Notes under the pieces: model-generated
What the model saw: the letters and a program-made list of their open reading frames with translations, nothing else
Told to the model about the DNA's origin: nothing
The model's database searches: none
Origin: Rhodocytophaga rosea
GTDB lineage: Bacteria > Bacteroidota > Bacteroidia > Cytophagales > 172606-1
Assembly (NCBI RefSeq): GCF_010119975.1
Contig: NZ_CP048222.1
Location: 6,920,501-6,984,500, forward strand
DNA: 64,000 nucleotides
Reading direction: 5' to 3'
Shown: piece by piece, positions 1 to 64,000 of the stretch
How positions within the stretch are numbered: the first letter of the stretch is position 1
How the letters are laid out: each line of letters opens with the position of its first letter
Made by a program: the position numbers and the translations under genes

Positions 1-1314
1 AAAGCTGGTCAGCAGATGTGGCAGGAGGGAGACGAAGCCAGATATTTTATGGCGGTGCTGGAGGGCACTTTCCAGATATACCGCATTATTAAAGGCCAGC
101 ATTTATTTATCAATACTTTTACCAAAGGGATGACCGGGGGAGAATTAGCGCTGCTGGCTGGTACGCCTCATCCTGGAAATGCAGCAGCCATTACGGATGT
201 AAAACTGCTCCTGATTGATGAAGATAATTTCTGGAAAATGCTGGCAGATTGTGAGCCTGTCCGCAAGAAGATATTACGTAACATGGCCGAACGGCTGAAG
301 GAAATTAATATTCTCTCGTTCCAGCGCGAAAAATTGCTTTCTCTGGGTACCATGGCTGCAGGACTGGCGCATGAACTCAATAATCCAGCATCAGCTGCTA
401 AACGGGCTTCGCAAAACCTGATCAAAACCATCGACGAATTTGATTTTCATTCAACAGAAGTGCTTAAATGGGTAATGTTCAAGGAACCCAACCGGGAGGG
501 ATTTCTGTTTCAACCCATCCGTGATATTATCAATACGCCAGTAAAACTCGACTCCCTCACCAGTAGCGAACATGAAGACAACCTGATCAGCTGGATGGAA
601 GAACAGGGCGTAGACGATGCCTGGGATATGGCATCTACCCTGGTTTCAGCCGGATTTACCAGCGAAAATCTATCTGATTTCACGCAGCAACTGGTACCCA
701 AATATATTCCCAGTTTTCTGCGGTGGATACACAAAGAAGTAGAAATGCGCCAGTTATCACTGGAACTGAAAGAAAGTACCAGCCGCATTTCAGATCTGGT
801 GACGGCCATTAAATCGTATTCCTACATGGACCAGAACATACAGGTTGCCCAGAAAGTAGATGTGCATGAAGGAATTAACAATACCTTACTGATTCTGAAC
901 CATAAGTTTAAAACAAAAAATATTAAGGTAATCAAAGAATATGGAGAAGGTATTCCACAGGTATCGGCTTTCGGCAGTGAACTCAACCAGGTATGGACCA
1001 ACCTGATCGATAATGCCATTGATGCCGTTCCTCAACAGGGAGGAAAGATTATTGTAAGAACTTATATAGATGACACTTGTATTGTTTCCAGAACCGTAGC
1101 CGTAGCCATTATTGACAATGGAATAGGAATTCCTAAAGAGATTCAAAATAAAATATTTGAACCTTTTTTTACAACCAAAGGCGTTGGCAAAGGTACCGGA
1201 CTAGGGCTGGAAATCGCCCACCGCATTATTGTAAACCAGCATAAAGGCGATATAGAAGTTTCCTCTGAACCCGGAAATACAATCTTTACGGTATATGTAC
1301 CCATTGATGTGTAG
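1..1314 (+). CDS. Cyclic nucleotide-binding sensor histidine kinase (5' end cut off by window)
   Basis: The reading frame is open from the first base (KAGQQMWQEG precedes the first Met at 16), so the true start lies upstream. The visible N-terminus is the second half of a cNMP-binding beta-roll (GDEARYFMAVLEGTFQIYR, then GGELALLAG), to about base 290. A HisKA-like H-box GLAHELNNPASAA follows with the phospho-His codon at 370-372, then a long helical insert containing the signature ISWMEEQGV. The HATPase_c domain shows an N-box (WTNLIDNAIDAV, near 990-1026), G1 (IIDNGIGIP, near 1110) and G2 (GKGTGLGLEI, near 1186). No membrane segment is visible, so it is probably cytosolic. It is a close paralogue of the next gene and probably signals to the receiver-flavoprotein encoded at 3376. 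The ligand is not known from sequence. Confidence 0.9.
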   Translation, partial: KAGQQMWQEGDEARYFMAVLEGTFQIYRIIKGQHLFINTFTKGMTGGELALLAGTPHPGNAAAITDVKLLLIDEDNFWKMLADCEPVRKKILRNMAERLKEINILSFQREKLLSLGTMAAGLAHELNNPASAAKRASQNLIKTIDEFDFHSTEVLKWVMFKEPNREGFLFQPIRDIINTPVKLDSLTSSEHEDNLISWMEEQGVDDAWDMASTLVSAGFTSENLSDFTQQLVPKYIPSFLRWIHKEVEMRQLSLELKESTSRISDLVTAIKSYSYMDQNIQVAQKVDVHEGINNTLLILNHKFKTKNIKVIKEYGEGIPQVSAFGSELNQVWTNLIDNAIDAVPQQGGKIIVRTYIDDTCIVSRTVAVAIIDNGIGIPKEIQNKIFEPFFTTKGVGKGTGLGLEIAHRIIVNQHKGDIEVSSEPGNTIFTVYVPIDV

Positions 1315-1315
1315 A

Positions 1316-1384
1316 TAATTACGAATTACGAATTACGAATTACGAATTACGAATTACGAATTACGAATTACGAATTACGAATTA
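1316..1384. repeat. 7-bp tandem repeat ACGAATT, about 9.5 copies
   Basis: Perfect head-to-tail copies of ACGAATT begin directly after the stop codon of the first kinase gene. They are followed by a tail, CTTTTCTTAAAAGCTTATTTG (roughly 1385-1407), that recurs after the two other AATTACG arrays at 2973 and 62768. No gene overlaps it. Confidence 0.95.
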
Positions 1385-1410
1385 ACTTTTCTTAAAAGCT
1401 TATTTGAAAA

Positions 1411-1560
1411 ATGAGTGATTGAGTGGATGAGTGATGGAGTGAGTATATCCTAAGCAGTTTACTTGTTTAACAATCCTGTCATTTAACAATTCAGCAATAA
1501 AACCATCTAATCATCCAACATTCATTCACTCAATCACTCATTCGCTCAATCACTTACTCC
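1411..1560. repeat. Inverted pair of GATTGAGTG / CACTCAATC words
   Basis: The left arm at 1411-1446 is made of variants of ATGAGTGATTGAGTGG. The right arm at 1520-1560 carries the reverse-complement words (CACTCAATCACTCATTCG). About 73 bp of AT-rich DNA lies between. The right arm ends just before the start codon of the second kinase at 1562. It resembles the other inverted word pairs in this window in architecture, not in sequence. Confidence 0.75.
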
Positions 1561-1561
1561 C

Positions 1562-2971
1562 ATGACACAGGAACTCACGCAATATTTAATAGAAGAATTA
1601 CAGGCCATTCCTACATTTAATGGGTTGCCGCAGCAACAACTGGTCTGGTTTGTAGAACATGCCAGTATCCGTCAGGTGGAGGAAGACGAAAAAGTGTTCA
1701 GAAAAGGAGAACAGGCTGATCTTATGCTCATTATTTTGAAGGGAGCAGTCCAGTTGCTGCTGGAACAAAACGGACAGGTTCTTCCCATCAGCACCATTCA
1801 TAAAGGAGATATCACCGGATTATTGCCTTACTCCCAGATGAAAGTAGCAGGTGCAACCGGAATAGCTACGCAGTCTACCAACCTGCTTATTTTTCACCGC
1901 AATGATTTTCCTGCCTTACAGGAAACATGTCCTGAACTTGTTGCCCGTTTAGTAACAGTAATGACGAGCCGTATCCGGGAGTTTACCAAAGTACAGGAAC
2001 AACGGGAGAAAATGCTTTCGCTCAGCAAACTATCTGCCGGTCTGGCTCATGAACTGAATAATCCCGCAGCCGCCATTGTCCGGACGATTGCCCAGATTCG
2101 CAAGCGGCTGGGTAAATTACCCAAGAAGGTGAAACAGTTAAGCAGACATCAATTAACAGATGAACAATTAAGCGCCATTACCAAGTTGATCGAGCGCAAA
2201 GTCAGGCAAACGGCCCTGAAATTATCCAGTTTGCAGCAAAGTGAAGCTGAGGATGAACTCATTACCTGGATGGAAGAACGGCAAATAGAAGAACCCTGGT
2301 GTCTGGCAGAAACTTTTGTAAAAACAGGTTTGCATGTGGAAGATTTGCAAGCCATTTCCCAGCAAGTGCCTGCCTCGGCCTTATCGGATGTTCTGGACTG
2401 GGTAGAAATGAGCCTGAGCAACGACTGTTTGTTGCAGGAAGTGGAAGATTCATCCTCCCGTATTTCTCAGATTGTGGATAGTGTAAAGGTATACACCCAC
2501 ATGGACCAGGCTTCTGACAGGCAATGGGTAGAACTGCATACCGGTATTGATAGTACCCTGCTCATGATGGCCCATAAACTGAGAAGTAAAAATATTGAGG
2601 TTGTGCGCCAGTATGGGGAGAATGTGCCGCCGGTACGGGGTATTGTATCTGAGCTCAACCAGCTTTGGACTAACCTGATCGATAACGCGATTGATGCCAT
2701 GTCTGTAGGAGGAAAGCTGGAAATTGTTACCTTTCATGAAGGAAAGATGACCGTAGCCAGCTTTATAGACAATGGAACTGGTATTGTCCCGGAAATACTG
2801 TCTAAAATATTTGATCCTTTCTTCACGACAAAAGAAATAGGCAAAGGCACTGGAATGGGTTTAGATATTTCTAATCGTATTGCCATGAACCACAATGCCG
2901 TTATCCGGGTAGAATCCAGACCAGGTCGAACCCAGTTTTCTGTTAACTTTCCATTAGAAATGGTAGAGTAA
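1562..2971 (+). CDS. Cyclic nucleotide-binding sensor histidine kinase (paralogue)
   Basis: A 469-residue cytosolic kinase. An N-terminal cNMP-binding beta-roll (about residues 18-135; FRKGEQADLMLIILKGAVQLL) is followed by the H-box GLAHELNNPAAAIV with phospho-acceptor His163. A roughly 200-residue helical region (ITWMEERQIEEPW) comes next, then HATPase_c with N-box (WTNLIDNAIDAM, near 373-384), G1 (FIDNGTGIV, near 400) and G2 (GKGTGMGLDI, near 426). Its domain order and signature sequences match the truncated kinase upstream, indicating tandem duplication. The start ATG sits at the end of a CACTCAATC repeat block with no Shine-Dalgarno, as is usual in Bacteroidota. The histidine and ATP-binding boxes are all present, so it should be active. 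Its likely partner is the receiver domain of the protein at 3376. Confidence 0.92.
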   Translation: MTQELTQYLIEELQAIPTFNGLPQQQLVWFVEHASIRQVEEDEKVFRKGEQADLMLIILKGAVQLLLEQNGQVLPISTIHKGDITGLLPYSQMKVAGATGIATQSTNLLIFHRNDFPALQETCPELVARLVTVMTSRIREFTKVQEQREKMLSLSKLSAGLAHELNNPAAAIVRTIAQIRKRLGKLPKKVKQLSRHQLTDEQLSAITKLIERKVRQTALKLSSLQQSEAEDELITWMEERQIEEPWCLAETFVKTGLHVEDLQAISQQVPASALSDVLDWVEMSLSNDCLLQEVEDSSSRISQIVDSVKVYTHMDQASDRQWVELHTGIDSTLLMMAHKLRSKNIEVVRQYGENVPPVRGIVSELNQLWTNLIDNAIDAMSVGGKLEIVTFHEGKMTVASFIDNGTGIVPEILSKIFDPFFTTKEIGKGTGMGLDISNRIAMNHNAVIRVESRPGRTQFSVNFPLEMVE

Positions 2972-2972
2972 T

Positions 2973-3002
2973 TACGAATTACGTTTCTTTAAAATCTTAT
3001 TT
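2973..3002. repeat. Short copy of the AATTACG element with conserved tail
   Basis: AATTACGAATTACG (two units) begins within a few bases of the second kinase's stop codon. It is followed by TTTCTTTAAAATCTTATTTG, which matches the tail behind the arrays at 1316 and 62768. It shows that the element is repeat plus tail, with variable unit number. Confidence 0.7.
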
Positions 3003-3204
3003 GATTGAGTATATGAGGTTGTGTCCATAATGACAATAATGATAATCATAGAAGTAAAGGACCTCAACAAAAAATTAATTAATATTCCATGTGCGGGAGA
3101 ATAAATGAAAAGCAGGGTGCGCGTTAGAATGAGCCAGGAAGCGTTTTTCATTTTGCCACAACTGCGTTGGCTCTCTTCGCATTTGTATGCTCAAGAGTGT
3201 TTTG

Positions 3205-3238
3205 TTACTTTTATTTTGGGCAAGCAAAATAAAAGTAA
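3205..3238. repeat. Perfect palindrome, 14-bp arms, 6-nt loop
   Basis: TTACTTTTATTTTG and CAAAATAAAAGTAA flank the loop GGCAAG. The arms are perfectly complementary. It lies between the second kinase and the receiver-flavoprotein. From general familiarity, A/T-rich TTACTTTT...AAAAGTAA palindromes recur in Bacteroidota intergenic DNA. Whether this one acts as a terminator or is a dispersed repeat cannot be decided here. Confidence 0.8.
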
Positions 3239-3375
3239 AGACGGCCTAAGTCATAAAACGCTTATTCATATTTACAGAAATGAGCCTTGACCACAACCTT
3301 ACAAAATTAAAGACTAGTAAACTACTGACGAATGAATTTCAGTGAAGCAAATTGAACAATAACTATTAACCACTT

Positions 3376-5037
3376 ATGAAACCACCTATCCTTTTTGTAA
3401 TAGATGATGATCCCCAGGTATTACGAGCCATTGAACGGGATTTAAGAAGCCGTTACCGGAGAGAATACCGGGTACTCAATGCCAGTTCGGGCGATGAAGC
3501 CCTTGAGACAGTAAAAGAATTAAAACTAAGGAACGAAGTGGTCGCTCTCTTTCTTTCCGACCAGCGAATGCCTGGCATGCTGGGCGTAGATTTTTTGCAG
3601 CAAGCCCGTACCCATTATCCGGATGCCAAACGGGTATTACTCACGGCGTATTCTGATACAAACGCTGCCATTAAAGCGATCAACGAAGTACAGTTGGATT
3701 ATTATTTGATGAAGCCCTGGGACCCTCCTGAGGAAAAACTCTATCCGGTAATTGATGGATTGCTAGAAGAATGGCAGAATAGTTACCGGCCAGAGGTACA
3801 AGGCATTCGAATTCTGGGATATCAATGGTCGCCGCAGTCGCATACGATCAAGGATTTTCTGGCTGGGAATCTGATTCCCTATACCTGGCTGGATGTAGAA
3901 ACCTCTGACAAAGCAACCAAACTCTTGGCTTTGAGTAATGCAGAACGTAAAGATTTACCGGTGGTATTTTTCGAAGATGGCAGCTATCTGGTAAAGCCTG
4001 ATCTGGCCTCACTGGGAACCAAAGTAGGCTTAAAATCCCAGGCTTCGGAAAAACTCTATGATGTGGTCATTATCGGTGCTGGTCCTGCCGGATTGGCGGC
4101 AGCGGTTTATGGAGCATCTGAAGGATTAAAAACCTTATTGATAGAAAAACGTGCTCCAGGCGGACAAGCCGGAACCAGTTCCCGGATTGAAAACTACCTG
4201 GGCTTTCACAATGGCTTAAGCGGGTCAGAACTTACTTTTCGGGCACTTACCCAGGCCACCCGTTTTGGTGCCGAAGTACTGACACCACAGGAAGTCGCCA
4301 ATATTAAACTCAAGGAACAATACAAGATATTGCAACTGGCAGATGGAACAGAGGTAAATGCCCGCAGCATTGTGCTGACCACTGGCGTAAGTTACCGCAT
4401 GCTGGGAGCCAAAGGAGAGGAGAAATATACCGGAGCTGGTGTATATTATGGAGCTGCCAATACAGAAGCCTATGCGTGCGCAGAACAGGATGTGTATATT
4501 GTAGGCGGCGGCAACTCTGCCGGACAGGCAGCCATGTACTTATCTAAATATGCCCGGAGTGTGCATATCCTGGTGCGGAAGCCGGATTTAACCGCTACAA
4601 TGTCGCAGTACCTGATCGACCAGATTGCTGCTACCAAAAATATTGCGGTATGTGGCAAAACTGTTGTAACCGAAATGAGAGGAGAAGGCCGTCTGGAAGA
4701 AATTACCATTCAAAACATAGAAACAGGCCAGACAGAAGTAGCCAAAACCCAATCAGTGTTTATCTTTATAGGCGCCAAACCTTGTACCGACTGGATGCAA
4801 CTCGATATTCTGCGGAATGATAAAGGCTACATAGAAACTGGCCGGGAACTACTCCGTTTTGATAACTTCAAGAAAAAATGGAAACTTGAACGGGAACCGT
4901 ATTTACTGGAATCGAGCATGCCAGGTATTTTTGCCGCCGGCGATGTACGCGCCGGAGCCATGAACCGGATTGCTTCTGCTGTAGGAGAAGGCGCTATGGC
5001 CATCAAGTTTGTGCATGAATACCTCGCAGAGCCGTAA
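3376..5037 (+). CDS. Fused response regulator / thioredoxin-reductase-like flavoprotein
   Basis: A 553-residue three-part fusion. Residues 1-130 are a receiver domain with acidic pocket D10-D12, phospho-acceptor D62 (FLSDQRMPG), T90 and K113 (MKPWDPP). Residues about 143-222 are a thioredoxin/glutaredoxin-like fold (IRILGYQWSPQS...LPVVFFEDGS) in which WSPQS occupies the usual CxxC position. Residues about 228-553 are a FAD/NAD(P) reductase with GAGPAGLAAAVYGA, the NADPH motif VGGGNSAGQAAMYLS and the C-terminal FAD motif FAAGDVRAGAMNR. The region that holds CATC in true thioredoxin reductases reads YYGAANTEAYACAEQ, with no CxxC. The flavoprotein is therefore unlikely to reduce thioredoxin in the classical way. 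Following two cNMP kinases, it is probably their phosphorylation target, linking a nucleotide or redox signal to an enzymatic output. Confidence 0.9.
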   Translation: MKPPILFVIDDDPQVLRAIERDLRSRYRREYRVLNASSGDEALETVKELKLRNEVVALFLSDQRMPGMLGVDFLQQARTHYPDAKRVLLTAYSDTNAAIKAINEVQLDYYLMKPWDPPEEKLYPVIDGLLEEWQNSYRPEVQGIRILGYQWSPQSHTIKDFLAGNLIPYTWLDVETSDKATKLLALSNAERKDLPVVFFEDGSYLVKPDLASLGTKVGLKSQASEKLYDVVIIGAGPAGLAAAVYGASEGLKTLLIEKRAPGGQAGTSSRIENYLGFHNGLSGSELTFRALTQATRFGAEVLTPQEVANIKLKEQYKILQLADGTEVNARSIVLTTGVSYRMLGAKGEEKYTGAGVYYGAANTEAYACAEQDVYIVGGGNSAGQAAMYLSKYARSVHILVRKPDLTATMSQYLIDQIAATKNIAVCGKTVVTEMRGEGRLEEITIQNIETGQTEVAKTQSVFIFIGAKPCTDWMQLDILRNDKGYIETGRELLRFDNFKKKWKLEREPYLLESSMPGIFAAGDVRAGAMNRIASAVGEGAMAIKFVHEYLAEP

Positions 5038-5140
5038 TCCAAGAGTATTGGTTATGTTGCACCATATTTTAGGCTTTAGGCATAATGAAACGCTAAGTAT
5101 GCTACCTAACAAAGATATTGTAATTTAACTATAAACAGCC

Positions 5141-5389
5141 ATGAAAACCTTTATAAATCGATTTAATCAAATTATGGCTAGCAGCCCTGAAATGATTATG
5201 AATACTAAAGAATACGAGCAAAATGTAAAAAATATCAAGGCAGAAATCACCCTGAAATATTCCCAAATGATTAGGCAGGAAAAGAATGCTTTTAAAAGAG
5301 TACTGCTAAAAATTAAAAAGAGAAGCGAAATAAAGAAAGTTATCAAACAGTTAACTTCTCTCGATAAACTTTATTTAGTTGCGGAATAG
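5141..5389 (+). CDS. Small hypothetical protein, lysine-rich and helical
   Basis: An 82-residue protein (pI clearly basic) beginning MKTFINRFNQIMASSPEM. It has a predominantly helical composition and a Lys/Arg cluster in the middle (KRVLLKIKKRSEIKK). It has no signal peptide, membrane segment or family I recognise. It stands alone between the receiver-flavoprotein and the DUF4178 genes, in the same direction. Composition and codon use look coding, but its size makes the call moderate. Confidence 0.55.
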   Translation: MKTFINRFNQIMASSPEMIMNTKEYEQNVKNIKAEITLKYSQMIRQEKNAFKRVLLKIKKRSEIKKVIKQLTSLDKLYLVAE

Positions 5390-5517
5390 CTTATAAATAT
5401 AATAACTAAGACTAACTCTTGCTTCGACTGAACGCCTTCATGCTACATCAAAGTGGTGTTATAGTAGGAACGATGCAGGAAAACTATTCCATTTACCAAA
5501 AAGCGTACTATCGTTAT

Positions 5518-6132
5518 ATGTCATTTCAAACACTGAATTGTCCTTCTTGTGGTGCTGAACTGGAACTGCAGTACCGGCATTCCAAAATGGTGGTGTGTAA
5601 ATACTGCGGACAAACCAGTTATATTAATGCAGGTCTGGCTGACCCGACAGGAGAGAAAATTTTACTGGCCGATTATGGTTCTTTATTATCCGTGGGGAAG
5701 CGGGGGAAACTGAAAGGCAAAACCTTTCAGGTGCTAGGCCGGTTGCGGTTCGATTATGAAGATGGCTTCTGGGATGAATGGCTCATCTGGTTTGATGGGC
5801 AGGAGTATACTGATTTCTGGCTGCAGGAAGATGAAGGAGAATTTACCCTATTCACCAAAAAAGAATTATCATACAGAGTTCCGGAATTTGACAAGGTAAA
5901 AGTAGCTAACCAGATGGCCATAAACGGACAGGGTGTATTTGTGACTGAAAAGAACCGGGCTACTATTAATGGTGGTGAAGGCGAACTGTCTTTTCAGGTA
6001 ATGCCCGGAGAACAGGCCGATTTTATTGATGGCATTCTGGAAGGAAAACCAGTAAGTCTGGAATATATGCCTGGAGAAACGGTGTTTAATATCGGAGAAA
6101 CTGTAGCCCTCACGGATTTTCAATGGCTATAA
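5518..6132 (+). CDS. Zinc-ribbon DUF4178 domain protein
   Basis: About 204 residues from the chosen ATG (MSFQTLNCPSCG). In-frame starts exist upstream at 5473 (ATG) and 5419 (TTG), but the sequence before 5518 shows no domain character. The N-terminus is a zinc ribbon (CPSCGAELE, then CKYCGQT about 20 residues later). The rest fits DUF4178, with the hallmark patterns LKGKTFQVLGRLRF, DEWLIWF and FWLQEDEGEF. No membrane segment is present. It is followed after an 8-bp repeat array by a second, longer DUF4178 gene. By gene-neighbourhood knowledge, DUF4178 proteins often sit with membrane aminopropyltransferases and DUF350 proteins, as encoded here at 32-34 kb. The biochemical role is unknown. 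Confidence 0.85.
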   Translation: MSFQTLNCPSCGAELELQYRHSKMVVCKYCGQTSYINAGLADPTGEKILLADYGSLLSVGKRGKLKGKTFQVLGRLRFDYEDGFWDEWLIWFDGQEYTDFWLQEDEGEFTLFTKKELSYRVPEFDKVKVANQMAINGQGVFVTEKNRATINGGEGELSFQVMPGEQADFIDGILEGKPVSLEYMPGETVFNIGETVALTDFQWL

Positions 6133-6190
6133 TATAAAATTGTAGAATTACAGGATTACAGAAGGTCAGAATAATAAATAAATTATTATA

Positions 6191-6278
6191 ATTCAGTAAT
6201 TCAGTAATTCAGTAATTCAGTAATTCAGTAATTCAGTAATTCAGTAATTCAGTAATTCAGTAATTCAGTAATTCAGTA
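6191..6278. repeat. 8-bp tandem repeat ATTCAGTA, 11 copies
   Basis: Eleven perfect head-to-tail ATTCAGTA units lie between the two DUF4178 genes, ending 23 bp before the ATG at 6302. The flank at 6146-6175 contains ATTACAGGATTACAGAA, a word also seen near 10735 and 15510. Being noncoding, the array can vary in length without breaking a gene, but it could alter spacing or expression of the downstream gene. Confidence 0.95.
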
Positions 6279-6301
6279 TTTTTTCCATGTACTAACAAAC
6301 C

Positions 6302-7675
6302 ATGAGTGCTATTCAGCCGCAAGCCTATTTTAAATCTATCCGGCAGTTTAAATGCAGTAATTGTGCCGGTGAAATCTCGCTGATCAATAAGCGGACAAGG
6401 TATGTGGCCTGCCAGTATTGTGGTACCGTACAGGATGCCCAGTCAGAGGCGCACCAGATTATTACCAGATTAAATGCTCCTTCCCAGTTTCCGCCTAAGT
6501 CTTTTATAAAGCTGGAGATGAAAGCAGTATTTTCCGGCAAAAATTATCAGGTACTGGGCAGGACCAGGTGGCGTTCCAAATATAAGGAATACTGGTCGGA
6601 GGAAGGCGAAACCGGCTATTCGGATGAAACCTGGGAATACGATGAATGGGTGTTGATGGGAGAGGATTTTACCTATTTCTACCTGATCGAAGATTCTGAT
6701 GGATACGCTGTTTCCCAGTCTGTTTTTCCTAAGTATCCTACGCTGCCGAAAGGAACGTCGATGATGAATTTTTTAGCTGGCAAACAGGAAAGGGTGGTAG
6801 AATATGGAGAATCGAAAGTGCTGTATTTCGAAGGAGAGTCTACTTATCAGATCAAGGCTGGCGACAAGGTGCAGTTCTCGCAGTATAATTCAGGCCGGTA
6901 TAGTTATATTACAGAATGGCGGTTAAGGGAAGATGGAAAAGAGATTAAGGAAATTGAGTTTTTCCAGGAAGAGCCTTTTACTTACAAAGAAATATTAGCT
7001 GCTTTTGCCAATGATCCGGCAATTGCCCAGCTGAAACAGCAACTGGAAAAACGCAGCCGCAGCAGAATTTTCTGGCGGATTTCCTTCTGGCTTACGGCTA
7101 TTGTATTTCTGGTATTACTGATTGGTTCAGCCGGAGAAGGGGAACAGGTATTTACGGCTACCTATCCAGTGCCGGTTGTCAGTCAGACTGGCGCTTCTGA
7201 CGACGATGATCCGGAGGTGGTGGCTACTACCAAACCTATGCCCTTGCAGAAAGTGAACCGGGTGTATGAAGTTAAATTATCAGCCACTATGCCGGATAAC
7301 TCTGATGTTTGGACCGGTCTGGAAATTCTGAATGAGAAAGGAGAAGTGATCAATGCCATTGAAGGTGATTTTTTCCGTGCTTCCGGAGAAGAAGCCTGGT
7401 ATGAAGATGGAGAAAGTGGGGTAGAACACTGGGAAGAAAATGAAACCTCGCATACGGCAGTATACCGCCTGGATGAACCTGGAACATATTCTGCCAGGAT
7501 ATTTGCCATGCCGACCAAAATTCCGGATGCCACCGTTAAGCTGGAAGTATATGAAGGAAGTACATTAAGCCGCTATTATCTGATCGGTTTTCTGCTATTT
7601 ACCTTGCTGGCTATTGTAAGTAGCGTTTCTGCATCTATGGCAAAAGCCGTGTATAAAAAGTTGCAGAATAAATAA
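6302..7675 (+). CDS. Membrane-anchored zinc-ribbon DUF4178 protein
   Basis: A 457-residue protein. An N-terminal zinc ribbon (CSNCAGE at about 18-24; CQYCGTV at about 37-43) precedes a DUF4178-like region (FSGKNYQVLGRTRW at about 78-91; YDEWVLMGEDFTYFYLIED). A basic linker (EKRSRSRIFWR) leads into a first membrane segment at about 260-280 (ISFWLTAIVFLVLLIGSAG). A domain of about 150 residues, acidic and rich in beta-type sequence, lies between it and a second membrane segment near the C-terminus (YYLIGFLLFTLLAIVSSV). By topology the N-terminal half is probably cytoplasmic and the loop periplasmic. It is probably co-expressed with the smaller DUF4178 gene upstream. Confidence 0.85.
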   Translation: MSAIQPQAYFKSIRQFKCSNCAGEISLINKRTRYVACQYCGTVQDAQSEAHQIITRLNAPSQFPPKSFIKLEMKAVFSGKNYQVLGRTRWRSKYKEYWSEEGETGYSDETWEYDEWVLMGEDFTYFYLIEDSDGYAVSQSVFPKYPTLPKGTSMMNFLAGKQERVVEYGESKVLYFEGESTYQIKAGDKVQFSQYNSGRYSYITEWRLREDGKEIKEIEFFQEEPFTYKEILAAFANDPAIAQLKQQLEKRSRSRIFWRISFWLTAIVFLVLLIGSAGEGEQVFTATYPVPVVSQTGASDDDDPEVVATTKPMPLQKVNRVYEVKLSATMPDNSDVWTGLEILNEKGEVINAIEGDFFRASGEEAWYEDGESGVEHWEENETSHTAVYRLDEPGTYSARIFAMPTKIPDATVKLEVYEGSTLSRYYLIGFLLFTLLAIVSSVSASMAKAVYKKLQNK

Positions 7676-8253
7676 TTGGTCATTGGTCAGTAGTCAATGG
7701 TCAATTATAATTCAAAATATGATAGATAAACAACTACTAAAGGAAAAATTAAACTCAGGTTTCCTTCCACATAAAGAGAAATATGGGAATATTTCTCTTC
7801 AATATTTCAATAGCAATGATTTTATTGTTCCTGAGTCAGAACAAGTTATTGTCATCATAAAAGACAGAAGAGAAGATTTTACAGATGCTGCCGAATTTTT
7901 TATGCAATCTGTTCTGTATTATGGTATCTATTTTGGTCAACAATTTGATCAAAATTATTTAAGAGGGAGTTTGTTGGATGATTTTAAATTCATTTCGCTC
8001 GTTGATGCTCAATCAATCGTAGAAGATTTTTTGTCTACACTTCTCAAAAAAACCATATAATTTTAATTGGAAAGATGAATTTCAGTACGCTTTACTTATG
8101 TCTGATGATTGGAATGAAAAATTACTTATGATACAGTTTGAACAGGAATACATAACGTTTCAATGGTTTACTACTGCCTAAGATTATAAGCTGGAAGCAG
8201 AGACCCAGTCACTACAATGAAAATTAACTACTGACCAATGACCAATGATTAAT
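7676..8253. repeat. Inverted GGTCATTGGTCAGTAGT repeats flanking a small gene
   Basis: The left arm (7676-7706) reads TTGGTCATTGGTCAGTAGTC and the right arm (8224-8253) contains its reverse complement, ACTACTGACCAATGACCAA. About 19 of 20 bases match. The arms bracket the broken small gene at 7719-8181 exactly. I see no transposase and no clear target duplication at the outer edges. Confidence 0.8.
7719..8181 (+). pseudogene. Hypothetical protein gene with a one-base frameshift in an A7 run
   Basis: The first frame runs from ATG 7719 (MIDKQLLKEKLNSGF) to a stop at 8058, with 113 codons. Reading one base later across the A7 run at 8046-8052 continues as KKPYNFNWKDEFQYAL to WFTTA and a stop at 8179-8181, giving about 153 residues of consistently coding-like sequence. 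The likely cause is one extra A, from mutation or sequencing error. The family is not recognised. The middle (VIVIIKDRREDFTDAAEFF) looks like a compact cytosolic alpha/beta protein. It is flanked by inverted GGTCATT repeats. Confidence 0.65.
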
Positions 8254-8255
8254 CT

Positions 8256-8666
8256 ATGAACCAATACATTGCCCAACTCGCGTTAGTAGTAGCTGATTAT
8301 GATGAGGCCATAGATTTTTATGTGCGGAAAATGGGCTTTACCCTGATTGAAGACACCTTGATAAGTGAAACCAAACGATGGGTAGTAGTTGCTCCTCCCA
8401 GCACTGGTTCATGTAAACTCTTACTTGCCAAAGCCGCCACCGACGAACAAAAAAGCCGCATTGGCAACCAGACCGGCGGACGGGTATTTCTGTTTCTCCA
8501 CACTGATGATTTCTGGCGGGATTATAAGCGTTTGCAAGCGCATAATATTCAATTTATCCGCCAGCCTTCCGAAGAAGAATATGGTACAGTAGCTGTATTT
8601 GCTGATCTATATGGTAACTTGTGGGATTTGATAGAGGCGAGGCAAAAGTCTACATTTATGAATTAA
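8256..8666 (+). CDS. VOC (glyoxalase-like) family protein
   Basis: A 136-residue single-copy vicinal-oxygen-chelate protein. It shows the paired beta-alpha-beta-beta-beta modules of the family: YIAQLALVVADYDEAIDFYVRKMGFTLIED is the first (its start only quoted in part by motif: VVADYDEAIDFY), and FLHTDDFWRDYKRLQAHNIQF then VFADLYGNLWDLIE the second (motifs HTDDFWRDY and DLYGNLWDLIE). The terminal DLYGNLWDL pattern is typical of bleomycin-resistance/lactoylglutathione-lyase-like proteins. Substrate is not predictable. It overlaps nothing and is followed 12 bp later by a small membrane protein. Confidence 0.85.
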   Translation: MNQYIAQLALVVADYDEAIDFYVRKMGFTLIEDTLISETKRWVVVAPPSTGSCKLLLAKAATDEQKSRIGNQTGGRVFLFLHTDDFWRDYKRLQAHNIQFIRQPSEEEYGTVAVFADLYGNLWDLIEARQKSTFMN

Positions 8667-8677
8667 TCAAGCATATA

Positions 8678-9118
8678 ATGTTTCCATTTCAAAACAGGCG
8701 TATCTATACTTTTAATCTGCCAGAAACTTCAATGTTTGATCACCAAAAACTTATCAACTGCTTTTCAACTCAGTTAGATGTTATCAGCATTAGTCAAAAT
8801 GTAATCAAATTTAAAAATTTTAAGTCTTTCCCTAAAAGACATAACTGGTTTAATGAAGGGATCATAGTGTGTAAAGTAGAAGGAGCGCAGTTACTGGTAA
8901 GTTTAGAATTGAATTATTATTATTATACGCCAACGCTATTACTGCTTTTTTCAATCTGGTTCTTTGTCTTTAAAATCGACCAAATCTGGTTAGCTATTGC
9001 AGTGATTAGTGCCTTTTGGACCGTTTACTATGGTTTGTATTTGTGGAGTGGTAGCCTGTTTAAGAGTGCCCTCTATAGTTGTATCAGAATAAATTTGCGC
9101 ATCCGGCAGGTAATATGA
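8678..9118 (+). CDS. Hypothetical membrane protein
   Basis: A 146-residue protein starting MFPFQNRRIYTFNLPE. An in-frame extension upstream exists, but it would overlap the VOC gene. The first 90 residues look like a soluble beta-rich domain. Two hydrophobic segments follow (about 90-107, TPTLLLLFSIWFFVF; about 112-132, WLAIAVISAFWTVYYGLYLW), with a short basic C-terminus. No family is recognised. A protein of similar layout (soluble N-terminus, terminal membrane segment) is encoded by the broken gene at 31691. Confidence 0.6.
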   Translation: MFPFQNRRIYTFNLPETSMFDHQKLINCFSTQLDVISISQNVIKFKNFKSFPKRHNWFNEGIIVCKVEGAQLLVSLELNYYYYTPTLLLLFSIWFFVFKIDQIWLAIAVISAFWTVYYGLYLWSGSLFKSALYSCIRINLRIRQVI

Positions 9119-9293
9119 AAATATTGTGTAGATGAATAATTTAATTGTTTATTAGCTAAAGACAAGCTATTTTGATACAAGATACAGTTTATACAGGTTA
9201 GTGTTTTATGATTGTATTGAAGTTTGTGCAGCAAATGTTACTTCAGGCGTTCAACTCTTTTTTATTTTCCTGCTACCAAAAATAAAATTCTCT

Positions 9294-9301
9294 TATTTTT
9301 G
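9294..9301 (+). promoter_or_regulatory. Possible Bacteroidota -7 box upstream of the Mur ligase gene
   Basis: TATTTTTG fits the TAnnTTTG consensus of the Bacteroidota primary sigma factor and lies 19 bp before the ATG at 9320. No convincing -33 TTTG is seen, so the call is tentative. Confidence 0.35.
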
Positions 9302-9319
9302 AATTTCAAATCTTACAGC

Positions 9320-10699
9320 ATGGAGTCTATCGAAAGACAAAGAGTACACTTTATAGCCGTTGGTGGCAGTGCAATGCATAATCTGGCCATTGCCTTACAC
9401 GATAAAAATCTTATAGTAACCGGTTCGGACGATGAAATTTACGAACCTTCTAAAAGCCGCCTGCAAAATCGTGGCATTCTTCCACAGGAAATTGGCTGGT
9501 TTCCCGATAAACTCGACAATACCATAGATGCAGTAATCCTTGGTATGCATGCCCGTCCGGATAATCCGGAACTGCAACGGGCCAAAGAATTAGGTTTGCC
9601 AGTATATTCGTATCCGGAATATATTTACCAGCAAAGTGTAGATAAGCAACGGATTGTGATTGCTGGCAGTCATGGAAAAACTACGATTACCTCCATGATT
9701 CTGCATGTGCTCAAACATTTTAACCGCAAGTTTGATTACCTGGTGGGGGCTCAGATCGAAGGTTTTGAAACAATGGTAAAACTCTCGGAAGATGCGCCCA
9801 TTATTGTGATTGAAGGCGATGAATACTTATCCTCGCCCATCGACCGCCGGCCTAAGTTTTTGCATTACAAACACCACATTGGTCTTGTAAGTGGTATTGC
9901 CTGGGATCATATCAATGTATACCCTACGTTTGAAGATTATGTGCGCCAGTTTGATCTGTTCGCTGATTCAACCCCCAAAGGCGGTACGTTAGTGTATGAC
10001 GAAACCGATGACCTGGTAGCCGTGATCTGCCGTAAAGAACGGGAAGATGTATTCAGCCAGGAATATGCAACCCACAAACATAAAATTGCAGACGGTCAAA
10101 CCTATCTGGTAACAGAACACGGAGATGTGCCGGTTCAGGTGTTTGGCGAACATAATATGCGCAATTTGAATGGAGCCAGAATGGTACTTTCCCGAATTGG
10201 CATCAGCGATAAGCAATTTTACGAAGCCATTCAAACATTCAGAGGCGCTGCTAACCGCCTGGAAATTGTGGCTAAAAATAATTCTACCGTAATTTTTAAA
10301 GATTTCGCCCATGCACCTTCCAAACTGGAAGCTACCACGAAAGCGGTAAAAGAGCAGTTTCCCAACCGCCAGCTGGTAGCTTGTATGGAACTGCATACCT
10401 TCAGCAGCCTGAATAAAGAATTTTTGAAACAATATAAAGATACCTTCAATACGGCTGAAGAGTCTATTGTCTACTACAGCCCAAAAACGCTGGCACATAA
10501 AAAAATGCCTGAACTTACAGAAAATGATGTCCGGACAGCTTTTAACAATAAAAACCTGATTGTATTCACTGAAAACGAAGCCCTTCAGAAATTCCTGCTG
10601 CAAAAAAACTGGCAAAACAAAAACCTGCTGCTGATGAGCTCAGGCAACTATAACGGATTAGACCTCAAACAACTTAGCAGCCAAATATTGAATAATTAA
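9320..10699 (+). CDS. Mur ligase family peptidoglycan synthetase (Mpl-like)
   Basis: About 459 residues from ATG 9320 (MESIERQRVHFIAVGGSAMH). An in-frame stretch upstream back to 9224 has no family character. The N-terminal Rossmann-like domain (HFIAVGGSAMHNLAIAL) is followed by the ATP-binding P-loop IAGSHGKTTITSMILHVL, the IEGDEYLSSPID segment, and the central and C-terminal Mur domains (FGEHNMRNLNGARM; FKDFAHAPSKLEATTKAV). The layout matches Mpl, which ligates recycled murein tripeptide to UDP-MurNAc. In Bacteroidota this form is annotated as peptidoglycan synthetase. Lys and phosphate-binding motifs are intact. It stands alone, with a possible TAnnTTTG box in front. Confidence 0.88.
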   Translation: MESIERQRVHFIAVGGSAMHNLAIALHDKNLIVTGSDDEIYEPSKSRLQNRGILPQEIGWFPDKLDNTIDAVILGMHARPDNPELQRAKELGLPVYSYPEYIYQQSVDKQRIVIAGSHGKTTITSMILHVLKHFNRKFDYLVGAQIEGFETMVKLSEDAPIIVIEGDEYLSSPIDRRPKFLHYKHHIGLVSGIAWDHINVYPTFEDYVRQFDLFADSTPKGGTLVYDETDDLVAVICRKEREDVFSQEYATHKHKIADGQTYLVTEHGDVPVQVFGEHNMRNLNGARMVLSRIGISDKQFYEAIQTFRGAANRLEIVAKNNSTVIFKDFAHAPSKLEATTKAVKEQFPNRQLVACMELHTFSSLNKEFLKQYKDTFNTAEESIVYYSPKTLAHKKMPELTENDVRTAFNNKNLIVFTENEALQKFLLQKNWQNKNLLLMSSGNYNGLDLKQLSSQILNN

Positions 10700-10704
10700 A
10701 CTCA

Positions 10705-10832
10705 GTCCACAGTCTTCAGAAAATTATAGAATAACAGGATTAAAGGATTACAGAATAATTCTTACAATTCAGACCTTTTGTAAATCTGTCATTCAGTAAT
10801 TTTCCGTGGGCGATGGACTGCCGACTGTGGAC
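10705..10832. repeat. Inverted GTCCACAGTC / GACTGTGGAC pair with ATTACAG words
   Basis: Arms at 10705-10714 and 10823-10832 are perfect 10-bp inverted copies. Partly matching sequence continues inward (CAGAAAATTA near 10717 and TAATTTTCCG near 10796). The interior holds GGATTACAG words also seen at 6150 and a related block at 15490. The right arm lies at the start of the exonuclease gene region. Confidence 0.7.
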
Positions 10833-10836
10833 GAAC

Positions 10837-11649
10837 ATGCACCAATTAAAGCTTAAAAAACCGCTTGCCTTTTTCGATCTGGAAACAACCGGAACCAATG
10901 TAGTAAACGACCGCATTGTGGAGATCTGCATTGCCAAAGCCATGCCCAATGGCGACCTGAATGTAAAAACCTGGCGTATCAATCCGATGGTGCCCATTCC
11001 GGCGGAAACCAGCATGATTCATGGTATTTATGATGAGGATATAAAAGATGCACCTACTTTTAAGGAATTAGCTAAACCCATCCTGCAGTTTTTTGAAGGC
11101 TGTGATCTGGCAGGCTTCAACATCATCCGTTTTGATGTACCGATGCTGGTAGAAGAATACCTTCGGATTAATATGGATTTTCCAGTCCATAACCGTAAAA
11201 TGGTAGATGCCCAGAAGATTTTTCATATGATGGAACCCCGTTCCTTGTCAGCAGCATACCGGTTTTATTGCGGAAAAGAGCTGATTGGCGCCCACAGTGC
11301 AGAGGTAGATACGCTGGCCACTTTTGAAGTACTCAGTGCACAAATCCAGAAATACCAGGGCGTACAGGTTAAAGATGATAAAGGAAAAGAGTTTGAACCG
11401 GTGAAAAATGATGTGAACGCCCTACATGAACTCACAGCAACCAAAATGGTAGACCTGGCCGGCCGGATCATCTTTAATGAAAAAGGAGAGGAGATTTTCA
11501 ATTTTGGTAAACACAAAGACCGCAAAGTAACCGAAGTACTGGAGAAAGAACCTGCCTTTTACGACTGGATGATGAAAGGTGAATTTCCTCTGGATACCAA
11601 ACGCAAATTGACAGAGATTAAACTCAGGGGTTTTAATCTGAAAAGGTAG
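10837..11649 (+). CDS. DEDDh 3'-5' exonuclease (DnaQ-like)
   Basis: About 270 residues from ATG 10837 (MHQLKLKKPLAFFDLETTG). An ATG at 10813 lies inside the inverted repeat and is less likely. Motifs are Exo I AFFDLETTGTN, Exo II in LAGFNIIRFDVPML, and Exo III HSAEVDTLATFEVL with the expected His and Asp. The C-terminal portion (FGKHKDRKVTEVLEKEPAFY and DWMMKGEFPLDTK) is the extension often attached to these DNA polymerase III epsilon-like exonucleases in Bacteroidota. It probably degrades or proofreads DNA, or trims RNA, in the cytosol. It is shorter than PolC-type proteins and lacks a polymerase domain. Confidence 0.88.
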   Translation: MHQLKLKKPLAFFDLETTGTNVVNDRIVEICIAKAMPNGDLNVKTWRINPMVPIPAETSMIHGIYDEDIKDAPTFKELAKPILQFFEGCDLAGFNIIRFDVPMLVEEYLRINMDFPVHNRKMVDAQKIFHMMEPRSLSAAYRFYCGKELIGAHSAEVDTLATFEVLSAQIQKYQGVQVKDDKGKEFEPVKNDVNALHELTATKMVDLAGRIIFNEKGEEIFNFGKHKDRKVTEVLEKEPAFYDWMMKGEFPLDTKRKLTEIKLRGFNLKR

Positions 11650-11711
11650 AAACAAAAGAAGGATGAATGTCTTACTGATATAATTATCTAATGGTTACGT
11701 GCTACAGAGAT

Positions 11712-12385
11712 ATGAACTACGAACAGATAAAAACATTTGTTGGGCTTTCAGACTGTTCACAAGGGTACTCATTGAAAGAGTTGCTCCATGCCGAAAAGCG
11801 GTTAAATAGACTATTACCCATTAGCTTGCGGAAGTATTATCAATGTTTTGGTAAAGATGCCCTACTTACAAATGCTTTCCATAAATTGGTAAACCCTCTA
11901 GAAATAAGTTTTCAAAATGGATACATAGTATTTTATGAAGAAAACCAAGGAGTATGGGTAGCCGGATTTCAAGTAGAGAAATTACCAGCAGAAGATACAT
12001 CTGTATGGTTAACTTATGATCATGGGCAAAGCTGGGAAAAATTTTGTGATAAGCTCTCTGAGTTCTTAATTTCTATGTCTTTTTTTAGATACTGGAGGGG
12101 TGGGATTATGTAGCTGTAAAAGAAGGTATAGAACAGACTATATTTGAAGGTGTCTGCCAACATTGGCTAGAGCTGGAAGGAGCCTGCTCACAAGTCAATA
12201 CCAGGTTTTTTAGTAATCAAATTAAGACACAATTGTTAGGTATAACAGTAGAATCAGCTTCTGGTTCTGAGTCCAAAAAAACTACCTATTATCTCCAAAT
12301 AGCCACCTCTACGCAAGAGGATTATGAGCAAGTTGTGGACAAATTAGGCATAGAAGATTGGGATTATTCATCCTTGTATGATTGA
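11712..12385 (+). pseudogene. SUKH (SMI1/KNR4)-like protein gene with a one-base frameshift
   Basis: The first frame (MNYEQIKTFVGLSDCSQGYS; an alternative ATG lies at 11691) shows the SUKH pattern LNRLLPISLRKYYQCFG, LVNPLEIS and VFYEENQGVWVAG, and stops at 12111. A second frame from about 12101 continues smoothly as WDYVAVKEGIEQTIFEGV to DYSSLYD and a stop at 12383-12385. The junction lies in the G-rich stretch 12094-12104, where one base seems missing. Joined, the protein would have about 224 residues. SUKH proteins are commonly immunity proteins against polymorphic nuclease toxins, or part of contact-dependent systems. No toxin gene is adjacent, so it may be an orphan immunity gene. Confidence 0.7.
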
Positions 12386-12428
12386 AATGAAAAAATAATA
12401 GCATTATGTTTTAAATGTAATTACATAC

Positions 12429-13076
12429 CTATTGTAAATCTTCCAGTATTTCCTCCTGGCCACCTTCTATAAGCCATTTTTCAATGGCTACCCTAAAAGC
12501 CTTGCCTATGGTTATATCAAAAGACTCTTTCCATGAAACATGAGAGTTAATAATTTTTCCTTCGGCGGATTTTTCAAATACCAGTACAATTTTAGAAGCA
12601 GTCAGTATCCATATTACCTTTTGGGTGCCGGCATCAATCAGGCGTGAACTTTTATTGAGCATATACGAAAAATCGTCTTTCCGCTTTTTTTTGTGCAGAT
12701 ATTCTTCTTCCGGCTCAATGTTAATATCCACTTCAAAAGCAAATAAGGGAGCTGCCGGGATATATTTATTTTTATCCCTGTTTTTGGGTAAAGTTGCTCT
12801 GTCAAAAACAGCAATATCAATCGCAAAGTTATTCGTATGGGAAAGATGTATACCTACTTCTCCTGATAAAATATCAAACGACCTGGCATCTACATTTTTA
12901 AATAAGAACTGCAAAATGGCATTAATAATCCTTGCTTGTGTCTCTGAACAGCCCATGATTGCCTCAAGTGTGGTTTCTTTGGTTAAAACTTTCTGGTAAT
13001 CCTTATAATAATATTTTTTACCATCAATTATTTCTTTGATCAGATAGTCCGGGATGGTTTCGAGCTGTTTTTCCAT
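12429..13076 (-). CDS. Uma2-family (DUF820) PD-(D/E)XK nuclease-like protein
   Basis: A 215-residue protein matching the Uma2/DUF820 fold. The N-terminal strand and helix EIIDGKKYYYKDYQKVL precede the conserved ILSGEVGIHLSHTNN segment, then FAIDIAVFDR and the catalytic-type FAFEVDINIE motif with candidate D and E-x-D residues. VIWILTASKIVLVFEK near the C-terminus is the typical terminal strand pair. The family is widespread in cyanobacteria and some Bacteroidota, with a restriction-endonuclease-like fold and mostly unknown substrates. It is convergent to the broken SUKH gene and diverges from marC. Confidence 0.8.
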   Translation of the reverse strand: MEKQLETIPDYLIKEIIDGKKYYYKDYQKVLTKETTLEAIMGCSETQARIINAILQFLFKNVDARSFDILSGEVGIHLSHTNNFAIDIAVFDRATLPKNRDKNKYIPAAPLFAFEVDINIEPEEEYLHKKKRKDDFSYMLNKSSRLIDAGTQKVIWILTASKIVLVFEKSAEGKIINSHVSWKESFDITIGKAFRVAIEKWLIEGGQEEILEDLQ

Positions 13077-13175
13077 ACAAGCATTTAAGAAAAATTTAAA
13101 TCAATAGTTCAGCACAAGTATTAAATATACGAAGTACAAAGGAAAAATACTTATTTTGGTGGCTAATATCCAATC

Positions 13176-13742
13176 ATGTTCAGTTTCAAACAAATACTTT
13201 CGGTTACACTTATTCTGTTCTCCGTGATCGACATCCTGGGTTCAATTCCCATTATTATAGAATTGCGGAAAAAAGCCGGAGTGATTGAGTCTGAAAAAGC
13301 GACTATTGCAGCCGGTGTACTGATGATTATTTTCCTGTATCTGGGTGAATCAATTCTGAAATTGTTTGGGGTAGATGTGGCTTCCTTTGCCATTGCCGGA
13401 GCCATTATCATTTTCCTGATCGGCATGGAAATGACACTGGGTATCAATATTTTTCAGGAAAGCACCGATTCCTCTACCAGTTCTATTGTTCCGTTGGCGT
13501 TTCCGCTCATTTCAGGAGCCGGTACCATGACTACCATCATCTCACTACGGGCAGAATACACGACACCCAATATACTGGTTGGCATTACCCTGAATCTGAT
13601 TTTTGTATATCTCGTACTGAAATCTTCGGAGTGGATCGAGCGGAAAATTGGAAATGCCGGGGCAAACCTGCTTCGCAAAGTATTCGGCATTATTCTGATC
13701 GCCATTGCCATTAAACTGTTTAAAACTAACCTGGGCTTATGA
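13176..13742 (+). CDS. MarC-family integral membrane protein
   Basis: A 188-residue, strongly hydrophobic protein with about six membrane segments, beginning MFSFKQILSVTLILFSVIDI. Family hallmarks are DILGSIPIIIELRKK near the N-terminus and IVPLAFPLISGAGTMTTII in the middle, followed by IGNAGANLLRKVFGIILIA. MarC/UPF0056 proteins sit in the inner membrane. The function is unsettled, since the old link to multiple antibiotic resistance was withdrawn. Its stop overlaps the rnhA start (ATGA), indicating translational coupling. Confidence 0.9.
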   Translation: MFSFKQILSVTLILFSVIDILGSIPIIIELRKKAGVIESEKATIAAGVLMIIFLYLGESILKLFGVDVASFAIAGAIIIFLIGMEMTLGINIFQESTDSSTSSIVPLAFPLISGAGTMTTIISLRAEYTTPNILVGITLNLIFVYLVLKSSEWIERKIGNAGANLLRKVFGIILIAIAIKLFKTNLGL

Positions 13743-14206
13743 TCACAATGTATACGGATGGCGCTTCACGGGGAAATCCTGGTCCGGGAGGATATGGCGT
13801 AGTACTTATCTATAAACAGCACCGCAAGGAATTAACTGCAGGTTACCGCAAAACCACTAACAACCGCATGGAACTGCTGGCAGTGATCGTTGGACTGGAG
13901 GCATTGAAAGAACCTGGCCATGAAGTAATCATTTACTCTGATTCCAAATATGTGGTGGATGCCGTAGATAAAGGATGGATCTGGGGATGGCAGAAAAAAG
14001 GCTTTGCCAAAACAAAAAACCCGGATCTATGGCAGCGGTTCTTAAAAATCTATAGCAAACACAAAGTGAAATTTAAGTGGCTGAAAGGCCATGCCGGACA
14101 TGCTGAAAACGAACGCTGCGACCAGCTGGCTGTTCAAAGTGCCACCAGTCCAGGTTTATTGATTGATGAAGGGTATGAGGCTGGGAATGATGGATTGGAA
14201 ATGTAA
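13739..14206 (+). CDS. rnhA: Ribonuclease HI
   Basis: A 155-residue RNase HI that cleaves the RNA strand of RNA-DNA hybrids in the cytosol. Catalytic acids are visible: D7 (MYTDGASRGNPGPGG), E45 (NNRMELLAV), D68 (IYSDSKYVVDAV) and the late Asp in ERCDQLAVQSA. The substrate-binding WIWGWQKKGF handle is present and HAGHAENERCDQ holds the loop His. The ATG overlaps the stop of marC by four bases. The length is normal for the family, with a short acidic tail. A second RNase H gene, the frameshifted rnhB, lies at 34474. Confidence 0.95.
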   Translation: MITMYTDGASRGNPGPGGYGVVLIYKQHRKELTAGYRKTTNNRMELLAVIVGLEALKEPGHEVIIYSDSKYVVDAVDKGWIWGWQKKGFAKTKNPDLWQRFLKIYSKHKVKFKWLKGHAGHAENERCDQLAVQSATSPGLLIDEGYEAGNDGLEM

Positions 14207-14234
14207 AAATTTTCATCCTGACAAAACCAGTTTA

Positions 14235-15248
14235 CTACTGAGTTAACTGGTCTTTATACAGAGGCAGCAGGCTAACAAATTTATTTACAGTTTCGCTCAG
14301 AGGCAAACTGGAATTTCCGCCGGCTGCATTTTTATGGCCGCCGCCATCGAAATGTTTCCTGGCAAAATCATTCACTGAAAAATCGCCTACCGACCGGAAA
14401 GACATACGGATTACTTCTGAGCGGTCTATAATAACGGCTGAAAGAATAATTCCTTCAATCGACAACCCAAAATTAACCAGACCTTCTGTATCACCGGTTT
14501 GAGAGTTAAAACGTTTGAGTTCTTCGGCAGAGATGGCAAAATAGACAGTCCGGAATTCTGGCAATACCACCATTTTTTCGGCCAGTGCAAAACCCAGAAA
14601 GCGAAGCTTGCTTTCTGTATTGGTATCGTATACCAGGCGTTGAACCCGGTTGGTATCTACCCCAATTTCGATCAGGTCAGCACTGATCATATGTACCCGT
14701 TTGGTAGTATTAGAATGCCTGAAAGAAGCCGTATCGGTCATAATACCGGCATAAATACACTCGCCAATAAAGGTGTCAATATAAGTATGATCACCTAGTT
14801 CGCAGATCAGTTCGTATACCAGTTGTGCCGTGGCGGCCGCATTAATATCCCATAGTTCGAAATGAGCAAAATGTTCGGGTGCCAGGTGATGATCGATGAG
14901 TACTTTATAGGCAGACGCATTTCTTACAATTTCACCTAGTTCGTTGATGCGGCTAAGAATAGAAAAATCCAGGCAACAAATAATATCTGCTTCCTGCATG
15001 ATCTGCTCTGAACGTTTTTCATTTCCTTCATTAAACACAATTACATCCTGATTGCCCTGCATCCAGTTGAGGAATTTCGGATAATCAGTTGGTGTAATCA
15101 CATGCACCTCATGGTTTTTCTTTTGCAGGTATCCGGCCAGTGCCAGCGAAGAGCCTAGTGCATCCGCATCCGGCTTTTGATGGGTGGTAATGGCAATTTT
15201 TTTGGGAGAACGTAGCAGTTCTTTCAATTCGTCCAGATGCTGCATCAT
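14235..15248 (-). CDS. DHH-family phosphoesterase, NrnA-like (oligoribonuclease / PAP phosphatase)
   Basis: About 337 residues from the chosen Met (MMQHLDELKELLRSPKK). An in-frame ATG at 15284 adds 12 residues without domain character. DHH motifs are intact: THQKPDADALGSSLALAG (metal Asp residues), CCLDFSILSRI, VLIDHHLAPEHF and GIMTDTASFRHSN. The DHHA1 domain ends with GGGHKNAAGG. The family degrades nanoRNA and dephosphorylates pAp. The gene is convergent with rnhA; a weak ACCAGTT/AACTGGT stem overlaps its stop at 14226-14251. Confidence 0.9.
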   Translation of the reverse strand: MMQHLDELKELLRSPKKIAITTHQKPDADALGSSLALAGYLQKKNHEVHVITPTDYPKFLNWMQGNQDVIVFNEGNEKRSEQIMQEADIICCLDFSILSRINELGEIVRNASAYKVLIDHHLAPEHFAHFELWDINAAATAQLVYELICELGDHTYIDTFIGECIYAGIMTDTASFRHSNTTKRVHMISADLIEIGVDTNRVQRLVYDTNTESKLRFLGFALAEKMVVLPEFRTVYFAISAEELKRFNSQTGDTEGLVNFGLSIEGIILSAVIIDRSEVIRMSFRSVGDFSVNDFARKHFDGGGHKNAAGGNSSLPLSETVNKFVSLLPLYKDQLTQ

Positions 15249-15580
15249 TTTATAGAAGCTTGAATGTACATACCGGACCTGCAAACCTGATATAAAGGAG
15301 TGGATGATCCTGCTGGCAAGTGAACCTGCCTGTTTGTTTTCTTAAGGGCTGTATAGGTATAGTTACAGGTTTCATACAAAATGCCAGTTTGCGTATGTAT
15401 TCAGCAGTGTTTCTTTCTAAGCAAAGTCCAAAATTGTAAATAAAATCCATGAAAAACAAATAAGGATTATCATTCATCCTTGGTTCACGGACGACAGTCT
15501 ACAGAAAATTTCTGATTTACAGAATCACTGAATTACGGAGTGATTATTCATCCCTTCAGTAAATTTATTATTTCCATGGA
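15249..15580. other. Intergenic region with repeat words, no gene seen
   Basis: The segment 15482-15560 contains GACAGTCTACAGAAAATT, ATTTACAGAATCACTG and CTTCAGTAAATT, close to words in the inverted pair at 10705-10832. I see no coding frame, RNA gene or strong terminator. It separates two minus-strand genes. Confidence 0.5.
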
Positions 15581-18226
15581 CTAGTGACTATTATCCTCCC
15601 CGGCACATATTTCCAGCAACCGGGCAATTAAGCCTGTCCATCCGGTCTGGTGGGAAGCACCTAAGCCGCTTCCGGAATCTCCATGGAAATATTCATAAAA
15701 CAACACATAATCCCTGAAATAAGGATCAACTTGTGCTTTAATGTCATTTCCAAACACCGGCCTTTTTCCTTCTTTATCTTTCAGAAATATTTTTGACAGG
15801 CGTTTGGCCAGTTCAATAGTAATTTGCCGGATATTAATAAATGTACCTGAGCCAGTCGGATATTCTACTTTAAAGTCATCTCCATAATACTGATAAAAGC
15901 GCTCTAAAGATTCAATAATCAGATAATTTACCGGGAACCAGATGGGACCCCGCCAGTTGGAATTACCACCAAACATACCAGAATCTGATTCTCCTGGCTG
16001 ATAGGCTACTGTAAAAGAACTTCCATTGTTGCGGAAAACATAGGGGTGTTCCAGGTGGTATCTGGACAGCGCCCGTATTCCAAAATCAGACAAAAACTCT
16101 GTTTCGTCCAACATCCGTTTAAGCAGGCGTTTCATCCGGTGACCTCTGAGTAAGGAAAGTAAGTGCCTTTCTCCCCGGCCAGGTTCCTGCCAGCGTGAGA
16201 TTAAATTAGCCAGATCCGGGCGGTATTCGAGAAACCATTTCAGTCTGGTAGTAAATTCCGGCATGGTTTCAAACAGTTCGTGGTCGAGCACTTCTACGGC
16301 GAACAAGGGCACTAATCCTACCATGGAACGTACTTTTAACCGCTCTTGCTGGTGGTTGGACAAGTGCAATACATCGTAATAAAATTCATCATCATCGTCC
16401 CACAAACTAAAGTCTTGTTCTCCGATGTTGCGCATGGCTCCGGCGATATACAGGAAATGTTCAAAAAACTTGGTGGCGAGGTTCTGATATAGTGATTTTT
16501 TTTTCGCCAGTTCCAATGCGATACGCATCAGGTTGAGTGAATACATCGCCATCCAGCTGGTGCCATCTGCCTGTTCAATATAGCCGCCAGTGGGAAGTTC
16601 TGAACTCCGGTCGAATACGCCGATATTGTCTAGTCCAAGAAATCCGCCCTGAAAAATATTATTGCCGTCTTTGTCTTTCTGGTTCACCCACCAGGTAAAA
16701 TTGAGCAGCAGTTTATGAAAAATAGCTTCCAGAAAATCTGTATCACCAATTCCGTTATTCCGCTTTTGTTCCATCCGGTATACCCGCCAGGTTGCCCAGG
16801 CATGTACCGGCGGATTTACATCACTAAAGTTCCATTCATAGGCCGGAAACTGGCCATTGGGATGCATATACCACTCACAGGTAAGCAGGGTAAGCTGTTC
16901 TTTGGCAAAATACGGATCAACAATAGCCAGGGGAATACAATGAAAAGCCAGATCCCAGGCCGCATACCAGGGATATTCCCACTTATCAGGCATGGAAATA
17001 ATATCTGCATTGTTGAGATTGAACCAGGCGTTGTTCCGTCCATTTTTCCGCTCGGGTGGGGGAGTAGGCATCGCCGGGTCACCATTCAGCCACTGCGGTA
17101 CATCGAAATAATAAAATTGTTTGCTCCACAGCATTCCTGCCAGGGCCTGCCGGTGAACTTGTCTGGCATCTTCGCTGGTGAATTTAGTCTGAAGTCCGGC
17201 ATAAAAGGCATCTGCTTCCTGTTGACGAGCTTTAAAAATGGATGAAAAATCCTTGAATGGTTTTTTGAGCATCTGCTTCTCCAGACGAAGACGGATTACC
17301 TTGGATTCGCCAGCCGCCACACTCATCTCAAAATTGATAGCGGCTTTTGTGCCTTTTTTATCCGGATGAACAGCCTGATGATTGTTATTGATCAGATATT
17401 CATGGATGCCATCTTTGAAATAGCCGTTTTCTGTATGTTGCCCATACAAACGTTCTGTATTGGTTTCATTCTCACAAAATAAGATCTGGCCTTCCGGCTC
17501 TATATGCAGGAATAATTCTCCTAGTTTCTCATGTTTAACCTCAATCACGCCGGTATTACTTACAAAGAGCAGCGGTTTATAATGGTCATAGCCCCATGCC
17601 CAGGTATTGCGGAACCAGAGTTGAGGAATTACATGCAGCGCAGCTTCTTCTGGTCCCCGGTTGTGAATGGTAATTTGAATGAGTATATCCTCTACATCAG
17701 CTTTGGCGTACTCAATGAATATGTCGAAATATTTATCCTGGTCGAAAGTACCAGTATCCACCAGGTTATACTCCAGCTCATGTTTACCCCGTCGGCGGTT
17801 TTCCTCTACCAGCCTTTGATAAGGAAAAGCTTCCTGTGGATATTTATAAAGCATTTTCATGTAGGAATGTGTAGGCGTATTATCCAGGTAGTAATAATAT
17901 TCCTTTACATCTTCTCCATGGTTTCCTTCTCCATTGGCAAGCCCAAACAAGCGTTCTTTCAGAATCGGGTCTTTTTTATTCCAGAAACCAAGGGCAAAAC
18001 AAAGCAACTGACCATCATCGCAAATGCCACCAATGCCTTCTTCGCCCCAGCGGTAAGCTTTGCTCCGGGCCATATCATGGGTAGAATACGCCCAAGCATT
18101 TCCATTGGCACTGTAATCTTCCCGAACGGTACCCCATTGCCGTTCCGACACATAGGGTCCGAATTTTTTCCATTTTTTTATTCCCTGGTTGCTTTCGTCG
18201 AGTCTTTGATGTTCGCGTTTGGCCAT
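15581..18226 (-). CDS. GH63-like (MGH1-type) glucosidase
   Basis: An 881-residue cytosolic protein without a signal peptide, starting MAKREHQRLDESNQGI. The N-terminal beta-sandwich half (WAYSTHDMARSKAYRWGEEG; FGLANGEGNHGEDVKEYYYY; NTPTHSYMKMLYKYPQ) is followed by an (alpha/alpha)6 barrel (WEYPWYAAWDLAFHCIPLAI; YEWNFSDVNPPVHAWATWR; PTGGYIEQADGTSWMAMYSL; MFGGNSNWRGPIWFPVNYL). This is the layout of bacterial GH63-like alpha-glycosidases. The C-terminal HGDSGSGLGASHQTGWTGLIA motif is characteristic. The substrate is probably an alpha-glucoside or glucosylated osmolyte, but cannot be fixed. It has no close operon partner; the 233-bp upstream region holds an inverted repeat pair. Confidence 0.88.
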   Translation of the reverse strand: MAKREHQRLDESNQGIKKWKKFGPYVSERQWGTVREDYSANGNAWAYSTHDMARSKAYRWGEEGIGGICDDGQLLCFALGFWNKKDPILKERLFGLANGEGNHGEDVKEYYYYLDNTPTHSYMKMLYKYPQEAFPYQRLVEENRRRGKHELEYNLVDTGTFDQDKYFDIFIEYAKADVEDILIQITIHNRGPEEAALHVIPQLWFRNTWAWGYDHYKPLLFVSNTGVIEVKHEKLGELFLHIEPEGQILFCENETNTERLYGQHTENGYFKDGIHEYLINNNHQAVHPDKKGTKAAINFEMSVAAGESKVIRLRLEKQMLKKPFKDFSSIFKARQQEADAFYAGLQTKFTSEDARQVHRQALAGMLWSKQFYYFDVPQWLNGDPAMPTPPPERKNGRNNAWFNLNNADIISMPDKWEYPWYAAWDLAFHCIPLAIVDPYFAKEQLTLLTCEWYMHPNGQFPAYEWNFSDVNPPVHAWATWRVYRMEQKRNNGIGDTDFLEAIFHKLLLNFTWWVNQKDKDGNNIFQGGFLGLDNIGVFDRSSELPTGGYIEQADGTSWMAMYSLNLMRIALELAKKKSLYQNLATKFFEHFLYIAGAMRNIGEQDFSLWDDDDEFYYDVLHLSNHQQERLKVRSMVGLVPLFAVEVLDHELFETMPEFTTRLKWFLEYRPDLANLISRWQEPGRGERHLLSLLRGHRMKRLLKRMLDETEFLSDFGIRALSRYHLEHPYVFRNNGSSFTVAYQPGESDSGMFGGNSNWRGPIWFPVNYLIIESLERFYQYYGDDFKVEYPTGSGTFINIRQITIELAKRLSKIFLKDKEGKRPVFGNDIKAQVDPYFRDYVLFYEYFHGDSGSGLGASHQTGWTGLIARLLEICAGEDNSH

Positions 18227-18241
18227 TGGTAAATGTAATGT

Positions 18242-18373
18242 AAAATTGATAGTTGAAAGTTGAAAATGAAGTTTGCAGGTTGTAATTATAATTACAGATG
18301 ATACCTACAGGGATTCGATACCCGAATTTAACTAATACACTTCGTGATAAATTATCATTTTTCAATTATCAAT
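18242..18373. repeat. Inverted AATTGATAGTTGAAAG / TTTCAATTATCAATT pair
   Basis: The left arm (18242-18270) carries AATTGATAGTTGAAAGTTG and the right arm (18340-18373) carries TTTTTCAATTATCAATTCG. The spacer of about 70 bp contains no gene. The pair sits directly upstream of the glucosidase start. Confidence 0.65.
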
Positions 18374-18459
18374 TCGATCTTTTATGAAAATTAATCTTAA
18401 ACAATTGCATTATTATTAATTATTCTAAAATCAGATTTTGAATTTTTTTGAATTAAGTG

Positions 18460-18822
18460 TTATAAGATGAATAGTATGATGAGAAATGGAATAACAAATA
18501 AGAAAATTGCTAAATTTTTGCTAAAAGATGTGCTTACTCTTTCATCATAACTGCTTACAATATGTTTATACCTTTCATTAGTTAGAAAGTACCAATTATT
18601 AAAGTAGTAAATTCCTGCTGTGAGTACGAAGAAAAAGAATCCATAAAGGGAATGCGAACGTAGAAATTTTTCTATGCCAGATACATGCAAAATTAAGACT
18701 ATGGAAAATAATACAAACACAGAAAATAATGTAGACGCTACTGTATGATTATTATCAATTTCCTTCTTAATTGATTGGTTGAGTTTGTAAAAACAGTAAA
18801 ATAAATAGTTATATATTTTCAT
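18460..18822 (-). CDS. Hypothetical membrane protein
   Basis: A 120-residue protein starting MKIYNYLFYCFYKLNQSIKK with three hydrophobic segments (about 29-46 VASTLFSVFVLFSIVLIL; about 60-80 GFFFFVLTAGIYYF; about 103-120 LAIFLFVIPFLIILFIL at the very C-terminus). No family is recognised. The low GC and phenylalanine-rich composition differ from its neighbours and suggest a recently acquired or fast-evolving gene. It stands alone. Confidence 0.6.
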   Translation of the reverse strand: MKIYNYLFYCFYKLNQSIKKEIDNNHTVASTLFSVFVLFSIVLILHVSGIEKFLRSHSLYGFFFFVLTAGIYYFNNWYFLTNERYKHIVSSYDERVSTSFSKNLAIFLFVIPFLIILFIL

Positions 18823-18876
18823 TTGTTAAAGTATGCTCTGCACTCTTTGCTAAATATACATACAATATTAAATAAA

Positions 18877-20430
18877 CTATTTTCTCAATGAGCGCATATA
18901 AGCCACAACAGCCATACGTATATCATTCCGCATATCCGACTTGTTGCTGGCATCCGGCTCGTAGATGTGGAGAATATCCGGATTTCCGGCTTTCAGAAAT
19001 TCCAGGTTGCTTTCCAGGCCGGTGAGCAGGTAATCGGAGAGCGCCACCCGGTAAGTTTTGTTCGGATTAAGAAGTTTTCCATCGATATACCATTTGCCTT
19101 GAGTGGCTTCAAATTCAGCTTTATCGGTTTGCAGATAGCCGCCAATACCAACGTTTTTCATACCAATGGTAAGCACTTTTTCCAGCAATGTTCCTTTCAT
19201 ATCTGCCTCCAGGATACGGCCGGCAAAGGGTAAAGTCCGCAGAATGTCGTATTGAGTAATGGTGCCAGATAGCTGATCATCTACCCGGACAGAGCCACTA
19301 TTGAGCATGGCTACTTCACTTTGGGGAGCAGCCGCAGAAATGGCTTTTGCAATCAGTTTGCCCAGATTGGTGGGCTCATACCTCATATGGCTTTCACGGC
19401 CTTCCAGTGGTTCAGTGGTAACAAAGATCGCTTCATGCGGATCAAAGCCTAATTCTTTAAAACTTTGGTCAGCAATTCCAGTCCATTTGCTTACAACGCC
19501 TTCGGTCACTGGCTCAGGAGTGATTGTCTGGTCTACCGACTGTAAGGTGGATTGAATGGAAAGCTGGCGGCTGGTTTTGTTGTATTTCAGGGTGTGTACA
19601 TATACCGATTTTGCATTGGCATCGGCTTTGGCGACTATGGCAGTTCCAACGGTATCATAACTATTGGTATGTTCATGTCCACCCATAAGGAGCCGTATTC
19701 CCTGGTTTTGCTTGCTCACTTCTATATCATCTTCAATATCCAGGTGGGTAATGGCGACTACAAAATCAGCCTGGGATTGTAAGCTTTGATAGGCTTGAGT
19801 AGCTTCGGTTTTGAAATCAGTATATTCAGCAAATTTTACTTTATTGGAGGGAATGGTTAAGCCCAGTACGCCGATTTTTATTTGCGTACCATCCTCATCT
19901 CTGGCCTCCAGTACCATCGTTTTGGGAACAGGTTTGGCCTGAGCTCCGCTGGTAAAAGGTTGAGTGCTAGTACCGGTTTTATGTGATACATTAGAGGAAA
20001 CCCATTGAAAAGTAGATTCCTGCAAGCGGTTTAAGAGTTCTTCTTCCTTAATGTCGAATTCATGGTTGCCAAACGTAACCAAATCTACACCAGCGGCATT
20101 CATCACCTCTACCATTTGCCTTCCCCGGATGCGGCTACCTTCATAGGTCATGTTGCCAATAACAGATGGATTCAGAAAATCGCCTGCCATTACTGCATAG
20201 GTATTGGGATTACGCTGAAGCAATTGTTTTTTTATTGCCGCTACCCTGGCCATTCCGCCTACTCTGCCACCTTCCAGGGGTGCAATTTCATACACATCGT
20301 TCATTTGCAGAAAAACTACCTCAATCTGGTTATCATCGCCTGTAGTGGCAACAGGAACTTTGGTTGGTTTGCAGGAGAAACAGAAAAGGAGAAGTAGACT
20401 GTATAAAAGTTTGGTAGAAGATAAATTCAT
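18877..20430 (-). CDS. Bifunctional metallophosphatase / 5'-nucleotidase lipoprotein
   Basis: A 517-residue protein with a lipoprotein signal (LLYSLLLLFCFSCKP, lipobox Cys at about 18). The N-terminal metallophosphatase domain has VVFLQMNDVYEIAPLEGG, VMAGDFLNPS, TFGNHEFDIKEEEL, THLDIEDD and LMGGHEHTN as metal-binding motifs. The C-terminal 5'-nucleotidase domain has TNLGKLIAKAISAAAP, AMLNSGSVRVDDQLSG and ITQYDILRTLPFAGRI. The NDVYE variant of the first motif is common in this subgroup. It should be anchored in a membrane, facing the periplasm or outside, releasing phosphate and nucleosides from nucleotides. Confidence 0.92.
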   Translation of the reverse strand: MNLSSTKLLYSLLLLFCFSCKPTKVPVATTGDDNQIEVVFLQMNDVYEIAPLEGGRVGGMARVAAIKKQLLQRNPNTYAVMAGDFLNPSVIGNMTYEGSRIRGRQMVEVMNAAGVDLVTFGNHEFDIKEEELLNRLQESTFQWVSSNVSHKTGTSTQPFTSGAQAKPVPKTMVLEARDEDGTQIKIGVLGLTIPSNKVKFAEYTDFKTEATQAYQSLQSQADFVVAITHLDIEDDIEVSKQNQGIRLLMGGHEHTNSYDTVGTAIVAKADANAKSVYVHTLKYNKTSRQLSIQSTLQSVDQTITPEPVTEGVVSKWTGIADQSFKELGFDPHEAIFVTTEPLEGRESHMRYEPTNLGKLIAKAISAAAPQSEVAMLNSGSVRVDDQLSGTITQYDILRTLPFAGRILEADMKGTLLEKVLTIGMKNVGIGGYLQTDKAEFEATQGKWYIDGKLLNPNKTYRVALSDYLLTGLESNLEFLKAGNPDILHIYEPDASNKSDMRNDIRMAVVAYMRSLRK

Positions 20431-20479
20431 GGTTGAATGTTCATTAATGGTGCCATAAAGCTTGCAGCAATGTAGTAAA

Positions 20480-20519
20480 AATAGTAAGACACCGGTTTAT
20501 AGGCCAGTGTCTTACTATT
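20480..20519 (-). terminator. Rho-independent terminator of the sialate O-acetylesterase gene
   Basis: AATAGTAAGACAC (20480-20492) and GTGTCTTACTATT (20507-20519) form a perfect 13-bp stem. Read on the minus strand, it is followed by a short T run (TTTTTAC). It lies just 3' of the gene ending at 20534. Confidence 0.8.
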
Positions 20520-20533
20520 CTATTCATCAGCGT

Positions 20534-22525
20534 TTACTTTTTACTAATTGTTAAGCCAGGCCAATCATCGGTGCGGAAGGGGGAAGCTGGCAAACCTTCT
20601 TTATTGAACAGATTAGCCTTTGACGGATTGTTTGACCAGGCATACCGCACCCCCACCGGATTTGTCACCTGACTGCTGGATACTACTACTGTATTTCCTT
20701 CAATTCTGGCATCTGCCCACACAAATTGTTTATCAGGGCCGGCAATCGCAAATTCTTTTAACACTCCGCCTTTTACCACTAGTCCACCTCCAATATTGTT
20801 GAAAGTAAGCACAATCTTATTGCCATCTGTTTTCATGGATGTATAGGTTGGGCCGGAAAAAACCACATTATCCTGATAGGCTACTTTTTGTGCAGACAGT
20901 GCCAGCCGGTGTCCTACATCCTGCTTATTTCTGGGATGAATATCGTTGGCATCCCCTATATCAATAATTACAGCCATACCTGTTTTAGGCAAGGAAAGTG
21001 TCATCGATTGGGCTTCCCGGAGTTCTGCCCAATCGCTTTCTACCGGTTGCTGTTCTACTTTCATAAAATTAGCGAGCTGGACAAACAGAAAAGGAAAATC
21101 CTGTTTCCATTGCGCCCGCCAGTCTTTGATCATAGCCGGGAATAAAGTCCGGTACTGATAGGCCCGTCCGGCATTGCTCTCACCCTGGTACCAGATGGCT
21201 CCTTTGATGGCATAGGGCACCAGGGGTGCAATCATGGCATTGTACAGTACCGCTGGGGAATTCTGGTTATACAGTACTTTAGGTTTAGCAGGCATCTGGG
21301 AAATATCTAAAGCGGTCTGGTATTGCCATTGGTCAGCTAAAGAAACAATTTGTTTTTCACCGGAGATAAGTTGCATGTCTTTTTCTTCGCCATAGATTCC
21401 ACCGCCACCACCAGTATCAATTACCCTTACAGTAATTACATTTTTACCGGCTTTTACCAGTGTCGCGGGAACTGTATATTTTCTGGCTATATTGTAGGCA
21501 TTGGTAGTACCGACAAATACGCCGTTAAACCAGGTGCTGTCTACATCATCAATCGAGGCCAGGTGTAAAGTGAGTTCTTTCCCGGCTTCTGTTTCGGGTA
21601 TCATTACTTCTTTTCGGAACCAGACAATCCCGTCATAATCTGGCAAACTGCCACTCTCCCACAATCCGGGAAGTTTCATGGCAGGCCAGTTGGTGGGAGT
21701 AAATTCCGTAGCATTCCATTTAGGAGAGGCCGCATATCCCCGGTCAGCACCGGATACAGAGTTTTGCCATTCTTTTAATTTTGTTTCATAGGTCTTCATT
21801 TCATCCTGAATGGCGGTGCCCCTGGTCGTCATATCATCTACCACTTTGCCATATTCCGGAAACGCTTTTAAGGCTTGTGTACTTGTCCAGGATTCGGAGG
21901 GAGTGCCGCCCCATTCAGAAGTGATCAAGCCAATAGGAACTTTGTATTTCTGGTGCAATTCCCTGGAAAAGAAATAGCCGACTGCCGAAAACTTTCCGGC
22001 ATTTTCAGAGCTGCAAACCTTCCAGCCATCGCTTTCAAAGTCAGTTTGAGGCGTAAAGGCAATGTTGTTTTTTACATCCAGTACCCGGATCTGCGGATAG
22101 TTAGCATTGGCAATTTCCTGTTCAAAGTTATTTACCGTCCAGGATAAGTTCCATTCCATATTCGATTGCCCGGAAGCCAGCCAGACATCGCCAAACAATA
22201 TATCTTTGATGGTGATCGTATTTTTTCCCGCGACTGTCATCTCATAAGGACCACCAGCTTTCATAGCAGGCAAACTGATCATCCATTTGCCATTGGCATC
22301 TGGGGTAGCGGTATATTTTTTCCCCTGGAAGGTGATTGTCACCTTTTCTCCGGTATCTGCCCATCCCCAGACAGGCAGTTTAGTATCCCGCTGCAATACC
22401 ATATGATCTCCCACCAGTTTTGGCAAACGCACATCGGCAAGGGCGGAAAATGCAAATAAGATCAAAATGATTACTAAACCAGATTTAAGAATTTTAACAA
22501 GAATTTTAACAAGACTTTTTACCAT
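20534..22525 (-). CDS. Secreted sialate O-acetylesterase (SGNH type)
   Basis: A 663-residue protein with a signal peptide (hydrophobic segment SGLVIILILFAFSALA before ADVRLPKLVGDHMVLQ). The nucleophile motif is WLASGQSNMEWNLSW. A jelly-roll insertion (TLHLASIDDVDSTWFNGVFVG) follows, and the catalytic Asp-His region is IGDANDIHPRNKQDVGHRLA. GAIWYQGESNAGRAYQY is also a family signature. It removes O-acetyl groups from sialic acids or other glycans in the periplasm or outside the cell. The MFS gene upstream suggests a glycan-use locus, though spacing argues against a tight operon. The terminator is at 20480-20519. Confidence 0.92.
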   Translation of the reverse strand: MVKSLVKILVKILKSGLVIILILFAFSALADVRLPKLVGDHMVLQRDTKLPVWGWADTGEKVTITFQGKKYTATPDANGKWMISLPAMKAGGPYEMTVAGKNTITIKDILFGDVWLASGQSNMEWNLSWTVNNFEQEIANANYPQIRVLDVKNNIAFTPQTDFESDGWKVCSSENAGKFSAVGYFFSRELHQKYKVPIGLITSEWGGTPSESWTSTQALKAFPEYGKVVDDMTTRGTAIQDEMKTYETKLKEWQNSVSGADRGYAASPKWNATEFTPTNWPAMKLPGLWESGSLPDYDGIVWFRKEVMIPETEAGKELTLHLASIDDVDSTWFNGVFVGTTNAYNIARKYTVPATLVKAGKNVITVRVIDTGGGGGIYGEEKDMQLISGEKQIVSLADQWQYQTALDISQMPAKPKVLYNQNSPAVLYNAMIAPLVPYAIKGAIWYQGESNAGRAYQYRTLFPAMIKDWRAQWKQDFPFLFVQLANFMKVEQQPVESDWAELREAQSMTLSLPKTGMAVIIDIGDANDIHPRNKQDVGHRLALSAQKVAYQDNVVFSGPTYTSMKTDGNKIVLTFNNIGGGLVVKGGVLKEFAIAGPDKQFVWADARIEGNTVVVSSSQVTNPVGVRYAWSNNPSKANLFNKEGLPASPFRTDDWPGLTISKK

Positions 22526-22612
22526 AATTAATAAAAGTTTAAGAGTAACTTGGAAGCCTTATTATTTATATCAGTAATTTATTATAAGACTTATTTAAAA
22601 GTATATAATGCT

Positions 22613-23074
22613 CTAAAATTCAGGAATGAGATCTTCTAGAGATTTGTTGCTTATATTTTCATTTTGAGTGATTTTGGTTTTTTGTTCCTCTCTTCCTTCG
22701 GCTTTCCAGAGTGTTATAGTATGAACAGAGACAAATTTACTAGACTTAATTTTCTTAGATGGAAAGAGGTTATCAAGATCAGCCCAAATGGTAATTTGTA
22801 GTTTTTTCAATTTAAACAAATCGCACTCGTGGTTCTGAAAATGTAATGGCAACCAATCAATATAATCGGTTAATAATTGTATGCTTTCTTCTGAGGAAGC
22901 TTCTTTAGGTTCTATTTTTTTGTTTATAAAGTCAAATACAGCGAAAGGTTTTATTCCCATTCTGTGCAAACGAAGCAGTACATTTATAGCTAATTTTGGA
23001 CTCTTCATATAGTCGATACTTTGAAATGAGTAAGCAAAATTATGTATAGCAGATTTATAATTTTTGTACTTCAT
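22613..23074 (-). CDS. Hypothetical protein
   Basis: A 153-residue soluble protein starting MKYKNYKSAIHNFAYSFQSI. No signal or membrane segment is present. The first 60 residues contain a helical hairpin-like region (KSPKLAINVLLRLHRMGIKP), the remainder is mixed. The composition is Lys/Ile-rich and the GC lower than in neighbouring genes. I recognise no family. It lies between the acetylesterase and the MFS transporter genes in the same direction. Confidence 0.6.
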   Translation of the reverse strand: MKYKNYKSAIHNFAYSFQSIDYMKSPKLAINVLLRLHRMGIKPFAVFDFINKKIEPKEASSEESIQLLTDYIDWLPLHFQNHECDLFKLKKLQITIWADLDNLFPSKKIKSSKFVSVHTITLWKAEGREEQKTKITQNENISNKSLEDLIPEF

Positions 23075-23127
23075 CTTTCTGTATCTATACGATAAAACAA
23101 TATTTACATCACAAGTATAAACTCAAA

Positions 23128-24420
23128 TTATACTCCCTCTAATTTCGCCTTTTCCAACTTAGGAACCAGCAGATGAATCACCAGCAGGGCAAACAGATAG
23201 CCGGTACCAGCAATGGTGAAAATGATCATATAACTACCGGTATATTCCAGAATAAAGCCCACAATTTTTGCAATAAACATTCCGCCCACCGCTCCCAGCA
23301 TGCCACCAATCCCTACCACTGAGCCAACGGCATGGCGGGGGAACATATCGGAAGTAAGCGTATATAAATTAGCCGACCAGCCCTGGTGCGCCGAAGTAGC
23401 CAGACTGATCAAGGCTACTATTGCCCATAAACTAGTTACCTGAGAGGCAAAAACCATGGGGACTACTGAAATAGCACAGATGAGCATCGTAGTTTTACGG
23501 GCACGATTGGCATCCCAGCCTTTTTTCATCAGAAACGAAGAAAACCAGCCTCCAGCTACACTGCCTACATCCGAAACCAGGTAAATGATAATAATAGGTA
23601 ATGCTACCCCTTTCAGGTCTAAGCCATAGTTTTTATTCAGAAAGTCAGGGAGCCAGAACAGGTAGATCCACCAGATGGGGTCTGTCATAAATTTGCCTAA
23701 AGCAAAAGCCCAGGTCTGACGGTGAGGAATCAGTTTAATCCAGGGAGTTTTCACCACAGGTTCTTCAGCATCACTGCGGATATAATCGAGTTCAGCTTTG
23801 CTGAGCTGACTATGTTTCTCCGGGCGGTCGTACATTACCCACCAGACGATCAGCCACAAAAATCCGATGGCCCCGGTAGCGATAAATGCCCATCGCCAGC
23901 TGAGGCTCAGCGTAAGCCAGGCCACAATAGGAGGGGCCAGAATAGCGCCTACATTGGTGCCAGCATTAAAAATTCCTGTCGCAAAGGAACGTTCCTTTTT
24001 GGGAAACCACTCTGCGATGGTTTTAATACAAGCCGGAAAGTTGCCGGCTTCCCCCAAGCCAAGTCCGAATCTGGCTATACCAAAACCGGTGGCTGATTTT
24101 GCCAGGGCATGGGCCATGGCAGTGATGCTCCAGAAAATAAGGGCAAAAGAAAATCCTTTTTTGGTGCCGAACTTATCCATGATCCAGCCCATAAACAAAA
24201 AACCAATGGCATATGCGGCCTGAAAAGCAACTACTATATTGCTATACTGAATTTCTGTCCAGCCCAGTTCCTGCTCTAAGGTGGGTTTTAATAAACCCAA
24301 TACCTGCCTGTCGATATAGTTGATGGTAGTGGCAAAAAAGAGGAGGGCACAGATCCGCCATCGGTAATTGCCAATCGCTGTGTGTACAGGCTGAATTTTT
24401 GTGGGATTTTCAAGTTGCAT
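23128..24420 (-). CDS. MFS transporter, hexuronate/anion:cation symporter type
   Basis: A 430-residue permease with about 12 membrane segments. ACS-family hallmarks are INYIDRQVLGLLKPTLEQEL in TM1, FLFMGWIMDKFGTKKGFSF (the DxxG-type loop between TM2 and TM3), GEAGNFPACIKTIAEWFPKK, and FNAGTNVGAILAPPIV in TM5. This group includes ExuT and sugar-acid transporters. The substrate is probably a hexuronate or related acid sugar. It has no catabolic enzyme next to it. The 268-bp upstream gap carries the perfect 26-bp-stem hairpin at 24519-24583. Confidence 0.9.
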   Translation of the reverse strand: MQLENPTKIQPVHTAIGNYRWRICALLFFATTINYIDRQVLGLLKPTLEQELGWTEIQYSNIVVAFQAAYAIGFLFMGWIMDKFGTKKGFSFALIFWSITAMAHALAKSATGFGIARFGLGLGEAGNFPACIKTIAEWFPKKERSFATGIFNAGTNVGAILAPPIVAWLTLSLSWRWAFIATGAIGFLWLIVWWVMYDRPEKHSQLSKAELDYIRSDAEEPVVKTPWIKLIPHRQTWAFALGKFMTDPIWWIYLFWLPDFLNKNYGLDLKGVALPIIIIYLVSDVGSVAGGWFSSFLMKKGWDANRARKTTMLICAISVVPMVFASQVTSLWAIVALISLATSAHQGWSANLYTLTSDMFPRHAVGSVVGIGGMLGAVGGMFIAKIVGFILEYTGSYMIIFTIAGTGYLFALLVIHLLVPKLEKAKLEGV

Positions 24421-24518
24421 AAGGCAATAGATGTAATATTGGTAGCTGGGAATATCGAAAAAAATGCTCAGGATACCTTATGTACTTGTGGAAAATAATT
24501 TTTTGCATCACTTTTTAA

Positions 24519-24583
24519 GTAATGGCGCTATCTTTTATAAGGATGTGTTTGCAAAAAATCCTTATAAAAGATAGCGCCATTAC
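24519..24583. repeat. Perfect hairpin: 26-bp arms, 13-nt loop
   Basis: The left arm (24519-24544) begins GTAATGGCGCTATC and the right arm (24558-24583) ends GATAGCGCCATTAC. All 26 positions pair. The loop is GTGTTTGCAAAAA. It lies 105 bp past the stop of the minus-strand T9SS gene and about 99 bp before the MFS start. It has no T run on either side, so it is not a standard rho-independent terminator, although it would block or mark transcript ends. Confidence 0.9.
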
Positions 24584-24688
24584 AGAGTACTGGTGGATAA
24601 ACAGCCTTCACATGAGGCATATTACAATTTTGTAAAATAAGCCGGTAGCGAACTTTTTTGTTTTAAAAGTGATATTTTTTAAAACCAC

Positions 24689-26878
24689 TTACTGCTTAAG
24701 CACTTTTGTTACCTGCCTGGTACCCTCTTCTGAAGTAATGATGATAAAATAGATGCCGGTTTTTAAAATTCTACCGGCTAGCTCTATGGTATACTCACTG
24801 CTAGGGGTAGATGTCTGTGTATGGAAATAGATATTGCCCAGGGCATCTTGTAGGCTGACTGTAGTTTTTCCTTTCCCGGTGGGCAACCATTGAATGGAAA
24901 TCTTATCCGAAAATGGATTGGGAAATACATGCAAGCTGGCTGTTTGACTAACAAGCTGCTGTGCGGGCTGGACTGACGGGGTAAAATGCACAATCCGGGC
25001 ATAATTAATTTTTGTATTTTTTCCACCATCGGCATCAATCGTGAGCAGTCCATCGGTTACTTCAACAGTGAGGGTGGCCTGTTTAAAACGTGTAAGGCTT
25101 CCGCTTTTTCCCTGGGGAACAAAGCTGCTGATAGCCCTCTTTCCTTCTACCCGGATGGAATGAACTTCCGGATCAGTACCAGTATAATTGGTGCCATCAC
25201 CAACCGAGACACTCACCTGGTAATGTCCGTTTTCTACGGCAAGCTCCCAGTACGATTCAATGGGAATACCCCTGAAGTTAGGCACGTCATTTCCCTGCAT
25301 ATGCATCAGTGTAGCCAACAGAATATCTTCCGGAGCCGGACGCAAGCGGCCATTGCCTGGAAAGGGACCGCCTATACTCAGGTCTATTGGAGTACCAGTA
25401 CTTCTGTTTTTCCAGCCATATGTGTATTTTTTTTCGCCGGGCGAAGCTGATTTTTCTCCAAAAGGTAAGCCGTAGTCTTTTTCCCATCCCTGCGGAATCC
25501 TGGTATTTTTATTTTGAAAGTTAACTTGCAGCACAGGAGAGAAGATGCCATCAGCCACGGTTTTGACAAGCCAGAAATCAAAGCTGCCTTTGCTATCCTG
25601 AGTTTTGTCGCCACTACTCCCGGAATTGGAATAACCAGCCAGCAGGTATTCTCCTTTGCTGGTTTGTGCCACCGTTTTGAGTACGTCTTGCCCATTGCCT
25701 CCCAGATCCTTATCCCAGAGTATATGGCCATCTTTGTCTATTTTTATGATCCAGTAGTCCGATTCCCCTTCACTATCCTGCGTTTTATCGCCGCTTCTAT
25801 CTGAAGTTGAACTCCCAGCCAGTAGATAATTCCCTTCGAGGGTTTCGGTAGCCCAGCCAAAATCATCATTGCCTGCACCTCCATAGCGTTTATCCCAGAG
25901 TTTATTGCCACTTTTATCAAGCTTCAACACCCAGTAATCCCATCCTCCCCAGCTTTCCTGCGATTTGTCGCCACCACTACCGGAATCAGAAATGCCGGAT
26001 ATAAGATAATTTCCTTCACTGGTTGAAATAACAGAACCCGGAAATTCAGAATGGATGCCTCCATAGGTTTTGTCCCATAGCTTATTTCCAGTCTCATCTA
26101 TTTTTACGAGCCAGTAATCCCAGCTACCCTGGCTGGGCTGCGACTTATCTGCACCTATTCCTGAAAATGAGGTACCCACCAGTAAAAACCCACCATCCGG
26201 AGCGTAAATGATATTGCTCAAAAAATCAGCTTCGTTTCCACCATAGCGTTTATCCCAAAGCTTATTTCCATTCTTATCTATGCTCACTACCCAGTAATCT
26301 TCCTGACCCAGGCTGTTTTCACTTTTATCTCCACTTATATCTGAAAAAGAATTTCCTGCCAGCAAATAGCCGCCATCGGGCGTTTCTATGGCCGACCGAA
26401 GAATATCCCCACCTTCGCCGCCATAGGTCTTTTCCCATAGCAGGTTGCCCTGGCTGTCTATTTTTACCACCCAGAAATCTTCTTCCCCTATGTTATCCCC
26501 TGATTTATCGCCGCCTTTTCCTGAAGAAGAATAGCCTAACAGCAAATATCCTTCATCCTGGGTTTGAAGCGCTGCATACAACACATCACTGCCGGTTCCA
26601 CCATAACGCCGGTCCCATATTTTATTACCAGTACTATCTGTTTTCACAATCCAGTAATCGAAGGAACCCCTGCGGTCCTGCGTTTTATCGCCGCTGATGA
26701 TTGAATTAGAGATACCGCCCAGCAGAAATCCTTCATCTCGGGTGGCAACAAGGGTATGCAACTGATCAATATTATTTCCACCAAAGGTTTTATCCCATCT
26801 TTTTTCAGGCGTTTGTGCCTGGCTGCTGAGATGAATAAAGAAGAGAAGCAATACATGAGAGTAAAATAGTTTGTACAT
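24689..26878 (-). CDS. T9SS-secreted seven-repeat protein with malectin-like domain
   Basis: A 729-residue secreted protein. A signal peptide (LFYSHVLLLFFIHLSSQA) is followed by seven tandem repeats of 60 residues (about 26-445), each beginning WDKRYGG or a variant, carrying a GG-x-LL-x-G core and ending DYWLVKID-x-x-GN. Seven such repeats would suit a seven-bladed beta-propeller. A malectin-like domain follows (about 455-630; WELAVENGHYQVSVSVGDG; NYTGTDPEVHSIRVEG; KINYARIVHF). The C-terminus is a type A T9SS sorting domain (HVFPNPFSDKISIQW to GIYFIIITSEEGTRQVTKVL). It is probably exported through the T9SS and attached to the surface, binding carbohydrate. Confidence 0.9.
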   Translation of the reverse strand: MYKLFYSHVLLLFFIHLSSQAQTPEKRWDKTFGGNNIDQLHTLVATRDEGFLLGGISNSIISGDKTQDRRGSFDYWIVKTDSTGNKIWDRRYGGTGSDVLYAALQTQDEGYLLLGYSSSGKGGDKSGDNIGEEDFWVVKIDSQGNLLWEKTYGGEGGDILRSAIETPDGGYLLAGNSFSDISGDKSENSLGQEDYWVVSIDKNGNKLWDKRYGGNEADFLSNIIYAPDGGFLLVGTSFSGIGADKSQPSQGSWDYWLVKIDETGNKLWDKTYGGIHSEFPGSVISTSEGNYLISGISDSGSGGDKSQESWGGWDYWVLKLDKSGNKLWDKRYGGAGNDDFGWATETLEGNYLLAGSSTSDRSGDKTQDSEGESDYWIIKIDKDGHILWDKDLGGNGQDVLKTVAQTSKGEYLLAGYSNSGSSGDKTQDSKGSFDFWLVKTVADGIFSPVLQVNFQNKNTRIPQGWEKDYGLPFGEKSASPGEKKYTYGWKNRSTGTPIDLSIGGPFPGNGRLRPAPEDILLATLMHMQGNDVPNFRGIPIESYWELAVENGHYQVSVSVGDGTNYTGTDPEVHSIRVEGKRAISSFVPQGKSGSLTRFKQATLTVEVTDGLLTIDADGGKNTKINYARIVHFTPSVQPAQQLVSQTASLHVFPNPFSDKISIQWLPTGKGKTTVSLQDALGNIYFHTQTSTPSSEYTIELAGRILKTGIYFIIITSEEGTRQVTKVLKQ

Positions 26879-27250
26879 AATTTAGGCCGGTTTGAGGTAT
26901 ATAAAGAGTAGTACGTATTCTTTCAACTATTGATAAATCACAGGACTTGCCCTGGTACTTATTCCTGCATACACTGCCAGTATTGAAAAGGAACAGGAAA
27001 TAGTGTTACAGAACTTTATTATTGAATTTATTTTTCCGGCACTGACAAGCAGTACCTATGGTGAGCTTGTATCCATACGATTGTAACCCTGGTTCGGATT
27101 TATAGGCCATAAGAATTTTGAGCTGTTTTTATGTTAAATTTTTGTTATGTCCTCATGATATAGATTTGGTGAAGAGGAAGATGGGGACAGAGATAAAAAT
27201 CCTGAATTTGGGTGATTGTGTGACGCCGGAAAAGCTGATAGATTTGTAGC
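26879..27250. other. 372-bp intergenic region without a recognised gene
   Basis: This AT-rich stretch upstream of the T9SS gene presumably holds its minus-strand promoter. I see no coding frame, repeat array or stable hairpin in it. Confidence 0.5.
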
Positions 27251-27436
27251 ATGGAAACAATGAATAATCATAACCAGATCTGTACCTATTCCATAGAAAA
27301 CTTAACTGTTCCCCAAACAGACGCTGAATGGAGTGAAGGAGAACTGGAGCAAAAAGCCCAATTCCTGATCGCCCGTTGTTACCAGATCCTGTCGGATATA
27401 AAGGAAAAACGGGACAGAATGAAGCTGAATTCCTGA
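27251..27436 (+). CDS. Small acidic hypothetical protein
   Basis: A 61-residue soluble protein (METMNNHNQICTYSIEN) with an acidic middle and a helical C-terminus (ELEQKAQFLIARCYQILSD, then IKEKRDRMKLNS). No family is recognised. A possible second Met start is three codons in. The amphipathic C-terminal helix is protein-like, which is why I keep the call despite its size. It is isolated on the plus strand. Confidence 0.45.
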   Translation: METMNNHNQICTYSIENLTVPQTDAEWSEGELEQKAQFLIARCYQILSDIKEKRDRMKLNS

Positions 27437-27829
27437 TCATTTAGTATGTTTTATAGCCATAAGCAACCATTGCTGCTATTATGGGAGTTGTCCAACCAAT
27501 TTTTTAATGCCCTTATTGTTATTCTCTGCAAACGCTTTATACTCCTGGAAAGCAATCAGCGTATCCAGCTACTATTAGATTTCCTTTCAATCTTTCAACA
27601 TTATATTTAAAATTTTGCCTGGTTTTACAACCTGGAACTTCATTCTTCAGTATGAGGGGTGATGAGCAGCAAATTATTCTGCGGACATAGGAAAATTAAA
27701 CAGGTGTAATCTTTTACATGTTATAACATGCACATCTGGTCTAGTCAATTCCAGCAACTTATCATCGACAGCTCTTTTTACATCTTGCAGAGAGGATAAG
27801 CCCCTATACCATGAAAAGCCTCAACCAGT
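27437..27829. other. 393-bp intergenic region with a possible gene remnant
   Basis: On the minus strand 27479-27568 reads LDTLIAFQEYKAFAENNNKG then IKKLVGQLP and a stop, preceded by an in-frame TAG. This is protein-like but only 29 residues long, so it may be the tail of a decayed gene or chance. Nothing else is recognised in the interval. Confidence 0.3.
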
Positions 27830-28918
27830 ATGAAATTATTTAGTTGTGCCCATTGCGGACAATTAGTATACTTTGAAAATAACCGTTGCGAACAATGCCA
27901 GCATCCGCTGGGATTTCTCACTTCCACCCTCCAGCTTGAAGCACTGGTGGCACAGGACATTCATTCCTTTACATTATATAACCAGGAAACAGCCAGGACA
28001 ACCGGGAATCAGTTATATGCCTATTGTGATAATTACCAGTATGGCATATGTAACTGGCTGGTCGAAAAAAATGGTGATAGCAAGTATTGTGAAGCATGCC
28101 AGCTCAACCACACCATTCCGGATTTGAGGAAACCAGAATATTTGCAACGCTGGCAGGTACTGGAAGTAGCCAAACACCGGCTGGTGTATACCTTGCTTCG
28201 AATGAAGCTTCCGGTGATAAGCAGGCGTAGGAATAAAGAAAAAGGACTTTTTTTTGATTTTCTGGCCGACGCATCAGGTGGAAATGCACCCAGGGTGCTT
28301 ACCGGACATATCAATGGGGTGATTACCATTAATATCGCTGAAGCTGACGACATCGAGCGGGAAATGGCCCGCAAAGCCATGGAAGAACCTTACCGTACGG
28401 TATTAGGTCATTTCAGGCACGAAATTGCTCATTATTACTGGGATCTGCTCATTCGAGATTCTGCTCACCTGGAAGGTTTCCGGCAACTATTCGGCGATGA
28501 ACGCAGAAATTATGGAGAGGCATTACAGGTACATTACCATCAAAGGCCGCTTACTGGCTGGCAGCAGCAATACATTAGCTCGTATGCCAGAGCTCATCCC
28601 TGGGAAGACTGGGCAGAAACTTTTGCCCATTACCTGCATATTATGGATACCCTGGAAACAGCCTATGCTTTTGGATTAAGTGTCCGCCCGACTGTATTGG
28701 AGAAAAAAGCAGACCTGAGTATAAAGGTCAGGGTAGATCCTTTTGAGTTGAGGGATTTCAACCAGGTGATGAGTATGTGGCTCCCCATTTGTTTTGCCAT
28801 GAACAGCCTTAACCGCAGTATGGGACTGAAAGATTCCTATCCGTTTATTATTCCGCCGAAAGTTGTTCAAAAACTCAGTTATATTCACCTGCTGTGCTTT
28901 ACTTTCAGGAGTTCATAA
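27830..28918 (+). CDS. Putative zinc-binding metallopeptidase
   Basis: A 362-residue cytosolic protein. The N-terminus is a zinc ribbon (CAHCGQLVYFENNRCEQCQ) and a second cysteine set (CDNYQYGICNW, then CEACQLNHTIPDLRKPEYLQ). The catalytic motif HFRHEIAHYYWDLLI (HExxH) lies near residue 207. A downstream Glu/His set in WEDWAETFAHYLHIMDTLE supplies the third ligand. This is the Peptidase_Mx-type layout (putative zinc-binding metallopeptidase family). The substrate is unknown. It is convergent with the GT2 gene, with only 24 bp between the stops. Confidence 0.88.
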   Translation: MKLFSCAHCGQLVYFENNRCEQCQHPLGFLTSTLQLEALVAQDIHSFTLYNQETARTTGNQLYAYCDNYQYGICNWLVEKNGDSKYCEACQLNHTIPDLRKPEYLQRWQVLEVAKHRLVYTLLRMKLPVISRRRNKEKGLFFDFLADASGGNAPRVLTGHINGVITINIAEADDIEREMARKAMEEPYRTVLGHFRHEIAHYYWDLLIRDSAHLEGFRQLFGDERRNYGEALQVHYHQRPLTGWQQQYISSYARAHPWEDWAETFAHYLHIMDTLETAYAFGLSVRPTVLEKKADLSIKVRVDPFELRDFNQVMSMWLPICFAMNSLNRSMGLKDSYPFIIPPKVVQKLSYIHLLCFTFRSS

Positions 28919-28942
28919 GGATATGTATTGCCCTGTAATTGC

Positions 28943-30115
28943 TTAAGAACGCCTGGCTTTTTCCCAGATGCCGGTTTGTTTGCTGCCCAGATAGTGAATA
29001 AAACCGAGGTATACGGTATAATTCATAAAACTGAAGTAGAAAGGCACAAATAGGGCCTTCACATGGAATTTCCGTCTTTCCAGCAGATAGCCGGTCAAAG
29101 CCAGAAGGTAAAATACACATTGCAGAATGAACAAAGCCTCATACCATCTGCTCAGGGGCATTAAAAGTGCATTGGTGATAAAAATAACAGGAATGCATAA
29201 GGGTGCCACTGTCCAGCGGAACACCCGGTGTGAAATATATTGAAAACTCAACAATCCATACCGGAAAGGGTTAAGCAAGTGTTTCAGGCGGACAATGGAT
29301 TGGAAACCCCCGGTACAGATTCTTACTTTGCGTTTCATTTCTTCCTGGATTGAAAAAGAGGGCTTTTCCATCGCATAGGCATCTGGTTCGTATACCACCT
29401 GATAGCCCTGGGCTGCAATCCGTAAGGAAATAATAAAATCATCCAGCAGGGTATCTTTTTCTACGGGCTGATATAAATGCGTACGCATAGAAAATAATTC
29501 ACCAGCCGCGCCTACCACCGAATAGAGTTCAGAATCGAGCTTTTTCAGCAGTGATTCATATTGCCAGTAAATGCCTTCTCCAGCTCCGGCTGCTTCCTCT
29601 TTGTCTGCATTTAAGATCCGTTTTTCGCCGGCTACTGCTCCTACTTTCGGATCACTATAGTGCTTTACCAGATGTAAGAGGGCATCTTGGTTGAGTAAGG
29701 TATTGGCATCAGTAAAAACGACAATAGGAGTATTGATTTGCTGCATAGCCAGATTGATGGCTTCAATTTTTCCTTTCCGTTCGCTGCCCCCTAATACTGT
29801 TACCTGTGGGTATTGCGCCAGGTATTCCGTTGTTCCATCAGTAGAACCTTCAGTTACAAACAAAAATGTAAGTTTTCCGGCCGGATAATTCAGTGCCAGT
29901 GAATTTTGTATTTTCTGCTCAATACAGGATCGTTCGTTATAGGCAGGAACAATTAACGTTACTTCTGGCAGGGTATGAGATGAAAGAGGCTTGTGTGGAA
30001 AAATCTTTCTTTTTAAGATCACCAGCCCATATAGCACCATCCCATATCCTATATAAGAATAGAACAAGAGGAAGAGGGAAAGCCAGAATAAAAGTTGCAG
30101 GTAAAAATATTCCAT
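28943..30115 (-). CDS. Glycosyltransferase family 2, membrane-bound
   Basis: A 390-residue inverting GT2. An N-terminal membrane segment (LLFWLSLFLLFYSYIGYGMV) precedes the GT-A domain: VTLIVPAYNERSCIEQKI, FLFVTEGSTDGT, the metal-binding VVFTDANTLLNQD, the acceptor-side LLDDFIISLRIAAQGYQ and the KRKVRICTGG region. Two to three C-terminal membrane segments follow (APLCIPVIFITNALLM; LFILQCVFYLLALTGYL). Proteins of this shape make or extend surface polysaccharide or lipid-linked glycans. It is divergent from the GT4 gene, with 268 bp between the starts. Confidence 0.9.
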   Translation of the reverse strand: MEYFYLQLLFWLSLFLLFYSYIGYGMVLYGLVILKRKIFPHKPLSSHTLPEVTLIVPAYNERSCIEQKIQNSLALNYPAGKLTFLFVTEGSTDGTTEYLAQYPQVTVLGGSERKGKIEAINLAMQQINTPIVVFTDANTLLNQDALLHLVKHYSDPKVGAVAGEKRILNADKEEAAGAGEGIYWQYESLLKKLDSELYSVVGAAGELFSMRTHLYQPVEKDTLLDDFIISLRIAAQGYQVVYEPDAYAMEKPSFSIQEEMKRKVRICTGGFQSIVRLKHLLNPFRYGLLSFQYISHRVFRWTVAPLCIPVIFITNALLMPLSRWYEALFILQCVFYLLALTGYLLERRKFHVKALFVPFYFSFMNYTVYLGFIHYLGSKQTGIWEKARRS

Positions 30116-30383
30116 ACAAAAACTTTCAATCGTTTTTCATTTTAAACTGAAAGGACTTTAAACTTACTTATATGGGTAATCAAATAGAATTTACTGTTGT
30201 AAAATACAAAATTTATATTGTATGTTTCAATTCATTCTGAGAAGGTTAACTCGCTTGTCGTAAATATAGACTTAAACCTTACCTGTATGTTTGGAGAAGG
30301 TTCTTATTAGAAAGATTTGGGATAGCATGATTTACTAAAAACGGTGAGAGAACATTCAGAAAAGTAAAGTTCAGGATATAAAA

Positions 30384-31508
30384 ATGCATAATAAGCGCAT
30401 TAAAATATTACATACCATCAGGCAAGGCTCTTTCGGAGGAGGCGAAACCTATCTGTACAATCTGGTGACCAGGCTGGATAAGCAAGTGTTTGAACCACTG
30501 GTATTATCGTTTACGGAAGGTGCTATGGTAGACAAACTCAGGCAGGCAGGCATCCGTACGTTTGTGATTCCTACCCTTAAACCGTTTAATATATTTATAT
30601 ACCGGCAAGTGCTACAATTGCTGAAAAATGAGCAGATTGACCTGGTACATATGCATGGCACCAGGGCAGCGACTAATACACTGATTCCGGCTTTATGGAA
30701 CGGTACAAAAACGATATATACGGTGCATGGATGGTCTTTTCATACTGGCAATAAACCACTTATTACCAGGGGCAGAATAATGGCTGAACGGTTTATTACT
30801 TCTCAAACCAGCCAGGTAGTGTGTGGTTCTCAGGCTGACCTGCAACAGGGCTTACAGTATTGTCCCGGAGGTAAATATACCTTGTTCTACAACAGCATTG
30901 ACACTCATTATTTCGATCCGGCTTTGCCAGTAACAGACCTCTGCCGGGAGTTCGGGTTTACACAAACAGATGTAGTAATTACGTTTATGGCCAGACTTAC
31001 TGCCCAGAAAGATCCGCTTACTTTTATCAAGGCGATTCCCAGGGTGAAGAACCAGTTTCCGCAGGCAAAATTCCTGATGATTGGAGAGGGTGAACTAAAG
31101 AATGAGTGTATTCAACTTGCGCAGATATTAGCTGTCAGTGATGTGCTTACTTTTTCTGAATTCCGGAGTGACGTAAAGAAAATATTGCAGCTTACAGATG
31201 TATTTGTGCTTCCTTCGCTCTGGGAAGTGATTCCATTAGGTTTACTGGAGGCGATGTCTATGGAGAAAGCTTGTATTGCTACCGCTATTTCCGGGACAAC
31301 AGAAGCTATAACAGATGGCGAAAATGGGTTGTTGATAGATATTCAGTCACCAGACCAACTGGCTGACAAGATGATACAACTACTATCTGATGAGTTATTG
31401 CGAAGGAATCTTGGAAAAAATGCCCGGGTGAAAGTTATTCGTCAGTTCGATATCCGGACACTTGTTGAAAAGAATAAGGAGTTGTATCTGCAATTAGCTA
31501 CACCATAA
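30384..31508 (+). CDS. Glycosyltransferase family 4
   Basis: A 374-residue retaining GT-B glycosyltransferase without a membrane segment. The N-terminal domain opens with ILHTIRQGSFGGGETYLYNL and has LVHMHGTRAATNTLIPAL and TIYTVHGWSFHTGNKP. The C-terminal nucleotide-sugar domain has ITFMARLTAQKDPLTFIKAI, FLMIGEGELKNECIQLA and the EX7E region LWEVIPLGLLEAMSMEKACI. It probably adds a sugar to a cell-surface glycan at the inner face of the membrane, working alongside the divergent GT2. The acceptor is unknown. Confidence 0.9.
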   Translation: MHNKRIKILHTIRQGSFGGGETYLYNLVTRLDKQVFEPLVLSFTEGAMVDKLRQAGIRTFVIPTLKPFNIFIYRQVLQLLKNEQIDLVHMHGTRAATNTLIPALWNGTKTIYTVHGWSFHTGNKPLITRGRIMAERFITSQTSQVVCGSQADLQQGLQYCPGGKYTLFYNSIDTHYFDPALPVTDLCREFGFTQTDVVITFMARLTAQKDPLTFIKAIPRVKNQFPQAKFLMIGEGELKNECIQLAQILAVSDVLTFSEFRSDVKKILQLTDVFVLPSLWEVIPLGLLEAMSMEKACIATAISGTTEAITDGENGLLIDIQSPDQLADKMIQLLSDELLRRNLGKNARVKVIRQFDIRTLVEKNKELYLQLATP

Positions 31509-31690
31509 ATAGTTGCCTACGTTAGGAATAGAAATAATACATTTATTATTTACAGTCATAATAAATCACTATAAGCTGGAGGGTGGAGCGTAAAGTAATT
31601 AAGTGAGCAAATAGAGTTGTTAAGAGGATAATATCGTTAAATATTTTTACATTAGCCATAACACAAAGTAAAATTGAATTCTATTTCAGT

Positions 31691-31964
31691 ATGTACTGGA
31701 TACCATTTGTTTCTAAAATTTATCTTTCTTCTGCTTCACTGGCTGATATTTACGATGCTCTTTTGGAAAAAACCTGTGAGAACAAGTATCATATACAAAA
31801 AGACTCCTTTAAAAAATTTACCGGTTCCGTATATAGCAGAACCCAGCATAAGTATTTTGCCTTTTGTTATGGTATTGTTTTTTATTGTAATAGCCTATGG
31901 ATTAGTTATGCTTGTATTTAATATTGAGGTGGGTAAGTTTGATAACTTTTTTGATAAAATATAA
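31691..31964 (+). pseudogene. Hypothetical small membrane protein gene, probably frameshifted
   Basis: One frame from ATG 31691 (MYWIPFVSKIYLSSASLADI to KKFTGSVYS) looks like a soluble domain. Near 31840-31860 the coding character moves to the frame one base on, which reads ILPFVMVLFFIVIAYGLVML and ends at 31964 with FDNFFDKI. Joined, they give a small soluble domain plus one membrane segment. The exact shift position is not obvious. The family is not recognised. Confidence 0.35.
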
Positions 31965-32007
31965 ATACTGCATATTCTTCATTTGTATACTCAGCTCACT
32001 CATTCAC

Positions 32008-33590
32008 TTACTCCCAATTCTTCAGGCTTTCTTCATAATACCTCACTAATGCTTGCGTGTCTAAAGTATTGATATCTGTCGGGCGTTCTTCGGTATCTTT
32101 ATCAAATATAAACAAGGCCGGAACTACCTGGGGCGTAAGAAAACGCAGAAAAGGTAAACGATTACCGGAAAACAGCCGATTGTTTATTTGGCGTTGCATA
32201 TCGGGGGGAGAGAAGGTGGGGAAGAGCTTAGTGGTAGATTGCTGGCAAGCACAAATCCCCATTGTCCGAAGGAAGGCACATAGGAAGTATAGGGCAGTAC
32301 TCCGGGAAATACTTCTTCCAGCGTATGCGCAATACACCAGAAAGCTTCCGGAGCAAAATAAGGGGAAGTAGCCTGAGTTACCACTATGCCATCAGCAGAT
32401 ACTCTTTTCTGCAACATCCGGTAAAATTCCCTGGAATACAGTTTGCCCAGTCCGGTATCGTTGGGGTCGGGCAAGTCAATAATCACCACAGAATAGAGTT
32501 CAGAAGAACGTTCTACAAAATTAAAGGCATCTTCATTGTAAATCTTCACTTTGGTATTACGCAGCGAAGCGCTGTTCAACTTCCGGAATACCGGATTTTC
32601 TGTCGCCAGCATGGTCATTTCAGGATCAAGGTCTACCAGATCAATCTGGGCTGCATCCGGGTATTTAAGTATTTCCCGTACCGCTAGTCCGTCACCGCCG
32701 CCAAGTACCAGGATTTTTTGATGGTTTCTGGCCAGAGCCATCGGAATATGCACCAGAGGTTCGTGGTAGCGGTATTCATCTACGGTAGAAAACTGCAAAT
32801 TTCCATTGATATACAGGCGGTAATCCTCATTCCATTTGGTTACCACAATGCGCTGATAAGCTGATTGCTCGGTGAGAATAATTTCATCCTGGTAGACAAA
32901 CTGTTCAAAAAAATCAGCCAGCCGGAAAGAATACACAAATCCGCCAGTTAACACTACTGCTAAGGCAATGGAAATTTCCATTTGTTTCCGGCCTTGCCTT
33001 AATTGCTGCCGGAACACATGGGTATTAAATGCCGCCACACTCAAATTCAGAATGCCGATCAAAAAAGAGGTTCGCATGGTGCCTAGGTAAGGGAGAAGCA
33101 CCAGCGGAAAAATAATAGAAGCCAGCAATGCGCCGATGTAATCGAAAGAAAGCACCTGAGCTACCGTATCTTTCAGGCTTGTATACCCCCTCACAATTCT
33201 GGTGACCAGAGGAATTTCCAGCCCGATGAGGGTGCCTAATATGCTGATGAGCATAAAAGCAACCAGGTAATAATTTTCGGTAAGGGAATAGCTAAAATAC
33301 AGAATACAAGCCGAACTACCTCCAATAAACCCCAGCAGGATTTCAATCGTGATAAAATGATCGAGCAGATGCGTATTAAAATATTTTGACAAATACGAAC
33401 CAACCCCCATAAAGGACATAAACAGGCCGATAGTAAGGGAGAATTGCAAAATGCTGCTGCCCAGAAAATAGGTGGAAATGCTGCTGATAAGCAGTTCGTA
33501 CAAAATACCACAGGTAGCAATAATAAATACAGAAACCAGCAGTACAGCAAGCCCCGATGGTGGGTAATCAGGTGTTTCTTCGGAAGACAA
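32008..33590 (-). pseudogene. Membrane-fused aminopropyltransferase (spermidine-synthase-like), frameshifted near C-terminus
   Basis: The N-terminal part (about residues 12-215) has about six or seven membrane segments (VLLVSVFIIATCGILYELLI; LTIGLFMSFMGVGSYLSKYF; FVYSFRLADFFE after the last). The C-terminal half is a SpeE-like Rossmann methyltransferase-fold domain: YQRIVVTKWNEDYRLYINGN, ILVLGGGDGLAVREILKY, LVDLDPEMTMLA, VVIIDLPDPNDTGLGKLYS. The frame stops at 32184 after a run of six C (plus-strand G6 at 32203-32208). In the adjacent frame the expected family ending follows (LRFLTPQVVPALFIFDKDTE; ALVRYYEESLKNWE) to a stop at 32008. One missing base in the homopolymer would restore a protein of about 527 residues. 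Confidence 0.75.
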
Positions 33591-33620
33591 ATGGATTCAA
33601 TTAAAGGTTAATGATCAAGT

Positions 33621-33745
33621 GGTCAATGGTCATTTGTCAGCGGTAATTTGATAGTAGATAACTACTTAAATGAATAATATTCCACGGTGGAATACATTCA
33701 GAATCTTTCAATGAAAGGATTTTTTGACTAATGACCAGTAATTGA
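33621..33745. repeat. Inverted GGTCAATGGTCAT / ACTAATGACCAG pair plus small palindrome
   Basis: The left arm (33621-33640) contains GGTCAATGGTCATTTGTCAG, the right arm (33726-33745) GACTAATGACCAGTAATTGA. Between them lies the palindrome ATTCCACGGTGGAAT (33679-33693). The pair occupies the gap between the DUF350 and aminopropyltransferase genes. The GGTCATT words match the pair around 7676-8253. Confidence 0.6.
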
Positions 33746-33746
33746 T

Positions 33747-33998
33747 TTAACTGGCAATAGCAGCTGCAATAATGATACAAATTCCCAGAATCATGGCAGA
33801 AGCTACCAGGGCAACGGCCATATTTTTTTCTTCGGCAATCTGCCTGGCCATATGTCCTGGAATCAGCCAGTCTACAATCTTAAAGCCAACCACACACATA
33901 ATAATGCCAATGGCAGAATATACCAGTGTGCCCACAAGGCCTCTTTCTATAGCAGGAATAATAGGAGCCACTTGCAGCAGGAGTGAGAGTAGATTCAT
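33747..33998 (-). CDS. DUF350 membrane protein
   Basis: An 83-residue protein with two membrane segments (about 21-42 GLVGTLVYSAIGIIMCVVGFK; about 58-82 AVALVASAMILGICIIIAAA) and the conserved KIVDWLIPGHMARQIAEEKN loop. This matches one DUF350/YjfL repeat unit. In other genomes DUF350 proteins neighbour aminopropyltransferases, DUF4178 proteins and PspA-like proteins. The same association is seen here with the gene downstream at 32008. Function unknown. Confidence 0.85.
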   Translation of the reverse strand: MNLLSLLLQVAPIIPAIERGLVGTLVYSAIGIIMCVVGFKIVDWLIPGHMARQIAEEKNMAVALVASAMILGICIIIAAAIAS

Positions 33999-34041
33999 GG
34001 AACAGATCTCTATGAGTTATTGGTTGTTCGTTATTAGTCGT

Positions 34042-34248
34042 TTATTTCCCATACCTGGGACCGCCTCCCCGGATGGTTCTGCCGGAAAAGTAACTCCGGC
34101 CAGTATTACCAGGTTGTTTACTGGTCTGGTCGATGATCTGCTTATTACTCAGGCTGGCAATTCCATATCCTCTGGTAGAGGCATAAAACGCTGTTGCCAC
34201 AATCAGCAGGACACCACAAATGAACAGAATCCGGGTAAATAGTTGCAT
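34042..34248 (-). CDS. Small hypothetical membrane-anchored protein
   Basis: A 68-residue protein with an N-terminal membrane anchor or signal (LFTRILFICGVLLIVATAFYA) and a Gly/Ser/Arg-rich polar tail (RSYFSGRTIRGGGPRYGK). It starts the minus-strand series small protein - DUF350 - aminopropyltransferase and ends 43 bp before DUF350. No family is recognised, but the position suggests it belongs to the same membrane complex. Confidence 0.6.
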   Translation of the reverse strand: MQLFTRILFICGVLLIVATAFYASTRGYGIASLSNKQIIDQTSKQPGNTGRSYFSGRTIRGGGPRYGK

Positions 34249-34304
34249 AGTCGGGAAATTAACGAAAGATTAAAAAATATAACTACTTGTGCAAATGCTG
34301 AAGT

Positions 34305-34425
34305 CTGGAAGTTGAAAGATAGAAGTTCAGCTAGATTTATGCGCAATAGTACTTCTGGTTTTTTTCAAAACTTATTATTTTATACTTCTGTATCTATCTT
34401 CTAGGCTATGTCCTCCAACTTCCAG
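34305..34425. repeat. Inverted CTGGAAGTTG... / ...CAACTTCCAG pair
   Basis: The left arm (34305-34326) reads CTGGAAGTTGAAAGATAGAA and the right arm (34384-34425) contains CTATCTTCTAGG and CCAACTTCCAG, the reverse-complement words. It fills the divergent gap between the small membrane protein and rnhB, the place where promoters for both should lie. Confidence 0.65.
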
Positions 34426-34473
34426 CTTACATACGCTATATTTGCCAACAGTTCATAAACTTGAGTATTCAAT

Positions 34474-35048
34474 TTGCTTGCCTCTTCCTATACGACAGAT
34501 TTACTGGAAGCCGGACTCGATGAGGCTGGCAGGGGTTGCCTCGCTGGTCCGGTAATGGCAGCTGCTGTTATTTTACCCAAAGATTATCACCATCCTTTAC
34601 TCACAGATTCCAAACAGCTCTCCAAAAAGCAACGGGAATCCTTGCGGCCAGAAATAATAAAAGAAGCCATAAGCTGGGGGTAGCTTCTGCATCGGTAGAA
34701 GAAATAGACCGCATCAATATTTTACATGCCAGTTTCCTGGCCATGCACCGGTCAGTAGATTCCTTAGCAATCAAACCTGAGTTATTATTGGTGGATGGAA
34801 ACCGGTTTACGCCCTATCCTTTTTTACCGCATGTATGTATCGTAAAAGGGGATGCCAGATTCTACTCTATTGCGGCAGCTTCAGTTCTTGCCAAAACTTA
34901 CCGGGACGATCTGATGGAACAATTAGCCAAAGAATTTCCCCATTACGGCTGGGAGGTGAATGCCGCTTACCCTACTCTTTTTCACCGCAAAGCCATCCGG
35001 CAACATGGGCGCTGCATTCATCACCGGACGAGTTTTAACTGCGAGTAG
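34474..35048 (+). pseudogene. rnhB: Ribonuclease HII gene with a one-base frameshift in a G5 run
   Basis: The product would be RNase HII, removing ribonucleotides from DNA. The likely start is TTG 34474: an in-frame TGA lies at 34462 and the next residues, [20 protein letters not shown], match the family N-terminus. The catalytic DEAGRG motif, [10 protein letters not shown] and [15 protein letters not shown] are present in the first frame, which stops at 34681 (EAISWG then TAG). In the next frame the protein resumes directly as [20 protein letters not shown], with [28 protein letters not shown] and the C-terminal HRTSFN. The G5 run at about 34676-34680 seems one G short. Full length would be about 191 residues. 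Confidence 0.85.
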
Positions 35049-35051
35049 TTG

Positions 35052-35663
35052 CTAACTTTTCTTACTGTCACTCTGCTGTAAACTTTTCTTGATCCTGCTT
35101 AAAAATTCCGGTGTAATACCCAGATACGAAGCAATATATTTCTGTGGAAGCCGGAGTTCCAGTTTAGGATATTTTTCCCGGAAGGCCAGGTACCTGTCTT
35201 CGGCCCGCATACTCAGATTTTGCAATACACGCTGCTGAAAAGCCACATAGGCATGTTGTGTTAAAATGCGGTGAAAACGGTCAAATTGTGGTATGATATC
35301 GTATAACTGCTGTATTTTCTCATAAGGAGCCTCCAGTACCTCTGTATCCTCAATGGCCAGTACATGGCATAGTGCCGGTTGCTGAAATACATAACTCTGG
35401 AAATCTCCTATCCACCAGCCTTCTATTCCCAGCTGAATAATGTGTTCGTGCCCCTCCAGATCAATGAGGTAAGTAATTACAGTGCCTGTTTTAATAAATA
35501 TCTGATTGCGGCATACGGCCCCTTCGTGCAGCAGGAATTGCCCTTTTTTATATTTGCGCAGGGTAAAAATACGCCGGATATAGTCTTTGTCTGCTTCACT
35601 TAATGTTACGTGTTTTTCGATGCCCGACAGCAACAGCTCATGTATCATATTGATCTGGTTCAA
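35052..35663 (-). CDS. Crp/Fnr-family transcriptional regulator
   Basis: A 203-residue protein with an N-terminal cNMP-binding-type beta-roll (RKYKKGQFLLHEGAVCRNQI, IKTGTVITYLIDLEGHEHII) and a C-terminal helix-turn-helix (LPQKYIASYLGITPEFLSRI). It lacks the FNR cysteines, so it is more Crp-like, as is common for Bacteroidota members of this size. It is divergent from the flavodoxin remnant at 35761. In this phylum such regulators often sit beside the redox gene they control. Confidence 0.9.
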   Translation of the reverse strand: MNQINMIHELLLSGIEKHVTLSEADKDYIRRIFTLRKYKKGQFLLHEGAVCRNQIFIKTGTVITYLIDLEGHEHIIQLGIEGWWIGDFQSYVFQQPALCHVLAIEDTEVLEAPYEKIQQLYDIIPQFDRFHRILTQHAYVAFQQRVLQNLSMRAEDRYLAFREKYPKLELRLPQKYIASYLGITPEFLSRIKKSLQQSDSKKS

Positions 35664-35760
35664 GTCAATTTATTGATGTAGTTCATTTTTTCTCTCTTCC
35701 TACCCGGCTATTTTTGACATATAAATTAAATCAATTGGCAGACTTTTAAAAAACTAACTT

Positions 35761-35901
35761 ATGAAAATTATTATTGTCTATCCCAACGGTTCTGGGCATA
35801 CAAAAGCAGTGGCCCAATACATTGCCAGAGGTGCTTTGCAGGAAGTGAGCGATGTAAAACTATTTCCGGTTCAGGAAGCACAAAGCCATTTTAGTGCTTA
35901 A
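35761..35901 (+). pseudogene. Truncated flavodoxin / WrbA-like NAD(P)H:quinone oxidoreductase fragment
   Basis: ATG 35761 opens MKIIIVYPNGSGHTKAVAQY, the phosphate-binding loop of flavodoxin-fold enzymes, continues as IARGALQEVSDVKLFPVQEA and stops after 46 residues (stop 35899-35901). The family needs about 150-200 residues, and no continuation is visible in another frame before the RidA gene at 35963. I read it as a deletion remnant beside its former Crp/Fnr regulator. Confidence 0.65.
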
Positions 35902-35962
35902 AGAGACAAATATCATTTAAGTGTATCCTTACTGGATATGAAAAGAAATATAACAACCACTC

Positions 35963-36445
35963 ATGAACACAGTAAAACATAAAATTATAGAAGCCTTAAC
36001 TGAACTCGGCTTAACGCTACCAGATGCACCCAAACCAGGAGGATCGTATGTATCGGTGAATGTGAGGGGAACTGTTGCCTATGTAGCCATTCAATTCCCG
36101 ATTCAGGGAGATACGTACCTGTATACCGGCAAGTTTGGAAAAGATCTGTCGATTCAGGATGGCTATGATGCCGCCAGATTATGTGCCCTCAATACCCTGG
36201 CCCAGATAGATAAATACATTGGTTTCGAAAATATCCTGGGTTTAAATCACATGGACCTGTATTACCAGGCGGCTGAAGGTTGGGACGAAGGTCCGCTGGT
36301 GGCCAATGGAGCTTCTGAATTATTCGCATATGCACTGGATTCGGCTGGCATTCACTCCAGGGCTATTCTAGGTGTACAATCCCTTCCCAGGAATTTCAGC
36401 GTCGGTATTACTACTTCTTTTACTCTTATTCACTCATCTATCTAA
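35963..36445 (+). CDS. RidA (YjgF/UK114) family protein
   Basis: A 160-residue protein of the group related to enamine/imine deaminase RidA: LTLPDAPKPGGSYVSVNV, YTGKFGKDLSIQDGYDAARL, CALNTLAQIDKYIGFENIL, NGASELFAYALDSAGIHSRA and GVQSLPRNFSVGITTSF. Such proteins hydrolyse reactive enamines or imines in the cytosol or act on related small molecules. The last residues (SFTLIHSSI) differ from the usual VEVEAIFE ending, so the C-terminus may have been altered. It precedes the cyclase gene by 19 bp and may be co-transcribed with it. Confidence 0.85.
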   Translation: MNTVKHKIIEALTELGLTLPDAPKPGGSYVSVNVRGTVAYVAIQFPIQGDTYLYTGKFGKDLSIQDGYDAARLCALNTLAQIDKYIGFENILGLNHMDLYYQAAEGWDEGPLVANGASELFAYALDSAGIHSRAILGVQSLPRNFSVGITTSFTLIHSSI

Positions 36446-36464
36446 CAATTTTAACTGTATCGAA

Positions 36465-37463
36465 ATGAAAAAATTCATCATTGAATGGATCAGGATTGGT
36501 ATGCCCTTACTTATCCTCTTTCATGAACCTGCCATTGCACAAAATAACAAAGAACAAGTAGGCATCAGCCCATGGGGACCGGAAGATGAAATTGGTACCC
36601 TGAACCTGATGACAGATCAAAGCCGCCTTTCGGTGCTGGGTAAAATCAATAACGGCAAAGTCTATGACCTGAGCACCGAATATTTTGTAGGCATGCCCAG
36701 CTTTCATTCGCTTGGCGACCCTGGTTATCAGTACTGGCTTACCCATACACCGCACGGCACTGTAATAGATAATCCCAATGGCCTGGGCGAAGAAATGAAC
36801 CAGAAAGTATCCTATACCGGCGATGCCATTTCGCTTTATACACACATGGGGACACATATAGATGCCCTGAATCATTTTGGCCTGCATGGAAAAATATGGA
36901 ATGGCTTTACCCCCGAAAAGCACCTGGGTGATAAAGGCTGGAAAAAAACTGGTGCCGAAACCATTCCTCCTGTTATTGCCAGAGGGGTACTCATCGACAT
37001 TGCTGCTTACAAAGGCGTGAAAAATTTAACTGACAATTACCGGGTTACGGCCGCTGATCTGAAAGGCGCTTTGCAAAAACAAAAAGTAAAGCTCCACAAA
37101 GGCGATGTTGTATTGCTGCGTACCGGGCAAATGGTGCATTACTCAAATGCCAGTGCGTTTTTAGACAACTATCCTGGAATTAGCCTGGATGCGGTAAAGT
37201 GGCTGGTGGAAGAACAGGGTATTATGCTGCTGGGTGCCGATAATTTAAGCTTTGAAGCTTTCCCTCCTGAACGCAAAGATAACTGGGTGCCGGTACATAC
37301 CTATTTACTTGCCGAAAAAGGAGTAATGTTTATCGAACAGATCTACCTGGAAGACCTTGCCCAGGATAAAGTGTATTCATTCGCCTTCATTGGCGCTTCT
37401 ATGAAATTACGGGGTGCCAGTGGCGCCCCCATGCGGCCTATTGCCATTCCCATCAGTCAATAA
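36465..37463 (+). CDS. Cyclase family protein (kynurenine-formamidase-like), secreted
   Basis: A 332-residue protein starting MKKFIIEWIRIGMPLLILFH; an earlier ATG at 36372 overlaps ridA in another frame and is less likely. A hydrophobic N-terminal segment suggests export. The metal motif HMGTHIDALNHFG (HxGTHxDxPxH-type) and the ADNLSFEAFPPE and RGVLIDIAAYKG segments place it in the cyclase family (PF04199). Members hydrolyse N-formylkynurenine, isatin or related amides using a divalent metal. The substrate is open. Confidence 0.88.
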   Translation: MKKFIIEWIRIGMPLLILFHEPAIAQNNKEQVGISPWGPEDEIGTLNLMTDQSRLSVLGKINNGKVYDLSTEYFVGMPSFHSLGDPGYQYWLTHTPHGTVIDNPNGLGEEMNQKVSYTGDAISLYTHMGTHIDALNHFGLHGKIWNGFTPEKHLGDKGWKKTGAETIPPVIARGVLIDIAAYKGVKNLTDNYRVTAADLKGALQKQKVKLHKGDVVLLRTGQMVHYSNASAFLDNYPGISLDAVKWLVEEQGIMLLGADNLSFEAFPPERKDNWVPVHTYLLAEKGVMFIEQIYLEDLAQDKVYSFAFIGASMKLRGASGAPMRPIAIPISQ

Positions 37464-37482
37464 TAATTAGTCTACTTACCCT

Positions 37483-38976
37483 ATGAAAAACTCAATCACC
37501 CGTATAGGATTCATTCTATATGTGTTATTCACCTTTATGTCCTGTGAACACGAACAGGAAGAAATTAAAAGCGTTACAAAAATCAGTATTGGATTTGATG
37601 AAGCCGGAAAAACAATAAAAGAAGATACTACTGCACAAATCATTCAATTGAAATTGAGCAGAAAAGCTACTTTGCCAGGTACCATTACACTGTTGATGCC
37701 ACAGGATTTTGAGAAAGTATTTACTACTTTTCCGGAAGCCATAAACGGCCGTTTGCCATTACCAATAAAAGAAGGGGATGTAAGCGTATCATTTACAATT
37801 ACACCGGTAGATAATGCTACAAAAGACGGCAACAACACAGGTACAATTACGCTGGGACAATTGCCTTATCCATTTATCATGGGAAGCAATAAATCCATCA
37901 ACATCACCATTCTGGATGACGAATCTCCTGCCAGTTACAAAGAGAGCCTGGCTGGTTTTATTCCCAGCGATGTTACCCTTCCTGAGGGGAATACACCCTG
38001 GGCTATCTATGTTATTCAGCTTTCAGAACCGGCAGCGGTAACAAGTAACATTCAGGTAAGCGTTACTTCTGCAAAGGCCATATATAATACACATTTTATT
38101 TCCCAGCCTGCGGCAATAAACGGGTTACTCAATTTAGATGTGGCGGAAGGAGCCCGGACTGTAGAATTTAAAGCCATTTCCCTTACTAATACAGATTTCA
38201 CTGGGGAACTGGCGATTGATTTCACCATTACAGGTACAACAGGTTCAATCAGGAAAGGCGAAAACCTGACACAAACCCTTAAAATTTCCGATGATGAACT
38301 GGCGCAAAAACCCAAAGGTTATGAACATACAGCTGGCAATACCATTGTCAAAAAGAATATTGAGTATGATAACAAAGGGAGAGTAGCTAAAGTTTATTGG
38401 GAAACCTACCATCCTGCCTATTCTACCCGTACAGATACCTATTTCTACAATGGCAGGGGAGAATTAGTTAAAATCAATAAAAGTACGGACCGGGACTTAC
38501 AATACACCTGGCAGGAGGGAAGAATCACAAAATCGGAATATGTAGTAGATGGCATAGTAAGGGATTATACCGAATATGAATACGATACGCAGGGAAATAT
38601 TGCAGGTACTTCTACCCATCACCGGGAGCAGGATGGCAGTTTTACACAAGGATTTATTTCTGTCTATTTTTATTTTCCGGATGGAAACATCTACAAATCT
38701 CAAACCTATATGCCAGGCAATACGCCTCAGGACCTTATTCTGGTTTCTACCCGCACCTATGAAGGCTATCTACAGGTAGAGAATCCGTTTCCAATGGTAG
38801 AAATACTGCCTACTGTAAAATCCCAGACCAGGCTGGCTACCTCTTTCCGGGTGGAAGAAAGTGGTCTTGTCCATTCTTACAAACTTTCTTACCAGTTCAG
38901 GCCGGATGGTTTACCAGAAAAACGAATGTCAGCCGGTAGCCAGGATTCGCAAACAGTTGTGTATCATTATTATTAA
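37483..38976 (+). CDS. Lipoprotein with Calx-beta-like and YD/RHS-like repeats
   Basis: A 497-residue lipoprotein (signal ITRIGFILYVLFTFMSCEHE, lipobox Cys at about 22). The first part (about 30-270) holds two Calx-beta-like beta-sandwich units, recognisable from ISIGFDEAGKTIKEDTT and DVTLPEGNTPWAIYVIQLSE with ILDDE-like turns between them. The last part (about 285-497) resembles YD-type RHS repeats (YDNKGRVAKVYWETYHP; YFYNGRGELVKINKSTD; YEYDTQGNIAGTSTHHRE). It is probably anchored at the outer membrane and presented outwards. It has no polymorphic-toxin C-terminus. Confidence 0.75.
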   Translation: MKNSITRIGFILYVLFTFMSCEHEQEEIKSVTKISIGFDEAGKTIKEDTTAQIIQLKLSRKATLPGTITLLMPQDFEKVFTTFPEAINGRLPLPIKEGDVSVSFTITPVDNATKDGNNTGTITLGQLPYPFIMGSNKSINITILDDESPASYKESLAGFIPSDVTLPEGNTPWAIYVIQLSEPAAVTSNIQVSVTSAKAIYNTHFISQPAAINGLLNLDVAEGARTVEFKAISLTNTDFTGELAIDFTITGTTGSIRKGENLTQTLKISDDELAQKPKGYEHTAGNTIVKKNIEYDNKGRVAKVYWETYHPAYSTRTDTYFYNGRGELVKINKSTDRDLQYTWQEGRITKSEYVVDGIVRDYTEYEYDTQGNIAGTSTHHREQDGSFTQGFISVYFYFPDGNIYKSQTYMPGNTPQDLILVSTRTYEGYLQVENPFPMVEILPTVKSQTRLATSFRVEESGLVHSYKLSYQFRPDGLPEKRMSAGSQDSQTVVYHYY

Positions 38977-38999
38977 ATAGGGTAAATCACCCAAGTTTA

Positions 39000-39038
39000 G
39001 ATGAATAATGATAGGTTCTAATCCCATCTTTATTCATC
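39000..39038. terminator. Convergent terminator-like stem
   Basis: GATGAATAATGAT (39000-39012) pairs with ATCTTTATTCATC (39026-39038), 12 of 13 bases, with a 13-nt loop. It lies between the convergent lipoprotein and MocA genes and could serve either strand. No clear T run. Confidence 0.5.
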
Positions 39039-39122
39039 CAAAATTTCTGTTATAAATATGCAAATTCAACTGCCGGGTATAAAAAGAGGGCCTGAAGTGA
39101 AGACCGGGTTTAAGAAAAGCTA

Positions 39123-40274
39123 TTACGCAAGCCTTACTTCCTGCCGGCTTTCAATGGATTGAAAAATAGCTTCCAGTACCCGGATATCTTTCAGGGCTTC
39201 TTCGCCGGAAACAATAGATTTACGGTTATTAAGAATACAATCGGCGAAATCATCCATCTGGGCAATTTGCTGATAGGCAGGAACTTTAAAAGAAATAGGC
39301 CCATCAGATGTATTCCCTTGCTGACCTAGGGCATTAAAAGCAGGCATTAACCCAAACCAGCCCCGTTGAGCAGTGGCATACAAACGGTCTACATAGGAGG
39401 TGTAGGTAGTACTGGAATTGGATAAAATGCCACCAGGAAATTCCATTTGCCAGAACACGGTTTCGGGAATGCCTTTGAATACAGTTTTATCTATGGTAAA
39501 CGCCTGGGCACGTACACTGGTTGGTTCCCGTCCGGTAACACGCCGGGCTCCCTGAATGGCATACAACCCTAAATCTACAATGGCGCCGCCTCCGCCCAGT
39601 TTTTTATCCAGCCGCCATGAGTTAGGATTGGCCATAGAAAAGCCCAGGCTGGCTTCAATCATTTTTATTTCTCCATATACTTTTTCCAGTCCCAGCCGGC
39701 GAACTTCCAGGTGATGAGGTTCAAAATATAATCTGTATCCGACAGATAACAGGCGGCCGGCTTTCTGGCAGGCATCAATCATTTCCTGTCCTTCTTTTAC
39801 TGAAAGGGCCATCGGTTTTTCGCAGATCACATGTTTGCCAGCCTGTGCCGCCCGGATGGTATACTCGGCATGCATGGCATTGGGTAATACTACATATACA
39901 ATGTCAATATCCGGGTTGTTTTTGATCGTATCGAAATTGTGGTAATTATAAATGTTTTTCTGTGGAATACTGTATTTCTGTGCCCATGCTTTGGCCTTTT
40001 CCGGCGAGCCAGTAACAATGCCTGCCAGACTACATAACTTGGTTTCCTGTAGGGCTGGTGCCAGTTGCTGGGTGCTGTAATTTCCTAAGCCTACCAATGC
40101 AATGCCCAGTTTTTTTTGTACTTGTTCCTGTTTGTCTGTACTGAATCCATAGTGAGGCAGTGTACCAAACGACAAAGCACCTGCTCCCAGCGAAAGCTTC
40201 AATAAGGCACTTCTTCTGGAAGGATGATAGACCGCAGGTTTTTTTCTGGTGAATAGTTGGCTAAAGGATTTCAT
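39123..40274 (-). CDS. Gfo/Idh/MocA-family oxidoreductase with Tat-like signal
   Basis: A 383-residue NAD(P)-dependent oxidoreductase. The N-terminus has SRRSALLKLSLGAGALSFG, a twin-arginine-type signal, so export in folded form is likely. The Rossmann domain reads GIALVGLGNYSTQQLAPALQ, then VVLPNAMHAEYTIRAA and GKHVICEKPMALS with the catalytic EKP. The C-terminal domain has SWRLDKKLGGGGAIVDLGLY and RRVTGREPTSVRAQAF. This resembles periplasmic glucose-fructose-oxidoreductase-like enzymes. It is followed on the same strand by an esterase and a LamG-like protein, suggesting a glycan-degradation unit. Confidence 0.9.
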   Translation of the reverse strand: MKSFSQLFTRKKPAVYHPSRRSALLKLSLGAGALSFGTLPHYGFSTDKQEQVQKKLGIALVGLGNYSTQQLAPALQETKLCSLAGIVTGSPEKAKAWAQKYSIPQKNIYNYHNFDTIKNNPDIDIVYVVLPNAMHAEYTIRAAQAGKHVICEKPMALSVKEGQEMIDACQKAGRLLSVGYRLYFEPHHLEVRRLGLEKVYGEIKMIEASLGFSMANPNSWRLDKKLGGGGAIVDLGLYAIQGARRVTGREPTSVRAQAFTIDKTVFKGIPETVFWQMEFPGGILSNSSTTYTSYVDRLYATAQRGWFGLMPAFNALGQQGNTSDGPISFKVPAYQQIAQMDDFADCILNNRKSIVSGEEALKDIRVLEAIFQSIESRQEVRLA

Positions 40275-40296
40275 AAAAGGGTAGCTTAGGAAAAAA

Positions 40297-41223
40297 TCAA
40301 TTGCGGGACTCCTGTGCCGGTTGCGCCTGTGACTGGATAAATTGTATCAACACATCCCGGTATTTACTTTGATCTTGAAAAGACATATGCTTCCACAAGC
40401 CGCCATGGGTCATTTCCTGAAAATGGTGTACTTCCATTTTTTTAAATCCGGACTGGCGGATTTTCTCTTCAAAAAAAGTAGCATACGGGTAAGTATTAGA
40501 TTCAGAGATGAGCAGCATGGGTACCCGCAGATGTTGCATATAATGGGTAGGAGAAGCATCCAGCCATTCTTGTTCTGTGGAGCCAAATACACCCTTCACA
40601 TGCGAATCAGCCAGTTTTTTGTCACTAGCCGATAATATCTGATAATAATGGGCAATGTCATAGGTTCCGCCTATGGGCAGAATGCCCCGGATATTCGATG
40701 CAGAAAGCCCATAATTTTTCAGATAGCGCTCATCCATACTCAACAAAGCGGCCAGGTGTCCGCCGGAAGAAAAGCCGCCTACAAATATATTGCTGGGAGA
40801 ATATCCGTATTCGGCTGCATGGTCATAGAGCCATTTGAAGGCCATGGCTACGTCTTTGATGTGTTCCGGATGCTGGATACCGGTATTATATTTGGGATCT
40901 TTCCAGGTGGCCGGACTCAAGCTATGTCCGACGGAGGCTACGGCGATGCCTTCTTTGGCTATTTTTTTGCAAAGTTCCATTTCCTGATTCCGGTCTACAT
41001 ACGACCAGGCACCTCCGCCAATCCAGATCAGCAGCGGAGCATCCTTTTGGGCTTTGGGCAGTACCAGGTTCAGTTTCCGTTTGCCGGAAGTATCAGTTTT
41101 TCCAATAACATAGGAGAGATCACGTATTTCTGTAATTTCCCCTAAAAGTTTCTCCTGTGAGAATAGTAAAGCCGGATAGAAAAACAATATTACCAGGCAG
41201 ATAACCTTGCCAATGGCTTTCAT
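40297..41223 (-). CDS. Secreted alpha/beta hydrolase (BD-FAE-like esterase)
   Basis: About 308 residues from the chosen Met (MKAIGKVICLVILFFYPALL), which starts a signal peptide; another in-frame ATG at 41244 adds seven residues. The alpha/beta-hydrolase features are LLIWIGGGAWSYVDRNQE (oxyanion-type GGGAW), the nucleophile elbow FVGGFSSGGHLAALLS, and a late His in FQEMTHGGLWKH. This matches esterases often found in polysaccharide-use loci. The substrate could be an acetyl or feruloyl ester. It lies 23 bp from the MocA gene and 54 bp from the LamG gene. Confidence 0.85.
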   Translation of the reverse strand: MKAIGKVICLVILFFYPALLFSQEKLLGEITEIRDLSYVIGKTDTSGKRKLNLVLPKAQKDAPLLIWIGGGAWSYVDRNQEMELCKKIAKEGIAVASVGHSLSPATWKDPKYNTGIQHPEHIKDVAMAFKWLYDHAAEYGYSPSNIFVGGFSSGGHLAALLSMDERYLKNYGLSASNIRGILPIGGTYDIAHYYQILSASDKKLADSHVKGVFGSTEQEWLDASPTHYMQHLRVPMLLISESNTYPYATFFEEKIRQSGFKKMEVHHFQEMTHGGLWKHMSFQDQSKYRDVLIQFIQSQAQPAQESRN

Positions 41224-41277
41224 GCATGTGAAAGTAATTTTCATGCGTAAAAGGTTTATTAATAGGGTTAAACGCAG

Positions 41278-41958
41278 TTAATTCCGCTTGCTTTCCTTTG
41301 CCGGGCTTATCACCAGATTAGCAAAATCACCTTCTGATTGATTGCCTACCCATAAGCCTATTTTACCACTGGTATTTTTGCTGAGCTGCTTTACCCCCAG
41401 GCTAGGTTCTTTGGCATCATTCACAAATACACGCACATCAGGGCTGTTAACTTCAATCCGCACATGAAACCATCCATTGGGGTCAGGAACGGGCTGCACC
41501 GGATTTTCATACACTTCAGGGTATTCCTTGCGGAGCTTGTCCCATGTAAACTCCGGATGAAAAATATATTGCACCGCATGCATCTTTCTCAGGGAATCCT
41601 GTGCCTGAAAGTTGAAAGGGCGGAAATAAATACCCTCGTAGGTGGCATCATTCTGGCCAAAAAAAGCAATGCCCACAAAACTTTTCTGAAATTCATCTTT
41701 GCCTTTGATGTCACATTCGATTGTGCCTCCAGAAAAGCTTATATTATCCAGCCAGAGTACGCCATCACTGGCTCGTGCATCCAGATGAATAGCCTGGTAT
41801 TTGCCTTCGCTAACCTTGCTTGCACTCCGGTTCACTACCTTAAATGCTTTGCCATCCAGTACTTTGCCCAGATCAATACTGTTTTTTTTTGCTTGCTGCG
41901 CAGCGGCAATATGGCTTATAAGCAGCGCAAGAGAAATGAGGAGGCAACGTGAAAACAT
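41278..41958 (-). CDS. Secreted LamG-like (DUF1080-type) protein
   Basis: A 226-residue secreted protein with a signal peptide (FSRCLLISLALLISHIAAAQ). The rest is a concanavalin-like beta-sandwich: SFSGGTIECDIKGKDEFQKS, FVGIAFFGQNDATYEGIYFR, PDPNGWFHVRIEVNSPDVRV and GKIGLWVGNQSEGDFANL. Such domains bind sugars or act as 3-keto-disaccharide hydrolases (the family formerly called DUF1080), but catalytic residues cannot be confirmed here. It heads the minus-strand trio with the esterase and oxidoreductase. Confidence 0.75.
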   Translation of the reverse strand: MFSRCLLISLALLISHIAAAQQAKKNSIDLGKVLDGKAFKVVNRSASKVSEGKYQAIHLDARASDGVLWLDNISFSGGTIECDIKGKDEFQKSFVGIAFFGQNDATYEGIYFRPFNFQAQDSLRKMHAVQYIFHPEFTWDKLRKEYPEVYENPVQPVPDPNGWFHVRIEVNSPDVRVFVNDAKEPSLGVKQLSKNTSGKIGLWVGNQSEGDFANLVISPAKESKRN

Positions 41959-42523
41959 GGTTAGTATGGGTTTAATAGAGAGTTATGTAATACCAAAGTA
42001 TTCTTAGCGAAAAAGCTTGAAAAGGCCATTACAGCTGAAGTAGCGAAAAGAAAATCAAATATGCATGCACTTTTATTTGACTGGTGAAAATCAGGTATTA
42101 AGCCAGCATTTTGTCGTATGAAACGCAGAAAAGATAAAATCTGCTTTCGGTATGATCTATGGCAAATAATTTATAATATTAACTGTAAGATGTTGATAGT
42201 TAAATACTTATTAATTAAATTTTTAAGTATTTAATTAATAAAAAAGTTAATTTTACTAAACTTTTCTTGATGCAATTTTGTATCTATATAAGAAAGGGTT
42301 TTAATAGCTTTTCGTAAGCAATTGGAGGATTTTAGGCATTGATAAAACAAATAAACGCCTTTTTTAAAAGTTACTCATCCTCACTAGTAATATAACCCGG
42401 CTTCCCCGTTTTTACTGCATTGATAGGCTAGTTAATAGCCTTGCTTCCTGCATCAGGATGTTTGAAAGCGCATGAGAAAAAAGGGAGAATGATAAAATAT
42501 TGAAATGAATAAGTATTACAGAT
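41959..42523. other. 565-bp divergent intergenic region with AT-rich dyads
   Basis: It separates the LamG gene from rpoD and should contain both promoters. Overlapping AT-rich dyads are seen: AAATACTTA (42202-42210) with TAAGTATTT (42224-42232), and TTAATTAAA (42211) with TTTAATTAA (42230). No gene is recognised. No convincing TAnnTTTG box upstream of rpoD could be placed. Confidence 0.5.
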
Positions 42524-43387
42524 ATGAGACAGTTAAAAATAAATAACCTGATAACTAACCGTGACAGTGCGACCATTGAAAAATATTTTAATGACATTGC
42601 CCGGGTTGAATTGCTTACACCAGCTGAGGAAACAGAACTGGCTCGTAGAATAAAATTAGGCGACCAGGTGGCATTGGAAAAACTGGTGAAAGCGAATCTG
42701 CGGTTTGTGGTGTCAGTTGCCAAGCAATACCACCATAGCAAGGTGCCACTCAATGATTTAATTAATGAGGGGAATGTTGGGCTGATTAAAGCTGCTAAAA
42801 TGTTCGATGAAACCAAAGGCTTCAAGTTTATCTCCTATGCCGTCTGGTGGATTCGTCAGTCGATTATGGATTCACTCGACAAGCATTCCAGAATCGTACG
42901 GGTTCCTGCAAATAAAGTAGGCGAACTTTCTAAAATCAGTAATGCTGTTTCTGCCATGGAGCAAAAATTTGAGCGTGAACCCACTAATGAAGAACTGGCC
43001 GACTTTCTGGGACTACAGGTAGATGATATCAAATCAGCGAATACAGCTTCTATCCGGCAGTCATCACTGGATGCCCCTCTGGGCGAAGAAGACAGTGGTT
43101 CATTGCTTGATGTAATGGAAAATCCGGATGAACTGCCTACGGATGCACCCTTGTCTGGTAAAGAATCTCTCCGGATCGAACTGGAGCGTATTCTGTCTAC
43201 CTTAACAGAAAAGGAAAAAGAAGTGATATGCCGCTTGTTTGGCGTAGGCTATGAATACAACCAGACGATTGAAGATATTGCCGAAAATATGGGCGTAAGC
43301 CACGAACGTATCAGGCAGATTAAAGAAGGAGCTTTACGTAAACTCCGGGCACGGGCTGGCAAACATATGCTGGCTTTGCTTCAGTAA
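42524..43387 (+). CDS. rpoD: RNA polymerase primary sigma factor (RpoD/SigA)
   Basis: A 287-residue sigma factor of the short type found in Bacteroidota (no region 1.1). Region 1.2-2 has RDSATIEKYFNDIARVELLT, LVKANLRFVVSVAKQYHHSK, GLIKAAKMFDETKGFKFISY and AVWWIRQSIMDSLDKHSRIV. Region 3 follows, and region 4 has VICRLFGVGYEYNQTIEDIA and the helix-turn-helix NMGVSHERIRQIKEGALRKL. It directs RNA polymerase to most promoters, including the TAnnTTTG boxes. Its stop is followed by a terminator at 43414 and the 28-bp-stem hairpin at 43457. Confidence 0.97.
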   Translation: MRQLKINNLITNRDSATIEKYFNDIARVELLTPAEETELARRIKLGDQVALEKLVKANLRFVVSVAKQYHHSKVPLNDLINEGNVGLIKAAKMFDETKGFKFISYAVWWIRQSIMDSLDKHSRIVRVPANKVGELSKISNAVSAMEQKFEREPTNEELADFLGLQVDDIKSANTASIRQSSLDAPLGEEDSGSLLDVMENPDELPTDAPLSGKESLRIELERILSTLTEKEKEVICRLFGVGYEYNQTIEDIAENMGVSHERIRQIKEGALRKLRARAGKHMLALLQ

Positions 43388-43413
43388 TGTGAGTTGATTC
43401 GCTAATCAATACT

Positions 43414-43445
43414 AACCTGGTTTATTAGAAAAGCCAGGTTTTTAT
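43414..43445 (+). terminator. Rho-independent terminator of rpoD
   Basis: AACCTGG (43414-43420) pairs with CCAGGTT (43434-43440), with a 13-nt loop, and is followed by TTT. It lies 27 bp past the rpoD stop. Confidence 0.8.
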
Positions 43446-43456
43446 GACATTTTTAT

Positions 43457-43532
43457 AAGCCTACTAATAGAGAAATTGCAAGCAAAAGAGATAAATATCT
43501 TCAGTGCTTGCAATTTCTCTATTAGTAGGCTT
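43457..43532. repeat. Perfect hairpin: 28-bp arms, 20-nt loop
   Basis: The left arm (43457-43484) begins AAGCCTACTAATAGAGAA and the right arm (43505-43532) ends TTCTCTATTAGTAGGCTT. All 28 positions pair. The loop itself contains a small AGATA/TATCT dyad. It sits between the rpoD terminator and the stop of the minus-strand blaR1-like gene, ending 1 bp before that stop. No strong T run follows on either strand. It is similar in size, not in sequence, to the hairpin at 24519-24583. Confidence 0.9.
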
Positions 43533-43533
43533 C

Positions 43534-44805
43534 TTATTCTCCATCTATGTCTTTGCTTGCTGGTACCGGTGTCTGTGGAGGGGGGACTTTCTTTCTGAAT
43601 ATTTCTGCCTCTGATTTATTATTGAGGTTGTATGTTTCTTTTTTTCCTGTGTTATAATCTACTTCAAATACATTATTTCCTAAAGGTTTTATTACTATCG
43701 GAGGCGGAGGGGGAGGCAGTTGATCATACCGTACTTCAAATAAATCGTCATCTTTTTTATCAGATAAATTATACTTTTCCTTTTTGCCCGATCCTAATTC
43801 TACTGTAAACAGGCTATCAGGCTGTACATTTATCTTGTTTATTTGCATATTCTTTTCTATAAGATTCTGATTTAATTGGGTTTCTCTAAGGCCTTTTGCT
43901 GTTTTAACAGGTGATGCATCTTCCTGGTTTCTGTTACAGAAAGTAAATGTTAGTAAAATCAGCATAGGTAATACTAGGAAGTATATTCCTCTGGCACCTG
44001 CATTACTTGGTTTTCGGTTCATCATATGGATTCTGGTTTTAAGTGAAGAAATATTAAAAGGATTGGCAATGGATACATTGGACAGACCTATGATCTTTAA
44101 CAAAAGATATTGGTAGCCTTTTTTGTCACTATAGTCTTGCAGAAGAACTTCCCGGTCTACAATAAACTCCAGGTTTTCACGGACAGCTTGTTTCAACAGC
44201 CAGGCAAAGGGATTGTACCAGTTGAATACCAGCAGGCATTCCATCCACAGCACATCCAGGGTATGTTTTTGCCGCACATGTACCTGTTCATGGTCTATCA
44301 CCTGCCTGATTTCATACGGTTCCAGTAATTGTTGATTGAGAAATATATGGTTTCCAAATGAAAAGGGAGCAATCGGTTTGTTTACCTGGTAAATCTTTAC
44401 AGCACCATCTTTTAGCAAGCTTGCCGAGTGCCGGATGCGGTAAAAAGCCACCAGCTGCATCAGTAGTTTGCTTCCAAGAATCGCAGTTCCTACCAGAAAA
44501 ATGATTGAAATCAGGTTTACACCATCCTGCCAGAAGGAATTTGACTGGCTGGGATCTAATAATAAAACCTGAACCTTATTCCATCCTAGGAGAGCGTTTA
44601 TTGATGGAACGTTATTCACTTCCCTGATTTGTAGGAAAGGGATATAACTGGCAAGCGGAATAAATAAAGCCAATACAGAACCTGTCCCTAAAAACCACCG
44701 GTTGGCCGTATAAAAAGTTAGCCTGCGTAATGCCACTATATAAAATAAATACACTATTCCCAGGCAGAGTGCTACCTTGATGCTATAAAAGAATATGTCA
44801 GTCAT
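43534..44805 (-). CDS. BlaR1/M56-family membrane metallopeptidase sensor
   Basis: A 423-residue protein. Four membrane segments are spread over the N-terminal 300 residues (IKVALCLGIVYLFYIVALRR; GTGSVLALFIPLASYIPFL; ISIIFLVGTAILGSKLLM; GARGIYFLVLPMLILLTF). Between TM3 and TM4 is the zinc motif DHEQVHVRQKHTLDVLWMEC with HEQVH at H172-H176. The C-terminal portion (310-423) is periplasmic, acidic and contains two short repeats ending KKEKYNLSDK and KKETYNLNNK. No beta-lactam sensor domain is present, so the signal is probably not a beta-lactam. It forms an operon with the MecI/BlaI regulator 12 bp upstream. Confidence 0.88.
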   Translation of the reverse strand: MTDIFFYSIKVALCLGIVYLFYIVALRRLTFYTANRWFLGTGSVLALFIPLASYIPFLQIREVNNVPSINALLGWNKVQVLLLDPSQSNSFWQDGVNLISIIFLVGTAILGSKLLMQLVAFYRIRHSASLLKDGAVKIYQVNKPIAPFSFGNHIFLNQQLLEPYEIRQVIDHEQVHVRQKHTLDVLWMECLLVFNWYNPFAWLLKQAVRENLEFIVDREVLLQDYSDKKGYQYLLLKIIGLSNVSIANPFNISSLKTRIHMMNRKPSNAGARGIYFLVLPMLILLTFTFCNRNQEDASPVKTAKGLRETQLNQNLIEKNMQINKINVQPDSLFTVELGSGKKEKYNLSDKKDDDLFEVRYDQLPPPPPPIVIKPLGNNVFEVDYNTGKKETYNLNNKSEAEIFRKKVPPPQTPVPASKDIDGE

Positions 44806-44817
44806 AAGCGGATAATT

Positions 44818-45177
44818 TTATTTTCTCCCTTCGATCATGTCAATAATTTCCTGCAACTCTTTAGCCGACAACTTTTGCTGTTCGACAAAAAAGCTGACCA
44901 TATTCTTGTAAGAACTCTCAAAATAATTTTGCACTACACCACTTAAAAATTTAGCCTTATATTCTTCTTCACTAATCAGTGGCTGGTACAAATAAGTGTT
45001 TCCCACCAAACGGCTGGATAAATAGCCTTTTTTTTCCAGGTTTTTAATGGTAGAAGCAAGTGTGGTGTAAGGTGGTTTGGGTGGAGGTATCTGATCTAAA
45101 AATACCTTCACATGCGCTTCACCGGCTTTCCAGACGGCCCGCATGGCTTGTTCTTCAGAAGGGGTTAACTTTTCCAT
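44818..45177 (-). CDS. BlaI/MecI/CopY-family transcriptional repressor
   Basis: A 119-residue winged-helix repressor: LTPSEEQAMRAVWKAGEAHV, KPPYTTLASTIKNLEKKGYL and YLYQPLISEEEYKAKFLSGV, with the C-terminal dimerisation helices EQQKLSAKELQEIIDMIEG. In this family the membrane peptidase partner cleaves the repressor after signal sensing. It shares an operon with the BlaR1-like gene. The upstream DNA contains a strong candidate operator at 45213-45258. Confidence 0.92.
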   Translation of the reverse strand: MEKLTPSEEQAMRAVWKAGEAHVKVFLDQIPPPKPPYTTLASTIKNLEKKGYLSSRLVGNTYLYQPLISEEEYKAKFLSGVVQNYFESSYKNMVSFFVEQQKLSAKELQEIIDMIEGRK

Positions 45178-45543
45178 AAGAATGAATTTTATAGTAATAT
45201 ATGAATATTATGTAATAATACGAAATATTCGTAATTATACAATAATTTCGTATTATTATTTTTTATTTTTTCTGACCTGGCCATTTCTCCTGTTCCTTTA
45301 CCAATAGAATATTATGCAGAATAACCAACACTTATCTATAGGGAGCGTATATGCCTGCGTTTCTATCCGGGCAGCATTGAATCCGTTTTTATGGATTATT
45401 CAGAAAAATTCAAACAAGAAGCTAACTTTTTATAATATGCCTGGTTTACTCATTTTAGCAAACTTGTAATTGTGTTAAGTACTGGGTATAGCCATCTGCT
45501 GGTCAGTACATCATGTTTTATGTACAATCATTTTGTTTATGTT
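45178..45543. other. 366-bp divergent intergenic region
   Basis: It holds the BlaI-type operator dyads near the repressor start and, at the other end, the region upstream of lon. A GTG at 45472 could begin an N-terminal extension of lon but is unlikely. I see no RNA gene or repeat array. Confidence 0.5.
45213..45258. promoter_or_regulatory. Candidate BlaI-type operator (TACGAA dyads)
   Basis: TAATAATACGAAAT (45213-45226) and ATTTCGTATTATTA (45245-45258) are perfect 14-bp inverted copies, 18 bp apart. Between them TACGAA-ATA-TTCGTA (45219-45233) forms another dyad. They lie 36-81 bp upstream of the repressor ATG. Autoregulation through inverted repeats near the start is usual for this family. 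The exact site is inferred. Confidence 0.6.
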
Positions 45544-47925
45544 ATGGCTGAAGAAGAAGTTATAGATACTGAAGTAAGACCCAATGATCTGGTATTGGTA
45601 TCAGAAGTTTTACCAGACCACCTGACAATCATTCCAATTGTGGAAAGCCCTGTTTTTCCCGGAATTACCTTACCATTAATTTTTACAGGCAAAAAATATG
45701 TAGAAGCCATCCGCCAGGCGCAGGAAAAACACCCTGCCGTATTGGGAGCCGTACTCACCCTGGAAATCGACGAAAATAATATTTTTAACTCTGCCCTCTA
45801 TAATATCGGCACTACATTACGGATACTCAAAGTAAAGCACATCGGTGGAGACACTATGCAGGTATTTGTACAGGGCATTAACCGGTTTTCCTGTAAACGA
45901 GCTATCATCTCCAATGGAGAAACCATCCGGTGGGAAGTAAAATACCATACTGATCCGGAAGGGAAAGCAAGCGAAGAACTCAAGGCTTACTCCATGGCCA
46001 TAATTTCTTCTGTCAGAGATGTTCTGGTATTAAATCCGATCTTTCAGGAGCAATTAAAAACGCTTCTATCGCAGATGACTTTTGAAAAGCCGGGTTTGCT
46101 GATGGATGTAGTGACCTCTATGCTTTCTGCCAACACAGAAAAATTGCAGGAAATTATAGAGGCATTTGACCTATATGAAAGAGGTTATAAGGTGATCCTC
46201 TTGCTGAAAGCGGAAAAGGAATTGCTGCAATTACAGCAGAAGATCAAAAGCCAGGTGGAAGAACAGATGAGTAAGCATCAAAAGGAATTTTTGTTACGGC
46301 AGCAGTTAAAAGTAATTAAACAGGAACTGGGAATTGAGAAAGATGGAAAAGCGGTAGAAATTGAGAAAATAGAGCAGAAGCTACAAAAAATTCAGTTGTC
46401 GGAGGAAGCCTCAATAATAGTACGCAGCGAAATGGACAGGCTGCAGATGCTGGAACCCACTTCTCCCGAATTCAATGTGAGCCGTACGTACCTGGAAGTG
46501 CTTACGGATCTGCCCTGGGGAGTATATTCACCGGATGTGTCGGATATCAAGCAGGCCAGAGCTATTCTTGATCAGGATCATTATGGACTGGAAGATGTAA
46601 AAGAAAGAATTCTGGAATTTATCAGCACCATTATCCGCCGGGGAAAACTCACTGGTTCCAATATATTACTGGTCGGTCCTCCGGGCGTTGGCAAAACGTC
46701 TATCGGCAAATCGATTGCTGCTGCATTGGGCCGTACATTTTTCCGCTTTTCGGTAGGAGGAATGCGGGATGAGGCCGAAATTAAAGGCCACCGCCGGACC
46801 TATATTGGAGCTATGCCAGGAAAACTCATCGAAAGCCTCCGCCGTACCGGAACGGCTAATCCGGTTATTATGCTGGATGAACTCGATAAAATGGGCGTGA
46901 GTTACCAGGGCGATCCTGGGTCTGCTTTGCTGGAAGTGCTCGATCCGGAACAGAATAATAATTTTCTCGACCATTACCTGGATGTCCGGTTTGATCTGTC
47001 GAATGTACTTTTTATAGCTACGGCCAACCAGCTGGATACTATTCCAGGTCCACTGCTCGACCGCATGGAAATTATTCATTTATCCGGCTATATTCTGGAA
47101 GAAAAACTGGCCATTGCCAAACGTTTTTTATTGCCGAGACAAAGGGAAGAACATGGGTTGTCGCCACAAGAAGTTACGGTTACCGATGAAGCCCTAGCCT
47201 ACATTATTGACCGTTATGCCAGAGAAGCCGGTGTACGGAACCTGGAAAACCAGTTGAAAAAAATTATGCGCCATGTTACGCTCCGCCTGGCAGAAGGGGA
47301 AAACCAGACTTTTGTGGTGACACCAGAAAATACGGCAGATTATCTGGGCAAACCCATTTATTCCACAGAAGAATTATATAACCAGGATATACCCGGTGTG
47401 GTATTAGGACTGGCCTATACGCCCATGGGTGGCACGACTTTATACATTGAAGCCAATGCCATTAAGAGCAACACTGGTGGATTTAAACAAACCGGACAGC
47501 TGGGTAAAGTCATGCAGGAGTCGGCAGAAATCGCCTATTCATATATCCGGGCCAGAAATACGGATGGCATAAAAGACTTCTTCGATGAACATATCATTCA
47601 CTTGCATGTACCGGCTGGTGCCACTCCTAAAGATGGGCCTTCTGCCGGAGTAACCATGGCCTTGGCATTGTATTCCCTGGCTACCCATCAGGCTTTGCCC
47701 AGGCAACTGGCCATGACCGGAGAACTTACACTTACCGGAAAAGTATTGCCTATCGGAGGGGTAAGGGAAAAAACCATTGCCGCCCGCAGGGTGGGTGTCC
47801 GTGAAATTATTTTACCCAAAGACAATCAGAAAGATTATGAGGAACTGCCTTCATATATCCGGGAGGGCATGCAGGTACATTATATAAATAGGTTTGATGA
47901 TGTACTTTCAGTAGTTTTTTCATAA
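45544..47925 (+). CDS. lon: ATP-dependent endopeptidase La (Lon)
   Basis: 793 residues from ATG 45544 (MAEEEVIDTEVRPND), the most likely start; a GTG at 45472 would add 24 unrelated residues. The N-terminal substrate-binding domain (LTIIPIVESPVFPGITLPLI) is followed by the AAA+ module with Walker A GPPGVGKTSIGKSIAAALG (near 378) and Walker B VIMLDELDKMG. The C-terminal serine protease domain holds the Ser-Lys dyad S700 (KDGPSAGVTMALAL) and K743 (GGVREKTIAARR), with the usual 43-residue spacing. It degrades misfolded and regulatory proteins in the cytosol. The length is normal for the family. Confidence 0.96.
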   Translation: MAEEEVIDTEVRPNDLVLVSEVLPDHLTIIPIVESPVFPGITLPLIFTGKKYVEAIRQAQEKHPAVLGAVLTLEIDENNIFNSALYNIGTTLRILKVKHIGGDTMQVFVQGINRFSCKRAIISNGETIRWEVKYHTDPEGKASEELKAYSMAIISSVRDVLVLNPIFQEQLKTLLSQMTFEKPGLLMDVVTSMLSANTEKLQEIIEAFDLYERGYKVILLLKAEKELLQLQQKIKSQVEEQMSKHQKEFLLRQQLKVIKQELGIEKDGKAVEIEKIEQKLQKIQLSEEASIIVRSEMDRLQMLEPTSPEFNVSRTYLEVLTDLPWGVYSPDVSDIKQARAILDQDHYGLEDVKERILEFISTIIRRGKLTGSNILLVGPPGVGKTSIGKSIAAALGRTFFRFSVGGMRDEAEIKGHRRTYIGAMPGKLIESLRRTGTANPVIMLDELDKMGVSYQGDPGSALLEVLDPEQNNNFLDHYLDVRFDLSNVLFIATANQLDTIPGPLLDRMEIIHLSGYILEEKLAIAKRFLLPRQREEHGLSPQEVTVTDEALAYIIDRYAREAGVRNLENQLKKIMRHVTLRLAEGENQTFVVTPENTADYLGKPIYSTEELYNQDIPGVVLGLAYTPMGGTTLYIEANAIKSNTGGFKQTGQLGKVMQESAEIAYSYIRARNTDGIKDFFDEHIIHLHVPAGATPKDGPSAGVTMALALYSLATHQALPRQLAMTGELTLTGKVLPIGGVREKTIAARRVGVREIILPKDNQKDYEELPSYIREGMQVHYINRFDDVLSVVFS

Positions 47926-48027
47926 GTGGCAGTTCGCTTATTTACCTGGTTTGTATAATGGATATAAGAAGCAAAAACCTATATTGCAGCCTCTTTTACC
48001 TATTTCTTTACTCCAACTATCCTTACC

Positions 48028-48594
48028 ATGAAAACAGAAAAACAAAAAATGCTGGACGGAGAATTGTATGATCCACTGGACAAAGTACTGGTTGATGAGC
48101 GCCTGCGTACCAGGTTGCTTATCAAGGAATTGAATGACACCAGAGAAGATCAGATTGAAGAGCGCACCCGTATTTTAAAGGACTTAATTCCCAATGCAGG
48201 AACAGGTTTATGGTTGCAGCCGCCGTTCTATTGCGACTATGGAAGTTATATGATTGTAGGCGAAAAAGTATTTTTCAATTTTAACTGTGTCGTGCTGGAT
48301 GTAACCTATGTGAAGATCGGCAGCCGGACCTTATTTGGCCCGAATGTTCAGATTTATACAGCTACCCACCCTATGGATCATAAAGAAAGATCATCCGGAG
48401 TAGAATATGCCAAACCTATTACCATTGGCGAAGATGTATGGGTAGGAGGCAGTGCCGTGATCTGTCCGGGCGTTACCATTGGTGACCGTACCATTATCGG
48501 AGCAGGCAGTGTGGTTACCAAAGATATTCCCTCTGATGTGTTTGCTGCCGGAAATCCTTGCCGGGTGATCAGGCACTTAACGCCAAAAGAATAA
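48028..48594 (+). CDS. Sugar O-acetyltransferase (maltose acetyltransferase-like)
   Basis: A 188-residue hexapeptide-repeat acyltransferase. The N-terminal helical cap (KMLDGELYDPLDKVLVDERL) is followed by left-handed beta-helix turns (VGEKVFFNFNCVVLDVTYVK; IGSRTLFGPNVQIYTATHPM; IGEDVWVGGSAVICPGVTIG; IGAGSVVTKDIPSDVFAAGN). The catalytic His is in the TATHPM segment. This matches the Maa/NodL/LacA group, which acetylates sugars with acetyl-CoA. It has no partner gene nearby. Confidence 0.92.
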   Translation: MKTEKQKMLDGELYDPLDKVLVDERLRTRLLIKELNDTREDQIEERTRILKDLIPNAGTGLWLQPPFYCDYGSYMIVGEKVFFNFNCVVLDVTYVKIGSRTLFGPNVQIYTATHPMDHKERSSGVEYAKPITIGEDVWVGGSAVICPGVTIGDRTIIGAGSVVTKDIPSDVFAAGNPCRVIRHLTPKE

Positions 48595-48648
48595 ATCACA
48601 GAAGAGGAGAGAGGAATCTATCTTCGTTCGCTTAACTGAAGAATATTT

Positions 48649-49059
48649 TTATTCAGCAGGATTCGTTTCTGGAAGTGCTGTAGGTATGATGGCTTTTTCT
48701 TTCGCTTTCTTTTTACCATACCAGAAAGCCCAAAGGCTGATTAGAGCGGACAGAATATACACTGCAGGCAAATATCTTTTGTGTTGCAGGTACAAATCAA
48801 TGCTGGTAATGAAAAGGACGAGAACGCCGGTAAGTTGAAGCGCATCCAGGTGAGAGGATTTTAAACGCTGGACGAGAAAGGCGGCAATTATAAAAATACA
48901 CCCGGCCACCAGATACAAGCCTCCAAAAAGATAGTTTCCCTGATCTAATAGATCCAGGCCGGCGAGAAAAGATGGAAAGCCACTTAACAGGAAAATGAGC
49001 CGGTTTAACTTATAAACTTCCCATTTTTTGAGAAGTTTTTTTGTTTCTGTTTTTGACAT
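48649..49059 (-). CDS. Hypothetical membrane protein, four predicted segments
   Basis: A 136-residue protein with an N-terminal cytosolic stretch (KTETKKLLKKWEVYKLNR) and about four hydrophobic segments between residues 19 and 116 (LIFLLSGFPSFLAGLDLL; FGGLYLVAGCIFIIAAFLV; LTGVLVLFITSIDLYLQH; VYILSALISLWAFWYG). It ends in a basic then acidic tail. I recognise no family. It diverges from valS. Confidence 0.65.
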   Translation of the reverse strand: MSKTETKKLLKKWEVYKLNRLIFLLSGFPSFLAGLDLLDQGNYLFGGLYLVAGCIFIIAAFLVQRLKSSHLDALQLTGVLVLFITSIDLYLQHKRYLPAVYILSALISLWAFWYGKKKAKEKAIIPTALPETNPAE

Positions 49060-49126
49060 ATCTCAAAATATACAAAGAAATTGAAAAGTATGTAAGCTGC
49101 TATCTGTTAAAATGTAAAAGATAGCT

Positions 49127-49134
49127 TAGTTTTG
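49127..49134 (+). promoter_or_regulatory. Possible -7 box of valS
   Basis: TAGTTTTG matches the Bacteroidota TAnnTTTG consensus and lies 19 bp before the valS ATG at 49154. The -33 element is not clear. Confidence 0.4.
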
Positions 49135-49153
49135 CAGTTTATTCTTATTGCCT

Positions 49154-51820
49154 ATGCTGACGGAACTATCCAAAACCTATAATCCGGCTACTGTTGAAGA
49201 TAAATGGTACCAATACTGGCTGGACCATAAATTTTTTGCTTCTTCGCCCAACCCGGATAAAGAGCCCTATACCATTGTGATTCCTCCGCCCAATGTAACC
49301 GGGGTTTTACACATGGGGCATATGCTCAATAATACTATCCAGGATGTACTGGTCCGCAAAGCACGTATGGAAGGAAAAGAAGCGCTGTGGGTGCCCGGAA
49401 CCGATCATGCTTCTATCGCTACAGAAGCCAAAGTGGTGGCTATGCTGAAAGAAAGAGGCATTTCTAAAAAGGATATTTCCAGGGAGGAGTTCTTGAAATA
49501 TGCCTGGGAATGGAAAGAGAAATATGGCGGAATTATTTTGCAGCAGCTCAAAAAATTAGGTGCTTCCTGCGACTGGGACCGTACCCGGTTTACGATGGAA
49601 GACGTAATGACTGAGTCAGTAATCGGTGTATTCGTAGACCTCTATAAAAAAGGCCATATTTACCGGGGTATTCGAATGGTCAACTGGGACCCCCAGGGAA
49701 AAACTGCCCTTTCCGATGAAGAGGTTATTTATAAAGATGTTCAATCCAAACTGTATTACATCCGGTATCAGCTTGCAGACAATCAACAATCAACAACCGG
49801 CAGCTATGTAACCATTGCCACTACGAGGCCGGAAACGATCATGGCAGACACTGCCGTTTGTATTAACCCCAATGACAAGCGGTATTTCCACCTGCATGGC
49901 AAAAAAGTACTGATTCCGCTCATCAACAAAGAAATTCCGATCATACTGGACGAATATGTGACGATGGATTTTGGAACCGGCTGCCTGAAAGTAACACCTG
50001 CCCATGACCTGAATGACTATGAACTTGGCCTGAAACACAAACTGCCGGTAGTAGATATTCTCAACGACGATGGTACTTTGAATGCCAATGCACAGATTTA
50101 TGTAGGTATGGACCGGTTTGCGGTGCGTAAAAAGATTGCTGCTGACCTGGAAACTGCCGGGCAGATAGAAAAAGTTGAAGAATACAAAAGTAATATAGGC
50201 TATTCTGAGCGTACCAATGCGGTAATCGAACCGAAATTATCCCTACAGTGGTTTTTGAAACTGAGCGAAATTTCAAAGCCAGCCCTAGAAAATGTGATGA
50301 ACGATACCATACGCTTGCATCCATCCAAGTTTAAAAATATGTATCGGAGCTGGATGGAAAATGTACACGACTGGTGTGTTTCCAGGCAGTTGTGGTGGGG
50401 GCAGCGGATTCCGGCCTATTACCTGCCCGATGGCTCTTTTGTAGTGGCCAGAAATGCAGAAGAAGCGCTCGAATTAGCAAAACAAACAGCCAATAACCAA
50501 CAATTAACACCTAACGACCTTAACCAAGATGAGGATGTACTCGATACCTGGTTCTCATCCTGGCTGTGGCCGATAACGGTATTTGATGGGTTTAAAAATC
50601 CTGATAACCCGGATATTAACTATTATTATCCGACTAATGACCTGGTGTCGGCACCGGAAATTCTGTTTTTCTGGATTGCCAGAATGATCATTGCCGGATA
50701 CGAATATAAGGGAGAAGCGCCATTCCGGAATGTATACCTGACTGGTATTGTACGCGACAAAGAAGGACGTAAAATGTCAAAGCAACTTGGAAATTCACCT
50801 GATCCTCTGGAACTGATCGAAAAATATGGGGCTGATGGAATCCGGACTGGTATGCTGTTTAGTTCGCCTGCCGGAAACGATTTGCTCTTTGATGAGAAAT
50901 TATGCGAACAAGGCCGGAGTTTTACCACAAAAATCTGGAATGCTTTCCGGCTGGTAAAAGGATGGGAAGTAAAAGCAGAAACTACCTCGCAAGAAGCCCA
51001 GAGTAATCAGGTAGCAATTCAATGGTTTGAAGCCAGATTTAATGAAGCGCTGGCTGAAATAGAAGATCATTTCTCTAAATACCGCATGTCTGATGCTGTA
51101 CTCAGCGTGCAAGACTTAGCTAAAGAAGATTTCTGCAACTGGTACCTGGAAATGGTAAAACCGCCGTATCAGCAGCCTATAGACAAAGCTACGTATGAGG
51201 CTACCCTTGATTTCTTTGAACGGGTACTAAAAGTAGTTCATCCCTTTATGCCCTTTATTACCGAAGAACTCTGGCATGAGATCAGGCCACGGGAAGATAA
51301 AGATTGTATTATTGTGGCTTCCTGGCCAAAGGTGGGCAAAACTGATACATCTGTAACGGCACAGGCTTCCATTGCTTTCGACATCATCAGGCAGGTCCGT
51401 AAAACCCGCGACACCAAAGGATTATCGCCTAAAACTTCGCTTGACTTACTAGTTTTGTGTAATAATCAGGACTTATACCAGAAATTCGGAGGTGTTATCC
51501 GGAAACTGGCCAATGTATCAGATATCCGGTTTGTAACTGATAAGGTAGAAGGTGCGGTTAATTTTGTTGTGAAGGGGGATGAGTTTTTTATTCCTCTGGA
51601 AGGCGATCTGGACGTAGCAGCTGAGCTTGAAAAAATAGAAAAAGAGCTGGAATATGCTAAGGGCTTTCTGGAGTCAGTTGATAAAAAACTTTCTAATGAG
51701 CGGTTTGTTGCAAATGCCAAAGAAAGTGTGGTAGCCGCAGAAAGGCAGAAAAAAGCCGATGCCGAGGTCAAAATCAAAGTACTGGAAGAAACCCTGAACA
51801 GATTAAGAGGTATGCAGTAA
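49154..51820 (+). CDS. valS: Valine--tRNA ligase
   Basis: 888 residues from ATG 49154 (MLTELSKTYNPATVEDKWYQ). A class I synthetase that charges tRNA-Val and edits mischarged Thr. The HIGH-type motif is PPPNVTGVLHMGHMLNN, the editing domain has TTRPETIMADTAVCINP, and the KMSKS-type motif is GRKMSKQLGNSPDPLELI. Anticodon-binding and the C-terminal coiled coil (ELEKIEKELEYAKGFLESVD) are complete. A TTG two codons earlier is not the likely start. A strong bidirectional terminator follows at 51857-51901. Confidence 0.97.
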   Translation: MLTELSKTYNPATVEDKWYQYWLDHKFFASSPNPDKEPYTIVIPPPNVTGVLHMGHMLNNTIQDVLVRKARMEGKEALWVPGTDHASIATEAKVVAMLKERGISKKDISREEFLKYAWEWKEKYGGIILQQLKKLGASCDWDRTRFTMEDVMTESVIGVFVDLYKKGHIYRGIRMVNWDPQGKTALSDEEVIYKDVQSKLYYIRYQLADNQQSTTGSYVTIATTRPETIMADTAVCINPNDKRYFHLHGKKVLIPLINKEIPIILDEYVTMDFGTGCLKVTPAHDLNDYELGLKHKLPVVDILNDDGTLNANAQIYVGMDRFAVRKKIAADLETAGQIEKVEEYKSNIGYSERTNAVIEPKLSLQWFLKLSEISKPALENVMNDTIRLHPSKFKNMYRSWMENVHDWCVSRQLWWGQRIPAYYLPDGSFVVARNAEEALELAKQTANNQQLTPNDLNQDEDVLDTWFSSWLWPITVFDGFKNPDNPDINYYYPTNDLVSAPEILFFWIARMIIAGYEYKGEAPFRNVYLTGIVRDKEGRKMSKQLGNSPDPLELIEKYGADGIRTGMLFSSPAGNDLLFDEKLCEQGRSFTTKIWNAFRLVKGWEVKAETTSQEAQSNQVAIQWFEARFNEALAEIEDHFSKYRMSDAVLSVQDLAKEDFCNWYLEMVKPPYQQPIDKATYEATLDFFERVLKVVHPFMPFITEELWHEIRPREDKDCIIVASWPKVGKTDTSVTAQASIAFDIIRQVRKTRDTKGLSPKTSLDLLVLCNNQDLYQKFGGVIRKLANVSDIRFVTDKVEGAVNFVVKGDEFFIPLEGDLDVAAELEKIEKELEYAKGFLESVDKKLSNERFVANAKESVVAAERQKKADAEVKIKVLEETLNRLRGMQ

Positions 51821-51856
51821 TTCCAGAATAAGTAGTACGATTTAAACTGTTTTATA

Positions 51857-51901
51857 AAACATCAAAACCGCAAGATTTGTATGCTTGCGGTTTTGATGTT
51901 T
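51857..51901. terminator. Bidirectional terminator between valS and the MBL gene
   Basis: AAACATCAAAACCGCAAG (51857-51874) pairs perfectly with CTTGCGGTTTTGATGTTT (51884-51901), an 18-bp stem with a 9-nt loop. The A-rich/T-rich outer parts of the stem give U runs in both directions. It sits between convergent genes. Confidence 0.85.
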
Positions 51902-51930
51902 CTAGAGATAAGATACTAATAACTACAAAC

Positions 51931-52692
51931 TTATTGTTGTGGATACCAACTCCTGAGCCGCACTTCTATCTGCTTATTTGCCGCATTCACGGTTTGCTGG
52001 AAAGAATTCACATCAGCTAATCCTCCCTGTCCCCGGTAATGATAGGGATATACCACTTTCGGTTTGAAAGCTAGAACCGCATCGGCCGCCTGTTTTACAT
52101 CCATCGTATAGGGCAGGTTCATACATACAAAGGCTACATCAATATTTTTCAGCGCACGCATTTCTTCAATATCCTCCGTATCGCCGGAAATATAGATATT
52201 TTTTCCGCCAATGGTTAACACATAGCCATTACCCCGTCCTTTGGTATGCCTGGAATCGGCTGTTTCCGGAAGGTTATACATAGGAATTGCTTTGATATCA
52301 ATACCCAGCTGTTTGGTTGTTTTTCCATTATTCACTACGACTACTTCTTTTTTGATATGTTTCGCTAAAGAATCTGCTACGGCCTGAGGCACTACCATTG
52401 TTGCTTTGGAAAGGTCCAGGGCTTGCAGGGTTTTAACGTCCATGTGATCTCCATGAATATCGGTGATCAGTACCATATCCGGCGCAGGCAAACCTTCAAA
52501 TCCGGCTGCGCCTCCATAGGGATCTACATAAATCACCTGATTATTCCAGGTGAGTACCAAAGTGCCATGCAACACCGGTTGAATGCTTAAATTGCCCTTA
52601 CTAGTACTTAATTGATCTGCTGCCGGGCGCTGGGCTATTGCGGCATAAAAGGCAAGTGTAAATACAGCGACTAAAATGTGTTTCAACTTCAT
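51931..52692 (-). CDS. Secreted MBL-fold metal-dependent hydrolase
   Basis: A 253-residue protein with a signal peptide (KHILVAVFTLAFYAAIAQ). The metallo-beta-lactamase fold shows VLITDIHGDHMDVKTLQAL (HxxHxDH-type in an abbreviated form typical of UPF0173-like proteins), NIYISGDTEDIEEMRALKN and PYHYRGQGGLADVNSFQQTV. Family members hydrolyse small esters, lactones or phosphodiesters. The substrate is unknown, and the periplasmic location is inferred from the signal. Confidence 0.88.
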   Translation of the reverse strand: MKLKHILVAVFTLAFYAAIAQRPAADQLSTSKGNLSIQPVLHGTLVLTWNNQVIYVDPYGGAAGFEGLPAPDMVLITDIHGDHMDVKTLQALDLSKATMVVPQAVADSLAKHIKKEVVVVNNGKTTKQLGIDIKAIPMYNLPETADSRHTKGRGNGYVLTIGGKNIYISGDTEDIEEMRALKNIDVAFVCMNLPYTMDVKQAADAVLAFKPKVVYPYHYRGQGGLADVNSFQQTVNAANKQIEVRLRSWYPQQ

Positions 52693-52896
52693 AGGTTTAG
52701 GAGGTGAATTAATTAAACAGATAAGTGGGATACTTTGTTTGCACGAATGCAGCGCAAACTTTTTCTAATATACAAATTCAGCTTCAAAAGCCCTTCTTAA
52801 TTCTTACTCTAATTCCTGAGCTTGTTGACTCTCCAAAAATATCTGAGCCAAGTGCTTGACTGGTATTATTTATTTTAGTAGTATTATGATATCAAA

Positions 52897-53796
52897 ATGA
52901 TAGCAAATTATACTACTATGATCCAAGAATCTACCGTTAGGCCATTGTCAGCATATATCATGCTGGTGGTTTGTTTAGCCTTATTATTAATTACCATTCT
53001 GTTTCCTGCGCTTAATCTGTTAGGCAGGATGGAAGCCAGTATTATTGCGAGTGTAGTGAGTGGAGTGATATTGTTGTTTTTATCTGCCGGATTTATAATC
53101 AATAATCCCAATGAATCGAAAGTGCTGATTTTGTTTGGGGAGTACAAAGGCACCGTAAAAGACTATGGCTTTTTCTGGGCGAATCCTTTTCTGGTGAAAA
53201 AGAACGTTTCCCTGCGGGCACGTAACCTGAACGGCAGCCAGCTCAAGGTAAATGATAAGCTTGGGAATCCAATAGAAATTGCCGCTGTAATCGTTTGGCA
53301 GGTGCAGGATACCGCCAAAGCCATTCTGGAAGTAGACGATTACCAGCAGTTTGTAGTGGTGCAAAGCGAAGCGGCTGTAAGGCACCTGGCCAATGCATTT
53401 CCATACGACACTTTCGATGATGACCATGAGCCTGGATTAACTTTGCGTGCCGGTGCTGAAAAAGTGAATGAATTGCTCGAAATGGAACTGAATGTACGTC
53501 TGGCCAGGGCTGGTATCTTTGTAATCGAAGCCAGGATCAGCCACCTGGCCTATGCTTCAGAAATTGCCGGTGCCATGTTACAACGCCAGCAGGCCATTGC
53601 CGTAGTAGCTGCCAGACGTCAGATCGTGGAAGGAGCCGTAGGAATGGTGGAAATGGCCCTGGCCAAACTTTCTGAAAAGGAAATTGTGCACCTGGACGAA
53701 GAAAGAAAAGCAGCCATGGTGAGTAATTTACTGGTGGTATTATGCGGTGAAAAAGCGGTACATCCGATATTAAATGCAGGTACTTTGCATCATTAA
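52897..53796 (+). CDS. SPFH-domain (band 7/stomatin-like) membrane protein
   Basis: A 299-residue protein with two hydrophobic N-terminal segments ([40 protein letters not shown]) followed by the SPFH domain ([60 protein letters not shown]) and a coiled-coil-type C-terminus ([20 protein letters not shown]). It probably forms membrane microdomains or acts as a protease regulator. A small Arc-type DNA-binding protein and a hydrolase follow on the same strand, the SPFH-Arc pairing being common in Bacteroidota. Confidence 0.9.
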
Positions 53797-53843
53797 TAGA
53801 AGCGGGAGGATAGAAGTTGGACGTTTGGCTCCAAATCTGCAAC

Positions 53844-53927
53844 AATGTCGAATTGCCAACAAGGAATAATGAATTCAGAAGATAAGCACTTCTTCATTTC
53901 TTGTTCTTTGTTGGGCGTTCGATATTC
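53844..53927. repeat. Inverted CCAACAAGGAATAATGAA / TTCATTTCTTG...TTGG pair
   Basis: The left arm (53844-53881) reads AATGTCGAATTGCCAACAAG followed by GAATAATGAATTCAGAAG. The right arm (53888-53927) is its imperfect reverse complement over about 38 bp. It lies between the SPFH and Arc genes. Architecture as in the other word pairs of this window. Confidence 0.65.
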
Positions 53928-53977
53928 AAAAAGCTCTCCCATTTAATAAAAATATGTATTAACTGATTGCCCCGGGA

Positions 53978-54172
53978 ATGGCACAAAAGAAATCATTTGT
54001 ACTGCGGATCAATCCGGACACCCTGAAAGAACTCGAAAAATGGGCGGAAGATGAATTCCGCAGTGTGAACGGACAGATAGAATATTTGCTGCAAAAGGCA
54101 CTGAAAGATCATGGCCGGGAGCCTAAGTTAAAAAGCAATCCGGAGGAAAATAATACCAGCACAGAGAAGTAA
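53978..54172 (+). CDS. Arc-family ribbon-helix-helix DNA-binding protein
   Basis: A 64-residue protein. The N-terminal strand (KKSFVLRINPDTLKELEKWA) and the helix (EFRSVNGQIEYLLQKALKDH) are the ribbon-helix-helix fold of Arc/CopG repressors. The tail is polar and acidic. It lies 182 bp after the SPFH gene and 18 bp before the hydrolase gene. Probably a small transcriptional regulator; no toxin partner is evident. Confidence 0.85.
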   Translation: MAQKKSFVLRINPDTLKELEKWAEDEFRSVNGQIEYLLQKALKDHGREPKLKSNPEENNTSTEK

Positions 54173-54190
54173 TTTTCCTGATATATTGTT

Positions 54191-55000
54191 ATGACAATTT
54201 CAGCTCCTTTCGTCCGGTTTTTCAGGTGGACTGCCGGATTATCCATCCGCAATAAAATCCGCTTCGTCTGGTTTACGCTGGTGAGTATTTTTATGGGATG
54301 GCTGGTTGTTTCGTACCAGGTGAGAGGCGTTGATGCAGCAATCATGAGCAGTGATCAGCAGGTGGTAGTGAGCAATACTGAGGAATCTATTACTTTTTCG
54401 CCAGCTCAACATATCCGCCCGCTTACATTTATCTTTTATCCAGGCGCTTTAGTGTCGGCTAAATCGTATGCCCCTTTTGCCAGAGCCATAGCTTTGCAGG
54501 GGTATACCACCATTATTGTAAAAATGCCTTTTCGCCTGGCAAGCTTTGGCCATGAAAAAGCTTTACAATTCATCAAAGAAAACAAAATACCGCAACAATG
54601 GGTAGTAGGCGGGCATTCGTTAGGAGCCGCTAAAGCCGCCCAGTTTGCTTTTGAACACCCGCAATTACTACAAGGACTGATTTTGATCGGCACTTCCCAC
54701 CCCAGAGAATTGAATTTATCCGGCTTATCGCTGGACGTTACTAAAATTTATGGGAGCCTGGATGGAGTGGCTTCTGTAGAAGAGGTAATGGCCTATAAAA
54801 AGAATTTACCATCTCATTCGCAATTTATAGAAATAGAAGGCGGAAACCATGCCCAGTTTGGCTATTATGGTTCCCAGTTAGGCGATCACTCAGCCACGAT
54901 CAGCAGAGAAAGGCAGCACGATCTGAGCATTAAAGCCACCTTACAATCTTTACAAAGAATAGAAAAAGCAGGCGCTCAAAAAATATCCGGAAACGACTGA
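54191..55000 (+). CDS. Alpha/beta hydrolase with N-terminal membrane anchor
   Basis: A 269-residue protein. An N-terminal hydrophobic segment (IRFVWFTLVSIFMGWLVVSY) anchors it or serves as a signal. The hydrolase core is FIFYPGALVSAKSYAPFARA, the nucleophile elbow VVGGHSLGAAKAAQFAFEHP (GHSLG), then ITKIYGSLDGVASVEE-like (KIYGSLDGVA) and the late His in EIEGGNHAQFGYYG. This fits the alpha/beta-hydrolase_5 group. Substrate unknown. It is the third gene of the SPFH-Arc-hydrolase run. Confidence 0.88.
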   Translation: MTISAPFVRFFRWTAGLSIRNKIRFVWFTLVSIFMGWLVVSYQVRGVDAAIMSSDQQVVVSNTEESITFSPAQHIRPLTFIFYPGALVSAKSYAPFARAIALQGYTTIIVKMPFRLASFGHEKALQFIKENKIPQQWVVGGHSLGAAKAAQFAFEHPQLLQGLILIGTSHPRELNLSGLSLDVTKIYGSLDGVASVEEVMAYKKNLPSHSQFIEIEGGNHAQFGYYGSQLGDHSATISRERQHDLSIKATLQSLQRIEKAGAQKISGND

Positions 55001-55191
55001 TAGTTAAAATTATAGAAGGAATAATTTAACTTCTACTTCAGTAAAGGATACGTTTTCTCCGGCAAAATCTTTTCAAAATAAACTAACCCTTTTGAAAAAA
55101 TATCGTTTCAAACCATATCAATAAAGTTATATGGTATCCTTTTTTGGATATCGATATAGCGGATGTTCAACCCTAAAAACCTCATGAAGCT

Positions 55192-55788
55192 ATGGCAAGC
55201 ACCAGCGAAAACATTGTAGACACTCTACAGGAACTTACCGAATTTGTAAACGACAGAATTGAAGGCTACGAAACAGCCGTAAAAGAAAGTAAAAATTCAG
55301 AATACCAGGCATATTACCGGAAACTGGCCAGCCAGAGTACCGATTTTTCTAATGAACTGAATACATTTATCCGCAGCTATGGCGGCGAAATGGAAAGAGA
55401 TACCACCCTGAAAGGTAAATTTTACCGCCAGTGGATGGATATTAAATCTACTTTTACCGGCCGGGATGAAGAATCCATTATCGGCTCTAATATTTATGGA
55501 GAAGAATGGGCCATTAAAGCATATAAAGATGCTCTGGATAATGGCAATTTGCCTCCGGAAATCCGCCAGGTAGTAGACCGTCAATATCAGTCTTCTCTGG
55601 AAACGTATAATCAGTTAAAAAGCATGAAAGATGTTACTGGCACTGCCAGCGATGTACGTTCTGATAATTCCAGCCTTGGTTCTGGTGCGAGTTCTACAGG
55701 ATATTCTTCCGGAAGCACCGATTCCAGTAATTCAGGGTCTTCCCTGGGTGGCAACTTCTCTACTAGTGGGGACGCCAGAAACTATTAA
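55192..55788 (+). CDS. DUF2383 (PA2169-type four-helix-bundle) protein
   Basis: A 198-residue protein. Residues 1-150 form the ferritin-like four-helix DUF2383 domain (NIVDTLQELTEFVNDRIEGY; YQAYYRKLASQSTDFSNELN; IGSNIYGEEWAIKAYKDALD; PEIRQVVDRQYQSSLETYNQ). The last 45 residues are a Ser/Gly-rich low-complexity tail (SSLGSGASSTGYSSGSTDSS). Such proteins are often stress-induced, with no known function. A terminator follows at 55827. Confidence 0.88.
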   Translation: MASTSENIVDTLQELTEFVNDRIEGYETAVKESKNSEYQAYYRKLASQSTDFSNELNTFIRSYGGEMERDTTLKGKFYRQWMDIKSTFTGRDEESIIGSNIYGEEWAIKAYKDALDNGNLPPEIRQVVDRQYQSSLETYNQLKSMKDVTGTASDVRSDNSSLGSGASSTGYSSGSTDSSNSGSSLGGNFSTSGDARNY

Positions 55789-55826
55789 TAGATTCTTATT
55801 TATCTCGATGCATTGGGATATTTAAT

Positions 55827-55861
55827 AAAAAAGCCGGTTCTCAAAAAGGACCGGCTTTTTG
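55827..55861 (+). terminator. Rho-independent terminator of the DUF2383 gene
   Basis: AAAAAAGCCGGT (55827-55838) pairs with ACCGGCTTTTT (55850-55860), ending in a T run. It is 38 bp past the stop. Confidence 0.85.
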
Positions 55862-55903
55862 TTAGACTATGCTATAATATAAACTACCTACTTCAATCAA
55901 TTC

Positions 55904-55965
55904 GTTGTTGGTTATTCAAAATGGATTTTCATTTACACTTACTCTAACAACTATCAACCAACAAC
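55904..55965. repeat. Inverted GTTGTTGGTT / AACCAACAAC pair
   Basis: GTTGTTGGTTATTC (55904-55917) faces AACAACTATCAACCAACAAC (55946-55965). Ten bases pair perfectly and more with gaps. It lies next to the stop of the minus-strand VWA gene. Confidence 0.6.
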
Positions 55966-55971
55966 TAAGCT

Positions 55972-57891
55972 CTATTTTCCGGCAATCCACTGGCAGGAAC
56001 GAACCATATTGATAAATTCAGCCCGGTAGCCTTCTTTGTCTATTCCTTTGGCACCTTCAGCCAGGGCTACTACATCAAAATAATTGCTGGTGCCTTTAAA
56101 CTCAGAATTACGCAACAACATACCAAACTGAGCTACCGCTGCCGAAAACCTAAAATTTTCAGAGGTCTTGGCAATACTTATATTTTCGTCTTTTACAGTG
56201 CTTGAAATCAGCTTGCTTTGCTGTCCATCCGGCTGTTTGTAGCGCAGTTTCAGGGTCATTAATTCACCTGAATGATAAGCGGCCGGCTCTACTTTATTTT
56301 TCTGGTATTTTAAGTCATCAATCGCAGGAACTGGCTGGGTAACTTCTTTCAGGCTAGTTGGAATAATTTCGTACAACGCCGTAACCGTATGTCCTGAACC
56401 TAATTCGCCGGCATCTTTTTTATCATTGTTAAAATCTTCGTTCTGTAAAACCCGGTTCTCATACCCGATCAGGCGGTAAGCTTTCACTTTGGCCGGATTA
56501 AATTCAAGCTGCAATTTTACGTCTTTGGCAATGGTAAACAAAGTGCCACCAAATTCATTTACCAGCACTTTCCTGGCTTCCATCATATTGTCTATGTAGG
56601 CATAATTTCCATTTCCTTTGTTAGCCAGAATTTCCATTTTGGAATCCTTATAATTGCCCATGCCAAAACCAAGCACCGTCAGGAATACACCAGTTTCCCG
56701 TTTTTCCTCGATCAGGCGTTCCATTTCTGCATTGCTGGAAGCACCTACATTAAAATCGCCATCGGTAGCCAGAATCACCCGGTTATTGCCTTCCTGAACA
56801 AAATTTTCTTTAGCGATTTTATAAGCCAGTTTAATTCCTTCGCCACCGGCAGTAGAACCACCAGCTTCAAGTTCGCTCAGTGCCTCCCGGATTTTCGCTT
56901 TATTGGCACCACTCGTAGAAGGCAGCACCATTCCGGCGGCTCCGGCATATACCACAATAGCTACTTTATCCTGCGGACGAAGCTCATCTACCAGCATACT
57001 AAAAGCAGATTTGAGCAAAGGTAATTTCTGGGGATCGCTCATCGAACCGGAAACATCTATCAGAAACACCAGGTTGGAGGCAGGCAGGTTTTCAGTGGCT
57101 ACTTTTTTCCCTTGTAAACCAATGTGTACCAGGCGGTGCTCTTTATTCCAGGGACATTCAGAAATTTCTGTATTTACAGTAAACGGATCGTTACCTTTGG
57201 GCTGCGGATAATTGTAATTAAAATAGTTCACCATTTCCTCAATCCGTACTGCATCTTTAGGAGGCATTTGTCCCTGGCTGATAAAGCGGCGGATATTGCT
57301 GTAAGAAGCGGCGTCTACGTCAATAGAGAAGGTAGAAAGCGGATTTTTTATAACTTCTCTAAACCCGTTTTCCCGGATGGCATCATATTCTTCGGTATTG
57401 AACACTTCTTTCTTTTCCCTGTCCATAGGAGCCGAGTGAAAAGGAGCAGGAGCCATTTCATAAGCCATGTCCATTTGAGGCTGGGCACTCTTATTGGTTC
57501 TACCTGGTTTAGCTGTGGCTATTGAGCCGGTAACATTCTGCTTTTGTTGTATTCCGTAGCCAATTACAGTTACTTCCTGCAAAGACTTTACATCCGGAGA
57601 AAGTTTTGCATCTATTTTGGTTTTGGTTCCGGCTTTAATTTCTTGTGTAGTGTATCCGATATAGCTAAAAACCAGTACAACTTTGTCGCCCGAAACTTTG
57701 AGATTATACGTGCCATTGCTGTCGGTAATGGTGCCGGATTTAGTTCCTTTTACCAGTACATTTACACCGGGTAGGGGAGAGTTGTCATCGGCAGCAGTTA
57801 CAGTTCCGGTTATGGTGCGTTCCTGCCTAAGGGCGATCATGTTTACAAAAGCAAAAACCACAATCGTAAGGGTGATGATATATTTTGTCAT
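55972..57891 (-). CDS. VWA-domain protein with carboxypeptidase-regulatory-like N-terminus
   Basis: A 639-residue protein. The signal/anchor (ITLTIVVFAFVNMIALRQER) precedes a CarboxypepD_reg-like domain (about 25-105; GTVTAADDNSPLPGVNVLV; SYIGYTTQEIKAGT) and a short plug-like linker (EVTVIGYGIQQKQNVTGSI). The von Willebrand N-terminal segment (PLSTFSIDVDAASYSNIRRF) is followed by the VWA domain with an intact MIDAS (LVFLIDVSGSMSDPQK; VILATDGDFNVG) and a C-terminal YfbK-type extension (GMLLRNSEFKGTSNYFDVVA). It is probably periplasmic or surface-exposed. It is divergent from the gene at 58025 and lies close to the ECF sigma/anti-sigma pair, whose anti-sigma factor carries the same CarboxypepD-plus-VxGYG motif. 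Confidence 0.9.
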   Translation of the reverse strand: MTKYIITLTIVVFAFVNMIALRQERTITGTVTAADDNSPLPGVNVLVKGTKSGTITDSNGTYNLKVSGDKVVLVFSYIGYTTQEIKAGTKTKIDAKLSPDVKSLQEVTVIGYGIQQKQNVTGSIATAKPGRTNKSAQPQMDMAYEMAPAPFHSAPMDREKKEVFNTEEYDAIRENGFREVIKNPLSTFSIDVDAASYSNIRRFISQGQMPPKDAVRIEEMVNYFNYNYPQPKGNDPFTVNTEISECPWNKEHRLVHIGLQGKKVATENLPASNLVFLIDVSGSMSDPQKLPLLKSAFSMLVDELRPQDKVAIVVYAGAAGMVLPSTSGANKAKIREALSELEAGGSTAGGEGIKLAYKIAKENFVQEGNNRVILATDGDFNVGASSNAEMERLIEEKRETGVFLTVLGFGMGNYKDSKMEILANKGNGNYAYIDNMMEARKVLVNEFGGTLFTIAKDVKLQLEFNPAKVKAYRLIGYENRVLQNEDFNNDKKDAGELGSGHTVTALYEIIPTSLKEVTQPVPAIDDLKYQKNKVEPAAYHSGELMTLKLRYKQPDGQQSKLISSTVKDENISIAKTSENFRFSAAVAQFGMLLRNSEFKGTSNYFDVVALAEGAKGIDKEGYRAEFINMVRSCQWIAGK

Positions 57892-58024
57892 ATCGTTAAG
57901 ATTTTACAAGATGATGCGGGCTTTTTCAGGATTCCATAAAGCAGTGTATGAATTTTAAAATAAATTTAATAATCCTTATATTGGAGTAATGTAGATTTGC
58001 TTTGTATTGGCTACTATAAAAGAA

Positions 58025-58666
58025 ATGAATAGAAGAACTTTGATACGAGTAGGAATTATTAACCTGATAGTAGGGGTACTAATCGTAAGTCCTTTTCTTC
58101 CAGGTCCCAGTTTTTTGAGTACGCCCATTAATTTTATTTCAAGCAGCATACAATTTTTGAGTATTCCGGCTCTTGTAGTCAGTCTGTTCGGTCTGGTGGG
58201 AACAATTATGGAAGTAAAAAAAGTTAGCAGAGACAAAACCTATAAGATCGGTGCGAGACCGCTGTTAATGCTCACTTTGCCAATCTTTTCCTTCCTGACA
58301 GTAATCTGGCTTTCTGACTTTGCTAGAACCTATAGCCGGGAAACGGCAATTGGAAGGGCAACTCCATTGATTATAGCAGTGGAAAAGTACAATAGAGACA
58401 AAGGATATTATCCAGTTTCTTTGGATCAGCTGAAAAAGGAATCTTATTTAAAATTTATTCCTTCACCTTGGATCATGGGTGTTGCTCAGTATCAGTACCA
58501 ACCGACCGGCGACAGTTACAGGGTTTCTTTTTCTCAAAATGTAATCATGGGATTCAACTTTGAGATAGTCACGTATGATAAAAATGATAGTCACAAAGCT
58601 GAAGGTGAACTTGAAACACTTTATGTCACCAATACAAAGCATTGGAAGTATTACATTTATGACTAA
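58025..58666 (+). CDS. Hypothetical membrane protein
   Basis: About 213 residues from ATG 58025 (MNRRTLIRVGIINLIVGVLI). Three hydrophobic segments are seen (about 8-27, 39-61 with IQFLSIPALVVSLFGLVGT, and about 80-100 with PLLMLTLPIFSFLTVIWLSD), then a soluble domain of about 110 residues (AVEKYNRDKGYYPVSLDQLK; YQYQPTGDSYRVSFSQNVIM). The soluble part resembles pilin/type II secretion-type proteins in its KGYYPVSLDQL pattern, though the family is not clear. Function unknown. Confidence 0.65.
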   Translation: MNRRTLIRVGIINLIVGVLIVSPFLPGPSFLSTPINFISSSIQFLSIPALVVSLFGLVGTIMEVKKVSRDKTYKIGARPLLMLTLPIFSFLTVIWLSDFARTYSRETAIGRATPLIIAVEKYNRDKGYYPVSLDQLKKESYLKFIPSPWIMGVAQYQYQPTGDSYRVSFSQNVIMGFNFEIVTYDKNDSHKAEGELETLYVTNTKHWKYYIYD

Positions 58667-58815
58667 AAATTACTATTGCCAATCTTTATTCACTTGACAA
58701 TTGAAATACGCACTATCTATTATTGCAATTATTGCACTACCTAACAATTTAACTATTTAACAATAAAAATCATTTAACCCATCCAGCCATCCACATCATT
58801 TAACCAGCATATATT

Positions 58816-59403
58816 TTGTTTTTCAAACGATTCTCTAAACCAAAGCCTCCTGATGATAATGAACTGATCCGGCTTTACAGACGGACTTCGGATGCTGCCC
58901 ATGCCGGAGAGTTATTTGAGCGCTATGTACACCTGGTATATGGAGTATGCATGAAATACCTGAAAAATGAGGAGGACAGCAAGGATGCGGTGATGCAGAT
59001 TTTCGAGAAACTGCTGGTGGAGCTAAAAGTGCATGAAATTAGTAACTTTAAAAGCTGGCTGCATGTACTGGCCAAAAACCATTGTCTGATGTGGCTGCGT
59101 TCGGCCAGGGTACGGCACGAAAAGAACATTCTTACCTTTGAGGTGAGCGATGATATGGAAAATGACAAGGACCGGCATCTTATAGAAGACGATGATGGAC
59201 TGGAAGATAACCTGGCATTGCTGGAAAAAGGAATACAAGTATTGCCAGCCGAACAAAAACAGTGCATAGAATTGTTTTATTTACAGCAGAAATGTTATAA
59301 GGAAATAGCTGACATTACGGGTTACGATCTCAAGAAAGTAAAAAGTTATATTCAGAACGGTAAACGTAACCTGAAGATCTATCTGGAAAAAGAGAATGAG
59401 TAA
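58816..59403 (+). CDS. ECF-type sigma factor
   Basis: A 195-residue sigma-70 family factor. The likely start is TTG 58816 (MFFKRFSKPKPPDDNELIRL); the next Met is about 37 codons in and would cut region 2. Region 2 has LFERYVHLVYGVCMKYLKNE and FEKLLVELKVHEISNFKSWL; region 4 has LPAEQKQCIELFYLQQKCYK and IADITGYDLKKVKSYIQNGK. It partners with the anti-sigma factor that overlaps its stop by eight bases. The target genes are unknown; the nearby VWA gene is a candidate. Confidence 0.9.
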   Translation: MFFKRFSKPKPPDDNELIRLYRRTSDAAHAGELFERYVHLVYGVCMKYLKNEEDSKDAVMQIFEKLLVELKVHEISNFKSWLHVLAKNHCLMWLRSARVRHEKNILTFEVSDDMENDKDRHLIEDDDGLEDNLALLEKGIQVLPAEQKQCIELFYLQQKCYKEIADITGYDLKKVKSYIQNGKRNLKIYLEKENE

Positions 59404-60811
59404 AAGCAAACAACATATGACCCTGCCGGATACCGAACATTTGTCCCTGGAACAGATGCAGGCATATCTGGACGATACCCTTCCTGGCAGGGGTATGCAC
59501 CAGGTAGAACGACATCTGCTGGATTGTGAGCTTTGTTCGGATGCCTTTGAAGGATTATCTGCAATTCCGGAACCAGAACAGGCGCTTGATGCCGTTGCTC
59601 ATATAAAGAAAAATATCCGCAAGAAAACCATGCGGCAGCCGGTGATCCGACGCAAACGGAAGCTGGTTACTGTTTTGTGGAAACCGATGAGTGTAGCGGC
59701 TTCTATCCTTATCCTGCTGACTGCCGTTTTTATCATCCTTCGCATTGATCGTAGGTTCAGAAAACCCAAAGAGCAGATATCCATGTCGGCACCGAAACAA
59801 GCGCCAGCATTACAGCCTGGCTCTGCTGCAAAGGAAGATATGAGTGCGGCCAAGCCTGAAGAGTTAATAACTCAGAACCAGCAATTATCTGCCCGGAATG
59901 AGCCGCAAGCATTTAAATCCGTTCCATTTACATTGTCAGAAAAAAAACCAGCTCCTGTAATAATAGAAGCAGAAAAGGAAGAAAGTATCGTGTCAGAGCA
60001 ATTATCTGTAACAGAAGCAGTAAGTGCTCCCGCTCCCAGCCCTTCTTCAGATATTGAAGCTGATCTACTGGAAGAAGAAACAGCTCCGGCATTGCCCAGA
60101 GTGGCTGCCGTACCGGAAGCTAAACGGGCTAAAAAAGCAGATGAAGAGGTAACAACTCTAATCGCACCAACCCTGAGTTCACGTAAGCCAAGTGGTATTT
60201 CCCAGAGTTCGGTAATGATATACGGTACAGTCATTTCTGAAAGTTTTGAAACACCCTTGGCGGGTGTAACGGTTACAATAAAAGGCTCTGCTCAGACAGC
60301 TACAACCGATGAAGAAGGCAAGTTTAAGTTACTTGTTCCCCTGGAAAGCATTCTTGTTTTTAATTATATCGGCTATAATTCGGAGGAATCTGTGATCAAA
60401 AATCAGGAGCCGCTAAAAATTAAGCTAACTGAAGATATAAAGGCTTTGAATGAGGTGGCTGTAGTAGGTTATGGAACTGAGAAAAAATCTCTGGAAGATG
60501 CCGTGTTTACAAAACCGCTGCCGGTAAAAGGCTACTCTGATTTCAGGATTTATATGCGCAATAACCTTAGATACCCGGAAACTGCCAGGAAAAATAAAAT
60601 TGAAGGAAATGTCCGGGTAGAGTTTTGGGTAAATGCGGATAGTACGCTCTCTGATTTTACCATCAAAAAAGGACTAGGCTATGGCTGCGATGAAGAAGCC
60701 ATCCGCCTTATTAAAGAAGGACCTGCCTGGAAACCCGGCCTCCAGAACAATGTTCCCACCAGACAAAGGTTTATCGTGATTGTGCCTTTCAAACTGAAAG
60801 AGGAGAAGTAA
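59396..60811 (+). CDS. Anti-sigma factor fused to CarboxypepD_reg-like and TonB C-terminal domains
   Basis: A 471-residue protein overlapping the sigma gene by eight bases (ATGAGTAA). Residues 1-60 are a zf-HC2-like anti-sigma domain (LSLEQMQAYLDDTLPGRGMH, then HLLDCELCSDAFEGL). A membrane segment follows at about 98-118 (PMSVAASILILLTAVFIIL). The periplasmic part has a low-complexity Ala/Pro/Glu stretch (120-250), a CarboxypepD_reg-like domain (about 278-355; GTVISESFETPLAGVTVTIK; FNYIGYNSEES), a VAVVGYG linker and a TonB C-terminal domain (about 388-470; FRIYMRNNLRYPETARKNKI; VRVEFWVNADSTLSDFTIKK). It could couple an outer-membrane transporter signal to sigma release. Confidence 0.88.
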   Translation: MSKSKQHMTLPDTEHLSLEQMQAYLDDTLPGRGMHQVERHLLDCELCSDAFEGLSAIPEPEQALDAVAHIKKNIRKKTMRQPVIRRKRKLVTVLWKPMSVAASILILLTAVFIILRIDRRFRKPKEQISMSAPKQAPALQPGSAAKEDMSAAKPEELITQNQQLSARNEPQAFKSVPFTLSEKKPAPVIIEAEKEESIVSEQLSVTEAVSAPAPSPSSDIEADLLEEETAPALPRVAAVPEAKRAKKADEEVTTLIAPTLSSRKPSGISQSSVMIYGTVISESFETPLAGVTVTIKGSAQTATTDEEGKFKLLVPLESILVFNYIGYNSEESVIKNQEPLKIKLTEDIKALNEVAVVGYGTEKKSLEDAVFTKPLPVKGYSDFRIYMRNNLRYPETARKNKIEGNVRVEFWVNADSTLSDFTIKKGLGYGCDEEAIRLIKEGPAWKPGLQNNVPTRQRFIVIVPFKLKEEK

Positions 60812-60845
60812 AATAACAGGTTATTGAGTGTTAGAGGCACACAAA

Positions 60846-61550
60846 ATGAGAAGTACAATTTCTATATTGATAATATTGACAATAGTTAGTTGTCAACCAA
60901 AAATCTCAAAATCTGACCAAGTACTGATCGAAACCGTCAGGAAAATTTCGTCGGATATCGAAGAAATGAATCAAACAAGGAACTACATATTAGACTCAGT
61001 ATTTCTTGATTATGACTTTCAAACTCAATTGAAACACGGATATAGACTTGAATATCGAGTATTTACTGAGTTAAATAATTCAGATACGCTTTAAACAATC
61101 TTTCTCATGAAAGATACCACTGAAATTAAGGATTTAAACGGTGGTAGTAGTTACGGATTATCAAAGAAGAATATTGGATATGTAGGAGCAGATTTTGACA
61201 GTTCTTTTGTTTTTGTACAATCATTTGGTTCCGGCAACCCTCATATTATACAGCTAATAGACAAGAGAACAGGAAAAGAGTTACGTAAAGGTACTTGGGT
61301 AGATGCAAATGATAAAGAACAAATCCTCTTGTACTTAGAAGATGAACACGAAGAGTTAGAAGTACTGAAAATATATGATGTTAAAAACGATAATGAAATA
61401 ATTGTAAGTGACTTCAAAAACTCAAAATGTGTCCAAAATGTAATCGGTGGACTACGAAATTGTGTGGAAATTGATACTGTGACTATGAATGAAATAGCAT
61501 TAAAAGTTGATATAGATAATGAAAAAATAATAAAACGATACCCCCGCTAA
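60846..61550 (+). pseudogene. Hypothetical lipoprotein gene interrupted by an in-frame stop
   Basis: ATG 60846 opens a lipoprotein signal (RSTISILIILTIVSCQPKIS, lipobox Cys at about 16) that runs to a TAA at 61092-61094 (NNSDTL then stop). The same frame resumes at once as TIFLMKDTTEIKDLNGGSSY and continues to the stop at 61550 (IIKRYPR). ATG 61107 could start a separate protein of 147 residues, but that would lack a signal although its composition (YVGADFDSSFVFVQSFGSGN) looks extracytoplasmic. A single codon change or a sequencing error would join the two into one lipoprotein of about 234 residues. Confidence 0.6.
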
Positions 61551-61828
61551 CCTTAAATTATCTCTCTTTAGTTTTACAGGACAAAAGCTAAAGCTCAAAC
61601 TGTTGAAAAAAGCTTTCTGAATTCAATTCTTATAAATAAATTATATACTCCATTTCATATCCACTTGTAGGGACCAAAATCTAACATTCCCAAAAACACA
61701 TTCGTCTCACCATTGATTCTCTCGCCATTTTTTAGTTTCTTGCATTTGTATCATTTTTTATTGCCTGATTCCAAGCATAAATATAGAACGATAGCTTTAT
61801 TTTTAATTACCGAAACACACTACTTCCC

Positions 61829-62764
61829 ATGTCTGATTCTACCATCAACCGCCGCGATACATTAAAGTTTTTGGGTGCTTCTGCCGGAGTGGCCCTATTG
61901 CCGCAAACCTCTCAAGCTAAGCCAGCACCAGCACAGCCATTTATTTACTCATTAAACATGAGCACCATCCGGGGCCATCAGTTAGGTTTGGTGAAAGAGC
62001 TGGAAACAGCCTCTAAAGCTGGATTCCGTTCGGTAGAAATCTGGATGGATTCTTTCAATACCTATGTTGAAAAAGGGGGTACCATTGCCGATCTGAACAA
62101 ACGCCTCAAAGACCTGGGCTTAAAGGTTGAAAACTGTATCGGATTTGCCCAGTGGATCGTAGATGATGAGGCAACCAGGCAAAAAGGCGTGGAGCAGCTG
62201 AAAAAGGAGATGGATATGCTGGCCAGCATTGGCTGTTTCCGTACCGCAGCCCCACCCATGGGTGCTACCAAAGATCCCGGTCTTGACCTGAAAAGAGCCG
62301 CAGAACGTTATAATACCATCCTGGAATTAAGCAAACAAACCGGTGTAGTCCCGCAACTCGAACTCTGGGGATTTTCTCAAAACCTCAACCGCTTGAGTGA
62401 TGTTCTCTATGTAGCCACTGAGAGCGGACATTCTTCTGCCAGACTATTGCTGGATGTGTACCATATTTATAAAGGTGGTACAAGTTTGGATAGCCTGCAC
62501 CTGGTAGGAAAAGCTGGTTTGGAAGTTTTCCACATTAATGATTATCCAGCCAATATTGCCCCTGAAAATATTTCCGATCCCGACCGTATTTATCCCGGCG
62601 ATGGCGTAGCACCCATCCGCCAGATTTTGCAGCATGTCCGCCGGCCAGATAAGCCTGTGGTGCTTTCCTTTGAGGTATTCAACAAAACCTATTACAGCCA
62701 GGATGCATTATTAGTGTGCAAAACTGCTCTTTCCAAGATGAAAGCCATCACACAGGGAGTGTAA
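61829..62764 (+). CDS. TIM-barrel sugar phosphate isomerase/epimerase-like protein with Tat signal
   Basis: A 311-residue protein with a twin-arginine signal (NRRDTLKFLGASAGVALLP). The AP-endonuclease-2-type TIM barrel shows MSTIRGHQLGLVKELETASK, GFRSVEIWMDSFNTYVE, LGLKVENCIGFAQWIVDD, PQLELWGFSQNL, RLLLDVYHIYKGGTSLDSLH, EVFHINDYPANI and KPVVLSFEVFNKTYY, with metal-ligand Glu, Asp, His and Glu positions present. It probably isomerises or epimerises a sugar in the periplasm. It is followed by a 146-bp AATTACG array. Confidence 0.88.
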   Translation: MSDSTINRRDTLKFLGASAGVALLPQTSQAKPAPAQPFIYSLNMSTIRGHQLGLVKELETASKAGFRSVEIWMDSFNTYVEKGGTIADLNKRLKDLGLKVENCIGFAQWIVDDEATRQKGVEQLKKEMDMLASIGCFRTAAPPMGATKDPGLDLKRAAERYNTILELSKQTGVVPQLELWGFSQNLNRLSDVLYVATESGHSSARLLLDVYHIYKGGTSLDSLHLVGKAGLEVFHINDYPANIAPENISDPDRIYPGDGVAPIRQILQHVRRPDKPVVLSFEVFNKTYYSQDALLVCKTALSKMKAITQGV

Positions 62765-62767
62765 AAT

Positions 62768-62913
62768 AATTACGAATTACGAATTACGAATTACGAATTA
62801 CGAATTACGAATTACGAATTACGAATTACGAATTACGAATTACGAATTACGAATTACGAATTACGAATTACGAATTACGAATTACGAATTACGAATTACG
62901 AATTACGAATTAC
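62768..62913. repeat. 7-bp tandem repeat AATTACG, about 20 copies, with shared tail
   Basis: Twenty perfect ACGAATT units (62772-62911) follow the TIM-barrel stop codon within a few bases. The tail ATTCCTTTAAAAGCTTATTC (62914-62933) matches those after the arrays at 1316 and 2973. This is the longest of the three. Confidence 0.95.
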
Positions 62914-62941
62914 ATTCCTTTAAAAGCTTATTCGGGAACCT

Positions 62942-63005
62942 GGATTTACAGGAGTCAGGGATTGGCAGGATTTCATTTATCTTAATCCTGTTAATCTTCT
63001 AATCC
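62942..63005. repeat. Inverted GGATTTACAGG... / ...AATCTTCTAATCC words
   Basis: GGATTTACAGG and GGATTGGCAGGATT (62942-62972) face AATCCTGTTAATC and TTCTAATCC (62984-63005). The pair sits between the convergent TIM-barrel and DinB-like genes and may also act in termination. Confidence 0.6.
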
Positions 63006-63027
63006 GATACATCCCGGTTCCAGAGGA

Positions 63028-63882
63028 TTACGCCATAACTGCCAGCATATGGAAAATATGTTCGCCATATGTTTGTTTACCCTGGATTTGTACATAGGGA
63101 CGGGCTTGATCGGCTTTGAGTCCTTTGGTAAAAATCTGCCAGGCTTTTTCTTTGTCTAACAGGATTTCGCAAACTGGTGGAATAGTACAGGAAGTCAGTA
63201 ATTCCCAGGTTTCTCCATTGTGCCACAAGTACCAGCTTCCATTTCCACCGGAAACCGTAAACTGGATCACTTCATCTTTTTGTCCGGCAACAGAACGGTA
63301 ATGATAGGGGAGGGCACGCATGGAAGTATCCAGAAAAGGAAAATATAAAGGTGTCTGCAGTAATTCTGCTTCCTGACCAACAGCTAATCTGACCTGCTGC
63401 TGGTGATGCCATTTTTCGGTGTATTCCCTGGCAATATGAAACCAGTTGGGAGAAGTTTGCTCACCAGCCCAGCCTACAGAAAAAATCGCTTCTCCAAAAG
63501 GATCTAATGTTCTAGCATGTTCATAATAAGCGTTGGCAGTGAGGTCCAGCAAGCTAATCATGAGTTCCGGACTGATTCGTTTGGCGGCCTGTACCCAATC
63601 AGCATTTAACTTGTTCAGAAAGCCAACCAGATCCTGGTAGGAATGGATCTCACCCGGACTTACGCCAAAATAGTTATCCCTGGACATAGAAACGCCGCGG
63701 ATATTTCCGTCGAGCAGGTGGGCCGCAATATCTTTCACTTTCCAGAGGGGTGCAATGGTTTGTTTCTCCCAATCTTCTCTGCAAAGGGAACGTAATACTT
63801 CTGTAAGTTTACGGTCAATCACCGGAAATAAATCCAGGGTAAATATGGGGCCAGCTTTCTGCATAAATAATGGATCTATCAC
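63028..63882 (-). CDS. DinB/maleylpyruvate-isomerase N-terminal-type protein
   Basis: A 284-residue cytosolic protein. The N-terminal four-helix metal-binding domain shows WKVKDIAAHLLDGNIRGVS with the His ligand typical of mycothiol-dependent maleylpyruvate isomerase-like proteins, and a later His pair in YTEKWHHQQQVRLAVGQEAE. The C-terminal half (FTVSGGNGSWYLWHNGETWE; LLTSCTIPPVCEILLDKEKA) is SCP2-like. GTG 63882 overlaps the upstream stop (TAGTG), suggesting translational coupling; ATG 63864 is an alternative start. The cofactor is unknown, as Bacteroidota do not make mycothiol. Confidence 0.8.
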   Translation of the reverse strand: MIDPLFMQKAGPIFTLDLFPVIDRKLTEVLRSLCREDWEKQTIAPLWKVKDIAAHLLDGNIRGVSMSRDNYFGVSPGEIHSYQDLVGFLNKLNADWVQAAKRISPELMISLLDLTANAYYEHARTLDPFGEAIFSVGWAGEQTSPNWFHIAREYTEKWHHQQQVRLAVGQEAELLQTPLYFPFLDTSMRALPYHYRSVAGQKDEVIQFTVSGGNGSWYLWHNGETWELLTSCTIPPVCEILLDKEKAWQIFTKGLKADQARPYVQIQGKQTYGEHIFHMLAVMA

Positions 63883-64000
63883 TAGCTTTCCCAGTCGGCA
63901 ACTACCTGGTTTTTGATCAGGTCTTCCAGTTCTTCCCGCTTGCGGATGAGTTTGGCCTGTCCTTTATATACCATTACTTCAGCCGGACGAAGGCGGGAAT
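63882..64000 (-). CDS. C-terminal fragment of an unidentified protein (runs off the window)
   Basis: The frame is open to the window end. The visible 38 residues include SRLRPAEVMVYKGQAKLIRK and REELEDLIKNQVVADWES and end with TAG at 63882-63884. They are coding-like and charged, with a helical pattern, but I do not recognise the family. It overlaps the GTG of the DinB-like gene by one base (TAGTG), so the two are probably co-translated. Confidence 0.55.
   Translation of the reverse strand, partial: SRLRPAEVMVYKGQAKLIRKREELEDLIKNQVVADWES

Follow-up and report, generated by a model that had tools for sequence, protein, structure and literature searches.

In most response regulators the terminal domain is a DNA-binding or second-messenger one. 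At the locus described here phosphorylation would act directly on a flavoprotein. A related arrangement is the bacterial ZF-UBP 'cyclic nucleotide-dependent redox signaling system' of Burroughs, Iyer and Aravind (2011). It reportedly likewise brings together a cNMP-domain signalling protein, a TrxR-like flavoprotein and a ZF-UBP protein in conserved neighbourhoods; unlike that system, the present locus has a remote ZF-UBP gene, two kinases from different clades, and cNMP-fold domains from which the cyclic-nucleotide contacts are missing.

Response regulators of the receiver-thioredoxin reductase type, a fusion identical to that of the flavoprotein studied here (FP), have already been noted (PMC5847659). 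For receiver-type members, no biochemical study came to light. The proteins named 'cyclic nucleotide-binding domain-containing thioredoxin-disulfide reductase' by NCBI share the Trx-TrxR core of FP and carry a different N-terminal domain. This name implies disulfide reduction, yet every member compared has two empty CxxC sites; for the family the name is misleading. ATII-TrxR from the Atlantis II brine pool is reported to oxidise NADPH and NADH and to reduce DTNB and thioredoxin (PMC6544261). It resembles FP in its TrxR-like domain, its NAD(P)H dependence and its length of about 550 residues, and has a cNMP-fold domain as do relatives of FP; it differs in being without a receiver and in being a reported reductase, and is by domain content a relative of the cNMP type. 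DDOR and FFTR have retained CxxC and lost the NADPH motif (PMC9025218). Like FP, these enzymes have diverged from TrxR and route electrons differently, but FP is the reverse case, in which the NAD(P)H motif is retained and CxxC is gone.

Organization of the locus

The window analysed is a 64,000 nt stretch of the Rhodocytophaga rosea genome (NZ_CP048222.1, assembly GCF_010119975.1, positions 6,920,501 to 6,984,500, forward strand). The three open reading frames of interest lie on its + strand in the order HK1, HK2, FP, with the following features.

1..1314, +, HK1, histidine kinase with a cNMP-fold domain; the gene begins 120 bases upstream of the window edge
1..246, +, cNMP-fold domain of HK1, truncated by the window edge (PF00027); cassette arginine missing in the alignment (GELALLAGTPHPGNAA)
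370..372, +, codon of the HK1 phospho-acceptor His, in HELNN (sequence)
979..1305, +, HATPase_c domain of HK1 with N, G1, F and G2 boxes (profile match and motif alignment)
1317..1384, +, uninterrupted perfect repeats of the heptamer AATTACG (9.7 copies) in the HK1-HK2 interval
1562..2971, +, HK2, histidine kinase with a cNMP-fold domain, 469 residues, the conserved partner type of Bacteroidota
1670..1921, +, cNMP-fold domain of HK2 (PF00027 match), cassette replaced by GLLPYSQM (family GxLP[YF]SR; alignment)
2048..2050, +, codon of the HK2 phospho-acceptor H163, invariant in the alignment
2159..2365, +, helical insertion of HK2, residues 200-268, splitting two DHp helices (AlphaFold2 model)
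2648..2959, +, HATPase_c domain of HK2 (profile match)
3376..5037, +, FP, receiver / Trx-like / TrxR-like flavoprotein, 553 residues
3394..3729, +, receiver domain of FP, residues 7-118 (PF00072)
3559..3561, +, codon of the FP phospho-acceptor D62
3802..4035, +, Trx/glutaredoxin-like domain of FP, residues 143-220 (match to 2lqo, mycoredoxin-type, E 6.6e-4; structure model)
3826..3840, +, WSPQS, residues 151-155, occupying the CxxC site in the Trx-like domain (alignments)
4057..5028, +, TrxR-like FAD/NAD(P)H domains of FP, residues 228-551 (PF07992, PDB sequence matches, fold matches)
4075..4092, +, FAD motif GAGPAG of FP (alignments)
4444..4473, +, YYGAANTEAY, residues 357-366, at the site of CATC/CAVC in TrxR (alignments)
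4504..4524, +, NAD(P)H motif GGGNSAG of FP (alignments)

HK1 starts with TTG at contig position 6920381 (the next in-frame ATG is codon 7) and is 477 residues long. A search of the window against Rfam gave no match, PADLOC returned no defence match, and the PHROGs matches were only general ones to receivers, kinases and reductases. Neither a sigma-70 promoter/terminator scan of positions 1-6200 nor a scan of the whole window for the Bacteroidetes-type promoter pattern gave an excess over shuffled sequences.

The flavoprotein lacks both CxxC motifs

The receiver domain of FP matches PF00072 with 62.7 bits, and residues D10, D11, D62, T90 and K113 are invariant in the family (52 sequences), which bears out the intact phospho-acceptor reported in the preliminary description of this DNA. 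In a structure model the order of strands and helices in the Trx-like domain matches the Trx/glutaredoxin fold, and its conserved (cis-)proline, P195, is invariant in the family alignment. The GxGxxG motif for FAD and the GxGxxA/G motif for NAD(P)H are intact in FP and invariant in the family, and PDB sequence matches place FP at 30-34% identity to solved TrxRs. FP has its FAD and NAD(P)H domains in common with TrxB and AhpF, but differs from them in having no CxxC, in carrying a receiver at the front, and in scoring below the cut-offs of both TIGR01292 (239.2 bits, curated cut-off 343.45) and TIGR03140 (160, cut-off 503).

Scanning of the whole 553-residue sequence revealed no CxxC anywhere in FP. 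As first described, WSPQS in the Trx-like part and YYGAANTEAY in the reductase part occupy the two positions. CxxC was found in none of the close relatives (0/79). Both sites are also empty in cyanobacterial, actinobacterial, proteobacterial and deinococcal forms, and these members from other phyla span receiver, cNMP and bare forms; the sole CxxC among them, in a Deinococcus cNMP form, is at residue 426, distant from the active site. The ordinary TrxR of the same genome retains CAVC. The absence of CxxC is a family trait, and local decay is ruled out as its origin because the absence is family-wide. Although both disulfide motifs are lost, the sites for FAD and NAD(P)H persist in the family, and in every phylum it keeps company with a kinase.

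The kinases and their cNMP-fold domains

Profile searches identified the cNMP fold in both kinases (PF00027, 56.7 and 41.1 bits; cut-off 27.5), together with HATPase_c in each. With the HisKA profile, HK2 reached 16.9 bits against a Pfam cut-off of 26.9 and HK1 gave no match. Alignment located the H-box HELNN, the N-box NLIDNAIDA, G1, the F-box and G2 in both proteins, so that the complete set of His, N, G1 and G2 boxes ascribed to them at the outset is present, and the F-box in addition. The AlphaFold2 model of HK2 displays two long DHp helices interrupted by an insertion. These features of the kinases and FP are not due to chance, because they are conserved in tens of loci. HK1 and HK2 are 37% identical, which is indicative of old paralogues, and they fall in different clades of the kinase tree. 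A recent tandem duplication giving HK1 and HK2 is ruled out by this tree.

Cyclic-nucleotide-like ligands had been suggested as inputs. In the alignment, the arginine equivalent to the phosphate-binding R82 of CRP is missing from HK1 and HK2, and HK2-type kinases have GxLP[YF]SR in place of the phosphate-binding cassette. Because neither kinase has this arginine, cyclic-nucleotide ligands are unsupported, and the sequence argues against a cyclic-nucleotide dependence of the system. The cNMP-fold domains probably sense a ligand or partner other than cAMP or cGMP.

Linkage of kinase and flavoprotein genes

A lack of linkage between the kinase and flavoprotein genes had been named beforehand as a refutation. 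The genes proved to be linked, with a kinase immediately upstream of FP on the same strand in 73/78 loci (median gap 35 bases). Among 296 genomes of the wider phylum, which are related and hence not independent, the receiver-type FP and the HK2-type kinase had identical occurrence sets (41/296 genomes, 35 of them with the genes adjacent); the relatedness of the genomes inflates the p-value of this co-occurrence. On plasmids of other phyla a kinase was near the receiver-type FP in 10/10 loci examined. The maintenance of the kinase-flavoprotein pair across many bacterial phyla marks it as a real signalling module, and this module belongs to an already known, little-studied kind. The same Trx-TrxR core also occurs in cNMP-fused and bare forms.

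A probable phosphorylation-gated flavoprotein

The best explanation, with a probability of about 0.6, is that HK1, HK2 and FP constitute a two-component system in which phosphorylation gates the output, an NAD(P)H flavoprotein working via protein contact. The system would be cytoplasmic. Each kinase would autophosphorylate its H-box His and transfer the phosphate to D62 in the receiver of FP; to judge from the ExxN motif, each would probably also dephosphorylate D62. Once D62 is phosphorylated, the Trx-like and TrxR-like parts would be rearranged or would bind partners differently. FP is predicted to bind FAD and NAD(P)H with the internal disulfide step of TrxR made impossible, so that it would most likely be an NAD(P)H/flavin redox switch gated by phosphorylation, acting through contact with a protein that would most often be a small ZF-UBP zinc-finger protein. 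The original interpretation stands as regards linkage, the intact catalytic residues of kinases and receiver and the FAD and NAD(P)H motifs without CxxC, and is unsupported as regards cyclic-nucleotide ligands. It had also spoken of a phosphorelay, for which one-step phosphotransfer would be the better term.

The output most likely runs either through such protein contact or through the passing of electrons from FP to some acceptor. As a rival to the switch, FP may be an enzyme, turned on and off by phosphorylation, that oxidises NAD(P)H and hands the electrons to a different acceptor (a quinone, ferredoxin, O2, a metal, or thioredoxin by an unusual route), a possible reading but on balance an improbable one. 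Examples of TrxR-like proteins that have no CxxC and work with other acceptors are the TrxR-like ferredoxin-NADP reductases, with weak matches in the PDB search. The invariant FAD and NAD(P)H motifs are consistent with such an enzyme, and the reported activity of ATII-TrxR, with its cNMP and TrxR-like domains, speaks for an enzyme more than for a switch alone. However, the receiver form shows no consistent linkage to an acceptor gene, the cysteine-less Trx-like part is always retained, and the protein usually found with FP is a zinc-finger protein and not a carrier.

FP would here take its input from two kinases, and 'two kinases, one flavoprotein' is the distinctive variation of this locus. 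The HK1-HK2 tandem is conserved in a congeneric genome, and the arrangement recurs in Burkholderiales and Deinococcus, with one FP flanked by two kinases in Caballeronia, Paraburkholderia and Deinococcus aetherius; in view of this, the earlier proposal that two kinases feed one enzyme is plausible. It is conceivable, though doubtful, that HK1 and HK2 serve FP unequally, one of them acting as phosphatase, antagonist, hetero-dimer partner or kinase of another receiver. Such a division would fit the separate clade of HK1, the single kinase with which FP is usually paired beyond this lineage, and genome G001, where the tandem and FP are on separate contigs, but HK1-type kinases are the sole partner of FP in loci L136 and L148, in cyanobacteria and in actinobacteria, and every catalytic box is intact in both proteins.

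Thiol chemistry through the single common cysteine C368 (TEAxAC), as in one-cysteine disulfide reductases, is very unlikely. Although C368 is present in 70/79 close relatives and in many members from other phyla, it is replaced by F or V in nine relatives and by V, T or Y elsewhere, including receiver forms of Deinococcus and L149/L150, and it sits past the flavin-facing site, not at it. That the kinases lie next to FP by coincidence, with other kinases serving its receiver, is scarcely credible, for although >80 other stretches in the genome match the kinase ATPase domain, the occurrence sets are identical and adjacency extends across many phyla.

The ZF-UBP partner and the wider family

The usual third partner is a small ZF-UBP zinc-finger protein, which adjoins FP in 49 loci. 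It was matched in 28/45 FP genomes (no match in the other 17/45) versus 3/251 other genomes, and the FP, kinase and ZF-UBP genes overlap in Streptomyces and Tsukamurella. The neighbourhood of HK1-HK2-FP holds no ZF-UBP gene; the only copy in the genome, at 2594761, is 4.3 Mb off and adjoins a transposase. In the same-family genomes G005 and G006 the ZF-UBP gene is adjacent.

In some relatives a Kef-like antiporter is fused to ZF-UBP, and antiporter and chaperone contexts occur around relatives of the core; these contexts are testable candidate outputs. A broader and tentative reading is that a pan-bacterial TrxR-fold family has shed disulfide chemistry and may serve as a phosphorylation-gated NAD(P)H redox switch on ion antiporters and chaperones via a ZF-UBP adaptor, under cNMP-fold kinases that do not respond to cyclic nucleotides, with repeated recruitment of two kinases. 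Neighbourhoods of the ZF-UBP type were met among relatives of the window locus.

Kinase and flavoprotein genes

The window opens inside the first of three consecutive genes, two for histidine kinases with a cyclic-nucleotide (cNMP)-fold sensor (HK1 and HK2) and one for a flavoprotein (FP) with receiver, thioredoxin (Trx)-like and thioredoxin reductase (TrxR)-like parts.

HK1: + strand, 477 aa, first gene; TTG start at G000:C1:6920381 (window genome and contig), 120 bases 5' of the window; next in-frame ATG at codon 7
HK2: + strand, 469 aa, 247 bases after HK1
FP: + strand, 553 aa, 404 bases after HK2

Both kinases carry the Pfam domains cNMP_binding and HATPase_c, and FP carries Response_reg and Pyr_redox_2. 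The middle part of FP gives a weak match to a glutaredoxin-type domain (2lqo, Rv3198.1, E 6.6e-4), and PDB thioredoxin reductases match the C-terminal part of FP by both sequence and fold. The AlphaFold2 models are mostly confident (mean pLDDT 86.7 for FP, 88.4 for HK2); the conserved FP stretch 264-279 falls below 50, and HK2 has an additional helical block within its DHp hairpin. The TrxR-like part (window 4045-5031, residues 224-552) also matches PHROGs family 6397, 'ribonucleotide reductase large subunit', at 242 bits; that label looks wrong, or the family includes fusions.

A histidine kinase gene was present in the fetched DNA of 74 of the 78 loci with a full FP, and in 73 of these it was the next gene upstream, in the same orientation, at a median distance of 35 bases. 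Scoring of only the top few candidates in each genome, with cut-offs of 1e-80 for FP and 1e-60 for the kinase, placed receiver-type FP and HK2-type kinase in an identical set of 41 of 296 wider-phylum genomes, adjoining in 35; these span 19 families, although relatedness means that the genomes are not independent samples. A kinase was close to every receiver-type FP examined on plasmids from other phyla.

The HK1-HK2-FP tandem is conserved in the congeneric genome G004 (78% identity for HK1, 82% for FP). A second genus has the kinase tandem in both G001, with FP on a different contig, and G002, an incomplete genome in which FP was not found; a third (G005 and G006) has a single kinase with FP. 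The G005 kinase is very close in the kinase tree to that of Xanthocytophaga flavus (Rhodocytophagaceae, L023), and the window genome was therefore assigned to this family. HK2 sits in that tree with other kinases from Bacteroidota. HK1 clusters with those of two distant families (support 93/96), inside a clade holding FP-partner kinases from cyanobacteria, actinobacteria and proteobacteria; this placement apart from HK2 indicates that HK1 is an ancient paralogue, which may have come from outside. Two kinases also surround a single FP in Caballeronia, Paraburkholderia and Deinococcus aetherius. The pair forms sister groups in Burkholderiales and not in Deinococcus, and thus the arrangement originated more than once.

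A flavoprotein family without CxxC motifs

The preliminary description had FP lacking both CxxC motifs and tied to the kinases; the linkage holds, and the loss proves to be family-wide. None of 79 sequences has a CxxC anywhere in the protein; the set is FP itself plus 78 relatives, drawn from Bacteroidota and groups allied to them, with full-length identities of 61-76%. Most sequences read [WFY]SPxSH at the Trx site and G[VI]YYGA[AS]xTEA at the TrxR site. In the alignment neither site holds the motif in the receiver-type proteins from Nostoc, Gloeothece, Streptomyces, Tsukamurella, Nocardia, Nonomuraea, Caballeronia and Deinococcus, in forms whose receiver is replaced by a cNMP-fold domain, or in bare cores lacking any N-terminal domain; CAVC is present in the ordinary TrxR of the window genome, a positive control. 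A single common cysteine after the flavin-facing site, C368, is frequent among the relatives and not universal. The family retains its FAD and NAD(P)H motifs, and FP is predicted to bind both cofactors. In the core tree, where deep nodes are weakly supported, the bare form is a single group, and no clean split separates the receiver forms from the cNMP forms.

A probable zinc-finger partner and other neighbours

A small ZF-UBP zinc-finger protein (about 90 aa) is encoded near FP in 49 of 78 loci, immediately downstream in 47 of them, and is present in 28 of 45 FP genomes versus 3 of 251 without FP. The FP, kinase and ZF-UBP genes overlap by 4 bases in Streptomyces and Tsukamurella. Four relatives carry ZF-UBP as the C-terminal end of a Na_H_Exchanger/TrkA_N antiporter, which in three of them lies within the FP/kinase cluster. 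A cNMP-fused cysteine-less core ends the gene run dnaK-grpE-dnaJ-cbpM-clpB-trxA-UBP on Rhodococcus and Streptomyces plasmids (L186, L187). The sole ZF-UBP gene of the window genome lies 4.3 Mb from FP, beside a transposase-like ORF; in G005 and G006, from the same family, ZF-UBP adjoins FP, so the gene has probably been relocated.

L107:1438-1710 (G000:C1:2594761): ZF-UBP gene of the window genome
L135:7575-9602, L136:3267-5315, L137:5971-8100, L138:8668-10701: antiporter-ZF-UBP fusions (Na+/H+ exchanger + TrkA_N)
L009:10095-13643 (upstream of the window), L128:5238-8000: bestrophin, carbonic anhydrase and Dps genes
L031:10726-11916, L013:5574-6542: EgtB-like/EgtD-like pairs (examples)

Several FP loci, that of Nostoc edaphicum among them, adjoin bestrophin channel genes. 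The window genome and G004 share the order of the bestrophin, carbonic anhydrase and Dps genes that lie 5' of HK1; in the window genome a transposase-like ORF separates Dps from HK1. Ergothioneine-type EgtB-like and EgtD-like pairs, named by sequence alone, occur near FP in 16 of loci L011-L090.

Signal, output and precedent

The best reading of the anatomy, conservation and linkage observed here is that HK1 and HK2 sense a signal and would phosphorylate the FP receiver at D62, which may alter flavin reactivity or partner binding, with ZF-UBP the likely next partner. The cyclic-nucleotide-like inputs proposed in the preliminary description are not supported by alignment: both sensors have the cNMP fold and lack its phosphate-binding arginine, as do cNMP-fused FPs. 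HK1 retains GELALL, and HK2-type kinases have GxLP[YF]SR in place of the cassette. Ligands other than cAMP or cGMP appear more likely; among relatives of this fold, CooA responds to heme-bound gas, FNR to an Fe-S cluster and PrfA to glutathione.

A strong rival is that the output of FP is enzymatic. Purified ATII-TrxR, with cNMP and TrxR-like domains, reportedly oxidises NADPH and NADH and reduces DTNB and thioredoxin (PMC6544261); its likeness to the FP family is one of domain content.

As to precedent, Burroughs, Iyer and Aravind (2011) reportedly set out a cyclic-nucleotide redox signalling system with ZF-UBP, which fits the kinase/FP/ZF-UBP set. PMC4506424 cites their work, and receiver-TrxR fusions are already catalogued (PMC5847659). 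The system therefore belongs to a known, little-studied kind. Leaving the 2011 paper aside, four points go beyond the cited PMC sources: both CxxC motifs are absent throughout the family, contacts for a cyclic nucleotide are missing, kinase and FP co-occur perfectly, and the two-kinase layout is recurrent.

Repeats and zinc-ribbon ORFs

Perfect AATTACG heptamer arrays lie at window 1317-1384 (9.7 copies) and 62768-62913 (20.9 copies). Such arrays occur at about a dozen places genome-wide, forward at 6.35-7.87 Mb and reverse at 0.85-2.02 Mb and 7.94 Mb; the reversed heptamer, a control, forms no arrays in the genome. Neighbouring ORFs of 237 and 457 aa at window 5419-7675 have N-terminal CxxC zinc-ribbon-like motifs, the second also containing hydrophobic segments, and between two zinc-ribbon protein genes lies a perfect octamer array (TAATTCAG, 11.2 copies, window 6189-6278).
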